Assembly: GCA_022181065.1 (NCBI GenBank) | Contig: BQMY01000096.1 | Location: 1 to 55,354, forward strand | DNA length: 55,354 nucleotides | Origin: Melioribacteraceae bacterium | GTDB taxonomy: Bacteria > Bacteroidota > Ignavibacteria > Ignavibacteriales > Melioribacteraceae | Reading direction: 5' to 3' | Shown: in pieces, positions 1-55,354 of the stretch | Layout of the letters: each line of letters begins with the position of its first letter | Position numbering within the stretch: the stretch's first letter is position 1 | Translations under genes and position numbers: made by a program | Notes under the pieces: model-generated | What the model saw: the letters and a program-made list of their open reading frames with translations, nothing else | Told to the model about the DNA's origin: nothing | Databases searched by the model: none

Positions 1-60
1 CAATTATAACAATCCTATTGAATTTTAAATTCATTTTCTCCCTTAAGTTGACAGCATTGC

Positions 61-232
61 CTTTGAAGGAGGTGGATTCCGACGAATGTCGGAAGACGGA
101 GGATGATTTATTGTGATTTTTGGTCATCCTCCATCACAAAATCCGCCAAAGGCAGAGTGATTTCCCCCTTCAAACCTGTCCAGAACAATTTCTGGAAGGG
201 GGACGAGAAAATCAACCACTAGGTTTTTCAAC
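61..232 (+). repeat. Dispersed intergenic repeat, copy A
   Basis: This stretch matches 11669-11851 and 42210-42394 over nearly its whole length. Shared blocks include GAAGGAGGTGGATTCC, GACGAATGTCGG, GACGGAGGATGATTTATTG, ATCACAAAATCCGCC and ACTAGGTTTTTCAAC. The left part can fold into hairpins (CCGACGAATGTCGG is a dyad), and the right part contains CCCCCTT...AAGGGGG arms. No coding potential is convincing. Compared with copy B, it replaces the CTGTGCGCC...GGCG hairpin with a CCAGAAC...TTCTGG hairpin, so the hairpin is conserved while its sequence changes. Confidence 0.8.
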
Positions 233-269
233 AATGTTAGCCTTTTTTGTTTTTAAGTGATATAACACA

Positions 270-971
270 CTACCACTCAATCGGTTTTTTATCCATAAAA
301 AACCTTCCTGAAGCAAAACCACGTTCCTGAGAAGCAAGCCAGACAATGGTTTCCGCTCCCTTTTCTACACTTCTGTTGGCGTTATAGCCTCCCATGTCAG
401 TTCGTACCCAGCCGGGTGACATAGCGTTTACCATTATGTTGGAGCCTTTCAACTCTGCCGCAAGAATAAGAGTTAACGCGTTCAGTGCTGTCTTTGATAT
501 CCTGTACGCAGGTTGATTACCCGCCATTTTGGAAAGAGCGCCTAAGTTGGAAGAGATGTTAATGATATGACCAAACTTGTTTTTCTTCATCAGGGGAATA
601 AATTTTTGGGTCACTTTCAAAACACCGAAAAAATTTACATCCAGGGTTCGCTTAATCACCTCCGGGTCAATATTGATTGCTTCCCTGTCGCGATCAATAA
701 AAATACCGGCGTTATTTACAAGTACGTCAAGCCTGTCGTAACGTTCATGGACATAACGAAGGGCACCGCTTACATCGGAGTCCTCAGTCATATCGAGTTT
801 AACAAAATCGGGTTTGAGACCTTCATTTTCCAATTTACTGACAGCATCCATTCCTTTGTCAGCATTGCGTGAGGTAAGAATTACTTTATGGTCGAGTTTT
901 AAAAGTTGACGGCAAACTTCAAATCCAATTCCACGGTTAGCTCCCGTCACGAGAACAACTTTTTCCTGCAT
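270..971 (-). CDS. Short-chain dehydrogenase/reductase (SDR), classical type
   Basis: A 233-residue classical SDR, an NAD(P)-dependent oxidoreductase of unknown substrate and likely cytosolic. It shows the N-terminal cofactor motif TGANRGIG (residues 9-16), the NNAG motif (86-89), the catalytic Ser in NISS (about 140), and the YxxxK catalytic pair as YRISK (Y156, K160). PGWVRTDMGG follows the active site, as in carbonyl-reductase-like SDRs. The ATG start directly precedes the Rossmann strand, so the start is secure. It lies just downstream of a MATE exporter gene on the same strand (16-base gap) and may be cotranscribed with it. The family is certain; the substrate cannot be read from sequence. 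Confidence 0.9.
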   Translation of the reverse strand: MQEKVVLVTGANRGIGFEVCRQLLKLDHKVILTSRNADKGMDAVSKLENEGLKPDFVKLDMTEDSDVSGALRYVHERYDRLDVLVNNAGIFIDRDREAINIDPEVIKRTLDVNFFGVLKVTQKFIPLMKKNKFGHIINISSNLGALSKMAGNQPAYRISKTALNALTLILAAELKGSNIMVNAMSPGWVRTDMGGYNANRSVEKGAETIVWLASQERGFASGRFFMDKKPIEW

Positions 972-987
972 CAGAGAATATCCTGTA

Positions 988-2289
988 TTATTCAGCTCGT
1001 TTTAAAATGTGATTCTTTGCGTAAAATGTTAATGTAACACCCCGTGCTGCCATAAATCCGATCATTGCCAACCAGAGTGAATGATTTCCAATGATATCAC
1101 GTGTAATAAAATATAAAGGAAAATAGACAAATAAAAGACTAATTATCATAGAATTTCGCATAGCCTTTGACGCGGTCGCGCCAATAAAAATACCATCCCA
1201 GATAAAACAAAAACTGTTAACGAGAGGAGCTGCGATGCTCCAGGCAAAGTAATTTCCCGCCAGTAAAACAAGCGCGGTTTTATCTGTGAAGAGTGAGAGT
1301 AAAGGTTTTTCAAAAATCCAATAAATTAGTGAGAATAATGCACCGGTAACAAATCCCCACAAAAATATATACTTGATAACTTTTCCCAGATTCTCTCTGT
1401 TTTTTGCCCCGATATATTTCCCGGTAAGGCTTTCCGCCGCAAACGCAAAACCATCTATTCCGTATGAGAGGATCATCCAAAGCTGAATGAGTATAGAGTT
1501 TACCGCAAGAATATCTTCACCATAATCGGCTGATTTTACCGTGAAGTAATTGAACGCGAATACAATGATGATCGTACGAATCAGAATATCTGTATTGAGA
1601 GAAAAAAACTCCTTGAACTTGCCCGGAATCTTTAGCATTCTTGTTGTTATTTGCCGCATCTGATCACCATATCGGTGAAACATCAAATAGATACCGGTAG
1701 CCAAACTCAAATATTGAGCGAGAACTGTGCCCAGCGCGACTCCTGCGGTATCCATTCCGAAGCCGTAAACGAAAAGCAAGTTAAAACCCAGATTGAGAAT
1801 GTTCCCGCCTACCGCGAGAATCATGGGATATTTTGCGTTCTGCATTCCGAGAAACCATCCATGCACCGCATAGAGCAGCAATGTAGCAGGAGCAGCGTAT
1901 ATCCTGATGTCAAAATATTCACGCGCTGAAAGTATAACCTCATCAGAAGAATTAACAAGATAAAACCCAAGTTCCGCGATCGGTACCTGAAACATGATAA
2001 GAATCAAGCCTGAGGAAACAGCTACAACTGATGCACGGAGAAATACAGCAGGGATTTCCTGATCATCTTTCCTGCCATAAGCTTGCGCTGTAAGACCGGT
2101 AGTCCCCATCCTTAGAAACCCGAGTCCGAGATAAATAAAGTTAAAGATCATCGTTCCAAGGGCTATGGCACCGAGATAAGATACCTTCTCCATGTGACCG
2201 ACAATAATAGTATCTACGGAACTAAGAATTGGAATGGATAAATTTGAAAGAATATTTGGTACGGCTAAGCGTAATATCTTTTTATTCAA
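988..2289 (-). CDS. MATE family efflux transporter (DinF-like)
   Basis: A 433-residue polytopic inner-membrane protein of about 12 helices. The N-terminal region (IPILSSVDTIIVGHM, then GLTAQAYGR) is typical of the DinF branch of MATE exporters. These export cationic or organic compounds in exchange for H+ or Na+. The start is TTG at 2289: the next ATG in frame would remove the first helix, so the non-ATG start is preferred. The gene precedes the SDR gene on the same strand. The exported compound is unknown. Confidence 0.9.
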   Translation of the reverse strand: MNKKILRLAVPNILSNLSIPILSSVDTIIVGHMEKVSYLGAIALGTMIFNFIYLGLGFLRMGTTGLTAQAYGRKDDQEIPAVFLRASVVAVSSGLILIMFQVPIAELGFYLVNSSDEVILSAREYFDIRIYAAPATLLLYAVHGWFLGMQNAKYPMILAVGGNILNLGFNLLFVYGFGMDTAGVALGTVLAQYLSLATGIYLMFHRYGDQMRQITTRMLKIPGKFKEFFSLNTDILIRTIIIVFAFNYFTVKSADYGEDILAVNSILIQLWMILSYGIDGFAFAAESLTGKYIGAKNRENLGKVIKYIFLWGFVTGALFSLIYWIFEKPLLSLFTDKTALVLLAGNYFAWSIAAPLVNSFCFIWDGIFIGATASKAMRNSMIISLLFVYFPLYFITRDIIGNHSLWLAMIGFMAARGVTLTFYAKNHILKRAE

Positions 2290-2368
2290 ATGAAAATACC
2301 CGGTTTCAGATAAAGCACAAATTTACTCTATTCGGGTAATATAGAAAACAATTAATGTTGGATTGGGA

Positions 2369-2857
2369 TTATTCTTTCTCGAACTCGGTCAATAATTCCT
2401 CTGCGCGGGTAACCTCCTGCAATGGAACCATAATCTTCATTTCATTTATTATGTGACCATCATAGTCGCCTGCGGCACGGAACAGAGTGTAATCAATTCC
2501 ACCGAGTGAATAGGGGTTTGTTTTGCGTGAGTAAAGAAAAGGGTGAAGACCTTCACATTCTAAAAAATTTTTGAGATACTCGGCATGGTTTACATCAGAT
2601 GTTCCGTAAACTCTTGCGAGGTCTTCATAGATTTCATAATCGAGATGATTTGAACATAAATATCTTCCGTTCACTTCGGAGAGGCAATCGGCGCAGCAAG
2701 GTTCTCCGCAAATAACACAAATTCCGTCAGCCTGCATATTTTTATGTCTGGAGCAACCAATTCCGTCGATGAAGAGCGCACCGCAGTGAGGGCAGTAATC
2801 ATCTTTTTTATCAACATTACCGCTACATTTGTCGCAGTAAAAATTTTCGGAATCCAT
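2369..2857 (-). CDS. Zinc-ribbon / B-box-like protein with C-terminal DUF2007-type domain
   Basis: A 162-residue soluble protein. Residues 8-25 hold a CxxC...CPHCG zinc ribbon. Residues about 35-72 hold a second Cys/His cluster (C-x2-H, C-x2-C, C-x2-C, C-x2-H) resembling a B-box zinc finger. The C-terminal part (about 85-160, NHAEYLKNFLECEGL ... LQEVTRAEELL) resembles DUF2007, a ferredoxin-fold domain thought to bind ligand or signal. No function is known. It appears monocistronic, with a 79-base gap to the MATE gene. The metal-binding reading is strong; the role is open. Confidence 0.75.
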   Translation of the reverse strand: MDSENFYCDKCSGNVDKKDDYCPHCGALFIDGIGCSRHKNMQADGICVICGEPCCADCLSEVNGRYLCSNHLDYEIYEDLARVYGTSDVNHAEYLKNFLECEGLHPFLYSRKTNPYSLGGIDYTLFRAAGDYDGHIINEMKIMVPLQEVTRAEELLTEFEKE

Positions 2858-2908
2858 AATTTGCTCGTTTTAGGATAAAGTTAACCATTTAAAGGGCAAA
2901 TTAAAATA

Positions 2909-3361
2909 TCATCCACGCATCTTATCAAGGAGATCATTAACTTTTTTTGCTTCATTTTCTGAAATACTTGATAATGATGCTGTAATAATTTCTTCTCTGG
3001 AATCAAGGTCTCCAAGGAGATCGAGTCCTTTTTTAGTAATTGTTACTTCAGCTCTACGCCTGTCATCAGGGCATATTTTTCTTTCAACAAGTTCTTTAAC
3101 CCTGAGTCTTTCCACGAGTCTGGAAACATCACTCATCTTGTCGAGCATTCTCTCTTTTAGCTCGTTAACAGTTACAGGTTCAGGGTTTTGTCCTCGAAGG
3201 ATACGTAATATATTATATTGCTGAACAGTTATTCCATAACCTTTGAAAACTTCGCTATGAATCTGCATAAGCCAGCCGTGAGTATAAATAATGTTCACGG
3301 CCAGCTTATGAAATTCATTACTGAAATTTTTAGTCTGGTTAATTTCTTCTTCCAGTTTCAT
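2909..3361 (-). CDS. MarR family transcriptional regulator
   Basis: A 150-residue winged-helix repressor. The MarR fold is visible: a helix 1 region, YGITVQQYNILRIL, the recognition region ERMLDKMSDVSRLVERL, and the wing with the signature DDRRRAEVTITKKGLDLL. Proteins of this type usually bind palindromes as dimers and release DNA on contact with a phenolic or oxidant ligand. The gene follows yceI with a one-base gap, so the two are certainly cotranscribed. An inverted repeat upstream of yceI (3996-4018) is a candidate operator. The inducer is unknown. Confidence 0.92.
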   Translation of the reverse strand: MKLEEEINQTKNFSNEFHKLAVNIIYTHGWLMQIHSEVFKGYGITVQQYNILRILRGQNPEPVTVNELKERMLDKMSDVSRLVERLRVKELVERKICPDDRRRAEVTITKKGLDLLGDLDSREEIITASLSSISENEAKKVNDLLDKMRG

Positions 3362-3362
3362 T

Positions 3363-3947
3363 TTATTTTTTCACGAGTTGTATGTTCATGTCAAGATCTA
3401 CTTCTTTAGAGACAACCGCGCCACCTGCTTCCATAAGAGCGTTCCAGTTCAACCCATAATCGAATCTGTTCAACGCACCTGAAATATGAAAACCTGCTTT
3501 GGTATTTCCCCATGGATCAGTAACGATACCGTTCATTTTAACGTCAAGTTTAACTTCTTTGGTAACGCCTCTCATAGTTAGGTCACCAGTCAAAACATAC
3601 TTCTTTTCACCAACTTTTTCAAATGATTTACCTTCAAAGGAAAGTTTGGGAAATTTTTCAGCGTTAAAAAAGTCTTCACCACGTAAATGTGCGTCACGTT
3701 TTTCATTTTCTGTATCAATACTGTTAACATCAGCGGTGAAGGAAATTTTTGCGTCTTCGAAAGTATCATCTTTCGCGACTATCTTACCGTCGAAAGATTT
3801 GAACTTGCCATCAACTTCAGTTATAACAAGGTGTGTTACATTAAAGCCAATCGTTGTATGAGTCGGGTCGAAGCTCCATTCATTCTGGGCGAAATTAGCA
3901 GATGCCAATACAATTAAAATCGCGAATATTTTTGTTAAATGTTTCAT
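3363..3947 (-). CDS. YceI family periplasmic protein
   Basis: A 194-residue lipocalin-like YceI protein that binds polyisoprenoid or lipid-like molecules in the periplasm. It has a signal peptide (MKHLTKIFAILIVLASANFA, then Q). The mature start WSFDPTHTTIGFNVTHL is the family hallmark, followed by SFDGKI, DAHLRGEDFFNAEKFP and LTMRGVTKEV. It is the first gene of the yceI-marR operon. YceI-MarR pairs are common in Bacteroidota, which supports control by the adjacent repressor. Confidence 0.93.
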   Translation of the reverse strand: MKHLTKIFAILIVLASANFAQNEWSFDPTHTTIGFNVTHLVITEVDGKFKSFDGKIVAKDDTFEDAKISFTADVNSIDTENEKRDAHLRGEDFFNAEKFPKLSFEGKSFEKVGEKKYVLTGDLTMRGVTKEVKLDVKMNGIVTDPWGNTKAGFHISGALNRFDYGLNWNALMEAGGAVVSKEVDLDMNIQLVKK

Positions 3948-3995
3948 TGTGATACTCCTTATGATTAGATTATATTATTTTTATTTCGAATATAC

Positions 3996-4018
3996 GTTAT
4001 AACATATAATGTTGCAAC
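3996..4018. promoter_or_regulatory. Inverted repeat upstream of yceI, candidate MarR operator
   Basis: GTTATAACAT, ATA, ATGTTGCAAC: arms of 10 bases match at 8 positions. It sits about 50 bases before the yceI start, where a repressor could block the promoter. The size suits a MarR dimer. The assignment to the MarR protein encoded in this operon is inferred. Confidence 0.5.
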
Positions 4019-4185
4019 AAAAAACAAAACATAATACTTTTTAAGAAAGTTCCCGTAATAATAAATTCTATCCGGGATTGCTTTTCTAACTTGATTTTCT
4101 CCAGATTTCAGCTTGGATCGCAGTTCTGAATCCTTTTATATTTACAGACATCATATCCCTTAAACGTTATCAAGAATTGGTATTT

Positions 4186-4980
4186 ATGGAAATTTTAGGT
4201 TATATAGCAGCAATTATAATAGGAGTGACACTCGGTTTAATTGGCGGGGGTGGGTCCATCCTTACAGTGCCGGTCCTGGTTTATCTGCTTCAGATTGAAC
4301 CGGTACATGCTACTGCTTATTCATTGTTTATTGTTGGTACGACAAGTTTATTTGGTACAGCAAGCTATATGAAAAAAGGACTTGTTAGCTACAAAACAGC
4401 GATAATTTTTGCGATTCCCGCATTTATCGCAGTATTCGCGACACGCAAGTTTATAATTCCAGCAATACCTGATTTAATATTCACAATGGGCGATTTTGAG
4501 CTGACCAAAGGTCTCTTTTTGATGCTGGTTTTTGCTTTATTGATGGTAGTTGCCTCAATAAGTATGATCAAAGGCAGAAAGGGAGAGAATGAAGAATCAG
4601 AAATATCATTTAACTACCCGATGATATTTCTGGAAGGTATTATCGTGGGTGTTTTAACCGGTTTGGTTGGAGCAGGAGGTGGTTTTTTAATAATTCCCGC
4701 GTTGGTTCTTCTCGCGAAACTGCCTATGAAACTGGCGGTTGGTACTTCTTTATTGATAATCGCGGCTAAATCTTTATTGGGCTTTTTAGGTGATGTTAGC
4801 GAAATGCACATTGAGTGGATTTTCCTGATCAAGTTTTCTGTATTTACGGTCGGCGGAATATTTCTCGGCAGCTACCTTTCGAAATTTATCGAAGGTAAAA
4901 AACTGAAACCCGCGTTCGGCTGGTTTGTTCTGATAATGGGTATTTATATAATTGGTAAAGAACTCTACACAAGTTTATAA
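4186..4980 (+). CDS. TauE/SafE family sulfite exporter
   Basis: A 264-residue inner-membrane protein with about eight helices in two related halves. Each half carries the family's glycine-rich signature: GVTLGLIGGGGSILTVPVL near the N terminus and GVLTGLVGAGGGFLIIPAL near residue 155. TauE/SafE proteins export sulfite or sulfo-compounds. The reading frame is open from a TTG at 4177, but ATG at 4186 is the better start. It is the first gene of an operon with a rhodanese and a persulfide dioxygenase, which makes sulfite export the most likely role. Confidence 0.9.
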   Translation: MEILGYIAAIIIGVTLGLIGGGGSILTVPVLVYLLQIEPVHATAYSLFIVGTTSLFGTASYMKKGLVSYKTAIIFAIPAFIAVFATRKFIIPAIPDLIFTMGDFELTKGLFLMLVFALLMVVASISMIKGRKGENEESEISFNYPMIFLEGIIVGVLTGLVGAGGGFLIIPALVLLAKLPMKLAVGTSLLIIAAKSLLGFLGDVSEMHIEWIFLIKFSVFTVGGIFLGSYLSKFIEGKKLKPAFGWFVLIMGIYIIGKELYTSL

Positions 4981-4998
4981 AATAAAAGGAGATACAAT

Positions 4999-5349
4999 AT
5001 GAGTGGTTTATTCGGTTCATTATTCGGCGGTGGCAACGGAGTTGTTAACCTCGATTCTGATTCTTTCGAAAAACAGATGAAAGAAGATAAAGAAGCAGTG
5101 CTAATTGACACGCGTACTTTGGGTGAATTTAACGACGGTCATATACCCGACGCTAAATTAATCGATATCTACAGCCCTTCTTTCCAGGAAGAAATTGATA
5201 AACTGGATAGAAATAAGAGCTATTACGTCTATTGCCGCAGCGGTAACAGAAGTTATCATGCCGGACTTGCGATGAAAAAAATGGGTTTCGAGAAAGTATA
5301 TAACCTCGAAAGCGGTATTATTGGTTGGTATGGTGAAGTAGTACAATAA
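4999..5349 (+). CDS. Single-domain rhodanese-like sulfurtransferase
   Basis: A 116-residue protein. After a glycine-rich N terminus (GLFGSLFGGGNG) comes one rhodanese domain: LIDTRTLGEFNDGHIPDAKLIDI, then the active-site loop YCRSGNRS with catalytic Cys79. It would carry sulfane sulfur as a Cys persulfide and pass it on. It has a good ribosome site (AAGGAG) before the ATG and lies 18 bases after the exporter and 15 before the dioxygenase gene, so it is cotranscribed. There is no clear signal peptide; it is probably cytosolic. Confidence 0.92.
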   Translation: MSGLFGSLFGGGNGVVNLDSDSFEKQMKEDKEAVLIDTRTLGEFNDGHIPDAKLIDIYSPSFQEEIDKLDRNKSYYVYCRSGNRSYHAGLAMKKMGFEKVYNLESGIIGWYGEVVQ

Positions 5350-5364
5350 AATTTTGGAGGAAAA

Positions 5365-6786
5365 ATGTTTTTTAAGAATATATATGAACCCGGTTTAGCT
5401 CAGGCAAGTTATATCGTTGGCTGCCAGGCTACAGGTGACGCTCTTGTAATCGATCCGCGCAGAGATATTGATGTTTATCTTGAAGTTGCCGAACAGGAAA
5501 ATTTAAAGATCACACATATAACAGAAACACATATCCACGCTGATTTCCTTAGCGGTTCTCGCGAACTTGCCGCGGCAACAGGCGCAGAAATGTTACTTTC
5601 AGATGAAGGTGGCGAAGAATGGGAATACCAGTTCAAACATACCGGATTGAAAGATGGTGATGTATTCAAAGTCGGTAACCTGAAAATTGAAGTAGTCCAT
5701 ACCCCTGGTCATACTCCGGAGCACATAAGTTTTCTGCTAACCGATACAGCGGCAAGCACTAAACCAATTATGTTCTTTACCGGTGACTTTGTATTTGTAG
5801 GTGATATTGGTCGCCCCGACTTGCTTGAAAAAGCTGCCGGAATTAAAGGCACTCAGGAGAAAGGCGCCAGAGATATGTTCCAGTCGCTCAAGAAGTTCAA
5901 GGCACTACCTGATTATGTTCAGGTTTGGCCGGCTCACGGTGCGGGTTCTGCTTGCGGTAAAGCTCTTGGCGCGGTTCCGAGCAGTACTGTAGGTTATGAA
6001 AAAATAGTTAACTGGGCAATGGGTATCGAAGATGAAGAAGAATTTGTAAAAGCCCTGCTTGATGGTCAGCCTGAACCGCCTAAATATTTCGCGATGATGA
6101 AAAAGCTGAATAAAGTAGGTCCCGAAATTTTGGGTGGTGTTCCGCAGCCTGCAAGATTGACTATCCCGCAGTTTGAAGACGCTATTAAATCGGGTAAAAC
6201 TGTTGTTGATACAAGAAATAAAATCTCATTTGCCGGCGGTCATATCCCCAATTCCATCAACATTCAGGATAACAGCGCCTTCAGTACATGGGCTGGATGG
6301 ATACTCAGCTACGAGAATCCTTTTGTGCTTATCGCTCCTGATCACAGAGTTGAAGAACTGACAAAAGAACTGATACGCATCGGGTTGGATAATGTTGTTG
6401 GATATCTGAATGATATCGATAAATGGTCAAACCTTGGTCATGAACTTGAAACCATGAATCAGATCACTGTCGCCGACCTGAAAGATAAACTCGCTTCCGG
6501 TGAAGTTGATGTACTTGATGTTCGCGGCTATAGTGAATACGATGCAGCCCACATCCCGGGCGCGAAGAATATTCATGCAGGATATATTAAAGATAATCTT
6601 GATAAAATCAGCAAGGAAAAACCATTGGTAGTTCATTGCGCGAGCGGAGATCGCTCCAGTATCGCTGCAAGTGTGCTGCTTTGTAAAGGATATTCAAACG
6701 TTATAAACCTTACAGGTGGTTTTACCGGATGGAAGCAGGAAGGTAATAAAACGGTGAGATCCGAAGAAGATGCAGTATTGGTATAA
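5365..6786 (+). CDS. Persulfide dioxygenase-like metallo-beta-lactamase fold protein with two rhodanese domains
   Basis: A 473-residue three-domain protein. Residues 1-240 are an ETHE1-like metallo-hydrolase: THIHAD (H56, H58, D60), HTPGHTPEH, and TGDFVFVGDIGRPDL with the mononuclear-iron ligands. The first rhodanese domain (about 265-355) has no active-site Cys (the loop region reads LIAPDHRVEE) and looks structural. The second (about 370-470) has the loop HCASGDRS with Cys425. ETHE1 enzymes oxidise glutathione or low-molecular-weight persulfide to sulfite. With the rhodanese and TauE genes this makes a complete persulfide-to-sulfite-to-export unit. A GGAGG-type ribosome site precedes the start. 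Confidence 0.92.
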   Translation: MFFKNIYEPGLAQASYIVGCQATGDALVIDPRRDIDVYLEVAEQENLKITHITETHIHADFLSGSRELAAATGAEMLLSDEGGEEWEYQFKHTGLKDGDVFKVGNLKIEVVHTPGHTPEHISFLLTDTAASTKPIMFFTGDFVFVGDIGRPDLLEKAAGIKGTQEKGARDMFQSLKKFKALPDYVQVWPAHGAGSACGKALGAVPSSTVGYEKIVNWAMGIEDEEEFVKALLDGQPEPPKYFAMMKKLNKVGPEILGGVPQPARLTIPQFEDAIKSGKTVVDTRNKISFAGGHIPNSINIQDNSAFSTWAGWILSYENPFVLIAPDHRVEELTKELIRIGLDNVVGYLNDIDKWSNLGHELETMNQITVADLKDKLASGEVDVLDVRGYSEYDAAHIPGAKNIHAGYIKDNLDKISKEKPLVVHCASGDRSSIAASVLLCKGYSNVINLTGGFTGWKQEGNKTVRSEEDAVLV

Positions 6787-6810
6787 CTATCAATTATGTT
6801 AAGATTTTAT

Positions 6811-6878
6811 GTCCCCCTACGCCCAAGGCGCACAGGTTCGAAGGGGGATGCTGACTTAAGTCAGCGGGGGATGACTTC
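6811..6878 (-). repeat. Fragment of the dispersed repeat (right end, inverted)
   Basis: CCCCCTACGCC, GGCGCACAGGTT and GAAGGGGGATG match, in reverse complement, the right-hand hairpin of copies B and C (CCCCCTTCAAA...GGCGTAGGGGG). It continues into CTGACTTAAGTCAG, a perfect dyad not seen in those copies. Only about a third of the element is present. Confidence 0.65.
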
Positions 6879-6924
6879 CAGACGTGTAAAAATTATAATC
6901 ATCCTTACTCTTTTGATTATCATC

Positions 6925-6966
6925 GAAATCCGTTTCCTTAATCGGGAAGCGGATTTTCATTTTTTA
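6925..6966 (+). terminator. Terminator hairpin of the sulfur operon
   Basis: GAAATCCGTTTCC pairs with GGAAGCGGATTT (12 pairs, one G-U) across a loop of seven bases, followed by TCATTTTTT. It lies downstream of the dioxygenase gene and overlaps the last codons and stop of the convergent yihY-like gene. Confidence 0.7.
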
Positions 6967-7891
6967 AACGTTTTGCCTCCTCTCTCGCTTCTTTCCTCTC
7001 CCTGTAAAGTTGTCCAATTTCGGCACCAAGTATAAATAGTATCGAGGCATAATAGATCCAGAAGGCAACCACTACAATCAATGCGTAAGTGCCGTAAATC
7101 CTGTTCCACGAAGCAATATTGAAAATATAATATCCGAATAACTGACGGGCAAGCTCCCAGAAGAATGTTGCCCAGAACGCCGCGACAAGAGGGACTCTCT
7201 TACCAAGTTTTTCGTATGGAATTAGATAATAGAACAAGAAGAAAAGAAAAAACATTATGAAAAGCGAGGCGACTGAAAAGAGCGTATCTAGCAGCGTGGA
7301 GACCTGCAGGAACCTTAGAAATTCTACATTACGCGCGATATCATTTAGCACATTCACAACAGGAAGAACCAGAATTGACATAAACAAGAAGACTATAAGT
7401 AGCAGGATCATCGCGAAATCGCGCAATTTTCCAATTATCAGGTGTTTATCTTCTGTAACGCCAAAAATGGTATTCAGCACAGTTCGCATACTACTGAACA
7501 AACCGCTCGCCGCGAATAAAAGTCCCACGCCACCAAGCCAGGCCGCGGTATTTTTATATTCTATAACTTCAGGAATGCGGGAAAGGATAATCTTTTTGGC
7601 GTAGTCAGCATAGTTGGCATATGGAATTGTAGTTTCGATAAGAAATTGAATTTGTTCTTCCACTTGTGTCGTATCAAGCAGATTACCGAGAATAGAAAAT
7701 ACAATCAGGATAAAGGGAATAATACAGACAAATAGCGAGAATGCCAGTCCGCCACCGAAAAGAAACATATGATGATTATCTATTCGGTGGTACAGCCCCC
7801 CGAAATAATGAGAGAAGAATACCTGAACTTTTTTTATTTGACTGACGGAGATATACCCCATCAGTTTCCTTAATAAACTAAAGCGTGACAT
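6938..7891 (-). CDS. YihY/BrkB family inner-membrane protein
   Basis: A 317-residue protein with about six transmembrane helices. Family signatures are [21 protein letters not shown] near residue 40, [21 protein letters not shown] near 130, and [18 protein letters not shown] near 235, with a charged C-terminal tail. The family was once annotated as ribonuclease BN; that function is not supported, and its role in the envelope remains unclear. Its start codon lies inside the end of purL (14-base overlap), so the two genes are translationally coupled. Its 3' end contains a terminator stem used by the opposite strand. Confidence 0.9.
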
Positions 7892-10109
7892 TCATTTTAT
7901 CCGGAATCGAATTGAAATACAATCCGGTAAGTTCTTCGAGGTTAAAAACAAATTTGTCATTTATCTTTAGTTCTGTTCCTGTTACAACTCCAATTTTAGT
8001 AAAAGGGGTAAATGTTTGTGACACAAATAGCTCGAACTCATCTATCTTCTCTGGAGCTACCGAAACAACAACTCTTGATTGTGTTTCAGAGAAAAATGTA
8101 AAATCTTCTCTGGTTTTTACCGGAATTGTTACTTCAGCGCCAATAAGATTTTTACCATCAGAAATACAGCTTTCAGCAAGAGAAGTGATAATACCACCTT
8201 CAGATACATCATGGGCTGATTTAACAAGTTTTTTACCAATCAGATCGAGTAGTGTATCCTGCAAATCTTTTTCGGTCTGCAGATCGAGGTGAGGTGAATT
8301 TCCTTCCACGAGATTGTGAGTAACTTTCATATATTCACTTCCGCCCATTTCTTCGTAATCTTCACCTAGAATATAAATCACATCCCCTTTATCCTTGAAA
8401 TTGGAGGTCATGATAGTATCTACATCATCTATCAATCCTACCATACCGATTACGGGAGTAGGATAAACTGCGGCATCGGGACTCTCATTGTAAAAACTCA
8501 CATTTCCGCCTGTAACCGGAGTATCGAAGAAACGGCAAGCTTCACCCATACCTTTGATTGCTTCCTTGAATAACCAGTAAACTTCAGGTTTATACGGGTT
8601 ACCAAAGTTAAGGCAGTTCGTAACACCCAACGGTTTCGCGCCGGAACAAACCACGTTTCTCGCTGATTCGGCAACTGCTATTTTTGTACCTTCTTTTGGA
8701 TTTAGATAAACATATCTGCCGTTACAATCGGTTTTCATCGCAATAGCTTTATCCATCTCTTTGATATAAACTACTGCCGAATCTGTTCCGGGTCCGACAA
8801 TAGTATTTGTCCTCACGGAAGTATCGTATTGTTCATAAACCCAGCGTTTGGAAGCGATATTTGGTGACGCAAAAACTGCTTTGAAAGCATCACTAATATT
8901 TTCGGGTTCGGATATTTTTGTAAAATCAAACTTATGTTTTTGCTCAAGGTAGGCAGGTTCTTTGGTATCCCTGATATAAACAGGGGCTCCGCCACCCAGT
9001 ACAAGATCGTAAGCGAGAATATTGACCTTGTCTTCACCTTCGTAGCTCATATCGAGGATGCCGTCATCGGTAACCACACCGATAGTAGCGCACTGCAAAT
9101 CCCATTTATCAAATATTTCTTTAACGCGGTTTTCTTTTCCTTTTTTCGCCACGACGAGCATACGTTCCTGACTTTCACTAAGGAGAATTTCATACGCCGT
9201 CATACCATCTTCGCGCAATGGAACCTTGGTGAGGTCGATTTTCATTCCGGCATCACCTTTTTCACTCATCTCGGAAGTTGAGCAGGAAATACCGGCTGCC
9301 CCCATATCCTGAATGCCAACAATGAGGTCTTCCTTGATAATTTCGAGGGTAGCTTCTAAAAGTAGTTTTTCAGTAAATGGGTCACCTACCTGAACAGAAG
9401 GTCGTTTTGCTTCCGATTTTTCAGAAATTTCTTCTGACGCAAATGTTGCTCCGTGGATACCATCACGACCGGTTGAAGAACCAACTATCATAACAGGATT
9501 ACCGACTCCAGCGGCTTTTGCCGATGCCGTTCTGTCTTTTTTTACAATACCGACAGCCATCGCGTTTACGAGTGGATTACCTTTGTATGATTCGTCAAAG
9601 AATACTTCACCCGCAACGGTTGGAACACCAAAGCAGTTACCGTAATCTCCTATTCCTTTCACCACGCCTTCAAAAAGGAAACGGGTACGGGCATCTTCAA
9701 GACTCCCGAAGCGTAAAGAGTTTAACGCTGCGATCGGGCGGGCACCCATTGTGAAAATATCACGAAGAATTCCGCCAACTCCTGTGGCGGCACCCTGGTA
9801 TGGCTCTACCGCAGACGGATGATTATGACTCTCTATTTTGAACGCAATCGCGTAATCGCCGCCAATATCTACAAGTCCGGCATTCTCCTCACCGGCACCA
9901 ACGAGAAGACGATTTCCATCACGGGGGAGTGTTTTAAGTAGCGCGATTGAGTTTTTATAGCTGCAATGTTCGCTCCACATAACGGAATAAACACCCAGTT
10001 CTGTAAAATTTGGCTCTCTTCCAAGTTTTTCGCAAATCCAGCCATATTCTTCTTCTGTCAGTCCATGTTCCAAAGCAAGTTGAAGATCAACTTTCGGTTC
10101 TCTCATCAT
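7878..10109 (-). CDS. purL: Phosphoribosylformylglycinamidine synthase subunit PurL
   Basis: A 743-residue ATP-dependent enzyme of purine synthesis (FGAR to FGAM). This length is that of the small, Gram-positive/archaeal-type PurL, which needs separate PurQ and PurS subunits, not seen in this window. Recognisable motifs are [51 protein letters not shown] and SAHDVSEGG. Two adjacent Met codons (MMREPK) compete as start, with little consequence. It overlaps the yihY-like gene downstream. It is cytosolic and essentially intact. Confidence 0.97.
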
Positions 10110-10375
10110 ACTTCCACATATATTAATAATTGGTACTAAATATAACGTTTTTTATGAAATGATTTAAATGGGAAATTCCTGTCCGGGAAAGTTAACGTCT
10201 AATCGAATCAATCCCCCAATAAAACGAATATGAATATATTGCATGTTATATATTTTAAGATTAATATATACGACAAATGCCTTATTGTACGGCTGTTATG
10301 CTTCATCTAACTTTAAGCTATAAATCCGTCCTCGAACTTTTCTCCGGAATTACTAAAAACTATATCGGAGTTCGT

Positions 10376-11458
10376 ATGAAAAAATTGGTTATCATTGTAC
10401 TGTTTATCTCTTTTAACAGTTTTGCGCAAATTACTGTTACTCAGCAAGATTTAGAATCGAACTATACTAACACAGTTGTAACAGAACACAGCTCGCAAGA
10501 TTTAATTACAGCATCGGTAAATTTGGGTTCAGCATCTGCATCCCCGCAGGTTTTCGATTTCACAAACCTTTTCAGTTTAGCCCCTATGGATACTACTTAC
10601 GCACTTCACCAGAATGTAAACGGGCAACCCGGTTCTTCAAGTTTTCCGTTTGCGACCAGGCTATCGCAGCAGGATTATGATTATATCCAGTTCGAAATGC
10701 ATGTTTATGTTTACTACAATATTACTGAAGACGGTATGTGCATTGAAGGTATGGTCACCAATCAGATAGTCCCCGGGGTTATGGACACTTTATATATTCA
10801 GGAAATTAATCCTTATTTTTTGACATACCCGGTACCTCTTACTTTAGGCACAATTCGGACTCATATTGATACCATGATGCAGGTAAATGGGGTTGATTAC
10901 GCAATTGAAGAACATAGCTGGGAATGCGATGGGTTTGGTGAATTAAAACTGGATGGCGGCAATACTTATCAGGCACTTCGGGTAATTCGAACTGAATTAC
11001 AGAGGGATTACGAAGGAGGTGTACTTACTGAGATGGAGACGGATAAAGAAATTCAGTTTTGGACTAAAGAGGGAATTCTTGTTTCTTTTGATGTCGATAC
11101 AACTTACAACGACGGATCAACAATACCCCTCTCCGCTGATATATCATATCCCGATGGAACTACCAATGTAGAAAATGAAGAAGAACTACTTCCCGAGACT
11201 ATGGTTCTTGAACAAAACTATCCAAATCCATTCAATCCTGAAACAAATATCAGATATTACTTACCGGAAACAGCTCATGTAAGTCTGACTGTTTATAATG
11301 TAACCGGCGAACTAATTGCGGAGCTGGTAAATCGTGAAGTAAGCTCCGGCTACCACACGGCTCAATTTAACAGCGAAGGGTTGTCATCCGGGGTCTATTT
11401 TTACAAATTGGATGCCGGTGGTAAAACTCTCATCAACAAAATGCTGCTTCTGAAATAG
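10376..11458 (+). CDS. Secreted protein with T9SS type A sorting domain
   Basis: A 360-residue secreted protein. The frame is open from 10277, but the ATG at 10376 is preferred because GGAG lies just upstream and a signal peptide follows directly (MKKLVIIVLFISFNSFA, then Q). The middle part (about 20-270) matches no family I recognise. The last 80 or so residues are a type IX sorting domain: QNYPNPFNPETNI, a VSLTVYNVTGE strand, SGYHTAQFN and SGVYFYKLDAGG, ending in KMLLLK. It should cross the outer membrane by T9SS and stay attached to the surface or be released. Confidence 0.9.
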   Translation: MKKLVIIVLFISFNSFAQITVTQQDLESNYTNTVVTEHSSQDLITASVNLGSASASPQVFDFTNLFSLAPMDTTYALHQNVNGQPGSSSFPFATRLSQQDYDYIQFEMHVYVYYNITEDGMCIEGMVTNQIVPGVMDTLYIQEINPYFLTYPVPLTLGTIRTHIDTMMQVNGVDYAIEEHSWECDGFGELKLDGGNTYQALRVIRTELQRDYEGGVLTEMETDKEIQFWTKEGILVSFDVDTTYNDGSTIPLSADISYPDGTTNVENEEELLPETMVLEQNYPNPFNPETNIRYYLPETAHVSLTVYNVTGELIAELVNREVSSGYHTAQFNSEGLSSGVYFYKLDAGGKTLINKMLLLK

Positions 11459-11511
11459 CAACTGACAGATTTTTGTTATATACAAGTTTTTGGTTAATAG
11501 TTTAGACAATT

Positions 11512-11550
11512 GGAGACGGTTAATCCTTAAGCCGGATGCCGTCTTTCTTT
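11512..11550 (+). terminator. Possible terminator after the T9SS gene
   Basis: GGAGACGG and GCCGTCT can pair over a six-base core with a long loop (about 19 bases), followed by TTCTTTAATT. The loop length makes this a weak candidate. Confidence 0.35.
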
Positions 11551-11621
11551 AATTATTTCCCGACGTAAAACCTTATCAGGGAAGAGTTAGCCAGTATTGG
11601 GTTAAGCCGATGTCGTAAAAA

Positions 11622-11640
11622 AAGCCGCTTTTACGTGGCT
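11622..11640. repeat. Left 19-bp direct duplication flanking repeat copy B
   Basis: AAGCCGCTTTTACGTGGCT recurs at 11860-11878 with a single change (T to C), in the same orientation. The two copies enclose 219 bases that contain dispersed repeat copy B. Confidence 0.75.
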
Positions 11641-11668
11641 CAGACCGTTGACAAAGTCGTTTCGTTTT

Positions 11669-11851
11669 AAAGTCCTCCTTCGAAGGAGGTGGTTTCCAAC
11701 GAATGTCGGAAGACGGAGGATGATTTATTGCATTTTTTGTGACTTTTGGTCATCCCCCATCACAAAATCCGCCGATGGCGGAGTGATTTCCCCCTTCAAA
11801 CCTGTGCGCCTCAGGCGTAAGGGGGACGTGAAAATCAACAACTAGGTTTTA
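11669..11851 (+). repeat. Dispersed intergenic repeat, copy B
   Basis: About 183 bases matching copies A and C. Blocks in order: AAAGTCCTCC with its complement GAAGGAGG (hairpin), ACGAATGTCGGAAGACGG, GGATGATTTATTGCA, TTGTGACTTTTGGTCATCC, ATCACAAAATCCGCC, CCCCCTTCAAACCTGTGCGC with a complementary AGGCGTAAGGGGG, and ACTAGGTTTT. The 467-base gap 11459-11925 holds this element, its flanking duplication and terminators, and no gene. Confidence 0.8.
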
Positions 11852-11859
11852 AACAAGAT

Positions 11860-11878
11860 AAGCCGCTTTTACGCGGCT
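11860..11878 (-). terminator. Right 19-bp duplication; also a terminator-like hairpin for the RsbW-STAS operon
   Basis: AGCCGC, TTTTAC, GCGGCT forms a perfect six-pair stem about 50 bases downstream of the STAS stop. On the minus strand it is followed by TTATCTTGTTT, a poor but T-rich tail. It is the intact partner of 11622-11640, whose stem has one mismatch. Confidence 0.5.
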
Positions 11879-11925
11879 AAAAATCGTGATCTGTTGTAAT
11901 TACGATTGCAGTATAATTTGAAATA

Positions 11926-12240
11926 TCAGCAGTGATCTTCAATAGTAAATAAAGGTGTGAAACCCGCAATTTCAAATACTTCCCTGATATGACTTTTCAT
12001 TCCGCAAATTTTAATTATCCCCGATTTAACTTTTAATTTTTTTGCGGCAACAAGTAGTACCCTCAATCCGGATGAACTGATATATTCAAGTTCGTCAAAA
12101 TTGATAAGCATGTTGGTTACTCCATTATCCTCAATAGCTTCCAGTACCTTCTCTTCCAGATCGTTTGAAGTAGATGCATCAAGTCGCCCTACAATTTTAA
12201 TTACAAAGAAGTCATCCTTGTTTTCAGTTAAAATTTCCAT
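11926..12240 (-). CDS. STAS domain anti-sigma factor antagonist
   Basis: A 104-residue single STAS domain. The signature LEYISSSGLRVLLVAAKKLK has a serine cluster (55-57) where SpoIIAA/RsbV proteins are phosphorylated by their partner kinase. In the known system the unphosphorylated form binds the RsbW-like kinase and releases its target. The gene lies eight bases after the ATP-binding partner gene, so a partner-switch pair is likely. No RsbU-type phosphatase or dedicated sigma-B gene is in the window. Confidence 0.9.
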   Translation of the reverse strand: MEILTENKDDFFVIKIVGRLDASTSNDLEEKVLEAIEDNGVTNMLINFDELEYISSSGLRVLLVAAKKLKVKSGIIKICGMKSHIREVFEIAGFTPLFTIEDHC

Positions 12241-12248
12241 AAAACCTC

Positions 12249-12653
12249 TTAATTAATATTCTTTCCTAATTTAACAATATTTAAATTCTCCGTCCGTTCG
12301 TATGACCACTCATCCATTTTTTGTTTGACGAAATATATTCCAAGTCCCCCAATAGGTTTTTCCTCAACCGCTAGAGTTAAATCGGGATCAGGTTTACTAA
12401 AGGGGTCAAACATAACACCATCATCTATGAGTTCAATGACAATTTTGTTTGCTTCAAGTATCATATCCAATGAGATAACATGATCATTGTCATCATTAAA
12501 GCCATAATTGATCGTGTTGGTTACCAGTTCATCGAGAGAAAGATTAATCTCAAATATAACACCCGGACTGATATCATATTTTTCACCAAACTTCTCCAAA
12601 AAAAGTGCAAGATTATCCAGTTCTTCCAGATTATTTGATATTTTCAGATTCAA
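12249..12653 (-). CDS. RsbW-like ATP-binding protein (anti-sigma regulatory kinase)
   Basis: A 134-residue HATPase_c_2 protein of the RsbW/SpoIIAB type. The N box is LSLDELVTNTINYGF, the G1 region is IELIDDGVMFDPF and the G2 region is GGLGIYFVKQKMDEWSY. It would phosphorylate the adjacent STAS protein. The start is TTG at 12653; no ATG lies near the conserved N terminus. It could control a sigma factor or another target such as a surface or biofilm effector; the sequence does not say which. Confidence 0.88.
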   Translation of the reverse strand: MNLKISNNLEELDNLALFLEKFGEKYDISPGVIFEINLSLDELVTNTINYGFNDDNDHVISLDMILEANKIVIELIDDGVMFDPFSKPDPDLTLAVEEKPIGGLGIYFVKQKMDEWSYERTENLNIVKLGKNIN

Positions 12654-12788
12654 TTAATGGCTTCGTTTTTAATTGGTCAGTTTATAACTTATCTTTTAAT
12701 ATAAAAATAGCACGGGTAAATGGAAACAAATATCTTGCATTAGTAAAAAAATATTACAATTTATCTTTTTAACGAAATTGGTGGTGTT

Positions 12789-13931
12789 TTGTTTGAACAT
12801 AGTTTAATCAGCGAAAATAATTCATGGATGCTTCTCGCATTACTCTTTCTTTCGGCGGCTTTCGGGTTTTGGGCTGAAAAAACCAAATGGGGTTCGAAGT
12901 TATCAGCTATGGTGGTTGCGCTCCTGGCAACCTTTGTCCTCTCCAATCTTTCAATTATTCCATCTTCCGCACCGGTGTATGATATGGTTTGGAGTTACAT
13001 AGTTCCATTAGCGATACCGCTTCTACTTTTTAGCGCAAACCTGAAAAAGATTTTGAGAGATGCGGGAAGAACACTTATCGCTTTTGTTTTCGGCGGAATT
13101 GGAACACTAATTGGTACGTTTGTTTCATTCAATCTTGTACCACTGGGTGAAGAGGGATGGAAACTTGCCGGAATATTCGCCTCTACATATATAGGCGGGT
13201 CAATGAATTACGTTGCCGCCGCTGAAGCCGTACAGATGAAGTCCGCTGATTTATTAGCAGCCGGTATTGCCGCTGATAACCTGGTTATGGCCGCATATTT
13301 TCTTGTTTTGCTTTCACTCCCTTCTATCGGGTTTTTCAGAAAGTTCTTTAAGAATGAGCATGAAGAACAAGCAGCAAAACAGGATGCAGTATCAACAAAT
13401 GATAGTGCAGATAAAATATCTCTTGAAGGAATGGCATATTCATTGGCAGTATCATTTGCGATATGTGCGATCGGCTTTTCTCTTGAAGGTGTGATTGGAT
13501 TAAAAGGTTCTGCAATATTGATTATTACAGCCATAGTTGTGACTCTGGCAACTCTATTTCCTGATTTAATGGGTAAACTTAAAAGCGCGTCGATAATTGG
13601 TACAATGCTGATGCAGGTATTTTTTGCGGCAATAGGCGCAAGCGCGAATATTGCTATCGTGCTTGAATACGGACCTGTACTCTTTTTGTTCGCGGCGATC
13701 ATTCTTACTATTCACCTCTTATTTTTGCTTACTGCCGGCAAGATTTTGAAAATTGATTTGGCTGAATTAATTATCGCTTCCAACGCTAATATGGGTGGGC
13801 CTACTACTGCTGCTGCTATGGCTGTGGCAAGAAGGTGGAATGAACTTGTTATACCGGCGATTTTATGCGGTACCCTCGGGTATGCTGTTGCTACTTTTAT
13901 CGGTGTAGGATTTTCTTACTTGTTGAAATAA
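12789..13931 (+). CDS. DUF819 family membrane protein
   Basis: A 380-residue protein of about ten helices. It matches DUF819 (YjcL-like): LLLFSANLKKILRDAGRTLIAFVFGGIGTLIG, STYIGGSMNYVAAAEAV, AADNLVMAAYF, and ASNANMGGPTTAAAMAVARRW near the C terminus. The family is thought to be a transporter, substrate unknown. The start is TTG at 12789 preceded by GGTGG; the first ATG (12828) would remove part of the first helix. A hydrophilic loop around residues 195-215 separates the two halves. Confidence 0.88.
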   Translation: MFEHSLISENNSWMLLALLFLSAAFGFWAEKTKWGSKLSAMVVALLATFVLSNLSIIPSSAPVYDMVWSYIVPLAIPLLLFSANLKKILRDAGRTLIAFVFGGIGTLIGTFVSFNLVPLGEEGWKLAGIFASTYIGGSMNYVAAAEAVQMKSADLLAAGIAADNLVMAAYFLVLLSLPSIGFFRKFFKNEHEEQAAKQDAVSTNDSADKISLEGMAYSLAVSFAICAIGFSLEGVIGLKGSAILIITAIVVTLATLFPDLMGKLKSASIIGTMLMQVFFAAIGASANIAIVLEYGPVLFLFAAIILTIHLLFLLTAGKILKIDLAELIIASNANMGGPTTAAAMAVARRWNELVIPAILCGTLGYAVATFIGVGFSYLLK

Positions 13932-13934
13932 AAC

Positions 13935-14498
13935 TTAATCATGAATAAGGAGATTAAGCTGAACTTCGTTTTCGGCTTTAATTTCCTTTATTATATCGTT
14001 TATAAATTTGGTTTCGTTTTCAATGATCTGCTTGGGATATTTGAAGAAAGATTTATAGTAATTTTTTAATTCTTTTATTTCTCCGGGAACTTCCCTGAGT
14101 GATTCAAATCGTTCCAGCAGATTATTTTTCCTGAGTGTTAACAACTCAATCATTTCAGATTTATCAATATATTCCGAAAAACCTAGCGCAACCCTGAATT
14201 CATCCGAATACTCAATAGTTTCAGTGATGAATAATCTGATATTTTCTTTAAGAATATCTGTCCCTTCTTTACTGATCTGGTAACGTGTCAGTTTTGTCGA
14301 TCCCGATTTAACGATATTGATCAAACCCGCTTTCTTCAAGGCTTCTGCGGTAATATAGACGGAAGGATATCCTCTGCCCGAAAGCCGCTCAACCGTCGCG
14401 GAATATTCCCGCAAAAGTGTTGAGAGTGAACTTTCTCCTCTTCGTAAAAGAGTCCCCAGAAAAAATAATTCGGTAACAGATAATAATACTTTGCTCAT
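13935..14498 (-). CDS. PadR-like winged-helix transcriptional regulator
   Basis: A 187-residue protein. The N-terminal winged helix (about 1-85) has the PadR pattern: LSVTELFFLGTLL, a recognition helix around YPSVYITAEALKKAGLI, then a wing with TKLTRYQISKEG. The C-terminal half is helical and charged, as in PadR proteins that dimerise through it. It lies 29 bases downstream of an MFS exporter gene on the same strand, which makes that transporter its likely target. The inducer is unknown. Confidence 0.82.
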   Translation of the reverse strand: MSKVLLSVTELFFLGTLLRRGESSLSTLLREYSATVERLSGRGYPSVYITAEALKKAGLINIVKSGSTKLTRYQISKEGTDILKENIRLFITETIEYSDEFRVALGFSEYIDKSEMIELLTLRKNNLLERFESLREVPGEIKELKNYYKSFFKYPKQIIENETKFINDIIKEIKAENEVQLNLLIHD

Positions 14499-14527
14499 AT
14501 TTCAATTCTGATAATGATATTTACAAG

Positions 14528-15700
14528 TTACTTATTTTTTCTGACTTGTAAAATAACCATGACCAAAATTGAGATTATAAAGGAAGAAATGGCAAAATAT
14601 AAAAATCCTGCTTGTGTACCGGTAGATCGAAACACCGGATCGGAAAGTACGGTAGACAAAAATTGTCCGATAAAAAATGCGCTGCTTAGTCCGCCAAGAA
14701 GACTTGTTCTTCTTGCAGGTGAAGCATTATCAATGAAAAACAGATTGGAATTTGGAATAAGCAATCCTAGACCATAACCTGATATTATCAAACCGAAGAT
14801 AAGAATCACAATTGTAGGGGCTAAGGTTATCACTATAAAACCGATACCCATTAGAAAAAAGGAAGAGAAAAATATTTGAAAAAATCCGAATCGCGCTTTA
14901 ATATTTTTATAGAACCAGGAAATTGTCGCTCCCGAGACACTCATTATCGCTATTGCTATGCCAGTGGTTGACGCGCTTTCCCCCAGTTCATTTACAATGA
15001 GAAATGGAAGGTGGACCGGTATGAGATAAAAAAGTACCATCCCTAAAAAACCGAGGATGTAGATATACCCAACCACGTAATTTGAGAGTTTTTTTACCTT
15101 GCCACCGGAATCTTTGGGGGATTCTTCTGATGAAATATCAGGCTCATATAAATATTTGAGAGCCGGAACAAAAAATAGCAGGGGAAAGAGATACATCGCA
15201 AAAGGATATCGCCATGACAAATCAGCGAGAAAACCGGCAAATGAGATGAAAACAATTCCGCCAATCGAAACAAAACTTCCTTGTATGCTGATAAATTTAC
15301 TTCTTTGCGCACCCGAAAAATAATCACCGATCAGGGTTGTGGTAATAGTAAGGATCACCGCGACAGATAACCCGAAAAACATTCTTCCGGCAAGAATTGC
15401 ATAAAGTGTATCTACATATAATCCGATTGAGCCCGAGATCGCGTATAAAATATAAGCCGATAGAAGCAATCTGATTTTACCAGTCCTGCGGGAGAGCGCA
15501 CCCACAAAAGGCGCGGTGAACGTTATAACAAACGCGGGAGTAGTGAGAACTATTTTTGTAAGAAACTCTGAGTTTGGAGTTGAGTGAAAGTAATTACTTA
15601 TGGCAGGAAGTGACGGTGCTATTATAGCTCCCGACATCATGGTCAGCATGCTTGAGAGGAGAAGTAATACACCAATAACAGATTTTTCTCTATCTAGCAC
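14528..15700 (-). CDS. Major facilitator superfamily (MFS) exporter
   Basis: A 390-residue protein with 12 helices. The loop between helices 2 and 3 reads GALSRRTGKIRLLL, a form of MFS motif A, and GRMFFGLSVAVILTITTTLIGDYF carries motif B/C features of drug exporters. A central charged loop (about 185-200) joins the halves. The start is GTG at 15700. It shares a transcript with the downstream PadR-like gene, which suggests regulated efflux of a toxic compound. Confidence 0.88.
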   Translation of the reverse strand: MLDREKSVIGVLLLLSSMLTMMSGAIIAPSLPAISNYFHSTPNSEFLTKIVLTTPAFVITFTAPFVGALSRRTGKIRLLLSAYILYAISGSIGLYVDTLYAILAGRMFFGLSVAVILTITTTLIGDYFSGAQRSKFISIQGSFVSIGGIVFISFAGFLADLSWRYPFAMYLFPLLFFVPALKYLYEPDISSEESPKDSGGKVKKLSNYVVGYIYILGFLGMVLFYLIPVHLPFLIVNELGESASTTGIAIAIMSVSGATISWFYKNIKARFGFFQIFFSSFFLMGIGFIVITLAPTIVILIFGLIISGYGLGLLIPNSNLFFIDNASPARRTSLLGGLSSAFFIGQFLSTVLSDPVFRSTGTQAGFLYFAISSFIISILVMVILQVRKNK

Positions 15701-15949
15701 TTTTATTCAGCACAAATTAAACAATTTGAAAATTTCTGTGTATCAAGATTAATTGTTCTATGATGTTGATTTTCGTTTATGTGTAGATTATTGACCATGT
15801 TTTAGAACTGTAAATTATTAAAAATTAAATCATTCAGTATTTTATCCTAATCAACGGTGGTTGGCACATAAGTTGAAATTATTTAATCAACGGTAAAGAT
15901 TTTTTCGCACAGGGAAAGAATTCCAACGACAACACAAAACACAACTCCG

Positions 15950-15978
15950 GAAGACGCGGACTCAATATCCGCGTCTTC
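15950..15978 (-). terminator. Strong hairpin downstream of the SpmAB fusion gene
   Basis: GAAGACGCGGA pairs perfectly with TCCGCGTCTTC (11 pairs) over a seven-base loop. It begins about 10 bases after the stop of the gene at 15989-17581. The T-tract on that strand is weak (GTTGTGTTTTG), so it may work as a terminator or as an mRNA 3' end stabiliser. The remainder of 15701-15949 shows nothing recognisable. Confidence 0.6.
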
Positions 15979-15988
15979 TCATAAACTC

Positions 15989-17581
15989 CTAACCAAACAA
16001 TAATCTTACAATAAATAAACCTGCGAGGATACCGGCAATATCTGATATCAATCCAGCCGGAAGCGCATGTCTTGTATTTTTAATTTTTACCGCCCCAAAA
16101 TAGACTGCCAGCACATAAAAAGTAGTCTCAGTTGAGCCGAAAAATGTCGATACTAATATACCAATGAAAGAATCGGGACCGTGAACAGATATTATTTCCG
16201 CCATTATACCGAGAGAACCGCTTCCTGAAAGGGGACGCATAAGTGCCATTGGGAGAGCTTCTGCGGGCATACCAACAAAATCTGTGACAGGATGCAGCAC
16301 CCATACAAGCCAGTCCATCGCTCCACCTGTTCGGAAAATTCCGATGGCAACCAAAATTGCCACAAGATAAGGTATAATGGTAACTGCTATCTCAAATCCT
16401 TCCTTCGCGCCTTCAACAAATGTTTCATAAATTTTCACGCGTTTTAACATCCCGAGCGTTACAAAAAGTAGTATCAGCGCTGGAATGGCAACAACAGAAA
16501 TTACTTCAATAACAGTTTTTAGGGTATCAACATTAATATTCGGTAAAAAACCAGCCACAAAACCAAATGCCCCTGTGGAAACTCCAAGAATTACGAGAGC
16601 AGCGGCAAGAGTACTGTAAATAAAAAATTTGAGATGTCCGGTTACCCAACTTTTTACATCGATCATGCTAAAAGGGAATTTCTCCAGCAGCTTTGCGGTG
16701 GTTATACCAACAACTGTGGCTGCAAAGGAGCCGAACATTGTTGTGCCGATAATAATAGCGGGGTCTGAACTTCCCGAGGCAGCTCTCAGAGCAATTGCTG
16801 TTGTTGGCATCAACGCGAAACTTGCCGTGTTGATTACAAGAAAAGTACACATCGCGTTTGTAGCTGTTCCTTTTTCCGGATTGAGTTTGTCAAGTTCCTC
16901 CATAGCTTTGATACCAAAAGGTGTTGCCGCGTTACCAAGTCCTAGAAAAGTTGCCGATATATTCATAATAATAGCGCCTATTGCGGGGTGATCAGGGGGT
17001 ATTTCAGGAAAGAGAAAACGTGTGATTGGTCTGGCTCCTCGTGCTATAATGCTTATAATGCCGGCTTCCTCGGCAATTTTCATAATACCAAGCCACATTG
17101 CCATAATACCTATGAGTCCGAGGGCGATTTCAACACTGATACCCGCGTAATCGAGTGCGGCGTTAGTTACATCCTTGAGTTTGAGAAAGCCTGTTTCCTC
17201 GTTGATAAAAGTAATTGAGTTTCCCGTTTGACTTACCACAGTTGCGGAAATATCATTTTCTTCACCGGTCGCGCCTGCTATTTGTCGCCAAACTTCAGGA
17301 AAAGTATCATCTATCCGGAAGTATAAAGTTTGTTTTGATTCACCTTTATTGAGGGTCGCGACAAAATGTAAAGGTTCGTCAAGTGATTCGCCGTAAGTAC
17401 GATAATACTGATCGCTGGAAATGGTTACGTTAAGCTGATTGGTACTTCCTTCAACAGTTGACCAGGTTGCGACAACCGATTCACCATTGTGGAATTTGTT
17501 TGAAAATTTGTCACTAACATCACTTGAAACAGCGGCAAGTAATCCGAGAGCAATAAGAGTAAGCCAGATATAATTGAGCAT
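15989..17581 (-). CDS. SpmA-SpmB fusion, nucleoside-recognition (Gate) domain membrane protein
   Basis: A 530-residue inner-membrane protein. A first helix (1-20) is followed by an extracytoplasmic segment (about 22-130), then two Gate domains. The SpmA-like half contains ARGARPITRFLFPEIP, AIIMNISATFLGLGNAATPFG and CTFLVINTASFALMPTT. The SpmB-like half contains TIIPYLVAILVAIGIFR, PLSGSGSLGIMAE and FFGSTETTFYVLAVYFGAV. Bacillus has these as two sporulation genes, but the fusion is common in non-sporulating Bacteroidota. Its role is probably transport across the inner membrane; the substrate is unknown. Confidence 0.9.
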   Translation of the reverse strand: MLNYIWLTLIALGLLAAVSSDVSDKFSNKFHNGESVVATWSTVEGSTNQLNVTISSDQYYRTYGESLDEPLHFVATLNKGESKQTLYFRIDDTFPEVWRQIAGATGEENDISATVVSQTGNSITFINEETGFLKLKDVTNAALDYAGISVEIALGLIGIMAMWLGIMKIAEEAGIISIIARGARPITRFLFPEIPPDHPAIGAIIMNISATFLGLGNAATPFGIKAMEELDKLNPEKGTATNAMCTFLVINTASFALMPTTAIALRAASGSSDPAIIIGTTMFGSFAATVVGITTAKLLEKFPFSMIDVKSWVTGHLKFFIYSTLAAALVILGVSTGAFGFVAGFLPNINVDTLKTVIEVISVVAIPALILLFVTLGMLKRVKIYETFVEGAKEGFEIAVTIIPYLVAILVAIGIFRTGGAMDWLVWVLHPVTDFVGMPAEALPMALMRPLSGSGSLGIMAEIISVHGPDSFIGILVSTFFGSTETTFYVLAVYFGAVKIKNTRHALPAGLISDIAGILAGLFIVRLLFG

Positions 17582-17846
17582 ATCAAAGTCCTGTAGGAGG
17601 AAAATATTTACATTTTAACGGTCTTTAAGTGTAAGCAAAAATATGAATAAAATTAACCAAATTTTTCCATACCGGTTTTCTTTTCTCTTTCCGCTTTTTT
17701 TGTTATAATTTAATGAATATAAAATATAAGTGTTAAAAAATAACCTTATATTAGGATGATAAAAACTTTTTTATTCAATTTTAAAGGTTTAATCCGTAAA
17801 TTTGCAAATTAATTATTGAAAATTATCTATTAATATGGAGTTATAC

Positions 17847-18893
17847 ATGCTAGAGCAAATTCAGAGCCATCTCGGAAGTGAAGCAGAAGATCTGCTTGGC
17901 TACAAAGCAAAATTCCCTAAAGAACAATTACACCTTCCGGGTGGAGATTTCGTTGACAGAATTTTTCTTAATTCTGATCGCAGCATCAACGTAATTAAAA
18001 ATCTTGAGTGGATTTATCAGACTGGCCGCCTTGCAGGTACAGGTTATATGTCAATTCTTCCTGTTGACCAGGGAATCGAGCACTCAGCCGGAGCGTCATT
18101 CGCACCAAATCCAATATATTTTGATCCTGAAAATATCGTAAAATTGGCGATTGAAGGTGGATGTAACGCAGTTGCTTCTACTCTTGGTGTACTTGGAATC
18201 GTATCAAGAAAATATGCTCATAAAATTCCTTTCGTAGTAAAAATTAACCATAACGAACTTCTTACATACCCGAATAAATTTGATCAGATCATGTTCGCCA
18301 GCGTAGAGCAGGCATATGATATGGGCGCTGCGGCAGTTGGCGCGACAATCTATTTCGGTAGTGATGAAAGCAACCGTCAGATCATTGAAGTTAGCGAAGC
18401 TTTCCAGTATGCTCATGAACTTGGTCTTGGTACAATTTTGTGGTGCTATACACGTAACCCCGCCTTTAAAGCTGACAAAGATTATCATGTTTCAGCAGAC
18501 CTTACAGGTCAGGCGAACCATCTTGGTGTTACTATTGAAGCAGATATTATCAAACAGAAAATGCCTGAAAACAATGGTGGTTATAAAGCTGTTAAATTTG
18601 GTAAAACTCATGATAAAGTATATAGCGAACTTTCTTCTGATCACCCGATTGATCTTACTCGCTATCAGGTAATCAACAACTATATGGGTCGCGCCGGACT
18701 AATAAACAGTGGTGGTGCATCAGGTTCTAACGATTTCGCTGAAGCGGTTCGCACAGCGGTTATCAACAAAAGAGCCGGTGGTCAGGGTCTTATCTCAGGT
18801 CGTAAAGCATTCCAGAGACCAATGGAAGAAGGCGCAAAACTTCTCCAGACTATCCAGGATGTTTACCTTTGTAAAGATGTTGATATAGCATAA
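17847..18893 (+). CDS. fbaB: Class I fructose-bisphosphate aldolase, FbaB/DhnA type
   Basis: A 348-residue aldolase that cleaves fructose 1,6-bisphosphate in glycolysis and runs in reverse for gluconeogenesis. It belongs to the FbaB/archaeal class I family, shown by [64 protein letters not shown] and [10 protein letters not shown] frame is open from ATG 17835, but the ATG at 17847 has GGAG six bases upstream and is the better start. It is alone in its transcript, with a clear terminator after it. Confidence 0.93.
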
Positions 18894-18913
18894 TATTTTC
18901 GAAATATGTATTT

Positions 18914-18946
18914 AAAAAGCCTCTGCGGTTGCAGAGGCTTTTTTGT
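18914..18946 (+). terminator. Rho-independent terminator of the aldolase gene
   Basis: AAAAGCCTCTGC, loop GGTT, GCAGAGGCTTTT, followed by TTG and TTT. It is a perfect 12-pair stem and may also serve the convergent M56 peptidase gene. Confidence 0.92.
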
Positions 18947-19010
18947 TTGGTACAAAATTAAATGTGTGAAAATTAATACGGATAGCAACTTGGTATTTTG
19001 AAAAGGGAAA

Positions 19011-20894
19011 CTATTTCCTTATTTCCATCTTTATCGCTTCGTTGACTACGTCCTCGCCGAAGTGTTTGATGTAAAGTTTTAAGTATTTTTCCTTTACGGC
19101 ATCAGGCTGTTTCACATCGTTTATATAAAACTCGGATTTTGTGATACGGATATTCAGAGGCTGATCCGGTTCTACAATTCCGTCAGAAATCATTTCCTTA
19201 TGGATAAGCTCATGAGCGTCGGCATCTTTTTGCAGCCGAATTGCTTGTTCTGCCAGAACTTTACTTCTGCGCTCCATTTCCCTCGCCTGTTCTTCAACTA
19301 ATGCTGATTGAGCCTCAAGTTCCAAAGATTCGCGTTCAAGTTCCCTCGCTTCTTTTTCCAATATGGTGCTTTCAGCTTCTCTTTCCGCGCTCTCTATCTC
19401 CATGCGTTCCGATAGAGATTCCAGTTTCGACATGCTTTCTTTTAACACTTTCATGGAGACACCAAGTTTCTCCATACTCTCCTGAAGTCGCTTTTGTTCT
19501 TCTTCAAAGTGTATAAAAGCTTTTTTGAAAAGGTCGCCATATTTGTCGAAATCTTTTTGAGGAATTGATTTTCCACCAATGGAAAGGGAGAGCACATTGT
19601 AATTGGCATCAGTTTCAATTCTAACATTCTTGTAGGGAATTCCCGCCACTTCTTCAAATGATATTACTCTTTTCGCTGAATCCGAGATTTCCGGGAGTGG
19701 AGGTGCGGGGGGGAGTTCAGTTATCTCTTCAACAGGTGATATCTCCACAATTTCGGGAGCAGGAGGTATTTCAAAGATCATATCCGGTTCGTTAACTTTC
19801 ATGCCGGCTACAGGAGGTAATTCTTTAACTTCTTTTGGTTCGAGCGGTTTTGAGAGTGTATCCTGCCCCAAAGTTGTAAAGGTTTGCGAGGACGCGAATA
19901 GCAATCCCGCGGAAACGATAATTATGGAAATCATCAATTTGATTCCCGAAAAGTCATTTTTCATAGTTACACCTAAAATTCTTTCTATTCTGTTATAAAG
20001 TTGGTTTTTGCCGTTGTACAGTGCGGCAGTTGTGTAACCCGGGTTCGAAGTAAACTCCGTGAAAAATGCCAAAGCTTTAGCGTATGTCACTTTATTAAGT
20101 GGTAGGTTAACCGCCATTTCATCGCAAATTATTTCGCGTTCCCGGTTGATCATTCCGGAAAGCAGATGAACTGCCGGATTAAAAAAGTATATAGTATCGA
20201 CAACATTCTGAATATAGATTATTATGTTGTCTTTTCTGATAAGATGAGCAAGTTCGTGTGTTATAACCGCTTCAACATAGTGGTAGGGCAGATTATTTAT
20301 CATACCGAGAGGAAGAATTATTGCCGGTTTGAAAAATCCGACCAGCATAGGAACTTTACAGAGAGCCGATTCAATTAATTCGGGAGTGGAGAACTTGTAT
20401 CCATGCATATGGAGCCGACTTGCAAGATGATCGTACCCATAAAAATCCGCCCGGATTCCTTTTCTTCGCGCAAATTGCAGCGAAAATATCCCGAGAAAAC
20501 TTTTGAACAAAATAATTATGATTCCCGATATCCACAATATAACAGCTATATGACTGTAACTGTTTATCAGCATTGAAATATCGCTCCAAACTGTTGTGTG
20601 AGGAGAGTTTATACTCTGAATTTCCCCCGGCAGGATCGTTTTGGCAAAAATATTTTCTGTTGCTGTTGATGAGTTCTCAATCTCTGAAAGTTGAATAAAC
20701 GTAATAACAGAAGCAGCTAAAATGAGCACGTACACTCCGTTAAATACACGATAGCGGATTTCCGGCTTGATAATAAATCTGACAATCACGGATGCACCCA
20801 GCAATATTAGTGCTGCCTGCCAGATTGAGTGAAACAGGGTCCAGGCAAGAGAAATGACGATCGGATTTTGCGACAGACTATTTATCACTTCCAT
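19011..20894 (-). CDS. M56 (BlaR1-like) membrane metallopeptidase with long coiled coil
   Basis: A 627-residue protein. Residues 1-310 form the M56 peptidase: helices near 15-35, 37-58 and 105-135, the zinc site HELAH (213-217) in VITHELAHLIRKDN, the third ligand region NREREIICDEMAV, and another helix near 312-330. It does not end in the penicillin-binding sensor of BlaR1. Instead it has a proline/glutamate-rich linker (about 345-405) and a long coiled coil (about 470-565). In the known model, M56 proteases cut a BlaI-type repressor after sensing. The BlaI-type gene overlaps it by 17 bases. The stimulus is unlikely to be a beta-lactam. Confidence 0.9.
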   Translation of the reverse strand: MEVINSLSQNPIVISLAWTLFHSIWQAALILLGASVIVRFIIKPEIRYRVFNGVYVLILAASVITFIQLSEIENSSTATENIFAKTILPGEIQSINSPHTTVWSDISMLINSYSHIAVILWISGIIIILFKSFLGIFSLQFARRKGIRADFYGYDHLASRLHMHGYKFSTPELIESALCKVPMLVGFFKPAIILPLGMINNLPYHYVEAVITHELAHLIRKDNIIIYIQNVVDTIYFFNPAVHLLSGMINREREIICDEMAVNLPLNKVTYAKALAFFTEFTSNPGYTTAALYNGKNQLYNRIERILGVTMKNDFSGIKLMISIIIVSAGLLFASSQTFTTLGQDTLSKPLEPKEVKELPPVAGMKVNEPDMIFEIPPAPEIVEISPVEEITELPPAPPLPEISDSAKRVISFEEVAGIPYKNVRIETDANYNVLSLSIGGKSIPQKDFDKYGDLFKKAFIHFEEEQKRLQESMEKLGVSMKVLKESMSKLESLSERMEIESAEREAESTILEKEARELERESLELEAQSALVEEQAREMERRSKVLAEQAIRLQKDADAHELIHKEMISDGIVEPDQPLNIRITKSEFYINDVKQPDAVKEKYLKLYIKHFGEDVVNEAIKMEIRK

Positions 20895-21264
20895 CTTGAT
20901 CTTCCATTTTATCGAGCAATTTTTTAATTTTTTCTATTTCCTCTTTTGACGTTTTATGTCCGCCTAAAAGTTGCATTGCCATTTGGGAAACCGACCCGTT
21001 AAACACAGAGTTTAGCAGCTTATCGAGAAATACTTTTTGTGTTTCATCTTTTTTCACCACTGGAAAGTAAACATGACTCCTACCTTTTTCCTCACGTGTA
21101 AGCAATCCTTTTTCATACATTATCTGCATCAGCTTGAGGGTTGTGGTGTACCCCGTGGGTTTTTCTACCGAGAGCTGCTCATTTATTTTACGAACGGTAG
21201 CGGAGCCGTTCTCCCAAAGGATATTGAGTATTTCCAGTTCCGAATCTGTTGGTTTTGGTTTCAT
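20878..21264 (-). CDS. BlaI/MecI/CopY family transcriptional repressor
   Basis: A 128-residue winged-helix repressor. The DNA-binding half reads PTDSELEILNILWENGSATVRKI and GYTTTLKLMQIMYEKGLLTREEKGRSHVYFPV, both typical of BlaI/MecI. The C-terminal half has the dimerisation pattern LDKLLNSVFNGSVSQMAMQLL. It is the first gene of a two-gene operon with an M56 protease, so it should be inactivated by that protease. Two matching inverted repeats directly upstream (21282-21323) are the likely binding sites. Confidence 0.94.
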   Translation of the reverse strand: MKPKPTDSELEILNILWENGSATVRKINEQLSVEKPTGYTTTLKLMQIMYEKGLLTREEKGRSHVYFPVVKKDETQKVFLDKLLNSVFNGSVSQMAMQLLGGHKTSKEEIEKIKKLLDKMEDQDGSDK

Positions 21265-21281
21265 TTTGCCACAATTTTAAT

Positions 21282-21323
21282 TACGAATATCTTCGTAGAT
21301 TAATATATACGAAGCCCTTCGTA
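21282..21323. promoter_or_regulatory. Two tandem TACGAA-N4-TTCGTA dyads, candidate BlaI-type operators
   Basis: Site 1 (21282-21297) and site 2 (21308-21323) are each perfect six-base inverted repeats with a four-base spacer (TATC and GCCC). Their centres are 26 bases apart. They lie 18-59 bases upstream of the repressor start, spanning the expected promoter. The half-site differs from the TACA/TGTA core of Bacillus and Staphylococcus bla/mec operators. Confidence 0.72.
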
Positions 21324-21413
21324 ATGTCAAGATAAAAATAAGGGGGAAATTCGGGTAAGATTTTCAAAGATCGATAGTCGATGGCCGTAAGTCTAAAATG
21401 AAAACTTGGGGAG

Positions 21414-21568
21414 TTGTCATTTCCGGCTTGACCGGAAATCTATTCCTGTGTGCTCTAAGATACCCTTTAATTTGATGTGGCAAAGGGCATGACAAAAAGC
21501 CAGGTTCCTGTGGTTCGAAAAACTTTGTCCTGAGCTTGCCGTAGGGCTCACCAACCGTATCGCCTGTC
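21414..21568. repeat. 155-bp intergenic repeat, first copy
   Basis: This segment matches 21785-21939 without gaps at an offset of 371 bases, with only a handful of base differences. It contains CCGGCTTGACCGG (hairpin), AAGGGCATGACAAAAAGCC, GGTTCCTGTGGTTCGAAAAA and CTTTGTCCTGAGCTTGCCG. After it, the unit CGCCTGTCCC...CGGGGAAGG also recurs near 54816. Translations of this stretch look artificial. Confidence 0.85.
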
Positions 21569-21784
21569 CCTCAACACGGGGAAGGATCGAATGTTGTGGA
21601 GAACCGGCGGCAGTAAAAAACTGGATACCCGCTTGCGCGAGTATGACAATAAGTCTTGTGTCATTCCTGTGTAGACAGGAATCCAGAGATGTAGAATTAT
21701 CGCGATAAAACAATCAGAACCCACCCCCGACCCCTCCCTTTATCAAATGGAGGGGAGTGAAAACATCATAATATGCACTTGAAC

Positions 21785-21939
21785 TTGTCATTTCCGGCTT
21801 GACCGGAAATCTATTCCTGTGTGCTCTAAGATACCCTCTAATTTGATGTGGCAAAGGGCATGACAAAAAGCCAGGTTCCTGTGGTTCGAAAAACTTTGTC
21901 CTGAGCTTGCCGTAGGGCTCACCAACCTTGTCGCCTGTC
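21785..21939. repeat. 155-bp intergenic repeat, second copy
   Basis: This is the second copy of the unit at 21414-21568, same orientation. The 750-base gap 21265-22014 consists of the BlaI-type operator region, these two copies, a spacer with CACCCCCGACCCCTCCC-like low-complexity sequence, and a T9SS gene tail motif; no gene is supported. Confidence 0.85.
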
Positions 21940-22014
21940 TCGCATGCGGGAAAGGCGACTAAGCTCATCAAACTAATTCTTTACTACTTTGCACTAACCA
22001 CTTAGTACTCAGTA

Positions 22015-24552
22015 CTATTTCATCAAAATCATTTTTTTTGTGGATTTAAACTCACTGGTCTCGAGCTTGTATAAGTAAATTCCTGAAGCCAGATTCGTTC
22101 CATCAAACTGAACATCATGATTTCCAGCCGCGAGCTCACCATTTATTAAAGTTTCTACCTGCTGCCCCAATGTGTTGTATATTGTAAGCTTGACAGTCCC
22201 CGGTTTAGCAAGTGTGAAGTTTATCGTTGTCTCCGGGTTAAAGGGATTAGGGTAGTTTTGGGAGAGGGACCAGGATTCTGGATTTGATTCCTCAATAACT
22301 CCTAAAACGGGGTCGTAACAATATTTACCTATCGCTAAATCAAAATCTTGTCTGTAAGTAGAATTATTTGCATAATTTAGAAGAAGATAGATATTATCAC
22401 TCTCTGTCTGGAGTTTATAATCATGAAGATATACTGAATCGTTTCTGGCGAAGAATGCTTTTCGGTTGCTGAATTTTTCCGTATCCAGATTATAACAAAT
22501 TAAATAGGGGTCACTCAAAGTTGATTGTTCGTCTATTGCGAAAACAATTACATTTTCCTTTAGATAATCTGTTCTGAACGGACCAGAATAAACATCAGGA
22601 ATATCAAGTTCAGCTAGTTCCCGTGTACTGGTAATATTGCCTTCAATATCACATTTTACTATAAAAGTTGTGTTTTCACTTCCCAACCTTCCGTATAGTA
22701 TCGTAATAATTTCTGATGGACTATTTAGAAAAACGATTCCCACGCCTATATTAAAATCATCAATTTCAGGATAAACTCTAATAAGTGAATCGCTTTGAGG
22801 CACTCCATCCTCATTCAGTAACAGAAATTCAAAATGGTTATAAGAAACAAAAGAGAATATCGTTCCGGTAGATTCCAAATAATGTTCATGGATGCGATCA
22901 TTATAAGTTGCTTTTCCATGCCAGTTATATTCAAATGGTATTTCATCACCGAGTTTTGCTCCATCCTTATCGAAAACCTGAATATAATAACCGGCATTTT
23001 CCCCTGTTTTATAATAAATCATACCGAATTTATCATCACCCATTTTTACCATTTCGGGTGAAAAATCTGAATAAAAATCCTTTTCAATTACCGGCATAAG
23101 ATTCTGCAGGATGTTCAAATCTGAATCAAATATTGTAATAGTAAGCGTATCAAAGCGGGAAAATGCAGAGATTATTCTATCGTCAAATTTTAATACTGAC
23201 GGCTCTGTAAAGGCAGAATAAAGATTATTTTGAGAGTATTCATGATTGCTGTAAGAACCAGTCGAAAAATCTATTTCAGCAATATAAGGTTGCTGGAATA
23301 TTTCAACTCCCTGTTCGCGATAGAACACAAAAGCAGAGTCGTTCTGAACCGTAAAACCCGCGTAAAATTGATCTGCACAAGTTCTGTTATTGAGGATAAG
23401 AGTCTGTGGTTTTACAATATTCCCTGAATAATCAGTGATTGTACGTTCTATCATAAACCCGCGCAAATCTTTACTTTTTAAATAACTATAACTTATTTCA
23501 TTCTCATTTAGTGGAGAAGCATAAATTTGCTGTAAATAATTGGTGGTAATTTCAATGTCCTGAGACAATAAATTAAGATTGGTATCAAAAATTGAAGCCG
23601 TGAGTATTCGATCCACACCATCAGCATTCATTATCGAGAAAACAATTTTATCATTCCTACAATTGATGTCGTAATCGCTTCTATCTATATTGAGTATATC
23701 TTCAAATGGGATTTGTACGCTATCAATAAAATCCAAATTTGATGAAAACTTTGCTAATGTAAAATATTCATCTGCGTTAAACTCCTTACTTTGAATTACT
23801 ACATATATATTTCCACTATCATCTGAGATAATTTTGCTCTTTTGAGATTGAAAATTATTGTAGTTGAGCAACTCCGTATTTATAACACTATTTAATGTAT
23901 CGCCAAGAAGTTTCAATTCAATTCCATTGGACAATATTGATTCACTCAGCAGAGCTATTCTATCGTTGGGAAGTGTTGTGAAATCGTAAAAATCAGAGAA
24001 GTCATCGAGGATTTGCGCAGGTGCTTTTATCTGAATTCCTTCAGAGTTATATACTGAACCATATATTTTATTATACATCTCATATATAAAATAACTTCTC
24101 CTACTCTCGCTCGTTTTTGCACTCAAATTTTGTACGTTTCCCGCATTCTCACTTAGAGTGTTTATTTCGAGCAACTCACCTGCGTAATTAAACTTATATA
24201 TTTGCAGCGCATTGTTATCCGCGCCCAGATTATCTCCAATACCATAAATAATGTCATCAGAGAAAGTAAATTCAAAATTATAATAATCTTCGGTTAAGGG
24301 ATAACTTATCCGACCTAATTCATTATTTTCATTATCCAGAACAACAGCTTCGAAAACACCTTCATTAGCAGGTTGACTGGTTTGCCAGGAAAGTATCTCT
24401 TTTCCATCTCCCGACATCTCTGATTTGAGGATATAAATTTCCGTACCGATTGTATCCATGTCATGAATAAAAAAGGGAGGTATATCTTCTAAAACACTTT
24501 GCCCAAATATTGAAAAACTCAGAATAAAAAACAGTATTGCTATCTTTTTCAT
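22015..24552 (-). CDS. Large secreted protein with T9SS type A sorting domain
   Basis: An 845-residue secreted protein with a signal peptide (MKKIAILFFILSFSIFG, then Q). Residues about 25-750 are rich in beta-strand-like segments with repeated patterns of the type 'F-D-x-x-L-N/D' (for example IFDTNLNLL, VFDKDGAKLG and TIFDSDLNIL), suggesting a propeller-like or other repeated beta fold. No catalytic motif is evident. The last 80 or so residues are a T9SS sorting domain (SQNYPNPFNPETTI, VKLTIYNTLGQQV, GNHDVQFDGTNLASGIYLYKL, KKMILMK). It is an extracellular or surface protein of unknown role. Confidence 0.88.
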   Translation of the reverse strand: MKKIAILFFILSFSIFGQSVLEDIPPFFIHDMDTIGTEIYILKSEMSGDGKEILSWQTSQPANEGVFEAVVLDNENNELGRISYPLTEDYYNFEFTFSDDIIYGIGDNLGADNNALQIYKFNYAGELLEINTLSENAGNVQNLSAKTSESRRSYFIYEMYNKIYGSVYNSEGIQIKAPAQILDDFSDFYDFTTLPNDRIALLSESILSNGIELKLLGDTLNSVINTELLNYNNFQSQKSKIISDDSGNIYVVIQSKEFNADEYFTLAKFSSNLDFIDSVQIPFEDILNIDRSDYDINCRNDKIVFSIMNADGVDRILTASIFDTNLNLLSQDIEITTNYLQQIYASPLNENEISYSYLKSKDLRGFMIERTITDYSGNIVKPQTLILNNRTCADQFYAGFTVQNDSAFVFYREQGVEIFQQPYIAEIDFSTGSYSNHEYSQNNLYSAFTEPSVLKFDDRIISAFSRFDTLTITIFDSDLNILQNLMPVIEKDFYSDFSPEMVKMGDDKFGMIYYKTGENAGYYIQVFDKDGAKLGDEIPFEYNWHGKATYNDRIHEHYLESTGTIFSFVSYNHFEFLLLNEDGVPQSDSLIRVYPEIDDFNIGVGIVFLNSPSEIITILYGRLGSENTTFIVKCDIEGNITSTRELAELDIPDVYSGPFRTDYLKENVIVFAIDEQSTLSDPYLICYNLDTEKFSNRKAFFARNDSVYLHDYKLQTESDNIYLLLNYANNSTYRQDFDLAIGKYCYDPVLGVIEESNPESWSLSQNYPNPFNPETTINFTLAKPGTVKLTIYNTLGQQVETLINGELAAGNHDVQFDGTNLASGIYLYKLETSEFKSTKKMILMK

Positions 24553-24743
24553 ATCGCCCTCAAAAGTTAAAAAGTATATCTGTGTCTCTATATTAAAGAT
24601 AAGAAATTTTTATGGTGAATTACAATACCAGAATATTTCAGGAGTGGTAACCGGCTAAAGTATTTTTGTAATTTTGTGGTATATCAGATTACTGCTGGTG
24701 AACCGGAGGTAAGAAAAAATCAGAGATATGGCAAAACCAAATT

Positions 24744-24771
24744 CCCCCTCTCCGTGAACGGGAGAAGGGGG
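24744..24771. other. G/C-rich hairpin between two secreted-protein genes
   Basis: CCCCCTCTCC, GTGAAC, GGGAGAAGGGGG forms a stem with a two-base bulge. It lies about 33 bases downstream of the protease gene on the minus strand. There is no T-tract, so it is more likely a stray intergenic hairpin unit like those elsewhere in the window than a classic terminator. Confidence 0.5.
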
Positions 24772-24803
24772 TGCAGCTAAAGTCTATAGATAGGACAATG
24801 TGC

Positions 24804-27800
24804 TTAAAATCTGCTATCCGCTTTAATTAGCTCTATCGCTTTATCAAGTTGCGGATCGGTACCGTTTATTTTGTCGGTGATAACCTTTTTAATATAGATA
24901 TCGGGTGCGACACCATGTTCCTCAATGTTTTTTCCGTCGAGCGTGTAACATCCCCATGATGGGAGTCTGTAGAATGAACCATCCACAAGTGATTTACCCG
25001 ATGTAAATATCAGCCACCTGTAGGTTTCTGTTCCGACAATAGTGCCGAGTCCGAGTTCCTTGAATCCGGCTGCGGTCATCTCCGCGTCACTCAGCGACTG
25101 TTCATTTATGAGGAGAATGATCGGTTTGCTTGCGGGGGCAAAGTTTGGCTGAGGTGCAAATTCACCATCTCTATATTTCCACTTTGTATATGGTTTCTGA
25201 CTAAGGAACTGCAATACATCATCGTGAACATTTCCACCGCGATTGTTACGCAGATCCAGTATGAGCGCGTCTTTGTAGAATGCTTCGTTGATCATCTCAT
25301 TCCTGAAGTTCGCCAGTTCACCTCCACCCATATTTTTCATATGGACATACGCGATTCTGCTATCGGAGTGTTTATCAACATACTCCTGATTAAAATCTAC
25401 CCATTCATCATAAAGATTTACATCAAAAGAGGAACGGCTGACTGGTTTAATTTTAGCGGTTTTCTCTTTCCCGTCTCTCGAAACAACAAGTTTTATTTCC
25501 TCAGGTCGGTCGGGGAATACAAAATAACTTTCACGGTTTAATGCCGGATCAACTTTTACATCATTTACGCTGATAATTATATCTCCCGGTTTCAGGTCAA
25601 CATCAACATTATCAGCCGGTGAGTCTTTCACAATCCGTTTAATGACGTAAGGTCTTTCATTTTCGAATAACAATCCGGTTGAAGCTGATTCCGAATTGTA
25701 AAATGTCTTTTCCTCATCTCCGTTAGAAGTAAATCCCTGGTGGGAGGAATTAAGTTCACCGAGCAGATCACTCAGTAATTGTCGGAGGTTTGCGCGCGTT
25801 TTAACTTTGGGTAAAAATCCGGCGTATTTGTCCCGCATCTGTTTCCAGTTTACACCATGGAAATCGTCCGCATAGAAATTTTCCTCAAGATTAGCCCATG
25901 TCTCATAAAACATTTGGGAAAATTCATTTTTCATGTTGCGGGTAAATTCATAACTCACATCAATTTTTTCAGCCTTGTTCTGAGATAATTTCACTTCATA
26001 AATATTGCCCGAGGCAAGTGTATAATATTTTTCCTTCGATTTAACAAGGTAAAGCCAACTGGTGGTCAAACCTGATATTTTTTCTGTCTTATTCTTTTCG
26101 AAAGGCTCTAGTGTGGTTTTCCAAACGGCATATCCCTCATTGTCATGATTGGATGTAAACAACACATAAGTTTTTTCTTTGTCGGTTATTACTGTCGGCG
26201 CATACTGATTTCCGGGCTGCGTGGCTATTCCTTCCCAACGATCATTTAATCCTTCAAAATCGATTATTGTTTCTATTTTCTTTTCGGTAGTATCTTTTTC
26301 TTCAACAAAAACTTCAGCAAGTTTATCCGATTTGAATTCGGGTCCGAAATTTCTCAAGGCGATACGATATATTTCAGTGTCGCTGTTTCCACGCGGATAA
26401 TTAGGTGAAGTCCTGTCACTCTGGAAGTAGATATATTTCCCGTCGGGAGACCATACCGGATTGGTTTCAGTCACGCCTGTTTTGGTTATGTTGAACGATT
26501 TTTTCTCGTCAAAACTGTAAACACGAATATCCTGCTCGAAATATCGGTAAGCGGTGTATAGAAGGTATTTGTCATCCGGTGAAAAATAAGCCGATGTGGT
26601 ATATAGCGACCAGAATTCATCCTCCACAACAGTCTCAACGTCGAAGTTTGTCAGATCGATTACATTAAGTTCATTCCTTCCCGAGAAAAAGACCGCCTTC
26701 GTACGTTTGTTATTCATGATAATATCTTGCGAGTTTTTTTCACCCGAAGTTATACGCTTCTCCTCTGAGATTTTATCTACACTGATTGTGAAGAGATTGA
26801 GGTAACCCATATCAGTTCTGTTATAAATTACTGTTTTATTATCTTCCAGCCATAAAACTTCAAGAACTCTTTCCACCGGATTGGTTTCAATTTTTCTCGA
26901 AAACTTTCCCTCGATATCGGATACGAACATTTCACCCCGCGATACATAAACAATCTTTTTGTTATCCGGTGAGACATCAAATGAGGTAATCTTGCCTGAA
27001 ACACTGTATGAATTTTCGATATTGAGAGTGTAGTTATCATAGATATTTACATTCACCTTGTTCGATTTACCGGTGGACGTATTATAGGTGAAAAGCTCAT
27101 AATCTTTTATGAACGCAATCAGGGAGCCATCCGCTGAAATAGATGGGGAATAAATAGATGATGTAAATTCCGTGAGTCCTTTTTTACTTCCGTTTTCCCA
27201 TTTGTATAAGTTGAACTCCTCGTTAGCTTCATCTGAAAGGAAATACAAATTTCCGTTTTTATCTGTAATCGGGAAAAAATCTTTCCCCCGGTAATCAGTG
27301 AGCTGGTTGTACTCAAGAGTTTTAAGATTGAGCGATTTTATATCGGGATTGAAATCCCCTTTGTAGCGTTTGCGGTTGGCGAAAAGGGAACTTTCCCATG
27401 TTTCGTTAAAATAAACCGTTTGATCATCGGGCGCGAACGCGAGATTGTGCATCAGTATAAAATAGTGATCGAACAATCGTTCAGGGGTTCCACCGGACGC
27501 GGCAACTTTGTATGGGGACATTCTGTTATAACGGTTTGAAACAAAGTAAACATGCTTTGAATCCCAGGACCAGCATTCAACAATATCGTTAGCGTAATTG
27601 TATGTTAGCTGTTTGATTTCTCCACCATTAACGGGCATTACATACACATTGCTGTTACCTTCCTGTCTTCCTGAAAACGCGATGTATTTACCATCCGGTG
27701 AAAATGAAGGATTATCCTCTTCACCCTGCATTGCGGTAAGTCTGAAAGCGGTTCCACCCTCCGAGGCGACTATCCACAGATCACCCTCGTAGGAAAAAAC

Positions 27801-27908
27801 AATTTTTTGCGCGTCTGGAGAAACAGTCGGGTCTTTTACAAAAAATGCTGTCCCTGCCGATAAACTGAATGTTGTGAGAAGTAGTATCAAACCAATTTTT
27901 TTGAACAT
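24804..27908 (-). CDS. Tricorn-like serine protease (S41 family) with signal peptide
   Basis: A 1034-residue secreted protease. The frame is open from 27944, but the ATG at 27908 starts a signal peptide (MFKKIGLILLLTTFSLSAG) and is preferred. Residues about 25-560 are two WD40-like/TolB-type beta-propellers with PD40 motifs such as NPSFSPDGKYIAFSG and NPVWSPDGKYIYFQS. A helical C1-like part, a PDZ domain (about 750-840, VKDSPADNVDVDLKPGDII) and the S41 core follow. The tricorn tetrad is present: His723 in SSHQG (with Ser722), Ser940 in SLSDAE, and Glu997 in EEHGVAPD. Spacings match tricorn closely. It probably degrades peptides in the periplasm. Confidence 0.93.
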   Translation of the reverse strand: MFKKIGLILLLTTFSLSAGTAFFVKDPTVSPDAQKIVFSYEGDLWIVASEGGTAFRLTAMQGEEDNPSFSPDGKYIAFSGRQEGNSNVYVMPVNGGEIKQLTYNYANDIVECWSWDSKHVYFVSNRYNRMSPYKVAASGGTPERLFDHYFILMHNLAFAPDDQTVYFNETWESSLFANRKRYKGDFNPDIKSLNLKTLEYNQLTDYRGKDFFPITDKNGNLYFLSDEANEEFNLYKWENGSKKGLTEFTSSIYSPSISADGSLIAFIKDYELFTYNTSTGKSNKVNVNIYDNYTLNIENSYSVSGKITSFDVSPDNKKIVYVSRGEMFVSDIEGKFSRKIETNPVERVLEVLWLEDNKTVIYNRTDMGYLNLFTISVDKISEEKRITSGEKNSQDIIMNNKRTKAVFFSGRNELNVIDLTNFDVETVVEDEFWSLYTTSAYFSPDDKYLLYTAYRYFEQDIRVYSFDEKKSFNITKTGVTETNPVWSPDGKYIYFQSDRTSPNYPRGNSDTEIYRIALRNFGPEFKSDKLAEVFVEEKDTTEKKIETIIDFEGLNDRWEGIATQPGNQYAPTVITDKEKTYVLFTSNHDNEGYAVWKTTLEPFEKNKTEKISGLTTSWLYLVKSKEKYYTLASGNIYEVKLSQNKAEKIDVSYEFTRNMKNEFSQMFYETWANLEENFYADDFHGVNWKQMRDKYAGFLPKVKTRANLRQLLSDLLGELNSSHQGFTSNGDEEKTFYNSESASTGLLFENERPYVIKRIVKDSPADNVDVDLKPGDIIISVNDVKVDPALNRESYFVFPDRPEEIKLVVSRDGKEKTAKIKPVSRSSFDVNLYDEWVDFNQEYVDKHSDSRIAYVHMKNMGGGELANFRNEMINEAFYKDALILDLRNNRGGNVHDDVLQFLSQKPYTKWKYRDGEFAPQPNFAPASKPIILLINEQSLSDAEMTAAGFKELGLGTIVGTETYRWLIFTSGKSLVDGSFYRLPSWGCYTLDGKNIEEHGVAPDIYIKKVITDKINGTDPQLDKAIELIKADSRF

Positions 27909-28031
27909 AACGCACCATCTTTGATTGGAAGTTTTTAATCTCAAAAATATAATATAATTTTATATGTTTTTGTGAGCTATTTTGAAAACTTTAATTTCTA
28001 AAACACGTCTAAATGCCGAAATAAGGGATTT

Positions 28032-29258
28032 ATGTTAGTAAAGCTTATAAACGGATATCTCAACTCATTCAAGGGACTCCCAAAATCGGTCTGGCTTCTG
28101 TCACTAGTTGTGCTGATCAACAGAAGCGGGATGATGGTTCTCTTTTTTATGTCCCTCTATCTCACAAAAGTACTTGGTTATGATACCGATACCGCCGGAA
28201 TAATCTTGATGATTTTTGGCGCGGGTTCATTTGTCGGTTCATACCTGGGAGGATGGCTGAGTGATAAGATAGGACCGGAAAAGGTTCAGTTTTTCAGTTT
28301 GTTATTCTCGGGATTCGGGTTTATCTACCTCGGCACTATTGAAAATATATATCTGCTCGGCGCTTCTTTCTTTATTGTTTCGATAATATCGGAATCATTC
28401 CGCCCGGCTAATATCTCCATGATTGCCGAAGTTTGTCCGCCTGCTCTTCGTACGCGCGGGTTTTCGCTTAACAGATTAGCCATCAATCTCGGTGTGTCAA
28501 TTGGTCCGGCAGTTGGTGGTGTTCTTGCTTTATACAGCTATTACTACCTCTTTCTTGTAGATGGTATAACATGTATTGCGGCATCGGTAATGTTCTGGTT
28601 TCTCTTTTTACGGAAAGACATTAAAAAATTCAAAACCGAAAATGTTGAAGTATCAGAAATAAAATCGCCCCTGAAAGATGGAATTTTCCTCCTGTTTCTC
28701 TCACTCCTCTTTTTGCTCGGAGTGATGTTTAATCAGGTATTCAACACATGGCCGCTTTACCTGAAGGATGTGTATCTGCTATCTGAAGATAAAATCGGAT
28801 TTCTCCTTGCGGCGAACGCTCTGATGTGTGTACTGATAGAAATGCCTGTAATTCATCGATTTGGTAACAGAAAACAATTACGCGTGATGCTTTTCGGCTC
28901 ACTTATGCTTACGTTCGGGTTTGTGATACTTCCTCTCGGTTCGGGATTTTATTTTGTGCTTTTCACTGTATTTATCTGGACGATAGGGGAGATACTGGTC
29001 TTCCCGTTATCTTCTAATTTCATATCCAACCGGGCTGACGACAGGTCGCGCGGAAAATATTTCGGTTATTACGCCATTACCTTTTCAATGGCGTTTATGC
29101 TTGGACCCCTCTTCGGAACTTCTGTTATCAAATATTTGGGCTACGAGTATTTATGGTATATAATCGGACTGTTTGGTGTATACGAAATTGCCGGATTTTT
29201 ACTCCTGAGCAGACTGTTAGCTAAAGAAAAAAAGATTAAGGCAGCTTTTGCGAAATAG
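28032..29258 (+). CDS. Major facilitator superfamily (MFS) transporter
   Basis: A 408-residue protein with 12 predicted helices. The loop GGWLSDKIGPEKV is MFS motif A (G-x-L-x-D-x-x-G), and PANISMIAEVCPPALRTRGFSLNRLAINLGVSIGPAVGG fits the helix 4-5 region of drug/H+ antiporters. SSNFISNRADDRSRGKYFGYY is the equivalent loop in the second half. The ribosome site is AAGGGA before ATG. The substrate is unknown. A hairpin with a short T-rich tail follows the gene, so it is probably transcribed separately from DUF1611. Confidence 0.88.
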   Translation: MLVKLINGYLNSFKGLPKSVWLLSLVVLINRSGMMVLFFMSLYLTKVLGYDTDTAGIILMIFGAGSFVGSYLGGWLSDKIGPEKVQFFSLLFSGFGFIYLGTIENIYLLGASFFIVSIISESFRPANISMIAEVCPPALRTRGFSLNRLAINLGVSIGPAVGGVLALYSYYYLFLVDGITCIAASVMFWFLFLRKDIKKFKTENVEVSEIKSPLKDGIFLLFLSLLFLLGVMFNQVFNTWPLYLKDVYLLSEDKIGFLLAANALMCVLIEMPVIHRFGNRKQLRVMLFGSLMLTFGFVILPLGSGFYFVLFTVFIWTIGEILVFPLSSNFISNRADDRSRGKYFGYYAITFSMAFMLGPLFGTSVIKYLGYEYLWYIIGLFGVYEIAGFLLLSRLLAKEKKIKAAFAK

Positions 29259-29300
29259 TTCATATAAAAATAGTTAAAGCAAATTTTCTATTTGAATTGT

Positions 29301-29335
29301 TACCTCCTCTTTTTAATTTGGAGGTAGAAGTTTTA
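29301..29335 (+). terminator. Hairpin between the MFS and DUF1611 genes
   Basis: TACCTCC and GGAGGTA pair over a 12-base loop, then AAGTTTTATTT. It is a probable terminator of the MFS gene. It leaves only about 17 bases before the DUF1611 start. Confidence 0.55.
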
Positions 29336-29351
29336 TTTAATTGACCGACAA

Positions 29352-30392
29352 ATGCGAAAAATTCTGATACTCACGGAAGGATTTACTAATCCTCATATGG
29401 CTAAAACTGCCCGAAATCTGCTCATTTACAAACCGGAAGAAGTGGTGGGACTTATAGACTCTACCTATACCGGTGAAAATGGATGTTCACTTCTTGAAAC
29501 AGAAGGGTTTTCACCTGTTTTCTCATCGGTTCAGGATGCTCCATCGGCTGACCACCTCCTGATCGGGATTGCCACTCCGGGGGGCGTACTCCCCGATAAT
29601 CTGCGTAAACACGTTATAGACGCAATCAAAAAAGGAATGAATATTATCTCCGGGTTGCACCACTACCTTTCTGAAGACCCGGAATTTGTCGCGCTCGCAA
29701 AAGAGTATGGCGTAGCACTCAAGGATCTCAGGAAAAACAATTTTAACAAGGTAGTGAACCGAAAGGGAATAAACCCCGCTTCGCTACGCATACAAACTGT
29801 GGGAAACGATTGCAGCCTTGGTAAAATGGTGGTATCGCTCAATGTAACAAATTATCTTCTTGAAAAAGGACTCGACGCGAAGTTTGTTGCTACGGGACAA
29901 ACAGGAATGTTAATTTCTGATGGCGGGCTGCCTGTTGATAATATCAAGGGAGATTATATAAACGGAGCCGCCGAGCATCTTGTACTTGAGAACCAGCATC
30001 ACGATCTGTTGATGATAGAAGGTCAGGGGAGCCTTGTCCATCCGAGGTATTCATCGGTTACACTCGGATTGCTGCATGGTGCCCAGCCCCACGCCCTGAT
30101 AATGTGCTATGAACTTGGCAGAGAATTTATACATGGTGTTGAGGGATTCCGAATACCTGATATGGATGTTGTCATCGATATTTACCTTAAAATGGCAAAC
30201 ATTATGTTTCCTTGTGAGCTGATCGGGTTTGCCATAAATTCGAGAAAAAAAACTGTAAAGGAAGCTGATATCGAACGAAAAAAAATGAGAGAACGTTACG
30301 GTTTGCCTGTTTGTGATGTAGTGCGGCACGGTCCGGAAGAACTTGGTGACGCTGTAATAGAATTTAACAATCGGTTCAGATCATCTCTCTAA
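29352..30392 (+). CDS. DUF1611 family protein (DgcN-like)
   Basis: A 346-residue cytosolic protein. The N-terminal domain (about 1-125) contains TEGFTNPHMAKTARNLLIY and a GIATPGGVLP turn. The C-terminal P-loop-like domain begins around GNDCSLGKMVVSLN and includes FVATGQTGMLISDGG, EGQGSLVHPRYSSVTLGLLHG. The family includes DgcN, reported to N-acetylate D-glutamate in a pathway that converts D- to L-glutamate together with the racemase DgcA; no dgcA-like epimerase is adjacent here. The last codons (FRSSL and stop) lie in a 24-base sequence that is duplicated 238 bases downstream. Confidence 0.85.
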   Translation: MRKILILTEGFTNPHMAKTARNLLIYKPEEVVGLIDSTYTGENGCSLLETEGFSPVFSSVQDAPSADHLLIGIATPGGVLPDNLRKHVIDAIKKGMNIISGLHHYLSEDPEFVALAKEYGVALKDLRKNNFNKVVNRKGINPASLRIQTVGNDCSLGKMVVSLNVTNYLLEKGLDAKFVATGQTGMLISDGGLPVDNIKGDYINGAAEHLVLENQHHDLLMIEGQGSLVHPRYSSVTLGLLHGAQPHALIMCYELGREFIHGVEGFRIPDMDVVIDIYLKMANIMFPCELIGFAINSRKKTVKEADIERKKMRERYGLPVCDVVRHGPEELGDAVIEFNNRFRSSL

Positions 30393-30398
30393 AAATTT
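30375..30398. repeat. 24-bp direct duplication, first copy (3' end of the DUF1611 gene)
   Basis: The sequence is identical over 24 bases to 30613-30636, beginning TTCAGATCATCTCTC and ending AAAAATTT. It contains the stop codon of the DUF1611 gene. Confidence 0.9.
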
Positions 30399-30506
30399 TA
30401 ATATTCTTAATTGAATTTCTAAGCTGTTAAAATTTGATTGAGAGAGAAATTACATTGCTCTTGCGGATTGTTTGTTGGAAAATTCCAGAAGTTGTACAAT
30501 CAGCTT

Positions 30507-30570
30507 AAATCATCCTCCGTCTTTCGACTAGCGTCGAAATCCACCTCCTTCAAAAGGAGGACTTTGAAAA
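30507..30570 (-). repeat. Dispersed repeat, diverged inverted copy D
   Basis: In reverse complement this reads CAAAGTCCTCC, TTGAAGGAGGTGGATTTCG, GAAAGACGGAGGATGATTT, matching the first third of copies A-C. Beyond it (toward 30440) weaker similarity continues through AATCCGC and TAATTTC, so a whole diverged element may be present. The 225-base gap 30393-30617 between convergent genes is made of this element and the flanking 24-base duplication. Confidence 0.75.
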
Positions 30571-30612
30571 TAGAAGCACTTCATGACCATGCAGCAAAGC
30601 ACACTAATATCT

Positions 30613-30636
30613 TCAGATCATCTCTCTAAAAATTTG
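30613..30636. repeat. 24-bp direct duplication, second copy (3' end of queG)
   Basis: This is the second copy of the 24-base sequence. Read on the minus strand it supplies the last codons of queG (NLKFLER and its TGA stop). Confidence 0.9.
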
Positions 30637-31529
30637 AGATTCCGTTTTATTCCTTTAAGTCGTGCTCTCTTGAGGGGGCTTTCGGAATATTTTTTTTCGA
30701 ATTGTTTACCCGATAATCCTGCGATATCATCAATTGTGATTGTTGTGCCATGTGCCGGATAAAATCTTGCTTCACTTGTTACCTCGGAAAACTTGTTATT
30801 CCAGGGGCAGACATCCTGACAAACATCGCACCCGAAAGCCCAATTATCAAATTTCTCCGAAAACTCCTCGGGTATTTCGGCTTTGTTTTCAATTGTCAGA
30901 TATGAAATGCATTTATTCGAATCGAGCTGATACGGTTTTAAGGCATCGGTCGGACAAGCATCAATACACGCTGTACAAGAGCCGCAATAATCTGCGACCG
31001 GTTCAAGGTATTCGAAACTTACGTTGCAGATAATGTTCGCGATAAAAAACCAGCTTCCCTTTTCCCGGTTAATAACATTGGTGTTTTTACCCATCCATCC
31101 AAGTCCAGCTTTCACAGCCCAAACTTTATCCATTACCGGACCTGTATCAACATAACCCACAGATTCAAAACCGGGATGATGTGAGGCGAGATTCTCCTGT
31201 AGAATTTTGAGCTTGTCCCACATAATGTAATGATAATCGGTTCCCCAGGCATATCGGGATATTTTTCCACCATCGCCGGAATGTGTTTCGGGAGTATAGT
31301 AAATAAGTCCGAGAGAGATAACACTTTTTGCGTTTTTAAGAAGTCTGGAAACATCAGTACGCTTATCAACATTTCTGGTCATGTAGTCCATACCTGCATG
31401 AAAATCATTATCGAGCCATTCGCGCAACTTTTTGGTCTCTTCGTATAATGGTTCAGCAGGCGCGAACCCCACCAGGTCAAACCCGAGGCTCTTTGCCTCT
31501 TTCATTACGGTATCGTTGGTCAGAGACAT
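30618..31529 (-). CDS. queG: tRNA epoxyqueuosine(34) reductase QueG
   Basis: A 303-residue enzyme of the last step of queuosine synthesis: reduction of epoxyqueuosine in tRNA by a cobalamin/4Fe-4S enzyme. Visible signatures are RYAWGTDYHY, VDTGPVMDKVWAVKAGLGWMGKN, and two 4Fe-4S motifs CGSCTACIDACPTDAL and CDVCQDVCPWN. It is shorter than E. coli QueG (about 380) because it lacks the C-terminal HEAT-like extension; short forms are usual in Bacteroidota. It lies one base after the Rieske gene stop-start junction, forming an operon. Its final codons come from a duplicated 24-base sequence. Confidence 0.93.
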   Translation of the reverse strand: MSLTNDTVMKEAKSLGFDLVGFAPAEPLYEETKKLREWLDNDFHAGMDYMTRNVDKRTDVSRLLKNAKSVISLGLIYYTPETHSGDGGKISRYAWGTDYHYIMWDKLKILQENLASHHPGFESVGYVDTGPVMDKVWAVKAGLGWMGKNTNVINREKGSWFFIANIICNVSFEYLEPVADYCGSCTACIDACPTDALKPYQLDSNKCISYLTIENKAEIPEEFSEKFDNWAFGCDVCQDVCPWNNKFSEVTSEARFYPAHGTTITIDDIAGLSGKQFEKKYSESPLKRARLKGIKRNLKFLER

Positions 31530-31530
31530 T

Positions 31531-31857
31531 TTACCAGTTTAAAGTTTTCTGGTTGGCTTTTACAAAAACATCGCCATTTTCGATTTTTACTTCGTAACAA
31601 TCGAGTCCTCTTCTTTCTCCGCCGAGTTTACCCGTTTTAAGATCGAACTCCCATCCGTGAATGGGACACGCTACTTTTTTATCTTCAACAAAACCGTCAT
31701 AGATCATGGCTGCGTGCTGATGCGGACAAACATTATTAACCGCGTAAACTTCGCCGTCAACGAGAAAAATAGCGACATCAACATCGTTTACATAAACTCT
31801 GCGCCCCTGCTTTTCCTTCAGCTCATTCAGGGCGCATACTCTTTCAAAATTTGCCAT
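31531..31857 (-). CDS. Rieske 2Fe-2S protein (NirD-like ferredoxin subunit)
   Basis: A 108-residue single Rieske domain. The cluster ligands are in CPHQHAAM (Cys, His) and CPIHGWEFDLKTG (Cys, His). It resembles NirD and biphenyl-dioxygenase-type ferredoxins, soluble electron carriers. It sits immediately upstream of queG, whose product needs two electrons from a low-potential donor. A partnership is possible but is inferred only from position. Confidence 0.9.
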   Translation of the reverse strand: MANFERVCALNELKEKQGRRVYVNDVDVAIFLVDGEVYAVNNVCPHQHAAMIYDGFVEDKKVACPIHGWEFDLKTGKLGGERRGLDCYEVKIENGDVFVKANQKTLNW

Positions 31858-31930
31858 ATTACCCGATAATTGTTTTAATCAGTAACCGAATCTATCAAAT
31901 TAAGGATTTTATTCAAAATGAGGCGAAACA

Positions 31931-32989
31931 CTATTTTGTTTTTATGGCTCCGGCAGCAACAAGCTGGTCAAAAAACTCAACCACAGATTCATCCAGCTTA
32001 CGAAATTTAATCCCAAGTTCTTTTTTGATTTTACTGTTATCGGTATTCCAGGGATATCCGATATTATTACTTACGAACTTTCTTGAAAGTCCTGACATTG
32101 GAGCAACAAGCCAGACTAAAAACTTTGGCAAAGTTTTATTCGGGAACGGATATTTATTGCCATACTTATTTTTGAGTGCCATAGCCAGATTTAGTATTGA
32201 AGTATTTTCGGCGGAGGTTATATATCGTCCTTTTGCTTCCGGCATGAAACCAGCTCTAAAATGGGCTTCAGCAACATCCATAACATCCACGGCGCCAATT
32301 TTAAAATCAGGTACTCCCATTTTCATAGTGCCGTCGCCCAGTTGCTTGATAATATTGAAACTTTCCGATGTACCATTCGGATTTATTCCGGCTCCAATCA
32401 CCAGAGAAGGATTAATAACTACAAGATCCCACTTATCCTGTGCTTCATTTATTTTCCATGCTTCTTTTTCTGCCATAACTTTTGAAAAACTGTATGGCTG
32501 GTGATTGAGCCATGAGGTTTCATTCCAGTTTTCTTCTGTCGCGACTCCACCGGGGTAACTCTGAAAATCCTTGTTATCACCCACAATTGCGGCACAGCTG
32601 CTTGTCAATACCACTCTTTTAACGGAATCTGCTTTATTTACAGTTTCCAGTACATTCCTTGTACCCTTTACCGCCGGATCGACCAAATCTTTCTGTGGAT
32701 CTTTTATCGAAAGAGTAAATGGAGATGCCGTATGAAATACCAGTTCGCAATCCTTCATAGCCTCAGCGTACGAATTTTCTTCCAGCAGGTCACTTTTGAA
32801 ATATTTAATTGTGCCACCGGTTTCATTAGCAACTTTTTCGAGATATTTAATTTTCTCCTTATTCTCGGGATCGCGCACCGCCGCATGAACAGTAATACCA
32901 TTTTCCAGTAGTTTTTTTACGAGTGCGCCTGCAACATACCCGGTAGCTCCTGTCACCAGAACCGGTTTTGTTTTGTCGATTTTTTTCAT
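31931..32989 (-). CDS. Extended SDR, dihydroflavonol-reductase/NAD-dependent epimerase type
   Basis: A 352-residue extended SDR. The cofactor motif VLVTGATGYVAGALV lies near residue 12; HTASPF and VVLTSSCAAI follow; the catalytic YxxxK is YSFSK in NHQPYSFSKVMAE; NPSLVIGAG comes after. These features match the dihydroflavonol 4-reductase-like group, which in bacteria reduces aldehydes or ketones of unknown identity. AAGGAG precedes the start. It is downstream of a TetR gene on the same strand, and both have the same palindrome in front of them, which suggests control by that TetR protein. Confidence 0.9.
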   Translation of the reverse strand: MKKIDKTKPVLVTGATGYVAGALVKKLLENGITVHAAVRDPENKEKIKYLEKVANETGGTIKYFKSDLLEENSYAEAMKDCELVFHTASPFTLSIKDPQKDLVDPAVKGTRNVLETVNKADSVKRVVLTSSCAAIVGDNKDFQSYPGGVATEENWNETSWLNHQPYSFSKVMAEKEAWKINEAQDKWDLVVINPSLVIGAGINPNGTSESFNIIKQLGDGTMKMGVPDFKIGAVDVMDVAEAHFRAGFMPEAKGRYITSAENTSILNLAMALKNKYGNKYPFPNKTLPKFLVWLVAPMSGLSRKFVSNNIGYPWNTDNSKIKKELGIKFRKLDESVVEFFDQLVAAGAIKTK

Positions 32990-33004
32990 CTTCTACTCCT
33001 TGAT

Positions 33005-33020
33005 AAGTGAGTAATCACTT
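33005..33020. promoter_or_regulatory. Palindrome in front of the SDR gene, candidate TetR operator
   Basis: AAGTGA, GTAA, TCACTT: a six-base inverted repeat with a four-base spacer, 16 bases upstream of the SDR start. Fourteen bases (GTGAGTAATCACTT) are identical to the site in front of the TetR gene. Confidence 0.7.
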
Positions 33021-33038
33021 TCTATTCAATTAAATTTT

Positions 33039-33560
33039 TTATAAGTCGTATTTATTCAAAATAAATTGTTTGATTTCAGCTCCATTGTTCAGATAACCTT
33101 TTAATATTGCCTCCCCTATAGCTTCGATATAAATGGTAAGGTATTGGGCTTCCAACTGTGGGTTATCATATCCCAATTTTTTAAAAGCAACGGTCAAGGC
33201 GTTTATCAAAGGGAACATCTTTTCATGCGAATATTCTTTTAACTCCCATTTGAGTTTGAATTGAAGTTTCCAGAACTCGTAATCTTCTTTCTTAACATCA
33301 AAAGGAAGTTCAATAGTTCTCTTTATTACCAATTTGGGATCATTTTCCATCACAATGGGAAACAGCATTTGTTTGAGAACTTCTTCACCCGTTTTAATTA
33401 TAGCGTGAAGCAAACCTTCCTTGTTTCCAAAATGACGAAAGATCAGTCCTTCCGAAACTGCCGCTTCCTTTGCTATCGCGTTGGTGGATGTGGCTGCGTA
33501 TCCTCTTTCCGAAAAAAGTTTGATAGCCGCCTGAATGATATTTTCCTGTTTTTCTGTCAT
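33039..33560 (-). CDS. TetR/AcrR family transcriptional regulator
   Basis: A 173-residue repressor. The N-terminal helix-turn-helix reads IIQAAIKLFSERGYAATSTNAIAKEAAVSEGLIFRHF in several parts and is typical of TetR. The C-terminal part is a helical ligand-binding domain. The frame extends to 33584, but the ATG at 33560 (MTEKQENII) gives the normal length for the family, and the longer form would place coding sequence over the operator. It precedes the SDR gene on the same strand. Confidence 0.9.
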   Translation of the reverse strand: MTEKQENIIQAAIKLFSERGYAATSTNAIAKEAAVSEGLIFRHFGNKEGLLHAIIKTGEEVLKQMLFPIVMENDPKLVIKRTIELPFDVKKEDYEFWKLQFKLKWELKEYSHEKMFPLINALTVAFKKLGYDNPQLEAQYLTIYIEAIGEAILKGYLNNGAEIKQFILNKYDL

Positions 33561-33570
33561 TATTTCAATA

Positions 33571-33588
33571 ATGTGAGTAATCACTTAC
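33571..33588. promoter_or_regulatory. Palindrome in front of tetR, candidate autoregulatory operator
   Basis: ATGTGAGTAATCACTTAC contains GTGA-N4-TCAC and shares 14 bases with the site at 33005-33020. It lies 10-28 bases before the preferred TetR start. Confidence 0.7.
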
Positions 33589-33743
33589 AAATGTACAGCC
33601 TGATTTTGCAAAAAGCAAGATTCATCCGTTATTTAAATAAAATTTAACAAACTACTAATGTTAAAGATTTGTAAATTTAATGTTAAATTTACGTTACTAA
33701 TAAACCAAATCACAACCGCAACCAACATACAAAAGGACGAACC

Positions 33744-35354
33744 ATGACACAAAAATCATCCCCCGTTTTTATGATCCTTGTTCTGCTTTTTCTTGCGGGT
33801 AGCCTGCTCGGACAGGGTGTTACAACTGCATCCATCAACGGTCTTGTTAAAGATGCCGATGGTGAATTTCTCCCGGGTGCAAACGTTGTAGCGCTGCATA
33901 TCCCAACAGGTACCTCTTATGGCGCTTCTACAAGAGCCAATGGTCTTTTTAATCTCCCAAATCTGAAAATTGGCGGTCCATACCTGGTGACTGTCTCGTT
34001 TGTAGGTTACTCTGACCAAAAACTGGAAAACATTTATCTCAAAATCGGGCAGAAGCTCAGACTTGAGTTCTCTCTTGAAACTGAATTTTATAATCTTGGA
34101 GAGGTAATTATATCCGGGAAACAGGATAAAGTTTTAAGTGGTAACCGTACCGGTGCAGCCACATTTATTGATCCGGGCCAGGTTAAAGCTCTACCTACAA
34201 TCAAGAGATCAACCCGTGACCTTACCCGTCTCGACCCCCGAAGTGACGGTAATTTCAGCTTTGGAGGTAGAAACTGGCTTTACAACAATATTTCTGTTGA
34301 CGGCTCATATTTTAACAATCCGTTTGGTCTTGATGATCCGGCTCCAGGTGGTCAGACTAACGCCGAACCTCTGCCATACGACGCTATTGAACAGGTGCAG
34401 GTATCTGTTGCCCCGTTTGATGTACGTGAAGGTGGATTTACAGGCGCCGGTATTAACACAGTGACCAAATCTGGTACAAACAACTATGAAGGTTCTGTTT
34501 ACAGTTTTATCAGAAACGAAAGTATGCTCGGCGATAAAATTGGTGATACAGAATTACTTGTACCCGCTTTAAGCTATAATCAGTCAGGTTTCACTGTAAG
34601 TGGTCCGATTATTCCAAACAAACTTTTCTTCTTCATCAATGGCGAAATTGAAAGAAGGGAAGATCCCGGCGCAGGCGCTTTTGTTGCCGATACCGATGGT
34701 GACCCTACTAATAACGGTTCGGGCGTAAGTCGTGTTCAGGCTTCAGTGATGGATCAAATCAGACAAAGAATGATCGATGTTTACGGTTATGACCCGGGTT
34801 CCTATCAGGGATACAATTTCAACACCGATAACGAAAAATTATTGTTGAAACTCGACTGGAATATTAACGAAAGAAATAACCTTTCATTCAGGTATAATTA
34901 TCTTGACGCTCTTCAACAAAAACCCCCTCACCCGTTTGCGATAAGTATATTTAATACCGGACGTGGTCCTAACCAGACTACACTACCATTTAAGCAGTCC
35001 GGTTATCAGATGAACAACGAACTTAACTCTTTTGCATTAGAATTAAATAGCCGTTACGATAATTTTTCCAACCGATTTTTCGTAAGTTATAACGTATTCC
35101 GCGATTTCCGTGAACCTTTCAGTTTACCATTCCCGACCATCGAAATTGCTGAAGGCGGGGTGGCTTACACAACTATTGGTCACGAACCATTTTCAATACA
35201 CAACATACTTGATCAGAACGTTTTGCAGATAACAGATAACTTTAGCTATTATTACAATAAACACGTATTTACTGTTGGAACTTCTTTTGAGTATTTCGAT
35301 TTCTTTAACTCATTTAACCTTTTCAGACATGGTTTTATGGGATTCAATACCTGA
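33744..35354 (+). CDS. TonB-dependent receptor, N-terminal part (ends at an in-frame TGA)
   Basis: The first 536 codons of an outer-membrane TonB-dependent receptor. The start has AAAGGA upstream and a signal peptide (MILVLLFLAGSLLGQG region). A carboxypeptidase-regulatory-like domain follows (about 28-115, SINGLVKDADGEFLPGANVVA), then the plug domain (about 120-235, SFGGRNWLYNNISVDGS and DAIEQVQVSVAPFDVREGGF), then the first barrel strands. The reading frame stops at TGA (35352-35354) in mid-barrel. The same frame continues open to 36998, so the full gene would be 1084 codons. As it stands the product would not form a closed barrel. Confidence 0.9.
   Translation: MTQKSSPVFMILVLLFLAGSLLGQGVTTASINGLVKDADGEFLPGANVVALHIPTGTSYGASTRANGLFNLPNLKIGGPYLVTVSFVGYSDQKLENIYLKIGQKLRLEFSLETEFYNLGEVIISGKQDKVLSGNRTGAATFIDPGQVKALPTIKRSTRDLTRLDPRSDGNFSFGGRNWLYNNISVDGSYFNNPFGLDDPAPGGQTNAEPLPYDAIEQVQVSVAPFDVREGGFTGAGINTVTKSGTNNYEGSVYSFIRNESMLGDKIGDTELLVPALSYNQSGFTVSGPIIPNKLFFFINGEIERREDPGAGAFVADTDGDPTNNGSGVSRVQASVMDQIRQRMIDVYGYDPGSYQGYNFNTDNEKLLLKLDWNINERNNLSFRYNYLDALQQKPPHPFAISIFNTGRGPNQTTLPFKQSGYQMNNELNSFALELNSRYDNFSNRFFVSYNVFRDFREPFSLPFPTIEIAEGGVAYTTIGHEPFSIHNILDQNVLQITDNFSYYYNKHVFTVGTSFEYFDFFNSFNLFRHGFMGFNT
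35352..35354 (+). other. In-frame TGA splitting the TonB-dependent receptor gene
   Basis: Codon 537 is TGA in the context AAT ACC TGA CCG GGC. No frameshift is involved; sequence on both sides is typical receptor barrel. A one-base change from GGA (Gly) or TGG (Trp) would explain it. Confidence 0.85.
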
Positions 35355-35486
35355 CCGGGCGGTACAGCATTTACATCTATTGCTGATTTCCTTGCTGCGA
35401 CAGACCCCGCTAATCCACAAGATTTTTACGCTAACGTAACTTCCGCGACCGAACCTTTTAAAGGTGAGTTTATCGAAGTTGGTCAG

Positions 35487-36998
35487 TTGGCATTCTACGC
35501 TCAGGATGAATATTTAATGAATGAAAATGTTACTTTCACATTTGGTTTGAGAGTTGACATACCAATGTACCTTACTGATCCAATCGATAACCCATGGTCA
35601 AGAAGTTTGCAGCTGCTTGATGAAAATGATCAGGCAGAGAGTGTTGACCAGAGTAAATTACCTGACGCAACTCCTTTGCTTTCTCCACGTGTTGGATTCA
35701 ACTGGGATGTTACGGGTGACAGATCTACGCAATTGCGCGGTGGTACCGGTATTTTCACAGGCAGGATTCCTTTTGTATGGCTTGGTAATAATATTTCAAA
35801 TCCGGGTCTTAATCCAAATCTGTATCACCCTGCTTACAATCCTGCAGGAACACGTTATCCTACTCAGGATAATTCTGTGCTGATGCAGACAGATGACTTG
35901 AACGCAATGGCAAACGATTTCAAATGGCCACAGGTATGGACGACCAACTTCGCTATTGACCAGAAATTGCCTTACAATATTCTTGGAACATTCGAAGTAA
36001 TATACGGCAAGGATATTAACGCAATTTATGTAAGGAACGCTAACCTTGGCGCTCCTGTAAGATATCTTGATGACGGAAGACCTTATTACAATAATGGCAA
36101 AGCAGATCCTAATTTTACCGGCGGCGCATACGTTATTGATAATAATGATGAAGGTTCATCACTTACTATTACAGCTCAATTGCGCAAGCAGTTTGAAAGT
36201 GGATTATCAACTACTCTATCATACAACTTCAATGAATCTAAAAACGCGTTAACTACTACTGAAATCGCTTCGGCATTATTTGGAAGTAATCCTGTACAAG
36301 GTGACCCGAATGCTCCTCAATCAAGCTATTCGCAGTTTGGTCAGTGTCACAGAATAATTGGCGGCGCGACATATCAGCACAAATGGAGCGAAAATCTTGC
36401 AACAACTTTCGGTGTATTTTTTGAAGCCGCTGAAGGTAACGTATTCAGCACAGCAGGCGGTAACCGCTACTCCTTCGTATATGCCGGCGATGTGAACGGT
36501 GACGGTCAAGCAGGTAACGACCTGATCTATGTTCCTTCAAACCAGGGGCAGATTACTCTTGTTGACTATACCAACGCGTCAGGAGCTACTGTTACTGCCG
36601 CGGAACAGTGGACTGCACTTAACGCTTTTATTGAACAGGATGATTACCTGAGTGAAAACAGAGGATCAATCGCTGAAAGAAACGGACTAATAAATCCATG
36701 GTATTTCAATATTGATTTGAGAATTTTACAGGATTTCAGTCTTGCGTTTGGTGGGAAACGTCATACATTCCAGTTAAGTCTGGATGTGCTAAATGTGGCA
36801 AATCTTATTTCATCAAGTTGGGGTGTAAGACAGGTTGCTGATTCACGAGCGACATCTCCATTGCAGCTTCAGGGATTTGACGCTTCAGGTGAACCTCAAT
36901 TTACATTTGATACTAGTGTTAAAGAGACATTTATTGATGATCCGAGTATCTTCTCACGCTGGCAGATGCAGCTTGGTTTAAGATATTTCTTCCAGTAA
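35487..36998 (+). CDS. TonB-dependent receptor, C-terminal barrel part
   Basis: The remainder of the beta-barrel in the same frame as 33744-35354; codons 35355-35486 also read as receptor sequence, so the ATG at 35487 is just the first Met after the stop and not a real start. Barrel strands include MAFYAQDEYLMNENVTFTFG, LLSPRVGFNWDV, RGGTGIFTGRIPFVWLGNN and LSTTLSYNFNESKNAL. It ends in a typical last strand (MQLGLRYFFQ). No ribosome site or signal peptide is present, so on its own it should not give a functional protein. Confidence 0.8.
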   Translation: MAFYAQDEYLMNENVTFTFGLRVDIPMYLTDPIDNPWSRSLQLLDENDQAESVDQSKLPDATPLLSPRVGFNWDVTGDRSTQLRGGTGIFTGRIPFVWLGNNISNPGLNPNLYHPAYNPAGTRYPTQDNSVLMQTDDLNAMANDFKWPQVWTTNFAIDQKLPYNILGTFEVIYGKDINAIYVRNANLGAPVRYLDDGRPYYNNGKADPNFTGGAYVIDNNDEGSSLTITAQLRKQFESGLSTTLSYNFNESKNALTTTEIASALFGSNPVQGDPNAPQSSYSQFGQCHRIIGGATYQHKWSENLATTFGVFFEAAEGNVFSTAGGNRYSFVYAGDVNGDGQAGNDLIYVPSNQGQITLVDYTNASGATVTAAEQWTALNAFIEQDDYLSENRGSIAERNGLINPWYFNIDLRILQDFSLAFGGKRHTFQLSLDVLNVANLISSSWGVRQVADSRATSPLQLQGFDASGEPQFTFDTSVKETFIDDPSIFSRWQMQLGLRYFFQ

Positions 36999-37093
36999 AA
37001 AAGATGCTCGAATTCACTAATTTCATACGGGCAACAATATATTTATTCGTCATTCCCGTGAAAACGGGAATTTATTCAAAGATTGTACATATT

Positions 37094-37127
37094 AAAAAAC
37101 GGCAGAGAAATCTGCCGTTTTTTTTTA
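37094..37127. terminator. Bidirectional terminator between the receptor and DUF116 genes
   Basis: AAAACGGCAGA, loop GAAA, TCTGCCGTTTTTTTTT: a stem of about 10 pairs with A- and T-tracts on opposite sides, so it can end transcription both ways. It touches the stop codon of the DUF116 gene. Confidence 0.9.
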
Positions 37128-38300
37128 TATTGCTTTTCTATTCTTAACTTTATTCTCTTTACCCAGAACACGTTTTAACTGATCTTTGTTGATATCGGTT
37201 GGAATCCCGTCAGCATCCCAGTGGGCGGTACATCCGCAATAATCAAGGAAAACACACTGTGCAGGGATATTCAGTTTGCGCATTTCAAGTCCGCCTGTTA
37301 TAAGATTCAGAATACAGGCTACACCAATTACACCAATATTTCTCTCTGCGGCAAATTTCTCTAGCCAGTTTGAAAAATCGGAAGAATGTGGTATAATTCT
37401 AACCTGAAAACCGAGCTCCTGACCCACAATTCTGTACTTATTAATATTGCATTTTTCATTACATCCGGAGCAAAGCATATCAAGTCCGCCGCCATGAGCT
37501 TTACAAAAATCTGGATTGCTCCTCATACAGGCCGGGAGAAGTAAAGCCTTTTCTTCGGTAGCGATAAATTCCTCTCTGAAAGCGATATTCATTAACTCAG
37601 CGCCAACCATATTGAGGTAATAATCGGTTTTAGGACGTTTACAAAATATATAATCTTCACTACCCGGTTTTATTTTGTTCGCGTATTTAATGTAATTGTC
37701 AACTTCAGGAGTATATTTACCAAGGACTTTATCGGATTTTATTACAAAGTCGCTTGTTACCGAAAGAATAATGTTGAACCATAGTGATGAGGTTTCAGCG
37801 TTTTGGCGAAACAGTTCATGCCAAAATTTGAACCTTATAACTTCCTCCCTGAATTCACCTGTTGCCTCCATCCAGGCAATCAGTTTATTAAAAGTTTTCA
37901 GACTGAGGTAGTTATGGTTGCCTCTATTGCGTAACAGTAAAGAGGGTGTTAATTTCCCCCTCAGTCGATCGATTTCCGCTTTTACCTCTCTGTATTTTCT
38001 CCTGAAATTATAAAGCAATTTCATTGTTCCGGTAGCGAGAAAATTTGAAGTGTTTGCGTAAAAATTATAATTATTCCATAGAACCCCTATGGAGAGAAGT
38101 TCGAAAAAATATTCTTCGTCAAATCTTAATTTATTCGGAGTGCCGTCAAAATATGTTTTATATTGTTTGATAAGCTCGTTGAAATGTTCAACGCCTGAGT
38201 TGTAAAAATTCTCTGTGAATAAAGAAAGTTCAGAATAAAACAAATCCGAGTTTTCTCCGTATCGGTCGAGTTTATATGTTATCGTTTTCGTCTGTTTCAT
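37125..38300 (-). CDS. DUF116 domain protein
   Basis: A 391-residue protein. The C-terminal half is DUF116: LPACMRSNPDFCKAHGGG, the cysteine cluster CSGCNEKCNINK, GVIGVACILNLITGGLEMRK, and PAQCVFLDYCGCTAHW followed by GIPTDIN. The many conserved Cys residues suggest metal or Fe-S binding. The N-terminal half (about 1-200) is helical and not recognised. DUF116 proteins have no established function. A small gene ends three bases upstream, so the two are cotranscribed. Confidence 0.88.
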   Translation of the reverse strand: MKQTKTITYKLDRYGENSDLFYSELSLFTENFYNSGVEHFNELIKQYKTYFDGTPNKLRFDEEYFFELLSIGVLWNNYNFYANTSNFLATGTMKLLYNFRRKYREVKAEIDRLRGKLTPSLLLRNRGNHNYLSLKTFNKLIAWMEATGEFREEVIRFKFWHELFRQNAETSSLWFNIILSVTSDFVIKSDKVLGKYTPEVDNYIKYANKIKPGSEDYIFCKRPKTDYYLNMVGAELMNIAFREEFIATEEKALLLPACMRSNPDFCKAHGGGLDMLCSGCNEKCNINKYRIVGQELGFQVRIIPHSSDFSNWLEKFAAERNIGVIGVACILNLITGGLEMRKLNIPAQCVFLDYCGCTAHWDADGIPTDINKDQLKRVLGKENKVKNRKAI

Positions 38301-38303
38301 GTT

Positions 38304-38516
38304 TCACCTGTTCCTCGGATGTAACCTGGCATCCCTTTCATTTCCTCTTTTATAGTTTCCGGTTATCCTTGCCAAAACCTCCTGAAGTTCGCTTTCTGAC
38401 ATTAATTCTGCTTCATCAAGAAACGCTTTTGCCTTTTGTTTTCTCAAAATTGTAACAGGTTGGTTTTCCCTGTATATTTGAATGCTGTTGTCTTTATTTT
38501 TCCTGTAGCTGAACAA
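38304..38516 (-). CDS. Small protein upstream of DUF116, function unknown
   Basis: A 70-residue protein starting at TTG (38516). It is basic at both ends, with a central helical part (KQKAKAFLDEAELMSESE, LQEVLARITGN) and a basic tail (YKRGNERDARLHPRNR) that could bind nucleic acid. It is separated from the DUF116 start by only three bases. The gene is supported by its position, by clean spacing and by protein-like composition; I do not recognise a named family. Confidence 0.65.
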   Translation of the reverse strand: MFSYRKNKDNSIQIYRENQPVTILRKQKAKAFLDEAELMSESELQEVLARITGNYKRGNERDARLHPRNR

Positions 38517-38539
38517 TTTTTCCGCCCGAATATCTTCTT

Positions 38540-38570
38540 TTTTTGCAATTAAGACGTTTTATTGCAAAAA
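38540..38570. promoter_or_regulatory. Perfect 10-bp inverted repeat between the DUF116 operon and an ECF sigma gene
   Basis: TTTTTGCAAT, an 11-base spacer, and ATTGCAAAAA. It lies in the 109-base divergent intergenic region, about 24 bases before the small gene and 56 before the sigma gene, and could control either or both. Confidence 0.6.
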
Positions 38571-38625
38571 TTTGTTCAAATCAAAAAATTATTCTGAATA
38601 TTTTTTCGGTTTGTGTGTAATATAG

Positions 38626-39159
38626 TTGAACAAAGGATTTAGCAAAAAATTGAAAAACAAAACCAAACTTGATGAAGAGTTTTCATTATTAGTAAAGCTG
38701 AATATGAAAAGGGCATACTTTTCAGCCCTGGCTTTTCTGGGAAACCATGATCTCGCAATGGACGCTTCCCAGGAAGCATTTGTAAAAGCATATCAGAACT
38801 TTGCGAAATTTGATCAGAGTAAAAAGTTTTTTACCTGGTATTTCAAAATCCTGAAAAATCTTTGTCTCAATATGTTGAGAGACAATAAAAAGTTTGAAAC
38901 TATTGATATGCTGGAGGAAAGAATGTCCGACTCGCAATCAATACCCTTGTCGATGGAAGACAAGGAGATGAAGCACCTGATGCAGATGGCGTTATTCAAA
39001 CTGAACGCCATAGATCGCGGGATACTGATTTTGAGAGAGTTTGAAGACTTTTCATACAAGGAAATTTCCGAAATTATGGAAATACCGATCGGGACTGTTA
39101 TGTCTAAAATTTATAATGCGCGAAAAAAATTGTACTCTAATATGGAGGGTAAACTATGA
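38626..39159 (+). CDS. ECF-type RNA polymerase sigma factor (module 1)
   Basis: A 177-residue sigma factor with only regions 2 and 4. Region 2: FLGNHDLAMDASQEAFVKAYQNF and FFTWYFKILKNLCLNMLRDN. Region 4: LNAIDRGILILREFEDFSYKEISEIMEIPIGTVMSKIYNARKKL in parts. The start is TTG at 38626; the next Met would cut into region 2. It overlaps the next gene by ATGA, so translation is coupled to its probable anti-sigma factor. Confidence 0.93.
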   Translation: MNKGFSKKLKNKTKLDEEFSLLVKLNMKRAYFSALAFLGNHDLAMDASQEAFVKAYQNFAKFDQSKKFFTWYFKILKNLCLNMLRDNKKFETIDMLEERMSDSQSIPLSMEDKEMKHLMQMALFKLNAIDRGILILREFEDFSYKEISEIMEIPIGTVMSKIYNARKKLYSNMEGKL

Positions 39160-39602
39160 GCGATGAAAGATTTGTAGAGCTGGTTGAGAAATTTCTCGAT
39201 AACGAACTTTCTCCCTCCGAAGAGACCGAGTTAAACAAAATTCTCGATGCAAATCCCTCTTTTAAATCTGAACTGGAAGAACAGATAAAAGTAAAAGAGG
39301 CTATGAGAAAAATGATGATGAAAAATCCCAATAAAGAAGTTTGGGACGGCTACTGGCAAAGAAGTTATAATAAAACCGAACGAGGTATTGCCTGGTTCGT
39401 ATTCATTCTTGGTATTATAATCGTTGCGGGTTACGCCATCGTTGAAATTGCCGACAATCTTATGAATGATACTTCAATACCGCTCTTTTTAAAGATAGGT
39501 ATTGCATTTTCTATTGGTGGTGGGTTATTTTTACTTTTTACCGTTTTTCGGGAACGTTTATTCACCTCCAAAAATGATAAATATAAGGAGATTCAACGAT
39601 GA
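39156..39602 (+). CDS. Probable membrane anti-sigma factor (module 1)
   Basis: A 148-residue protein. The N-terminal helical part (about 5-45, LVEKFLDNELSPSEETELNKIL) is the pattern of Bacteroidota anti-sigma factors, without the zinc-binding HxxxCxxC. Two membrane helices follow (about 75-98 and 110-130). The short loop between them would face the periplasm. It overlaps the sigma gene by four bases upstream and the YbjQ gene by four downstream. The role is inferred from position and shape. Confidence 0.75.
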   Translation: MSDERFVELVEKFLDNELSPSEETELNKILDANPSFKSELEEQIKVKEAMRKMMMKNPNKEVWDGYWQRSYNKTERGIAWFVFILGIIIVAGYAIVEIADNLMNDTSIPLFLKIGIAFSIGGGLFLLFTVFRERLFTSKNDKYKEIQR

Positions 39603-39919
39603 TGCTATCATCCTCGTCATATATAGCCGGGAAAAAAGTTGTTAAAACAATTTCTGTTGTTCGCGGAAATACTATACGAGCTAGTAATATCGGGAGAGAT
39701 ATTATTGCGGTATTTAAAAATATGCTCGGGGGTGAAATTGAAGAGTACACAAAACTTTTTGCAGAATCACGTGAACAGGCTCTCGACAGGATGATAGAAC
39801 AAGCACGCGGATTAGGAGCCAATGCGGTAACGGATGTAAAGTTTTCTACTAGTTACATAATGAATAATGCCTCTGAAATACTTGTATACGGTACTGCTGT
39901 AATTGTGGAAGACGAGTAA
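39599..39919 (+). CDS. YbjQ/DUF74 family protein
   Basis: A 106-residue protein matching the YbjQ family: VVRGNTIRASNIGRDI, LGGEIEEYTKLFAESREQALDRM, and ARGLGANAVTDVKFSTSYI. Family members form pentameric rings; some were annotated as heavy-metal binding, which is unproven. The ATGA overlap with the anti-sigma gene places it in the same operon, so it may be an effector of this sigma module. It is cytosolic. Confidence 0.88.
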   Translation: MMLSSSSYIAGKKVVKTISVVRGNTIRASNIGRDIIAVFKNMLGGEIEEYTKLFAESREQALDRMIEQARGLGANAVTDVKFSTSYIMNNASEILVYGTAVIVEDE

Positions 39920-40014
39920 TTCCTCAATTACACCGCGGTTTTAAACGATATATTGTTAAAATTCTGTTAATTTTATCCGATAGTTATACATCATAAAGAT
40001 AAAGGTGTAAAACT

Positions 40015-41934
40015 ATGTTCGATATTATTAAAGACAGAAAGATTTCTCACAAATTACTTCTAATGATCTTCTTTTCCTTTATTCCTTTCATCCTGATTTT
40101 TTGGATTAACCTCCTGCCGAACGTTGAAGAAAAATATATGTCTGATAAAAAACGCGGTTTACAAAATGGTGTAGAAACCGCATACGGAATTTTAGGGCAT
40201 TACAACGATCTTGTTAAAGCAGGTAAATTAAATCTCTCCGAAGCACAATCTCAGGCAGCAGACGAAATAAATAAACTTCGCTACAGTGGTAAAGAATACT
40301 ACTTCATGTACGACTTGCAGGGCATCACCCGCGGTTTGGGTTCTGATCCCTCCAAAATGGGTGAGAACAGATTTAACATTGAAGATAAAAAAGGTAACAA
40401 GTTTATCCAGGATATGATCAATACAACAAAAAGTAATGGCGAAGGCTTCGTTACCTACTGGTATCCGAAACTGGGTGAAACCGAGCCCTCCCCAAAATTA
40501 AGTTTCGTAAAGCTGTTTAAGGAATGGAATTGGTTTATCGGAAGTGGGGTTTACATTGATGATGTAGAAGCAAGTTTTAGCGAATTAAAAAATAGTCTTA
40601 TTTTCCCGCTGCTAATCGCAATTTTCGTTGCATTTATAATTGGCTACTACTTTTCGAGACAGATATCTGTTCCTGTTAAAGAGTTAAATTCCGCAGCTTC
40701 ACAAGTAGCGGATGGTAATATTGATGTTACGGTAAAAGTATCCGCCAAAGATGAACTTGGAAACCTCGCCACCTCATTCAATATGATGGTATTAAATCTC
40801 AAAAAGTATATCCACGAAGTAAAGGAAAAAGGGAAAGAAGCTGAGGAAGCAGCAGAAAAAGCGAAAATGCTCCAGCAAAAATCAGAAGAGCAAAAAGAGT
40901 ATCTGCATCGAAATACTCAAAAACTCCTTACCCAAATGGAAAAATTCGCTAAAGGTGATCTCACGATTGAAGTAATCCCTGAACGAGATGATGATGAAAT
41001 TGGTAAACTGCTTCTCGGATTTAACCTGGCAGTAAACAACATAAACTTGATGATGACTCAAGTTAAAGCCGCTGTTGAGGCAACAAATAATTCGAGCCTG
41101 GAAATTACAGCAAGTGCTGAAGAATTGGCTGCGGGTGCTCAAGAGCAAAGCACACAGACCAGCGAAGTGGCGAGCGCGGTGGAGCAGATGGCAACAACTA
41201 TTATCCAAACCACCAAAAACGCCAGTATCGCTGCTGAAAACGCAAAGAATTCTGGTAAGAGTGCTTTGGAAGGGGGAGAAGTTGTTGATGCAACCGTGCA
41301 GGGTATGATAAGAATAAATGAGGTTGTCGAAGCTGCGGCTCGTACTATTAGAAAACTTGGCAAAGGTAGCGACCAGATAGGTGAAATAATCCAGGTAATT
41401 GAAGAGATCGCCGACCAGACCAATTTGCTTGCGCTGAATGCCGCTATTGAAGCAGCGCGCGCCGGTGAAATGGGACGTGGTTTTGCCGTAGTTGCAGATG
41501 AAGTAAGGAAACTTGCCGAAAGAACTACCAAAGCAACAAAAGAAATTTCCTCAATGATAAAACAGATTCAGCTTGATACCGGAGAAGCTGTAACTTCCAT
41601 TGAGCTGGGAACACAGGAAGTAGAGAAAGGAAAAACTCTTGCTCTAGAAGCCGGGAAGTCTCTAAAGAATATTATAAAATCATCTGAAACTGTTGTCGAT
41701 GAGATCACTCAAGTCGCAACAGCTAGTGAAGAGCAATCCACAGCCGCTGAGGAGATTAGCAGAAGTATTGATGGTATTAACACTGTTACACAGCAATCTG
41801 CGGAAAATACGCATCAAATAGCTTCAGAATCAGAAAACCTCAGAATGCTTACTGAAAACCTGAAAAAAACTTTTATCAATTTTAATCTTAAAGAAGTTGA
41901 AAGCGATACCTATTCTCTTTCAATAAGAGATTAA
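40015..41934 (+). CDS. Methyl-accepting chemotaxis protein with Cache sensor
   Basis: A 639-residue chemoreceptor. A helix at about 15-35 is followed by a periplasmic single Cache domain (about 40-190, [38 protein letters not shown]), a second helix (about 197-215), HAMP (about 215-270) and a second HAMP-like part (about 305-350). The signalling hairpin has the conserved tip [21 protein letters not shown] and [16 protein letters not shown]. Ligand type is small organic acids in related Cache_2 receptors, but this is unproven here. No che genes are in the window. It lies 95 bases after the YbjQ gene and may have its own promoter. Confidence 0.94.
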
Positions 41935-41945
41935 TTTATTACTGT

Positions 41946-41977
41946 AAGGGGCTGACTAAAAAGGGAGTCAGCCCCTT
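41946..41977 (+). terminator. Strong hairpin after the chemoreceptor gene
   Basis: AAGGGGCTGACT and AGTCAGCCCCTT form a perfect 12-pair stem with an eight-base loop, nine bases or so after the stop. The tail GCAAAAAC lacks T residues, so it may be a terminator needing other factors or an mRNA end protector. Confidence 0.55.
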
Positions 41978-42209
41978 GCAAAAACATCTATGTCATTGTC
42001 CCCCGGTAAAATCGGGAGGCATTCAGTTTTTGTTTTTCGTTTTTTACTTAAAATTTACAATCATAGATTAACGACAATAATAGGTGGGTGAGGCGCTCGA
42101 ACCCCCGGAAAAAGCATGATATTAAACGAACCCATCCTATCCGCCTGTGGCGGACTTCCCTTTAGCAAAGGGAAGGACTTTTAACCTTTTGCAAATCTGA
42201 TAGTTTTAT

Positions 42210-42394
42210 AAAGTCCTCCTTAGAAGGAGGTGGATTCCGACGAATGTCGGAAGACGGAGGATGATTTATTGCATTATTTGTGACTTTTAGTCATCCACCA
42301 TCACAAAATCCGTCGATGGCGTAATGATTTCCCCCTTCAAAACCTGTGCGCCTCTGGCGTAGGGGGCGTAAAAATAAACAACCAGGTTTTTCAA
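42210..42394 (+). repeat. Dispersed intergenic repeat, copy C
   Basis: About 185 bases matching copies A and B (AAAGTCCTCC, GACGAATGTCGGAAGACGG, GGATGATTTATTGCA, ATCACAAAATCCG, ACCTGTGCGCCT, AACCAGGTTTTTCAAC). The hairpin arms have decayed slightly. The 489-base gap 41935-42423 also holds the hairpin above, a CCCCCGGTAAAATCGGG stem near 42001, and CCGCCTGTGGCGG near 42140; no gene is present. Confidence 0.8.
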
Positions 42395-42423
42395 CCATCT
42401 CGGAGGAGAACTTCCCCCTTTAT

Positions 42424-44511
42424 TTATTTTTGAATTATTTCCAGACTTACCTTTCCAACCAATTCCAGTAACTGTTTAACCCTGAAAGGTTTTGGCAGCA
42501 CGTATGAAGCATGGTGTTCCTTCAGTTTGTCATCAGTTATTTCTGATCCCCAACCTGTTACTACCGCAACCGGTATATTACCATTAAATTTCTCATGAAT
42601 CTTTTCAGAAAGCTGCCATCCATTCATATTTGGCATACCAACATCTGTAATGACAAAATCGTAGTCGCTACCGGAAAGCAGAGCCAATGCCTCACTACCT
42701 GATTCAACTACTTGTCCTGTCATTCCAATTGTGGTGATCATTTCGCTTGCGATATCACGAATATTCTGGTCATCATCAACCCATAAAATTTTTAGCTTGC
42801 CCTCCGGTTTGTTCGCCTCATTCAAATTGATTTCTCCCTCCTCCCCAAAAATTACCGGCAGTTTTATTTCAAAGGTAGTTCCCTCACCGGGCATAGTCGA
42901 TTTAATTTTTATATCACCGCCATGATCTTTCATTACCTTATATACACCGCTTAATCCTATACCTCTGCCAACCTCAAACCCTTTTGTTGTAAAAAACGGA
43001 ATAAACGATCTTTCGGCAATTTCTGGTGACATACCTTTTCCATTATCCTTGAGGAGTATTGTAACCCATTGCTCATCTCTGGATGCACTACAACTTATAT
43101 TACCTCCATCAGGCATTGCCTCAACAGCGTTTTTCATTAAATTGTATAGCGCAGACCTGAACGCCGCCTGATTAACATTCACCATGATTGTTTCATCAAT
43201 ATCACACTCAACTTCAATAAACAGACCTTTTTTTTCAGCTTCATATTTCCATAAAGGTCTGGTTTGTAAAATTACATCATTTACAATTTTTACCAGTTTT
43301 ACAGGTGAAAATCCTTTTGTTATATCATTGTCCGCGCCAAAACGCTGCAAGGTTTGTACTCTCCCTGCGGCGTCCTCTGAGATATCCTGCACAAGCCTTA
43401 ATTTTGACTTTATCTTTTCATCCACAGTATCATCAAACAATATCAATTCCACATTACTGAATATCGCCTGAAGAGAATTGTTAAAATCATGAGCAATTGC
43501 TGAAGATGTTTGACCAATCGCGCTTAATCGCTCATTTTCCAGCCAAATTTTTAATGTTTCTTTCCTCTGCGTGATATCTCTAATGATGCCCTCAACCGCA
43601 ACAATTTCACCTTCATCATTTCGGATTGGTATTTTATGCTCTTCTACATAAATAGGAATTCCATTTTTCTTTTGCCATCTGAATTCCCGGACATTCTGGA
43701 ATTCAGAATCTCCTGTTAGTGTTCTGGCATATTTTTCATATTCACCCGGCATAAAAATTTTCTCAATAATCTGTGGATTTTTGTAGAACTCTTCAGGTTG
43801 ATGGCCGGTGAGATCAAATACAGATGGACTAACATAAGTGAATTTCCTTACGGGCACATAATCAAAACGGAAAATGGTATCCATCGCGTTTTCGCTTAGT
43901 CTGCGGAAACGTTCTTCACTCTCTTTAAGCTTGGCTAGAGAAACTTTATTCTTGCGGTGCTCAAGTAAAATTGTACCGATAATTAATGTTGCGATCGGAA
44001 ACGCGCCAAGTACGGTTGGAGTAATAATTTTCAAGGTTTGCGCAATATCATCCCAAGGCAGACTGAGCATAAGGAGAAGCATCTGAAGGTGTACTATTAT
44101 TCCAAGCAGATATAATCCGCCTAATGAGAGATAATCCTTTTGTTTTTTTTCAAGGTATCGGTAAAACAAAAATCCGGTGATTGCCGAAAAGGATATAATC
44201 AAAACTCCGGTAAGTGCTCCTGCCCCCCCTAACCAGACCCTGTATATTACTGCCATTATCGCGGAGATAAAACCGGAGACCGGCCCAAAAAAAAGAGTTA
44301 CCAGACTTATAACTACTGATCTTCCGTCAAAAATCAGTCCCTCCCGCAATACGAAAGGATACATCATTCCAATAATAGCGAATGTACCAAACAAAAATCC
44401 CTGCACTACTTTACCTGGTAAAGAGTTACGAGAAAACCTTTCGTCCGCGTATCCGGAGAAAATACTCAGGGATATCAAAACCGATAAATTGTAAATCAGA
44501 TCAAGTATCAT
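42424..44511 (-). CDS. Hybrid histidine kinase: 5TMR-LYT membrane sensor, PAS, kinase, receiver
   Basis: A 695-residue hybrid kinase. Residues 1-190 contain about six membrane helices of the LytS-type 5TMR sensor (FDGRSVVISLVTLFFGPVSGFISAIMAV in parts). A PAS domain (about 200-320, YVSPSVFDLTGHQPEEF) with its PAC end (EGIIRDITQRKE) follows. The phospho-acceptor segment is SAIAHDFNNSLQAIFSN; ATP-binding motifs are LYNLMKNAVEAMPDGG, DNGKGMSPE, FFTTK and GRGIGLSGVYKV. The C-terminal receiver (about 570-690) has WVDDD, the acceptor Asp in VITDVGMPNMNGW and the Lys in LPKPF. It is divergent from ECF sigma module 2 (89 bases between frames at closest). No separate output protein is adjacent. Confidence 0.93.
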   Translation of the reverse strand: MILDLIYNLSVLISLSIFSGYADERFSRNSLPGKVVQGFLFGTFAIIGMMYPFVLREGLIFDGRSVVISLVTLFFGPVSGFISAIMAVIYRVWLGGAGALTGVLIISFSAITGFLFYRYLEKKQKDYLSLGGLYLLGIIVHLQMLLLMLSLPWDDIAQTLKIITPTVLGAFPIATLIIGTILLEHRKNKVSLAKLKESEERFRRLSENAMDTIFRFDYVPVRKFTYVSPSVFDLTGHQPEEFYKNPQIIEKIFMPGEYEKYARTLTGDSEFQNVREFRWQKKNGIPIYVEEHKIPIRNDEGEIVAVEGIIRDITQRKETLKIWLENERLSAIGQTSSAIAHDFNNSLQAIFSNVELILFDDTVDEKIKSKLRLVQDISEDAAGRVQTLQRFGADNDITKGFSPVKLVKIVNDVILQTRPLWKYEAEKKGLFIEVECDIDETIMVNVNQAAFRSALYNLMKNAVEAMPDGGNISCSASRDEQWVTILLKDNGKGMSPEIAERSFIPFFTTKGFEVGRGIGLSGVYKVMKDHGGDIKIKSTMPGEGTTFEIKLPVIFGEEGEINLNEANKPEGKLKILWVDDDQNIRDIASEMITTIGMTGQVVESGSEALALLSGSDYDFVITDVGMPNMNGWQLSEKIHEKFNGNIPVAVVTGWGSEITDDKLKEHHASYVLPKPFRVKQLLELVGKVSLEIIQK

Positions 44512-44621
44512 CTAAAACATAAAACCCAAACAAATCAGCGATAATTAAAGTAATATATCTTTTTAATATTGAACTTGCAAACTTCCATGTACGCTAAATT
44601 TTGCATAAAAATTGTGCTACA

Positions 44622-44648
44622 TGTAACATTTTTATTCCCACCTTCGTC
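44622..44648 (+). promoter_or_regulatory. ECF-type promoter upstream of sigma module 2
   Basis: TGTAAC (44622-44627), 17 bases, CGTC (44645-44648). The AAC of the -35 and CGTC of the -10 are the usual ECF promoter elements. Transcription should begin near 44655, so translation probably starts at 44673 or 44679 and not at 44652. Confidence 0.65.
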
Positions 44649-44672
44649 TTTATGGATAGAACGTTAAAATTG

Positions 44673-45209
44673 ATGGACATGTTAAAAGAAAATTTATTCA
44701 AAACATTAGTCAGAAAGCATAAAGTGAGTGTATTCAAGTTCGCGAGATATTTGCTTTCAGATACACTGGATGCTGAAGACGCGACCCTGGAAGTTATGTT
44801 GAAGCTCTGGAGTAATATCGGTACGATAAATCCATTGGCTTACAAATCCTGGCTTATGAAAACAACATATAACATGTGCGTTGACTTCAGACGAAAAAAG
44901 AAAATTGAAATATTGACTGATCACACAACGGAAGGAGATTTAGAAAATTTTACTGATGAAGAGGATAATTCCCCTGCCGCAACGGGAGAAAATAATGAGC
45001 TCGGGACAATTATTTCTCATAAGATTTCACTTCTTCCTGAACAGCAGCGTTCAGTTTTTGTTCTTTACCAGATTGAAGGGTTCAAGTATCGGGAGATCTC
45101 AAAAATTACCGGTATTCCCCTTAACAGTGTTAAAGTGAATTTATTACGGGCAAGAAAAAAATTACAACTTTTACTGAAGGATTATTATGAAGGGCGACAG
45201 GCAATTTAA
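44673..45209 (+). CDS. ECF-type RNA polymerase sigma factor (module 2)
   Basis: A 178-residue sigma factor. Region 2: FKTLVRKHKVSVFKFARYLL, LDAEDATLEVMLKLWSN, YKSWLMKTTYNMCVDFRRKKK in parts. Region 4: LLPEQQRSVFVLYQIEGFKYREI and TGIPLNSVKVNLLRARKKL. An acidic linker (about 95-120) joins the regions. The frame is open from TTG 44601, and ATG 44652 is possible, but the ECF promoter at 44622-44648 makes 44673 or 44679 more likely. The gene overlaps the next one by 23 bases. Confidence 0.92.
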   Translation: MDMLKENLFKTLVRKHKVSVFKFARYLLSDTLDAEDATLEVMLKLWSNIGTINPLAYKSWLMKTTYNMCVDFRRKKKIEILTDHTTEGDLENFTDEEDNSPAATGENNELGTIISHKISLLPEQQRSVFVLYQIEGFKYREISKITGIPLNSVKVNLLRARKKLQLLLKDYYEGRQAI

Positions 45210-45762
45210 AAAATATAACGAGGAACTGATAATTCGCGGGGCATATGGCGAATTGAATTTCTTCGAAAAAAGGAAGCTGAAAAAAATGTTACACGATGCT
45301 CCTGAACTTGTTGAGGTTTACAATGAGTACAAAAAAAGTGCTGATACTATTAAACACGATAACTCAGAATCACTATCTAATGATTTTGAAAATAAACTCT
45401 ATCGCAAAACAGGAATAGAGAATAAAACAGGATCAACACTTTTTGAGGATTTCCTATTTGTGCTCGTTAATAAACCAATTAAATTTTCGGCGGCTTTTTC
45501 GGTAATACTTGTTATAGTTCTCACCTCTATATTTACAGATCTGAGGCTTCAGGAAAGAGAATATACCGATTCCGAGATTTTAGCCGCGAACAAGGAAGCG
45601 TCCGAAGTTTTACTTCTGGTGAGCAAAGTTTTTAACGAAACAAGAGAAGAGTTCGCTGAAGGTGTTCTTAAATCAAGGGTTGCGCGCCCCCTGCAAAAAG
45701 GAATAGGAATAGTAAATACAATTTTAACCAATGGAGATAAAAATGAAAAAAGTAATCTTTAA
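45187..45762 (+). CDS. Probable membrane anti-sigma factor (module 2)
   Basis: A 191-residue protein. The N-terminal part (about 10-50, IIRGAYGELNFFEKRKLKKML) resembles the helical sigma-binding domain of zinc-less anti-sigma factors. One membrane helix lies at about 97-117 (IKFSAAFSVILVIVLTSIF), followed by a periplasmic tail of about 75 residues rich in Glu. It overlaps the sigma gene by 23 bases and the DUF4252 gene begins inside its 3' end. Function is inferred from gene order. Confidence 0.75.
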   Translation: MKGDRQFKKYNEELIIRGAYGELNFFEKRKLKKMLHDAPELVEVYNEYKKSADTIKHDNSESLSNDFENKLYRKTGIENKTGSTLFEDFLFVLVNKPIKFSAAFSVILVIVLTSIFTDLRLQEREYTDSEILAANKEASEVLLLVSKVFNETREEFAEGVLKSRVARPLQKGIGIVNTILTNGDKNEKSNL

Positions 45763-46336
45763 CATAATGCTAGTGATCTTCTTTGCGTCTGCTGTTACAC
45801 TTTCTGCGCAAAAGGACTACAAATCGAAGCCAGGTTATTTCAATTTTGAAAAATTCGCCAGTCATAGCGAAGATGACCTGATGACAGAAGTTTTTCTCGA
45901 ATCAAAATTATTGAAAATGGCTGCCAAAGTTACCGGTGAGAAAGAGCAGGACCTTTCTGATGTGATTGCAGGTCTTGAACTTATTTCGGTTCGAATCTAT
46001 TCGGTAAAGGCAGATGATACAAAGGGTTATTACGGTAAAATTGAGTCGATGGATAAAGACCTCAAAAGTAATGACTGGGATCGTATTGTTATGACAAGAG
46101 ATGACGGCGATTACGCAAACGTTTATGTAAAAACAAAAGATGATCTTATTGTCGGACTCGTAGTTGTAGCAATGGACGATGCTTCCGGTTCAAATGAAGG
46201 TGAAATCGTCTATGTAAATATTGTTGGTGATATCGATCTAAGTAAAATTGGTAAACTATCATCCAGATTTGATATCCCGAATCTTGATAAAGTTGACAGA
46301 CGACATGACAACCATGAGTATAAAGATGAAAAATAA
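45743..46336 (+). CDS. DUF4252 protein, first of a pair
   Basis: A 197-residue exported protein. The frame begins at 45731, but the ATG at 45743 has GGAGA just upstream and directly begins a signal peptide (MKKVIFNIMLVIFFASAVTLSA, then Q). The DUF4252 pattern is seen in FNFEKFASHSEDDLMTEVFLESKLLKMA, ELISVRIYS, WDRIVMTRDDGDYANVYVKT and EIVYVNIVGDIDLSKIGKLSSRFDI in parts. Its N terminus overlaps the anti-sigma gene. DUF4252 genes are often next to ECF sigma genes in Bacteroidota, and are probable effectors or sensors of envelope state. The function is unknown. Confidence 0.88.
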   Translation: MKKVIFNIMLVIFFASAVTLSAQKDYKSKPGYFNFEKFASHSEDDLMTEVFLESKLLKMAAKVTGEKEQDLSDVIAGLELISVRIYSVKADDTKGYYGKIESMDKDLKSNDWDRIVMTRDDGDYANVYVKTKDDLIVGLVVVAMDDASGSNEGEIVYVNIVGDIDLSKIGKLSSRFDIPNLDKVDRRHDNHEYKDEK

Positions 46337-46895
46337 AAAATATTTAACCGTGATCCTGCTGGGAGTAATGCTTGTTACTCTCAGCGGTTGTATTGGTGTA
46401 AACCGAAATTTTAAGCAGGTTAGAAGTCATGTTCTTTCAAATGTTGAAGGCAGTTTTAAGAAAGAAGCCGAATTCAGAGTGGGTAAAGGACTTATAACTC
46501 TTGCCGGAATGTTCGTTTCATTCGCCGAAAATGAAACCGAGGTTGATGTAAAAGGAATTCTTCGTAACCTTGATCGTGTGCAGGTTGGAATTTACAAAAA
46601 CCGCAATAGTGAAAGAATTGATTTTTCACGAGCAGGTTTAGTTTCCCTTTGTGAAATTATGGAAGACCGAGGAATGTACTACATCGTGCGTTCTATTGAT
46701 AATGATGAACTTACCGGTGTTTTCCTTCACGATAATGATACTGATGAAATACGGGATATGTATGTTGTGCATTTTGATCAGCGCGAACTTGTAATTGTTG
46801 AGATCAAAGGTGACCTCGATGATATTATTGCAATTGCCCTCCAGGAAGCAAACCACAGAATTGATTTTACGGAATCTGTAGCAAAAATTGATTAA
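46326..46895 (+). CDS. DUF4252-like lipoprotein, second of the pair
   Basis: A 189-residue lipoprotein (MKNKKYLTVILLGVMLVTL, then the lipobox SGC). The mature part follows the same layout as the previous protein: an IxxxRxxVxI-like strand (LDRVQVGIYKN), CEIMEDRGMYYIVRSIDNDELTGVFLHD, and ELVIVEIKGDLDDIIAIALQ. It overlaps the preceding gene by about 11 bases. ATG at 46314 (MSIKMKNKK) is an equally possible start; the longer frame to 46248 is not. Two DUF4252 proteins in series, one soluble and one lipid-anchored, suggest a periplasmic complex. Confidence 0.82.
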   Translation: MKNKKYLTVILLGVMLVTLSGCIGVNRNFKQVRSHVLSNVEGSFKKEAEFRVGKGLITLAGMFVSFAENETEVDVKGILRNLDRVQVGIYKNRNSERIDFSRAGLVSLCEIMEDRGMYYIVRSIDNDELTGVFLHDNDTDEIRDMYVVHFDQRELVIVEIKGDLDDIIAIALQEANHRIDFTESVAKID

Positions 46896-46910
46896 CCACT
46901 ACAACCTTTC

Positions 46911-46957
46911 ACCCAATCCATAGTCTAAATAAATAAATCAATTACTCCGGATTGGGT
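46911..46957 (+). other. Inverted repeat after the DUF4252 operon
   Basis: ACCCAATCC and GGATTGGGT are perfect nine-base arms with a 29-base loop, 15 bases after the stop. No T-tract follows. It may be a weak terminator or a 3' end structure. Confidence 0.4.
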
Positions 46958-47078
46958 GGAAGATGAAATTCAATTTCCCCCATGGTAAAACGAAACTTTT
47001 TTAAAGCAGATACGTCTCTTATTTTACCTTTGTGTAAGTTCTCCGGAAATAATTTAGCACTAATCATACAGGGGGAGT

Positions 47079-49709
47079 ATGAAACAGTATATACTCGTTT
47101 TTTTCTTCATCAGTGCGCTCGTGGCAGGCGCGGTAAAACCTCAGCATGTTGAGGCAGTCAAATTAAAAGAACCGATCAAAGTTGATGGATTGTTAACTGA
47201 AAAACAGTGGAACGGTAACGCGATAACCAACTTTGTTCAGAGAGATCCCGTTGAAGGGCAGCCCGCAAGTGAAAAAACGGCAGTATGGGTTGCATACGAC
47301 AATGAACATCTTTACATAGCGGCAAAACTTTTCGATAATAACCCCGATTCAATTGATCAAACTGTTGCGCGACGCGACAACTATGTAAATTCCGACTGGT
47401 TTTATGTTTACCTGGATCCGCACAGGGATAAACGTACTGGTAACTTTTTTGCGGTTAACGCCGGTGGTTCAAAGATGGATGGAGTTCTCTATAATGATAG
47501 CTGGAATGACGATTCATGGGATGGTATATGGGATGCGGAGGTCTCGGTTTCTGATGAAGGCTGGGCGTTTGAGATGAGAATCCCGTTTTCGCAGCTTCGT
47601 TTTAAAGACCGTGAAGATATGGTCTGGGGTATCAACTTTAACAGGGATATCAAACGTAAGAATGAGATGAACTACTATGTGATGGTACCAAAAACCGAAA
47701 GTGGTTTCGTTTCACATTTCGCGGAATTGAAAGGACTGAAAGGTATAAAACCAAAACAGCGTTTTGAGATGCTTCCATACGTGGTTCAAAAAGCGCAGTT
47801 TCTTAAACATGATAATAATGATCCGTTTTACAAATCGAATATGTATAATACCTCCTTTGGTGCTGACTTCAAGGTGGGTATAGGGAGTAACCTTAATCTT
47901 GACGCTACTATCAATCCCGATTTCGGACAAGTTGAAGTTGACCCGGCAGTGTTAAATCTTTCCGCGTTTGAAACATTTTTTAGTGAAAAAAGACCTTTCT
48001 TTATTGAAGGCTCAAACATATTTGGATTTGGGTATGGCGGCGCTAACAGTAACTGGAATTTTAACTTTGGAACACCCGAGTTATTTTACTCACGCCGTAT
48101 TGGAAGACAGCCGCAGATCTGGAGCGACACCAATGATGACGAATTTGTTGATCGCCCCACAGAAACAAGAATTCTTGGCGCGCTAAAACTCACAGGTAAA
48201 CTCGATAGCAGAACTTCTCTCGGAGTACTTTCTGCCGCTACACAAAAAATGCACAACACAATACAGGGACCATCATCCTCTCGCGAAGAAGCAATAGAGC
48301 CATTTACTCATTATGGTGTTGTGAGATCCCGTCGGGAATTTGATGAAGGGAGACACGCTGTTGGTGTAATTTTCACAGCAGTTAACAGAAACCTCGATAC
48401 GCCCGAGTTTGAGGATAACCTTGCGGAACAGGCATATACTCTTGGTTTTGACGGCTGGACAACACTTGATGATGATGATACTTATGTTATTACGGGTAGC
48501 CTGATTGGTTCTTCTGTTAGCGGTTCGCAAAACTTTATGACTTCATTGCAGGAACGTCCATACCGATATCTGCAAAGACCGGACGCAACATATATGAAAC
48601 TGGACCCTAACAGAACTTCATTACAAGGTATGTATGGTCGTGTTGCATTAAATAAACAAAAAGGGAATTTTTATTTTAACTCCGCTCTGGGATTTATAAC
48701 GCCGGGCTTCGAAAATAATGATCTCGGGTTTCAGTGGATGGCTGACAGGATCAATGGTTCTGTGGTAACCGGTTATAAGTGGTATGAATCTGATGGTTTG
48801 TTTCGCAGAAAAAACTTTTTCATCGCAAAATTCAATACTCTCAATTTTGAAGGTAAAAACCTGTCTAATGGTATGTACGGAAGATACTGGGGACAGTTTG
48901 AGAACTATTGGGAAGCATTTATAATGTTTGACCACAGTTTTGGTAATTATTCAACCTCCTTTACCCGTGGTGGTCCACTCGCCAAATTTGGTTCAAGCAG
49001 CTATATTTATGCCTTTGTATCTACAGATAGCCGCAAGGATTGGCGAATAGAACCGCAAATATCCTATGGAACAAATAAATATGGTTCGATGGATTACGAA
49101 TTTGAGATTGATTTTACATGGAAACCCAAATCCAATCTATCCATTTCTTTTGGTCCGGGCTACAGTTTCAACCTGGCAAAGATGCAATGGGTTGGTGCTT
49201 TCGATGATGTTACAGAAATTTACACATACGGCAAAAGATATGTATTTGCCGAACTGACACAAAAAACGATCAGCGCAAATATCAGAATCAACTGGAGTTT
49301 TACACCCGATATATCACTTCAATGGTTTGTTCAGCCTTTCTTCACAGCGGGTGATTATAATAATTTCAAACAGTTCGCTCGTCCTTCAGATGATAAATAT
49401 ACCGTTTATGGCGATAAAGTAGTTTATGATGAAGCGAATGAAGAATATTTCATTGATCCCGATGGTGCAGGGCCTTCTGCCGGATTCACAATTTCCGAAC
49501 CTGATTTTAACTTCAAATCAATACGTAGCAATATGGTATTGAGATGGGAAGTGCTCCCGGGATCAATCTTCTATCTCGTCTGGACTCATGATAAAACAAA
49601 CTTTCAGGATCCGGGCGATTTCAAACCTGGCAGAGATTTCAATAATCTTATGTCGGCGCGACCCGATAACATTTTCCTCGCAAAATTCTCCTACTGGTTG
49701 GATATTTAG
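47079..49709 (+). CDS. DUF5916 outer-membrane protein with CBM9-like N-terminal domain
   Basis: An 876-residue outer-membrane protein with a signal peptide (MKQYILVFFFISALVAGAV). Residues about 25-220 are a CBM9-type sugar-binding-like domain (IKVDGLLTEKQWNG, VWVAYDNEHLYIAAKLFDN, DWFYVYLDPHRDKRTGNFFAV, FEMRIPFSQLRF). The rest is DUF5916, a long beta-barrel-like region (NLDATINPDFGQVEVDPAVLNLSAFETFF and KRPFFIEG are the usual signature, followed by LFYSRRIGR). It ends in a C-terminal aromatic strand (LAKFSYWLDI). The role is unknown; the N-terminal domain may bind a glycan or act in surface-protein processing. An ECF-like GAAAC-N16-CGTC pair (46992-47016) lies upstream. Confidence 0.88.
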   Translation: MKQYILVFFFISALVAGAVKPQHVEAVKLKEPIKVDGLLTEKQWNGNAITNFVQRDPVEGQPASEKTAVWVAYDNEHLYIAAKLFDNNPDSIDQTVARRDNYVNSDWFYVYLDPHRDKRTGNFFAVNAGGSKMDGVLYNDSWNDDSWDGIWDAEVSVSDEGWAFEMRIPFSQLRFKDREDMVWGINFNRDIKRKNEMNYYVMVPKTESGFVSHFAELKGLKGIKPKQRFEMLPYVVQKAQFLKHDNNDPFYKSNMYNTSFGADFKVGIGSNLNLDATINPDFGQVEVDPAVLNLSAFETFFSEKRPFFIEGSNIFGFGYGGANSNWNFNFGTPELFYSRRIGRQPQIWSDTNDDEFVDRPTETRILGALKLTGKLDSRTSLGVLSAATQKMHNTIQGPSSSREEAIEPFTHYGVVRSRREFDEGRHAVGVIFTAVNRNLDTPEFEDNLAEQAYTLGFDGWTTLDDDDTYVITGSLIGSSVSGSQNFMTSLQERPYRYLQRPDATYMKLDPNRTSLQGMYGRVALNKQKGNFYFNSALGFITPGFENNDLGFQWMADRINGSVVTGYKWYESDGLFRRKNFFIAKFNTLNFEGKNLSNGMYGRYWGQFENYWEAFIMFDHSFGNYSTSFTRGGPLAKFGSSSYIYAFVSTDSRKDWRIEPQISYGTNKYGSMDYEFEIDFTWKPKSNLSISFGPGYSFNLAKMQWVGAFDDVTEIYTYGKRYVFAELTQKTISANIRINWSFTPDISLQWFVQPFFTAGDYNNFKQFARPSDDKYTVYGDKVVYDEANEEYFIDPDGAGPSAGFTISEPDFNFKSIRSNMVLRWEVLPGSIFYLVWTHDKTNFQDPGDFKPGRDFNNLMSARPDNIFLAKFSYWLDI

Positions 49710-49729
49710 TCAAGATTACTTTCTTTAAT

Positions 49730-49762
49730 ACCCTGAAAGATTTTTTCTTTCGGGGTTTATTA
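49730..49762 (+). terminator. Terminator between DUF5916 and the FabK-like gene
   Basis: ACCCTGAAAGA, TTTTT, TCTTTCGGGGT, followed by TTATTAATTT. The stem has 11 pairs with one G-U. It ends only a few bases before the next gene's ATG and 17 before its GTG. Confidence 0.7.
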
Positions 49763-49778
49763 ATTTATGGGAGTAATT

Positions 49779-50720
49779 GTGAAAATCGAAAACCGTATAA
49801 CTTCACTTTTTGATATTAAGTACCCCGTTATTCAGGGGGGAATGGTTTGGGTTTCCGGCTGGAAACTCGCTTCTGCTGTATCAAACGCAGGCGGACTGGG
49901 ACTTATTGGCGCCGGAAGTATGAAACCGGAGCTTCTAAAGGAACATATCACCAAATGTAAAGCCGCGACAGATAAACCATTTGGTGTTAATCTTCCACTT
50001 TTAAGAGGTGATATCGCCGACTTGCTTGCCGTTACAATAGATGAAGGCGTGAAAATAGTTTTCACTTCGGCAGGTCATCCGGGCAGGCACATCGAACCAT
50101 TGAAAAAAGCGGGATGTAGTGTTGTTCATGTTGTTTCGAATGTAAAACAGGGCTTAAAATCGCAAACGGTCGGGTGTGACGCTGTTGTGGGTGAAGGATT
50201 TGAAGCCGGAGGGCATAATGGTCCGGATGAAATTACAACCCTCTGCCTTACTCCACAACTGAAAGACGCGCTTGATATTCCGGTAATTGCCGCAGGTGGA
50301 ATTGGCGATGGAAGAGCGATTCTTGCCGCGATGGCACTCGGGGCTGAGGGAGTACAGATTGGTACACGTTTTGCCGCTACGGTTGAATCTTCAGCGCATG
50401 AAATATACAAACAGAAAATTGTTGATGCCGCTGATAATGAAACGGTGCTTGTAATGAAACAACTTGGAATGGCTCGTTTATTCAAGAATGAGTTTAGTAA
50501 TGACGCAATACTCGCGGAGTACTCAGGAATGGATAAGGAAGAACTGAGAGAGTTGCTTGGATCAAAACGAGAAAGACTCGGTATTTTTGAAGGTGATGCT
50601 GAACAGGGTATGATGGAAGCCGGACAAGTATCTGGATTGATAAAAGATATTCCAACTGTGAAAGACCTGTTTGAACGTATGATCAAAGAATATGATGATG
50701 CTTTAAATTCAGTTCAATAG
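49779..50720 (+). CDS. FabK-like enoyl-ACP reductase / nitronate monooxygenase family enzyme
   Basis: A 313-residue FMN-dependent TIM-barrel enzyme. Signatures: RITSLFDIKYPVIQGGMVWV, GGLGLIGAGSM, DKPFGVNLPLL, EGFEAGGHNG with the catalytic His, PVIAAGGIGDGRA and GAEGVQIGTRF. FabK enoyl-ACP reductase (last step of fatty-acid elongation) and bacterial nitronate monooxygenase share these motifs. The length, GHNG loop and C-terminal GQVSGLIKDI resemble FabK, but substrate cannot be settled by eye. The start is probably GTG 49779, because GGGAG lies five bases upstream; ATG at 49767 would add MGVI. Confidence 0.85.
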   Translation: MKIENRITSLFDIKYPVIQGGMVWVSGWKLASAVSNAGGLGLIGAGSMKPELLKEHITKCKAATDKPFGVNLPLLRGDIADLLAVTIDEGVKIVFTSAGHPGRHIEPLKKAGCSVVHVVSNVKQGLKSQTVGCDAVVGEGFEAGGHNGPDEITTLCLTPQLKDALDIPVIAAGGIGDGRAILAAMALGAEGVQIGTRFAATVESSAHEIYKQKIVDAADNETVLVMKQLGMARLFKNEFSNDAILAEYSGMDKEELRELLGSKRERLGIFEGDAEQGMMEAGQVSGLIKDIPTVKDLFERMIKEYDDALNSVQ

Positions 50721-50727
50721 AAATTTC

Positions 50728-50757
50728 GCGGGAGTATCACCTCCCGCCGAATAATTT
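50728..50757 (+). terminator. Rho-independent terminator of the FabK-like gene
   Basis: GCGGGAG, TATCAC, CTCCCGC, then CGAATAATTTTTT. A seven-pair GC-rich stem with a T-tract. Confidence 0.8.
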
Positions 50758-50843
50758 TTTATCACTCATCAAATTGACTTAACTTTCAGGATTTTAATAA
50801 AATTTATTACACTGAAAATTCTTAAATGCATATCAATAGTTTA

Positions 50844-52409
50844 TCAGGGAAGCGGTAATGTAAAAGTAAACTGAGAGCCTTTCCCTTCTTCACTGGATAC
50901 AGAGATGGTCCCTTCGTTCTTCTCCACCAGTTCCTTGCACAGAATTAGTCCCAAGCCGGTACCGGTCTCCTGAGCTGTTCCCACAGTAGAATAGGAAGTG
51001 GTAATTTTGAATAACTTCTCTATATCAGCTTTTCTAATACCAACGCCGGTATCAGCAACACTGATATTAACGTGATTACCAATAGTTTTTGATTTTATAG
51101 TCACCTTGCCACCATCAGGGGTAAATTTTATCGCGTTTGAAACCAGATTGCGTAGTACAGTGAACAACATATTCATGTCGGCGTAAACTTCCGTCTCCTC
51201 ATCTATTTCAGCTGAAAGTGTTATCGATTTATTTAACGCGGTATCTCTGAACAATTCTATTACCTTGGCGGCAGAATCATGAAGTAGAACTTTTTCGGGA
51301 TGGAATTTTCGTCTTCCCGTCTGAATTCGTGACCACTCAAGCAGATTTTCAAGAAGCTCATAAACATTTTTGGCAACCGTATTGATATTCTGTGAATACT
51401 CTCTTATTTCTTCTTCGGATAGTTCATCAAAATCCTCCACGAGAAAATCGGAATATCCCAACAACGCGGAGAATGGTGATTTAAGATCGTGCGCGATAAT
51501 AGAAAAGAATTTATCTTTATTGGCGTTCAGGTTTTTAAGTTCTTCAGTATAGCTTTTTACTTTTTCATCATTCTGCTTCTGCTGAGTTACATCGAAGGCA
51601 GTTCCCAATATGGCCGGTTTATCATTATAATCAATTGGGGATGCCGAGAAAATAACAAACTTACGGTCATCGGTGTTTGTAACAAGGCACATTTCAAGAT
51701 TGTGGAGCGACTTTTTTTGTCGGAATAATTCGATTGCAATCTGGTTAGCAACACTCTTATATTCTGGGGCGATCAGCTTTAATAGAGATTTGTTCTTCAA
51801 TACATTTGAATTGTAACCTAAAATCTTCTCGCCCGCGGGGTTGATGTAAACAAACTTTTTATTCTGCACAATGAAAATCGCCGAGGCTGCCAGTTCGGTC
51901 AGTTTCTTAAACTTAACCTCACTTTGATGTCGGGCGTGTTCACCTTTCAGAAGCTGTGTGATGTTCTCAATCAGAACAATAACACCTTCAGTTTTATTAT
52001 TTTTGTCTACGATAGTTTCGGCTCTGATCTTCCCGGTTATGATTTCACCATCTATCGTTTCGAAATCGAGCAAATATGCCGGGATTGATTTACCTAAAAG
52101 TCGCTGAGTAAAATTCTTTACGATTTTTGCTTTACTTTGGGGCGGGATAAATTCCATCGAAAGCATATACCTTCCTATTACATCCTCACGATCGTAGCCA
52201 AGCCATTCATTCAATCTGTTATTTATTTCAATTATTTTACCCTTTTTGTCGAGAATTACAATAGCCTCGGGGGTAAGATTAAAGATGCTTTTGTATAACC
52301 TGTTTGAGGAGAGTAGATTATCCTTCTCTGCTTTTAGTTTGGTCAGTTCAGTTTTGAGTTGTGCTTGCTCAACTGAATTCAAATTGTTCTCATCGTAATT
52401 TTCACGCAT
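50844..52409 (-). CDS. PAS-domain sensor histidine kinase (no membrane segment)
   Basis: A 521-residue cytosolic kinase. An N-terminal coiled segment (about 8-40) is followed by two PAS domains: about 42-160 (NLTPEAIVILDKKGKIIEIN and LGYDREDVIG) and about 165-285 (KKFVYINPAGEKILGYNSNVL). HisKA is FFSIIAHDLKSPFSALLGYSD in parts, with the phospho-accepting His in AHDLK. The catalytic part has LRNLVSNAIKFTPDGG, DTGVGIRKADIEKLF and GTGLGLILCKELV. There is no receiver domain and no response regulator next to it. It is divergent from ECF sigma module 3. The signal is internal by topology, for example a cofactor or redox state. Confidence 0.93.
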   Translation of the reverse strand: MRENYDENNLNSVEQAQLKTELTKLKAEKDNLLSSNRLYKSIFNLTPEAIVILDKKGKIIEINNRLNEWLGYDREDVIGRYMLSMEFIPPQSKAKIVKNFTQRLLGKSIPAYLLDFETIDGEIITGKIRAETIVDKNNKTEGVIVLIENITQLLKGEHARHQSEVKFKKLTELAASAIFIVQNKKFVYINPAGEKILGYNSNVLKNKSLLKLIAPEYKSVANQIAIELFRQKKSLHNLEMCLVTNTDDRKFVIFSASPIDYNDKPAILGTAFDVTQQKQNDEKVKSYTEELKNLNANKDKFFSIIAHDLKSPFSALLGYSDFLVEDFDELSEEEIREYSQNINTVAKNVYELLENLLEWSRIQTGRRKFHPEKVLLHDSAAKVIELFRDTALNKSITLSAEIDEETEVYADMNMLFTVLRNLVSNAIKFTPDGGKVTIKSKTIGNHVNISVADTGVGIRKADIEKLFKITTSYSTVGTAQETGTGLGLILCKELVEKNEGTISVSSEEGKGSQFTFTLPLP

Positions 52410-52574
52410 CCACGATTTCCGGGTCTAATTCCTTGGCGACAAAAATATACTTCATTATTAAAATAATTTAATTTTAATATATTTCGCTCAATTATCAAAT
52501 TTTATAGCTCTTTAAAATAAAATTTATCTTCATTCGTATACATAGTTGATTGATAAAATTTTCCGGTTAAACGA

Positions 52575-53087
52575 TTGCAAACTGTAAAAAAAGAATTATT
52601 TGAAAAATTTGTTTACTCGCACAAAGACAAGATCTATGGTTATATTTTCAGAATGTGCGGAAATCGAGAATCTGCGGACGATCTGTTTCAGGAAACTTTG
52701 TTCAAAATATGGAACAATTTTCCGGCTAAACCTGAAACTGCCAAATTAAGAAGCTGGTGTTTTACAATCGCGCATAACACAATCGTTGACCATCTGAAAA
52801 GCAAAAAAGCTACTACGGAATATGATGAAACTTTCGCGCAACGGAACACTAATTCCGGCAATCCGGCAGAGGTGCTAATAGGACTTGAAACAAGTGAGAA
52901 TATTGAGAAAATAGTTAAAAAGCTGCCACCGAAACAAAAACGTGCCTTGATACTGCGCGTGAATGGAGGCCTGAAATACAGAGAAATCGCGGAAGTGATG
53001 CAGGAGCCGCTCAATTCGGTATTGTCACATATTAACTACGCATTGAAAAAAATCAGGAAGGAATTGGAGGAAATCAATGCTGCCTGA
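52575..53087 (+). CDS. ECF-type RNA polymerase sigma factor (module 3)
   Basis: A 170-residue sigma factor. Region 2: FVYSHKDKIYGYIFRMCGNRESADDLFQETLFKIWNNF in parts and LRSWCFTIAHNTIVDHLK. Region 4: LPPKQKRALILRVNGGLKYREIAEVM and PLNSVLSHINYALKKIRKEL in parts. The start is TTG (52575); no closer ATG precedes region 2. It overlaps its anti-sigma gene by 11 bases. The 165-base upstream region is AT-rich, with no clear ECF promoter. Confidence 0.92.
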   Translation: MQTVKKELFEKFVYSHKDKIYGYIFRMCGNRESADDLFQETLFKIWNNFPAKPETAKLRSWCFTIAHNTIVDHLKSKKATTEYDETFAQRNTNSGNPAEVLIGLETSENIEKIVKKLPPKQKRALILRVNGGLKYREIAEVMQEPLNSVLSHINYALKKIRKELEEINAA

Positions 53088-53667
53088 ATCATTAAAAAAA
53101 GAATTTGAAGAAATTGTACTCCTCTATATCTCGGATGAACTTTCCTTAACCGAGAAAAAATATTGGGATGACCTGGTACAAACACATCCTGAATTAAAAA
53201 AATTGATGGAGGAATATGAAAGTCTGGTTGACATTTCAAATGAACTGCCCGTGGTTAAAGTTGATAACGATCTTGTCAATTCTACATTGGAAAAAATCGT
53301 ACAGCGGGAAGAACGTAAACTTTTTGTTAAACTAAAGGAAATAGTATCACGCTTCGAGTTTAAACCCGCATTGAGGTTTGCAATTGTGATTCTATTCTTT
53401 GCTACAGGCTTACTGATTGTACACAACAGCGATACCAACAATAATGATGAAATTGAAGCGTTACTCGATTGGGAAGGTAATTCATTTACCGAGAAGATCG
53501 AGTCGCTCGACAATAAAATTGAATTGATTGAAGCAATTGACAAGGGGCTGACCTACGAAAAACCATGGAATGAGAAGATAAATAACATCGATGAAAGAAT
53601 TAAATATTCATCGGGGGAACAAATTTTGGAAATAAATCAAAGTTTTATAAGAAATCTTTCGGAGTAA
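53077..53667 (+). CDS. Probable membrane anti-sigma factor (module 3)
   Basis: A 196-residue protein. The N-terminal helical part (about 5-45, FEEIVLLYISDELSLTEKKYWDDLVQTHPELKK in parts) matches zinc-less anti-sigma factors. One membrane helix lies at about 106-126 (LRFAIVILFFATGLLIVH), followed by a periplasmic tail of about 70 residues with IESLDNKIELIEAI and INNIDERI. Its layout is the same as the module 2 protein. Confidence 0.75.
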   Translation: MLPESLKKEFEEIVLLYISDELSLTEKKYWDDLVQTHPELKKLMEEYESLVDISNELPVVKVDNDLVNSTLEKIVQREERKLFVKLKEIVSRFEFKPALRFAIVILFFATGLLIVHNSDTNNNDEIEALLDWEGNSFTEKIESLDNKIELIEAIDKGLTYEKPWNEKINNIDERIKYSSGEQILEINQSFIRNLSE

Positions 53668-53670
53668 AAA

Positions 53671-54453
53671 ATGAAAAAAATTGTATTTGTATTAATTGTA
53701 ACGCTGAGTGTTTTTGCGTTCGCTCAATCTACGGGAAGTATACGTGGTACTGTAAAAAACGCGACATCACTTGAGCCTGTTCCTGCTGCCAATATCGTTA
53801 TTGAGTCATTAAGCAAAGGCGCGGCATCCGATCCGAACGGGAAGTATATCATAACAAAAATAAAACCGGGTACTTACACAGTAAAAGTTACAGGTCTGGG
53901 ATACAAAGATGTATTGCTGGAAAATATTGTAATTAAAGCCGGTGAAACCACTCAACTTGATCCTCTCCTCACCACCAGAGTTCCTTTTCCCGATACAAAG
54001 CCGGAAGTGTGGTCTATATACAATGGTGAATTGGATGGAAAATTCAAAAAACAACTGGATGAAATAAAAGCTCTCGATACTAAAAAATATCAGGCTCTGC
54101 TTAGGAAAACTTATTTCAACAGATTAAGATTCCGAGGGAATGATCCATTCAAAATATATCTCTCCGAAATAAATGATGAAATAATGGAAATGGAACTTCA
54201 ATCTGAAAAACTCGCCCTTGAATATAAAAACGCGAAAAGTAGTGAAAAATCTGCAATAAAAGAGAAGCTGAACGACTTGCTGAACGACTTGTTCGCCAAG
54301 CGAGAAAAATTGAAACAGAACGAGGTCGATGAACTGACCAAGGAGTTGGAAGAGCTGAAATCTTCCCTGGAATTAAGAAAGAAAAAGAAAGATACAATTA
54401 TAGAAAGACGACTGGAGGAACTCCTGGGGAATGGCGAAATTTTCGATTGGTAG
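53671..54453 (+). CDS. Exported protein with carboxypeptidase-regulatory-like domain and coiled coil
   Basis: A 260-residue protein. A signal peptide (MKKIVFVLIVTLSVFAFAQ) is followed by a carboxypeptidase-regulatory-like domain (about 22-105): STGSIRGTVKNATSLEPVPAANIVI, ASDPNGKYIITKIKPGTYTVKVTGLGYK in parts. After a WSIYNGELDG segment (about 112-125), the C-terminal half (about 165-250) is a long charged helix or coiled coil. No enzyme motif is present. It is three bases after the anti-sigma gene and is probably the secreted effector or target of module 3. It may contact outer-membrane receptors, which carry the same domain in TonB-dependent proteins. Confidence 0.82.
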   Translation: MKKIVFVLIVTLSVFAFAQSTGSIRGTVKNATSLEPVPAANIVIESLSKGAASDPNGKYIITKIKPGTYTVKVTGLGYKDVLLENIVIKAGETTQLDPLLTTRVPFPDTKPEVWSIYNGELDGKFKKQLDEIKALDTKKYQALLRKTYFNRLRFRGNDPFKIYLSEINDEIMEMELQSEKLALEYKNAKSSEKSAIKEKLNDLLNDLFAKREKLKQNEVDELTKELEELKSSLELRKKKKDTIIERRLEELLGNGEIFDW

Positions 54454-54490
54454 GTGTTTACAGAAATATTATACCGAACAAAATTTATTT

Positions 54491-54520
54491 AAGGAGGGTC
54501 AATAATCCTCCTCTTTATTT
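54491..54520 (+). terminator. Terminator of ECF module 3
   Basis: AGGAGG and CCTCCT pair across a nine-base loop, then CTTTATTT. The stem is short but GC-rich and lies about 40 bases after the stop. Confidence 0.6.
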
Positions 54521-54529
54521 GGAACATTC

Positions 54530-55180
54530 AAAAAATCATGATTTTGGTTCCTGGTGATTGAACCGTTCAACCCCGCTTTACGGGGCATGCAAAAGCTCAG
54601 GACAAAGTTTATCGAACCACAGGGACCTTTTATTTATCATACCCTCGAATCCGCGTTGGGTAAAGGGTATCCGGTTTTACATCGTAGATTTCCAATCAAG
54701 TTGGAAATGACAATCCTTAAAGTTTGTCATGCTCGACCCCGATCGGGCATCCAGTTTTTGATTTTCTTTTTAGACAGATGACTGGCGACCTACGACCATA
54801 AAAGGTGTCCGAGGCTCTCGCCTGTCCCGCAACGCGGGGAAGACCCGTCAATACCAGCCTCACCCACATTGCCCGGCCCTTCGACGCGGCTCAGGAACCT
54901 TATATTTGTCATGCCCGAGTTTACCCAACTTAGGTGGGCTCGATCGGGCATGCAGTTCTTTAAAATAAAAAGGGATGGTCGGTGACCATCCCCTACGAAA
55001 ATATTTATGTTTTCCTTCGTAAAGACGCACTATGGTTCCCCGTGAGCGGGGGTACGCCTCTACGTTTAACTGTCGACCGCCCTTCGACCATGCTCAGGAA
55101 CCGTCGACTTAATAGTCTCAACTTTGTACTAACCACTTAGTACTCAGTACTATTTTATTTCATCAACATCATTTCATATA
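54530..55180. repeat. Mosaic of intergenic repeat units, no gene
   Basis: A run of short hairpin units shared with other gaps: CTCAGGACAAAG with TATCGAACC (as at 21516-21540, inverted), CCTGTCCCGCAACGCGGGG (as at 21562), two CATGC...GATCGGGCATGC/CCAG units, GGCCCTTCGACGCGGCTCAGG and CCCTTCGACCATGCTCAGG. Translation gives only low-complexity frames. The 901-base stretch from 54454 to the window end has no supported gene. Confidence 0.75.
55131..55180 (-). pseudogene. Relic of a T9SS gene tail
   Basis: ACTAACCACTTAGTACTCAG and TACTATTT are shared with 21991-22020, which immediately follows the stop of the large T9SS gene. Next to them, on the minus strand, the sequence reads YEMMLMK and a stop, the typical last residues of T9SS sorting domains. 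The rest of the domain is missing. Confidence 0.55.
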
Positions 55181-55185
55181 AGATT

Positions 55186-55255
55186 GTAAAGACGGCATAT
55201 GGTTCCCCGCGAGCGGGGCAGGCAGAGTGCCTCACCAACCTAATGCCGTCTTTAC
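55186..55255. repeat. Compound hairpin element
   Basis: Outer arms GTAAAGACGGCAT and ATGCCGTCTTTAC (13 perfect pairs) enclose two smaller stems, CCCCGC...GCGGGG and GGCAGAGTGCC. A broken relative lies at 55018-55066. The structure resembles a REP-type or long-terminator unit. Confidence 0.7.
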
Positions 55256-55354
55256 CACTATGCACTCAGTACTTCGTACTCAGCACTATATTATTTATAG
55301 TTAGTATCATATGATACCCAAAGGAATAATGATTAGTTTTTAACTAAAAATTAT

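Follow-up and report, generated by a model that had tools for sequence, protein, structure and literature searches.

How do two convergent genes come to end in the same 24 bases, with 214 bp of other DNA between the two copies? This arrangement lies in the window analysed here, a stretch of 55,354 nucleotides that forms contig C96 of a Melioribacteraceae genome (4.90 Mb in 164 contigs). The features at the site are as follows.

29352–30392, forward strand: DUF1611 gene, 346 aa (Pfam DUF1611, E 4.1e-61), with its stop inside the left repeat copy.
30375–30398, no strand assigned: left copy of the 24-bp direct repeat, encoding the last residues and the stop of DUF1611.
30399–30612, reverse strand: 214-bp insert with a decayed MITE copy in reverse orientation.
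30498–30554, reverse strand: recognisable MITE core within the insert, 86% identical to the copy at 62–118.
30613–30636, no strand assigned: right copy of the 24-bp direct repeat, encoding the last residues and the stop of queG on the minus strand; native to queG as judged by orthologue C-termini.
30618–31529, reverse strand: queG, epoxyqueuosine reductase, 303 aa (Fer4_16 and QueG_DUF1730), with its stop inside the right repeat copy.

A preliminary description of this DNA had proposed that a mobile element was inserted here with a long target duplication that left both genes intact. Sequence and gene calls confirmed its starting observations: the two copies of the 24-mer (TTCAGATCATCTCTCTAAAAATTT) are identical at 24/24 positions, start 238 bp apart and end DUF1611 and queG, respectively; a single copy would make the two gene tails overlap, by 13 bases as read from the sequence; and the insert does contain a diverged repeat of the family, namely the core listed above. 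Estimated from base composition, the chance expectation for such a 24-mer is far below 1e-5. Exact 20-mers recur within 600 bp at two places only in the whole window, the focal site and 21414/21785. The latter belongs to a 160-bp direct repeat (21414–21573 and 21785–21944), whose copies are 97% identical, lie at a distance of 371 bp and also match 54593–54628 in inverted orientation.

We then compared the gene ends with those of relatives, the nearest of which by queG are Ignavibacteriales and Melioribacteraceae (25 listed, 55–62% identical). QueG stops within 8 residues of the alignment end in 23 of the 25 relatives listed, and a motif RNAxFL lies near its end in 21 of them, where the focal protein reads RNLKFLER. 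Because the orthologue C-termini end alike, the right, queG-side copy appears to be native queG coding sequence. For two of three solved DUF1611 relatives, the alignment reaches residue 336 or 337 of 346, which places the DUF1611-side copy in a variable tail. DUF1611 lay near queG in none of 109 loci of relatives, for which about 1.5 kb (29 loci) or up to 4 kb (80 loci) of flanking DNA was read; a separate search covered 57 relatives, none from the same genus.

The focal insert was read against its repeat family, to which the preliminary description had linked it. Pattern searches of the genome allowing up to three mismatches returned 65 matches to the 5' end and 40 to the 3' end, a few of which are not the element, while controls returned none. 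Two sequence searches scored 40 of 182 and 40 of 177 candidates. After duplicate removal there were 93 family places of at least 80 aligned bases each; 41 of them form the intact set (both ends matching at 11/16 or better, away from contig edges), and the other 52 were excluded for an eroded end or a contig edge. The consensus runs from CAGTCTGTTGACAAAGTCGTTTCG to GGTTTTTCAACAATCTC. With a length of 189–243 bp in the intact copies (MITEs being shorter than about 1 kb), no coding capacity, many copies, unequal terminal inverted repeats (CAGTCTGTTGACAAAG and GAGATTGTTGAAAAAC) and target duplications, the family has the properties of a MITE. Among 164 genomes of the order it was found in this one only; plasmids gave no match, nor did viral contigs for one exact core pattern, and Rfam returned no match in the window at gathering score. 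Besides the focal copy, the window holds the following.

10–238, forward strand: MITE copy close to the contig start, 5' end eroded.
6804–6848, reverse strand: fragment, 3' part of the MITE.
11622–11640, no strand assigned: left copy of a duplicated terminator-like hairpin, AAGCCGCTTTTACGTGGCT.
11641–11859, forward strand: intact MITE copy, 219 bp, with ends CAGACCGTTGACAAAG and TTTTAAACAAGAT.
11860–11878, no strand assigned: right copy of the duplicated terminator-like hairpin, AAGCCGCTTTTACGCGGCT.
42182–42401, forward strand: MITE copy with intact 3' end and eroded 5' end, without a detectable direct repeat.

The copy at 11641–11859, to which the focal insert had been compared, turned out to be a textbook case, with a flanking repeat of 18/19 that forms an AGCCGC..GCGGCT hairpin. 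To score such repeats across the genome (match +1, mismatch –2), we used mispaired flanks as the null. Flanking direct repeats scoring at least 11 were present in 28 of 41 intact copies and repeats scoring at least 9 in 31 of 41, compared to none of 322 mispaired controls at the higher threshold and none that reached even 9. A lack of duplications at other copies, which would have spoken against the earlier proposal, was not observed, and the idea of insertion with a long target duplication holds for the family. The 28 strong repeats are 15–30 bp long and include perfect or near-perfect cases such as L003 (29/29, AGCCGGAATATCTTTTTGATACTCCGGCA), L029 (29/30, ACCCTCACTCAAAGATACATGAGTGAGGGT), L012 (23/23) and L072 (22/22). 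Repeat identity does not follow element identity (rho 0.08, n=31). In thirteen intact copies no repeat reaches 11, though diverged hairpins lie on both sides of some of these (L015, L079, L231, L204). Among the excluded places, tested apart in wider windows that take in 30 element bases, 10 of 43 reached this score, compared to 14 of 602 in the null. Two copies, L199 (about 572–608 and 811–847) and L208 (about 525–563 and 789–827), carry longer direct repeats of 37 and 39 bp, which extend past the hairpin into sequence like the element's right end; flank and element end look fused here, perhaps, at a guess, by gene conversion.

The duplicated sequences are palindromic. Within a copy, the two hairpins have arms and loops in common (up to 29/29 and 29/30), whereas those of different copies are unlike. 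A stem of at least 5 lies within 29 of the 31 repeats scoring at least 9; as 40% of random 30-mers also hold one, hairpin presence alone is weak evidence, and position at the element edge is stronger. Of the 41 copies, 30 have a stem of at least 6 directly at the left edge, 30 at the right edge and 22 at both, while control windows 84 bp further out contained 3 and 3. Base composition is skewed next to these stems, with 53% A in the 8 bases that precede the left one and 55% T in the 8 that follow the right one. Repeat length correlated with hairpin span at 0.35 in this genome, where the simple stem finder tends to choose an adjacent stem. With a simple frame finder, 39 copies could be classed on both sides (16 between convergent, 21 between tandem and 2 between divergent genes), two more have a gene on one side only, and gene 3' ends account for 55 of 80 classed sides. 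The flanking hairpins thus bear the marks of intrinsic terminators and would be expected to end transcription.

Seen against the family, the focal 24-bp duplication is an untypical case of its behaviour. It had been put forward as the clearest sign of insertion, a rank that it loses to 11622–11878, the clear case in this window: the focal hairpin is weak, and on the queG side, which is the 5' side of the element, a gap of about 18 bp separates the recognisable end of the MITE from the repeat. On the 3' side, towards DUF1611, the element can be aligned to end either inside or at the repeat, with no confident placement. The repeat itself forms at best a weak, imperfect stem, TTCAGAT/ATTTGAG, beginning at its first base; the stem score is 5–6 (6 in the right copy), a value that random sequence often reaches. 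A duplicated hairpin abutting both element ends, as in ISBspe1-like elements, is accordingly not seen at this site. With a match below the 80-base limit, the focal copy is outside the 93 tabulated places, and in the genome-wide search (40 of 177 candidates scored) the core alone, about 60 bases, recurs elsewhere, the rest of the insert having no other match in its own genome at E ≤ 1 among the 40 of 177 first-look candidates scored.

The 24-bp repeat may, in turn, have nothing to do with the MITE: 24 bp from the end of queG could have been copied onto the end of DUF1611 by templated repair or gene conversion, or the 214 bp could stem from some other insertion, the core being there by chance. 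We give this explanation a chance only just short of even. It would account for a repeat that is 24/24 identical around an insert decayed beyond recognition outside its core of about 60 bp, that shows no evident palindrome and that does not abut the queG-side element end, and L199 and L208, whose long repeats resemble gene conversion between flanks, provide a parallel. Conversely, the insert length of 214 bp falls within the range of intact copies, the family duplicates 15–30 bp elsewhere, the repeat begins at the foot of a hairpin, weak and imperfect as it is, and repeat identity is no clock in this MITE family. Since repeat identity does not follow element divergence there, the focal identity is no dating tool, and an argument from element age against repeat identity was dropped for want of a correlation. 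An old, decayed copy lies between the two 24-mers at 30375–30636, where a target duplication broadly like those of the family may once have been made at a weak hairpin, at somewhat less than even probability. Structure-directed insertion at the focal site is thus plausible but unproven, and a separate duplication event is about as likely.

Which enzyme would move such an element? IS1182 genes occur in 26 of 164 genomes of the order. One of them, L269 in genome G002 of the same family, is an intact IS1182 transposase of 481 aa (471.8 bits to NF033551, cut-off 270), whose element ends CAGGTTGTTGAAAAACCC and CAGACTGTTGACAAAGCT match the MITE 3' and 5' ends at 15/18 each, with cross-matches of 13 and 14. 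As each L269 end matches its MITE counterpart, the two elements share their left/right asymmetry, and the MITE has ends like those of an IS with an IS1182 transposase, as befits an IS1182-derived MITE. For 15 other IS1182 elements, one hand-set end each matched the MITE at 9–12 of 17 positions. A hairpin adjoins each end of L269, too, unlike the direct duplications of the MITE, however, these hairpins are inverted at the loop (18/18 inverted versus 14/17 as a direct repeat) and may thus be part of the L269 ends rather than a target copy.

In the genome of the window itself, end patterns, NF033551 and PF05598 revealed no transposase with MITE-like ends among the 164 contigs, several of which end close to element copies. 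The only long IS1182 gene there, L075, was rejected as helper, its element having different ends (AGGGGCTGACTAAAAAG) and its transposase being 27% identical to that of L269. The sequence CAGATTGTTGCAAAAC at the 3' end of the L075 gene was likewise rejected as an element end, as the remnant L062 shows, by eye, the conserved element continuing past it. Of a sample of 395 genomes from the phylum, only G002 itself yielded a transposase closely related to that of L269 (E ≤ 1e-80).

Alternatively, an IS5-type transposase with similar ends (AGNCTGTTGAAAAAGTC), not IS1182, might mobilise the MITE. Several copies of AGNCTGTTGAAAAAGTC-type ends do occur in members of the class (G240, G402 and G405), and the G240 enzyme scores 265.8 bits with IS5 (cut-off 140) and 222.3 with IS1182, below the cut-off of 270. 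The targets, however, are of another kind: two copies of CTAG flank the G240 element, and inspection by eye shows short TAG/TAR-like words, and no evident hairpin, before the ends of G405 and G402. The long palindromic duplication fits ISBspe1-like IS1182 instead, and L269 matches both MITE ends including their difference. The IS5 elements of the class were thus rejected as helpers for their short CTAG/YTAR targets versus the 15–30-bp repeats of the MITE, and this explanation is quite improbable. Separately, the class relatives G290, G302 and G405 have short MITE-like end pairs at L245, L252, L255 and L267. The ends of a pair lie about 130–190 bp apart, their termini resemble AGNCTGTTGAAAAAGTC and their targets are short and TAG/TAR-like; the ends are related to those of the MITE, the target rule is different.

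Turning back to IS1182, we asked how its full-length elements insert. The L269 transposase matched 329 plasmid records, all in the band under 60% identity, and 15 loci from the top 20 rows were read, with 54–60% identity to L269; the five rows passed over are H2 and H5 (of the plasmid type of H4), the Klebsiella rows H9 and H10, and H17, another record of Vibrio penaeicida. In the first batch, a perfect direct repeat of 17–28 bp abuts both element ends (gap 0 or 1) at 12 of 12 loci, the maximum score in the null being 8. In most of these 12, the repeats are A-rich before and T-rich after, and the hairpin span equals the repeat span in 10 of 12; in L303 the hairpin is slightly longer, and in L309 the stem finder picked a neighbour, the repeat AGGGCGCTCTGCGCCCC being itself a hairpin. 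Two of three further loci agree, giving 14 of 15 with a duplication of the whole hairpin. At L319, counted as a miss, the hairpins on the two sides differ and the transposase match is split in two. The hairpin loops have the same orientation in both copies, so the repeats are duplications and not inverted ends.

Empty sites with a single hairpin were found for three plasmid IS loci, that is, for IS relatives rather than for the MITE itself. At a Bacillus plasmid locus, five of five records without the IS have one ACAGCAATTAAATTGCTGT hairpin and the filled record that was read has two copies around the IS: nothing was lost and exactly one hairpin was gained. For Rhizobium anhuiense (L314) and Salinivibrio kushneri (L315), there is one hairpin of slightly different sequence where relatives have the IS and two; a further Salinivibrio record, L316, has a different downstream gene. 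It is scarcely credible, then, that no insertion took place and that the flanking hairpins are independently evolved or selected terminators around a structured RNA, as the element's wealth of internal hairpins and its intergenic location might suggest, given that the hairpins are alike within a copy and different between copies, that mispaired flanks never score 9 and that relatives of the plasmid IS have empty sites with one hairpin.

Whole-hairpin duplication does not extend to all IS1182 elements. Within the order, the inner ends of 19 loci were considered, of which 14 were testable and 5 lacked a flank; L280, L284 and L288 were dropped, as no end motif could be set. Both flanks could be read at 13 IS1182 loci of the order besides L269, and none of these has a direct repeat of the whole hairpin (best score 7); this behaviour thus belongs to a branch of the family. 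In three of these relatives, the arms of an inverted repeat enclose the IS1182 element (scores 15 for L281, 12 for L273 and 10 for L279), which looks as though it had entered a hairpin loop.

The closest known parallel is the ISBspe1-like IS1182 on pBpOF4-01 (L300, annotated as ISBspe1 family), with ends CAGGCTGTTGAGAAAG and CAGATTGTTGAGAAAC that resemble those of the MITE. It lies between gene 3' ends and has its whole hairpin directly duplicated (20/20), as for the MITE; it is, however, a full IS of about 1.5–1.6 kb with a transposase, whereas the window element is a non-coding MITE. Terminator-like hairpins as targets and direct duplication of the whole hairpin, both typical of ISBspe1-like elements, are found in the MITE of this genome as well as in the plasmid relatives. 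We consider it highly probable that the repeat family is a non-autonomous IS1182-type MITE that is inserted, by a transposase acting in trans, at intrinsic-terminator hairpins and duplicates the whole hairpin on insertion. The helper would probably be an IS of the L269/ISBspe1 group, one not found in the genome itself.

Mechanistically, the transposase would join the element at the two feet of a terminator hairpin, and with both feet joined, gap repair would copy the entire hairpin to both sides, leaving the genes on either side intact. What the enzyme recognises is presumably a cruciform or hairpin, and strand transfer probably takes place at the 5' feet. On this model the left hairpin would retain only the A-tract and the right one only the T-tract. 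We infer from this placement that each hairpin would end transcripts leaving the element, while the neighbours read in; the duplicated hairpins would then be working terminators.

Palindrome targeting by IS1182 is already known: Siguier et al., as cited by others, reportedly stated in 2015 that some IS1182 members target palindromes, and a table of theirs is said to list IS1182 duplications of 0–60 bp. According to the portions of the literature available, IS1272 and TnSha1 of staphylococci, both of the IS1182 family, target terminator hairpins by structure and without sequence preference (PMC4923244, PMC5678879). These elements are described there as deleting or replacing the hairpin with no duplication, whereas the MITE duplicates it (PMC4923244, PMC5678879). 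Stem-loop replacement of the IS1272 kind does not describe our family, in which hairpins stand at both edges in 22 of 41 copies and strong repeats flank 28 of 41. Joining at the 5' feet of both stem-loops, with whole duplication, is drawn in the legend of Fig. 13 of PMC5678879 (2017) only as a possible pathway b, and the MITE and the plasmid IS loci show the footprint of that pathway. REP-targeting insertion sequences likewise insert at extragenic palindromes, but these are, in the excerpt available, REP elements rather than terminators (PMC1525189). BOX, RUP and SPRITE of pneumococcus and BrickBuilt of Porphyromonas are small intergenic MITE-like repeats, some of them near terminators or gene 3' ends, for which, unlike for the window MITE, the accessible parts of the sources describe no whole-terminator duplication; the length of BrickBuilt duplications, by the same excerpts, is not constant among copies, and one of four lacks a duplication (PMC3049150, PMC4596501). 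Among the matches listed from open-licence PMC texts, seen in extracts, none describes IS1182 elements that duplicate whole terminators, with empty sites to match, or such a MITE in Ignavibacteriales.

In most DDE transposons, the target duplication is short and constant in length. Here, the duplication is the whole target hairpin, 17–28 bp for the plasmid IS and 15–30 bp for the MITE, across Bacillota, Pseudomonadota and Ignavibacteriales, which provides natural evidence for structure-directed strand transfer at both stem-loop feet, a possibility drawn earlier next to the hairpin-deleting IS1272. It also amounts to a simple safe-site strategy: by inserting at a terminator and copying it, the element lets coding ends and outward-facing terminators survive. 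On balance we favour, with moderate confidence, a broader view in which this IS1182 branch picks terminators by hairpin shape and cuts both 5' feet, so that the target hairpin and not a fixed enzyme stagger sets the duplication length; IS and MITE alike would lead a near-harmless life in 3' untranslated regions, read into by their neighbours and multiplying terminators across genomes.

Several minor features of the family were recorded on the way. A CCTGTGCGCCTCAGGCGT palindrome lies in the loop of a CCCCCTTCAAA/AGGGGG hairpin in many copies among L001–L030 and is absent from L021, L022, L028 and L029; in L204, one of the duplicated terminator hairpins has CCGCCGCGGCGG in its loop. Close to contig ends (L008, L016, L017, L026, L066, L070, L071, L074 and L080), other insertion sequences appear to interrupt MITE copies. 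Their ends carry GTCCTGAAATAGGTTGAC or GGCAATGCTGTCAACTTAAG and similar sequences, several are located at the loop of the MITE CCCCCTT hairpin, and the assembly breaks there. Finally, the family core forms tandem arrays at C116:48270–49757 and C142:6837–7764 of the same genome (G000), and end-like sequence forms another at C97:38157–39201.
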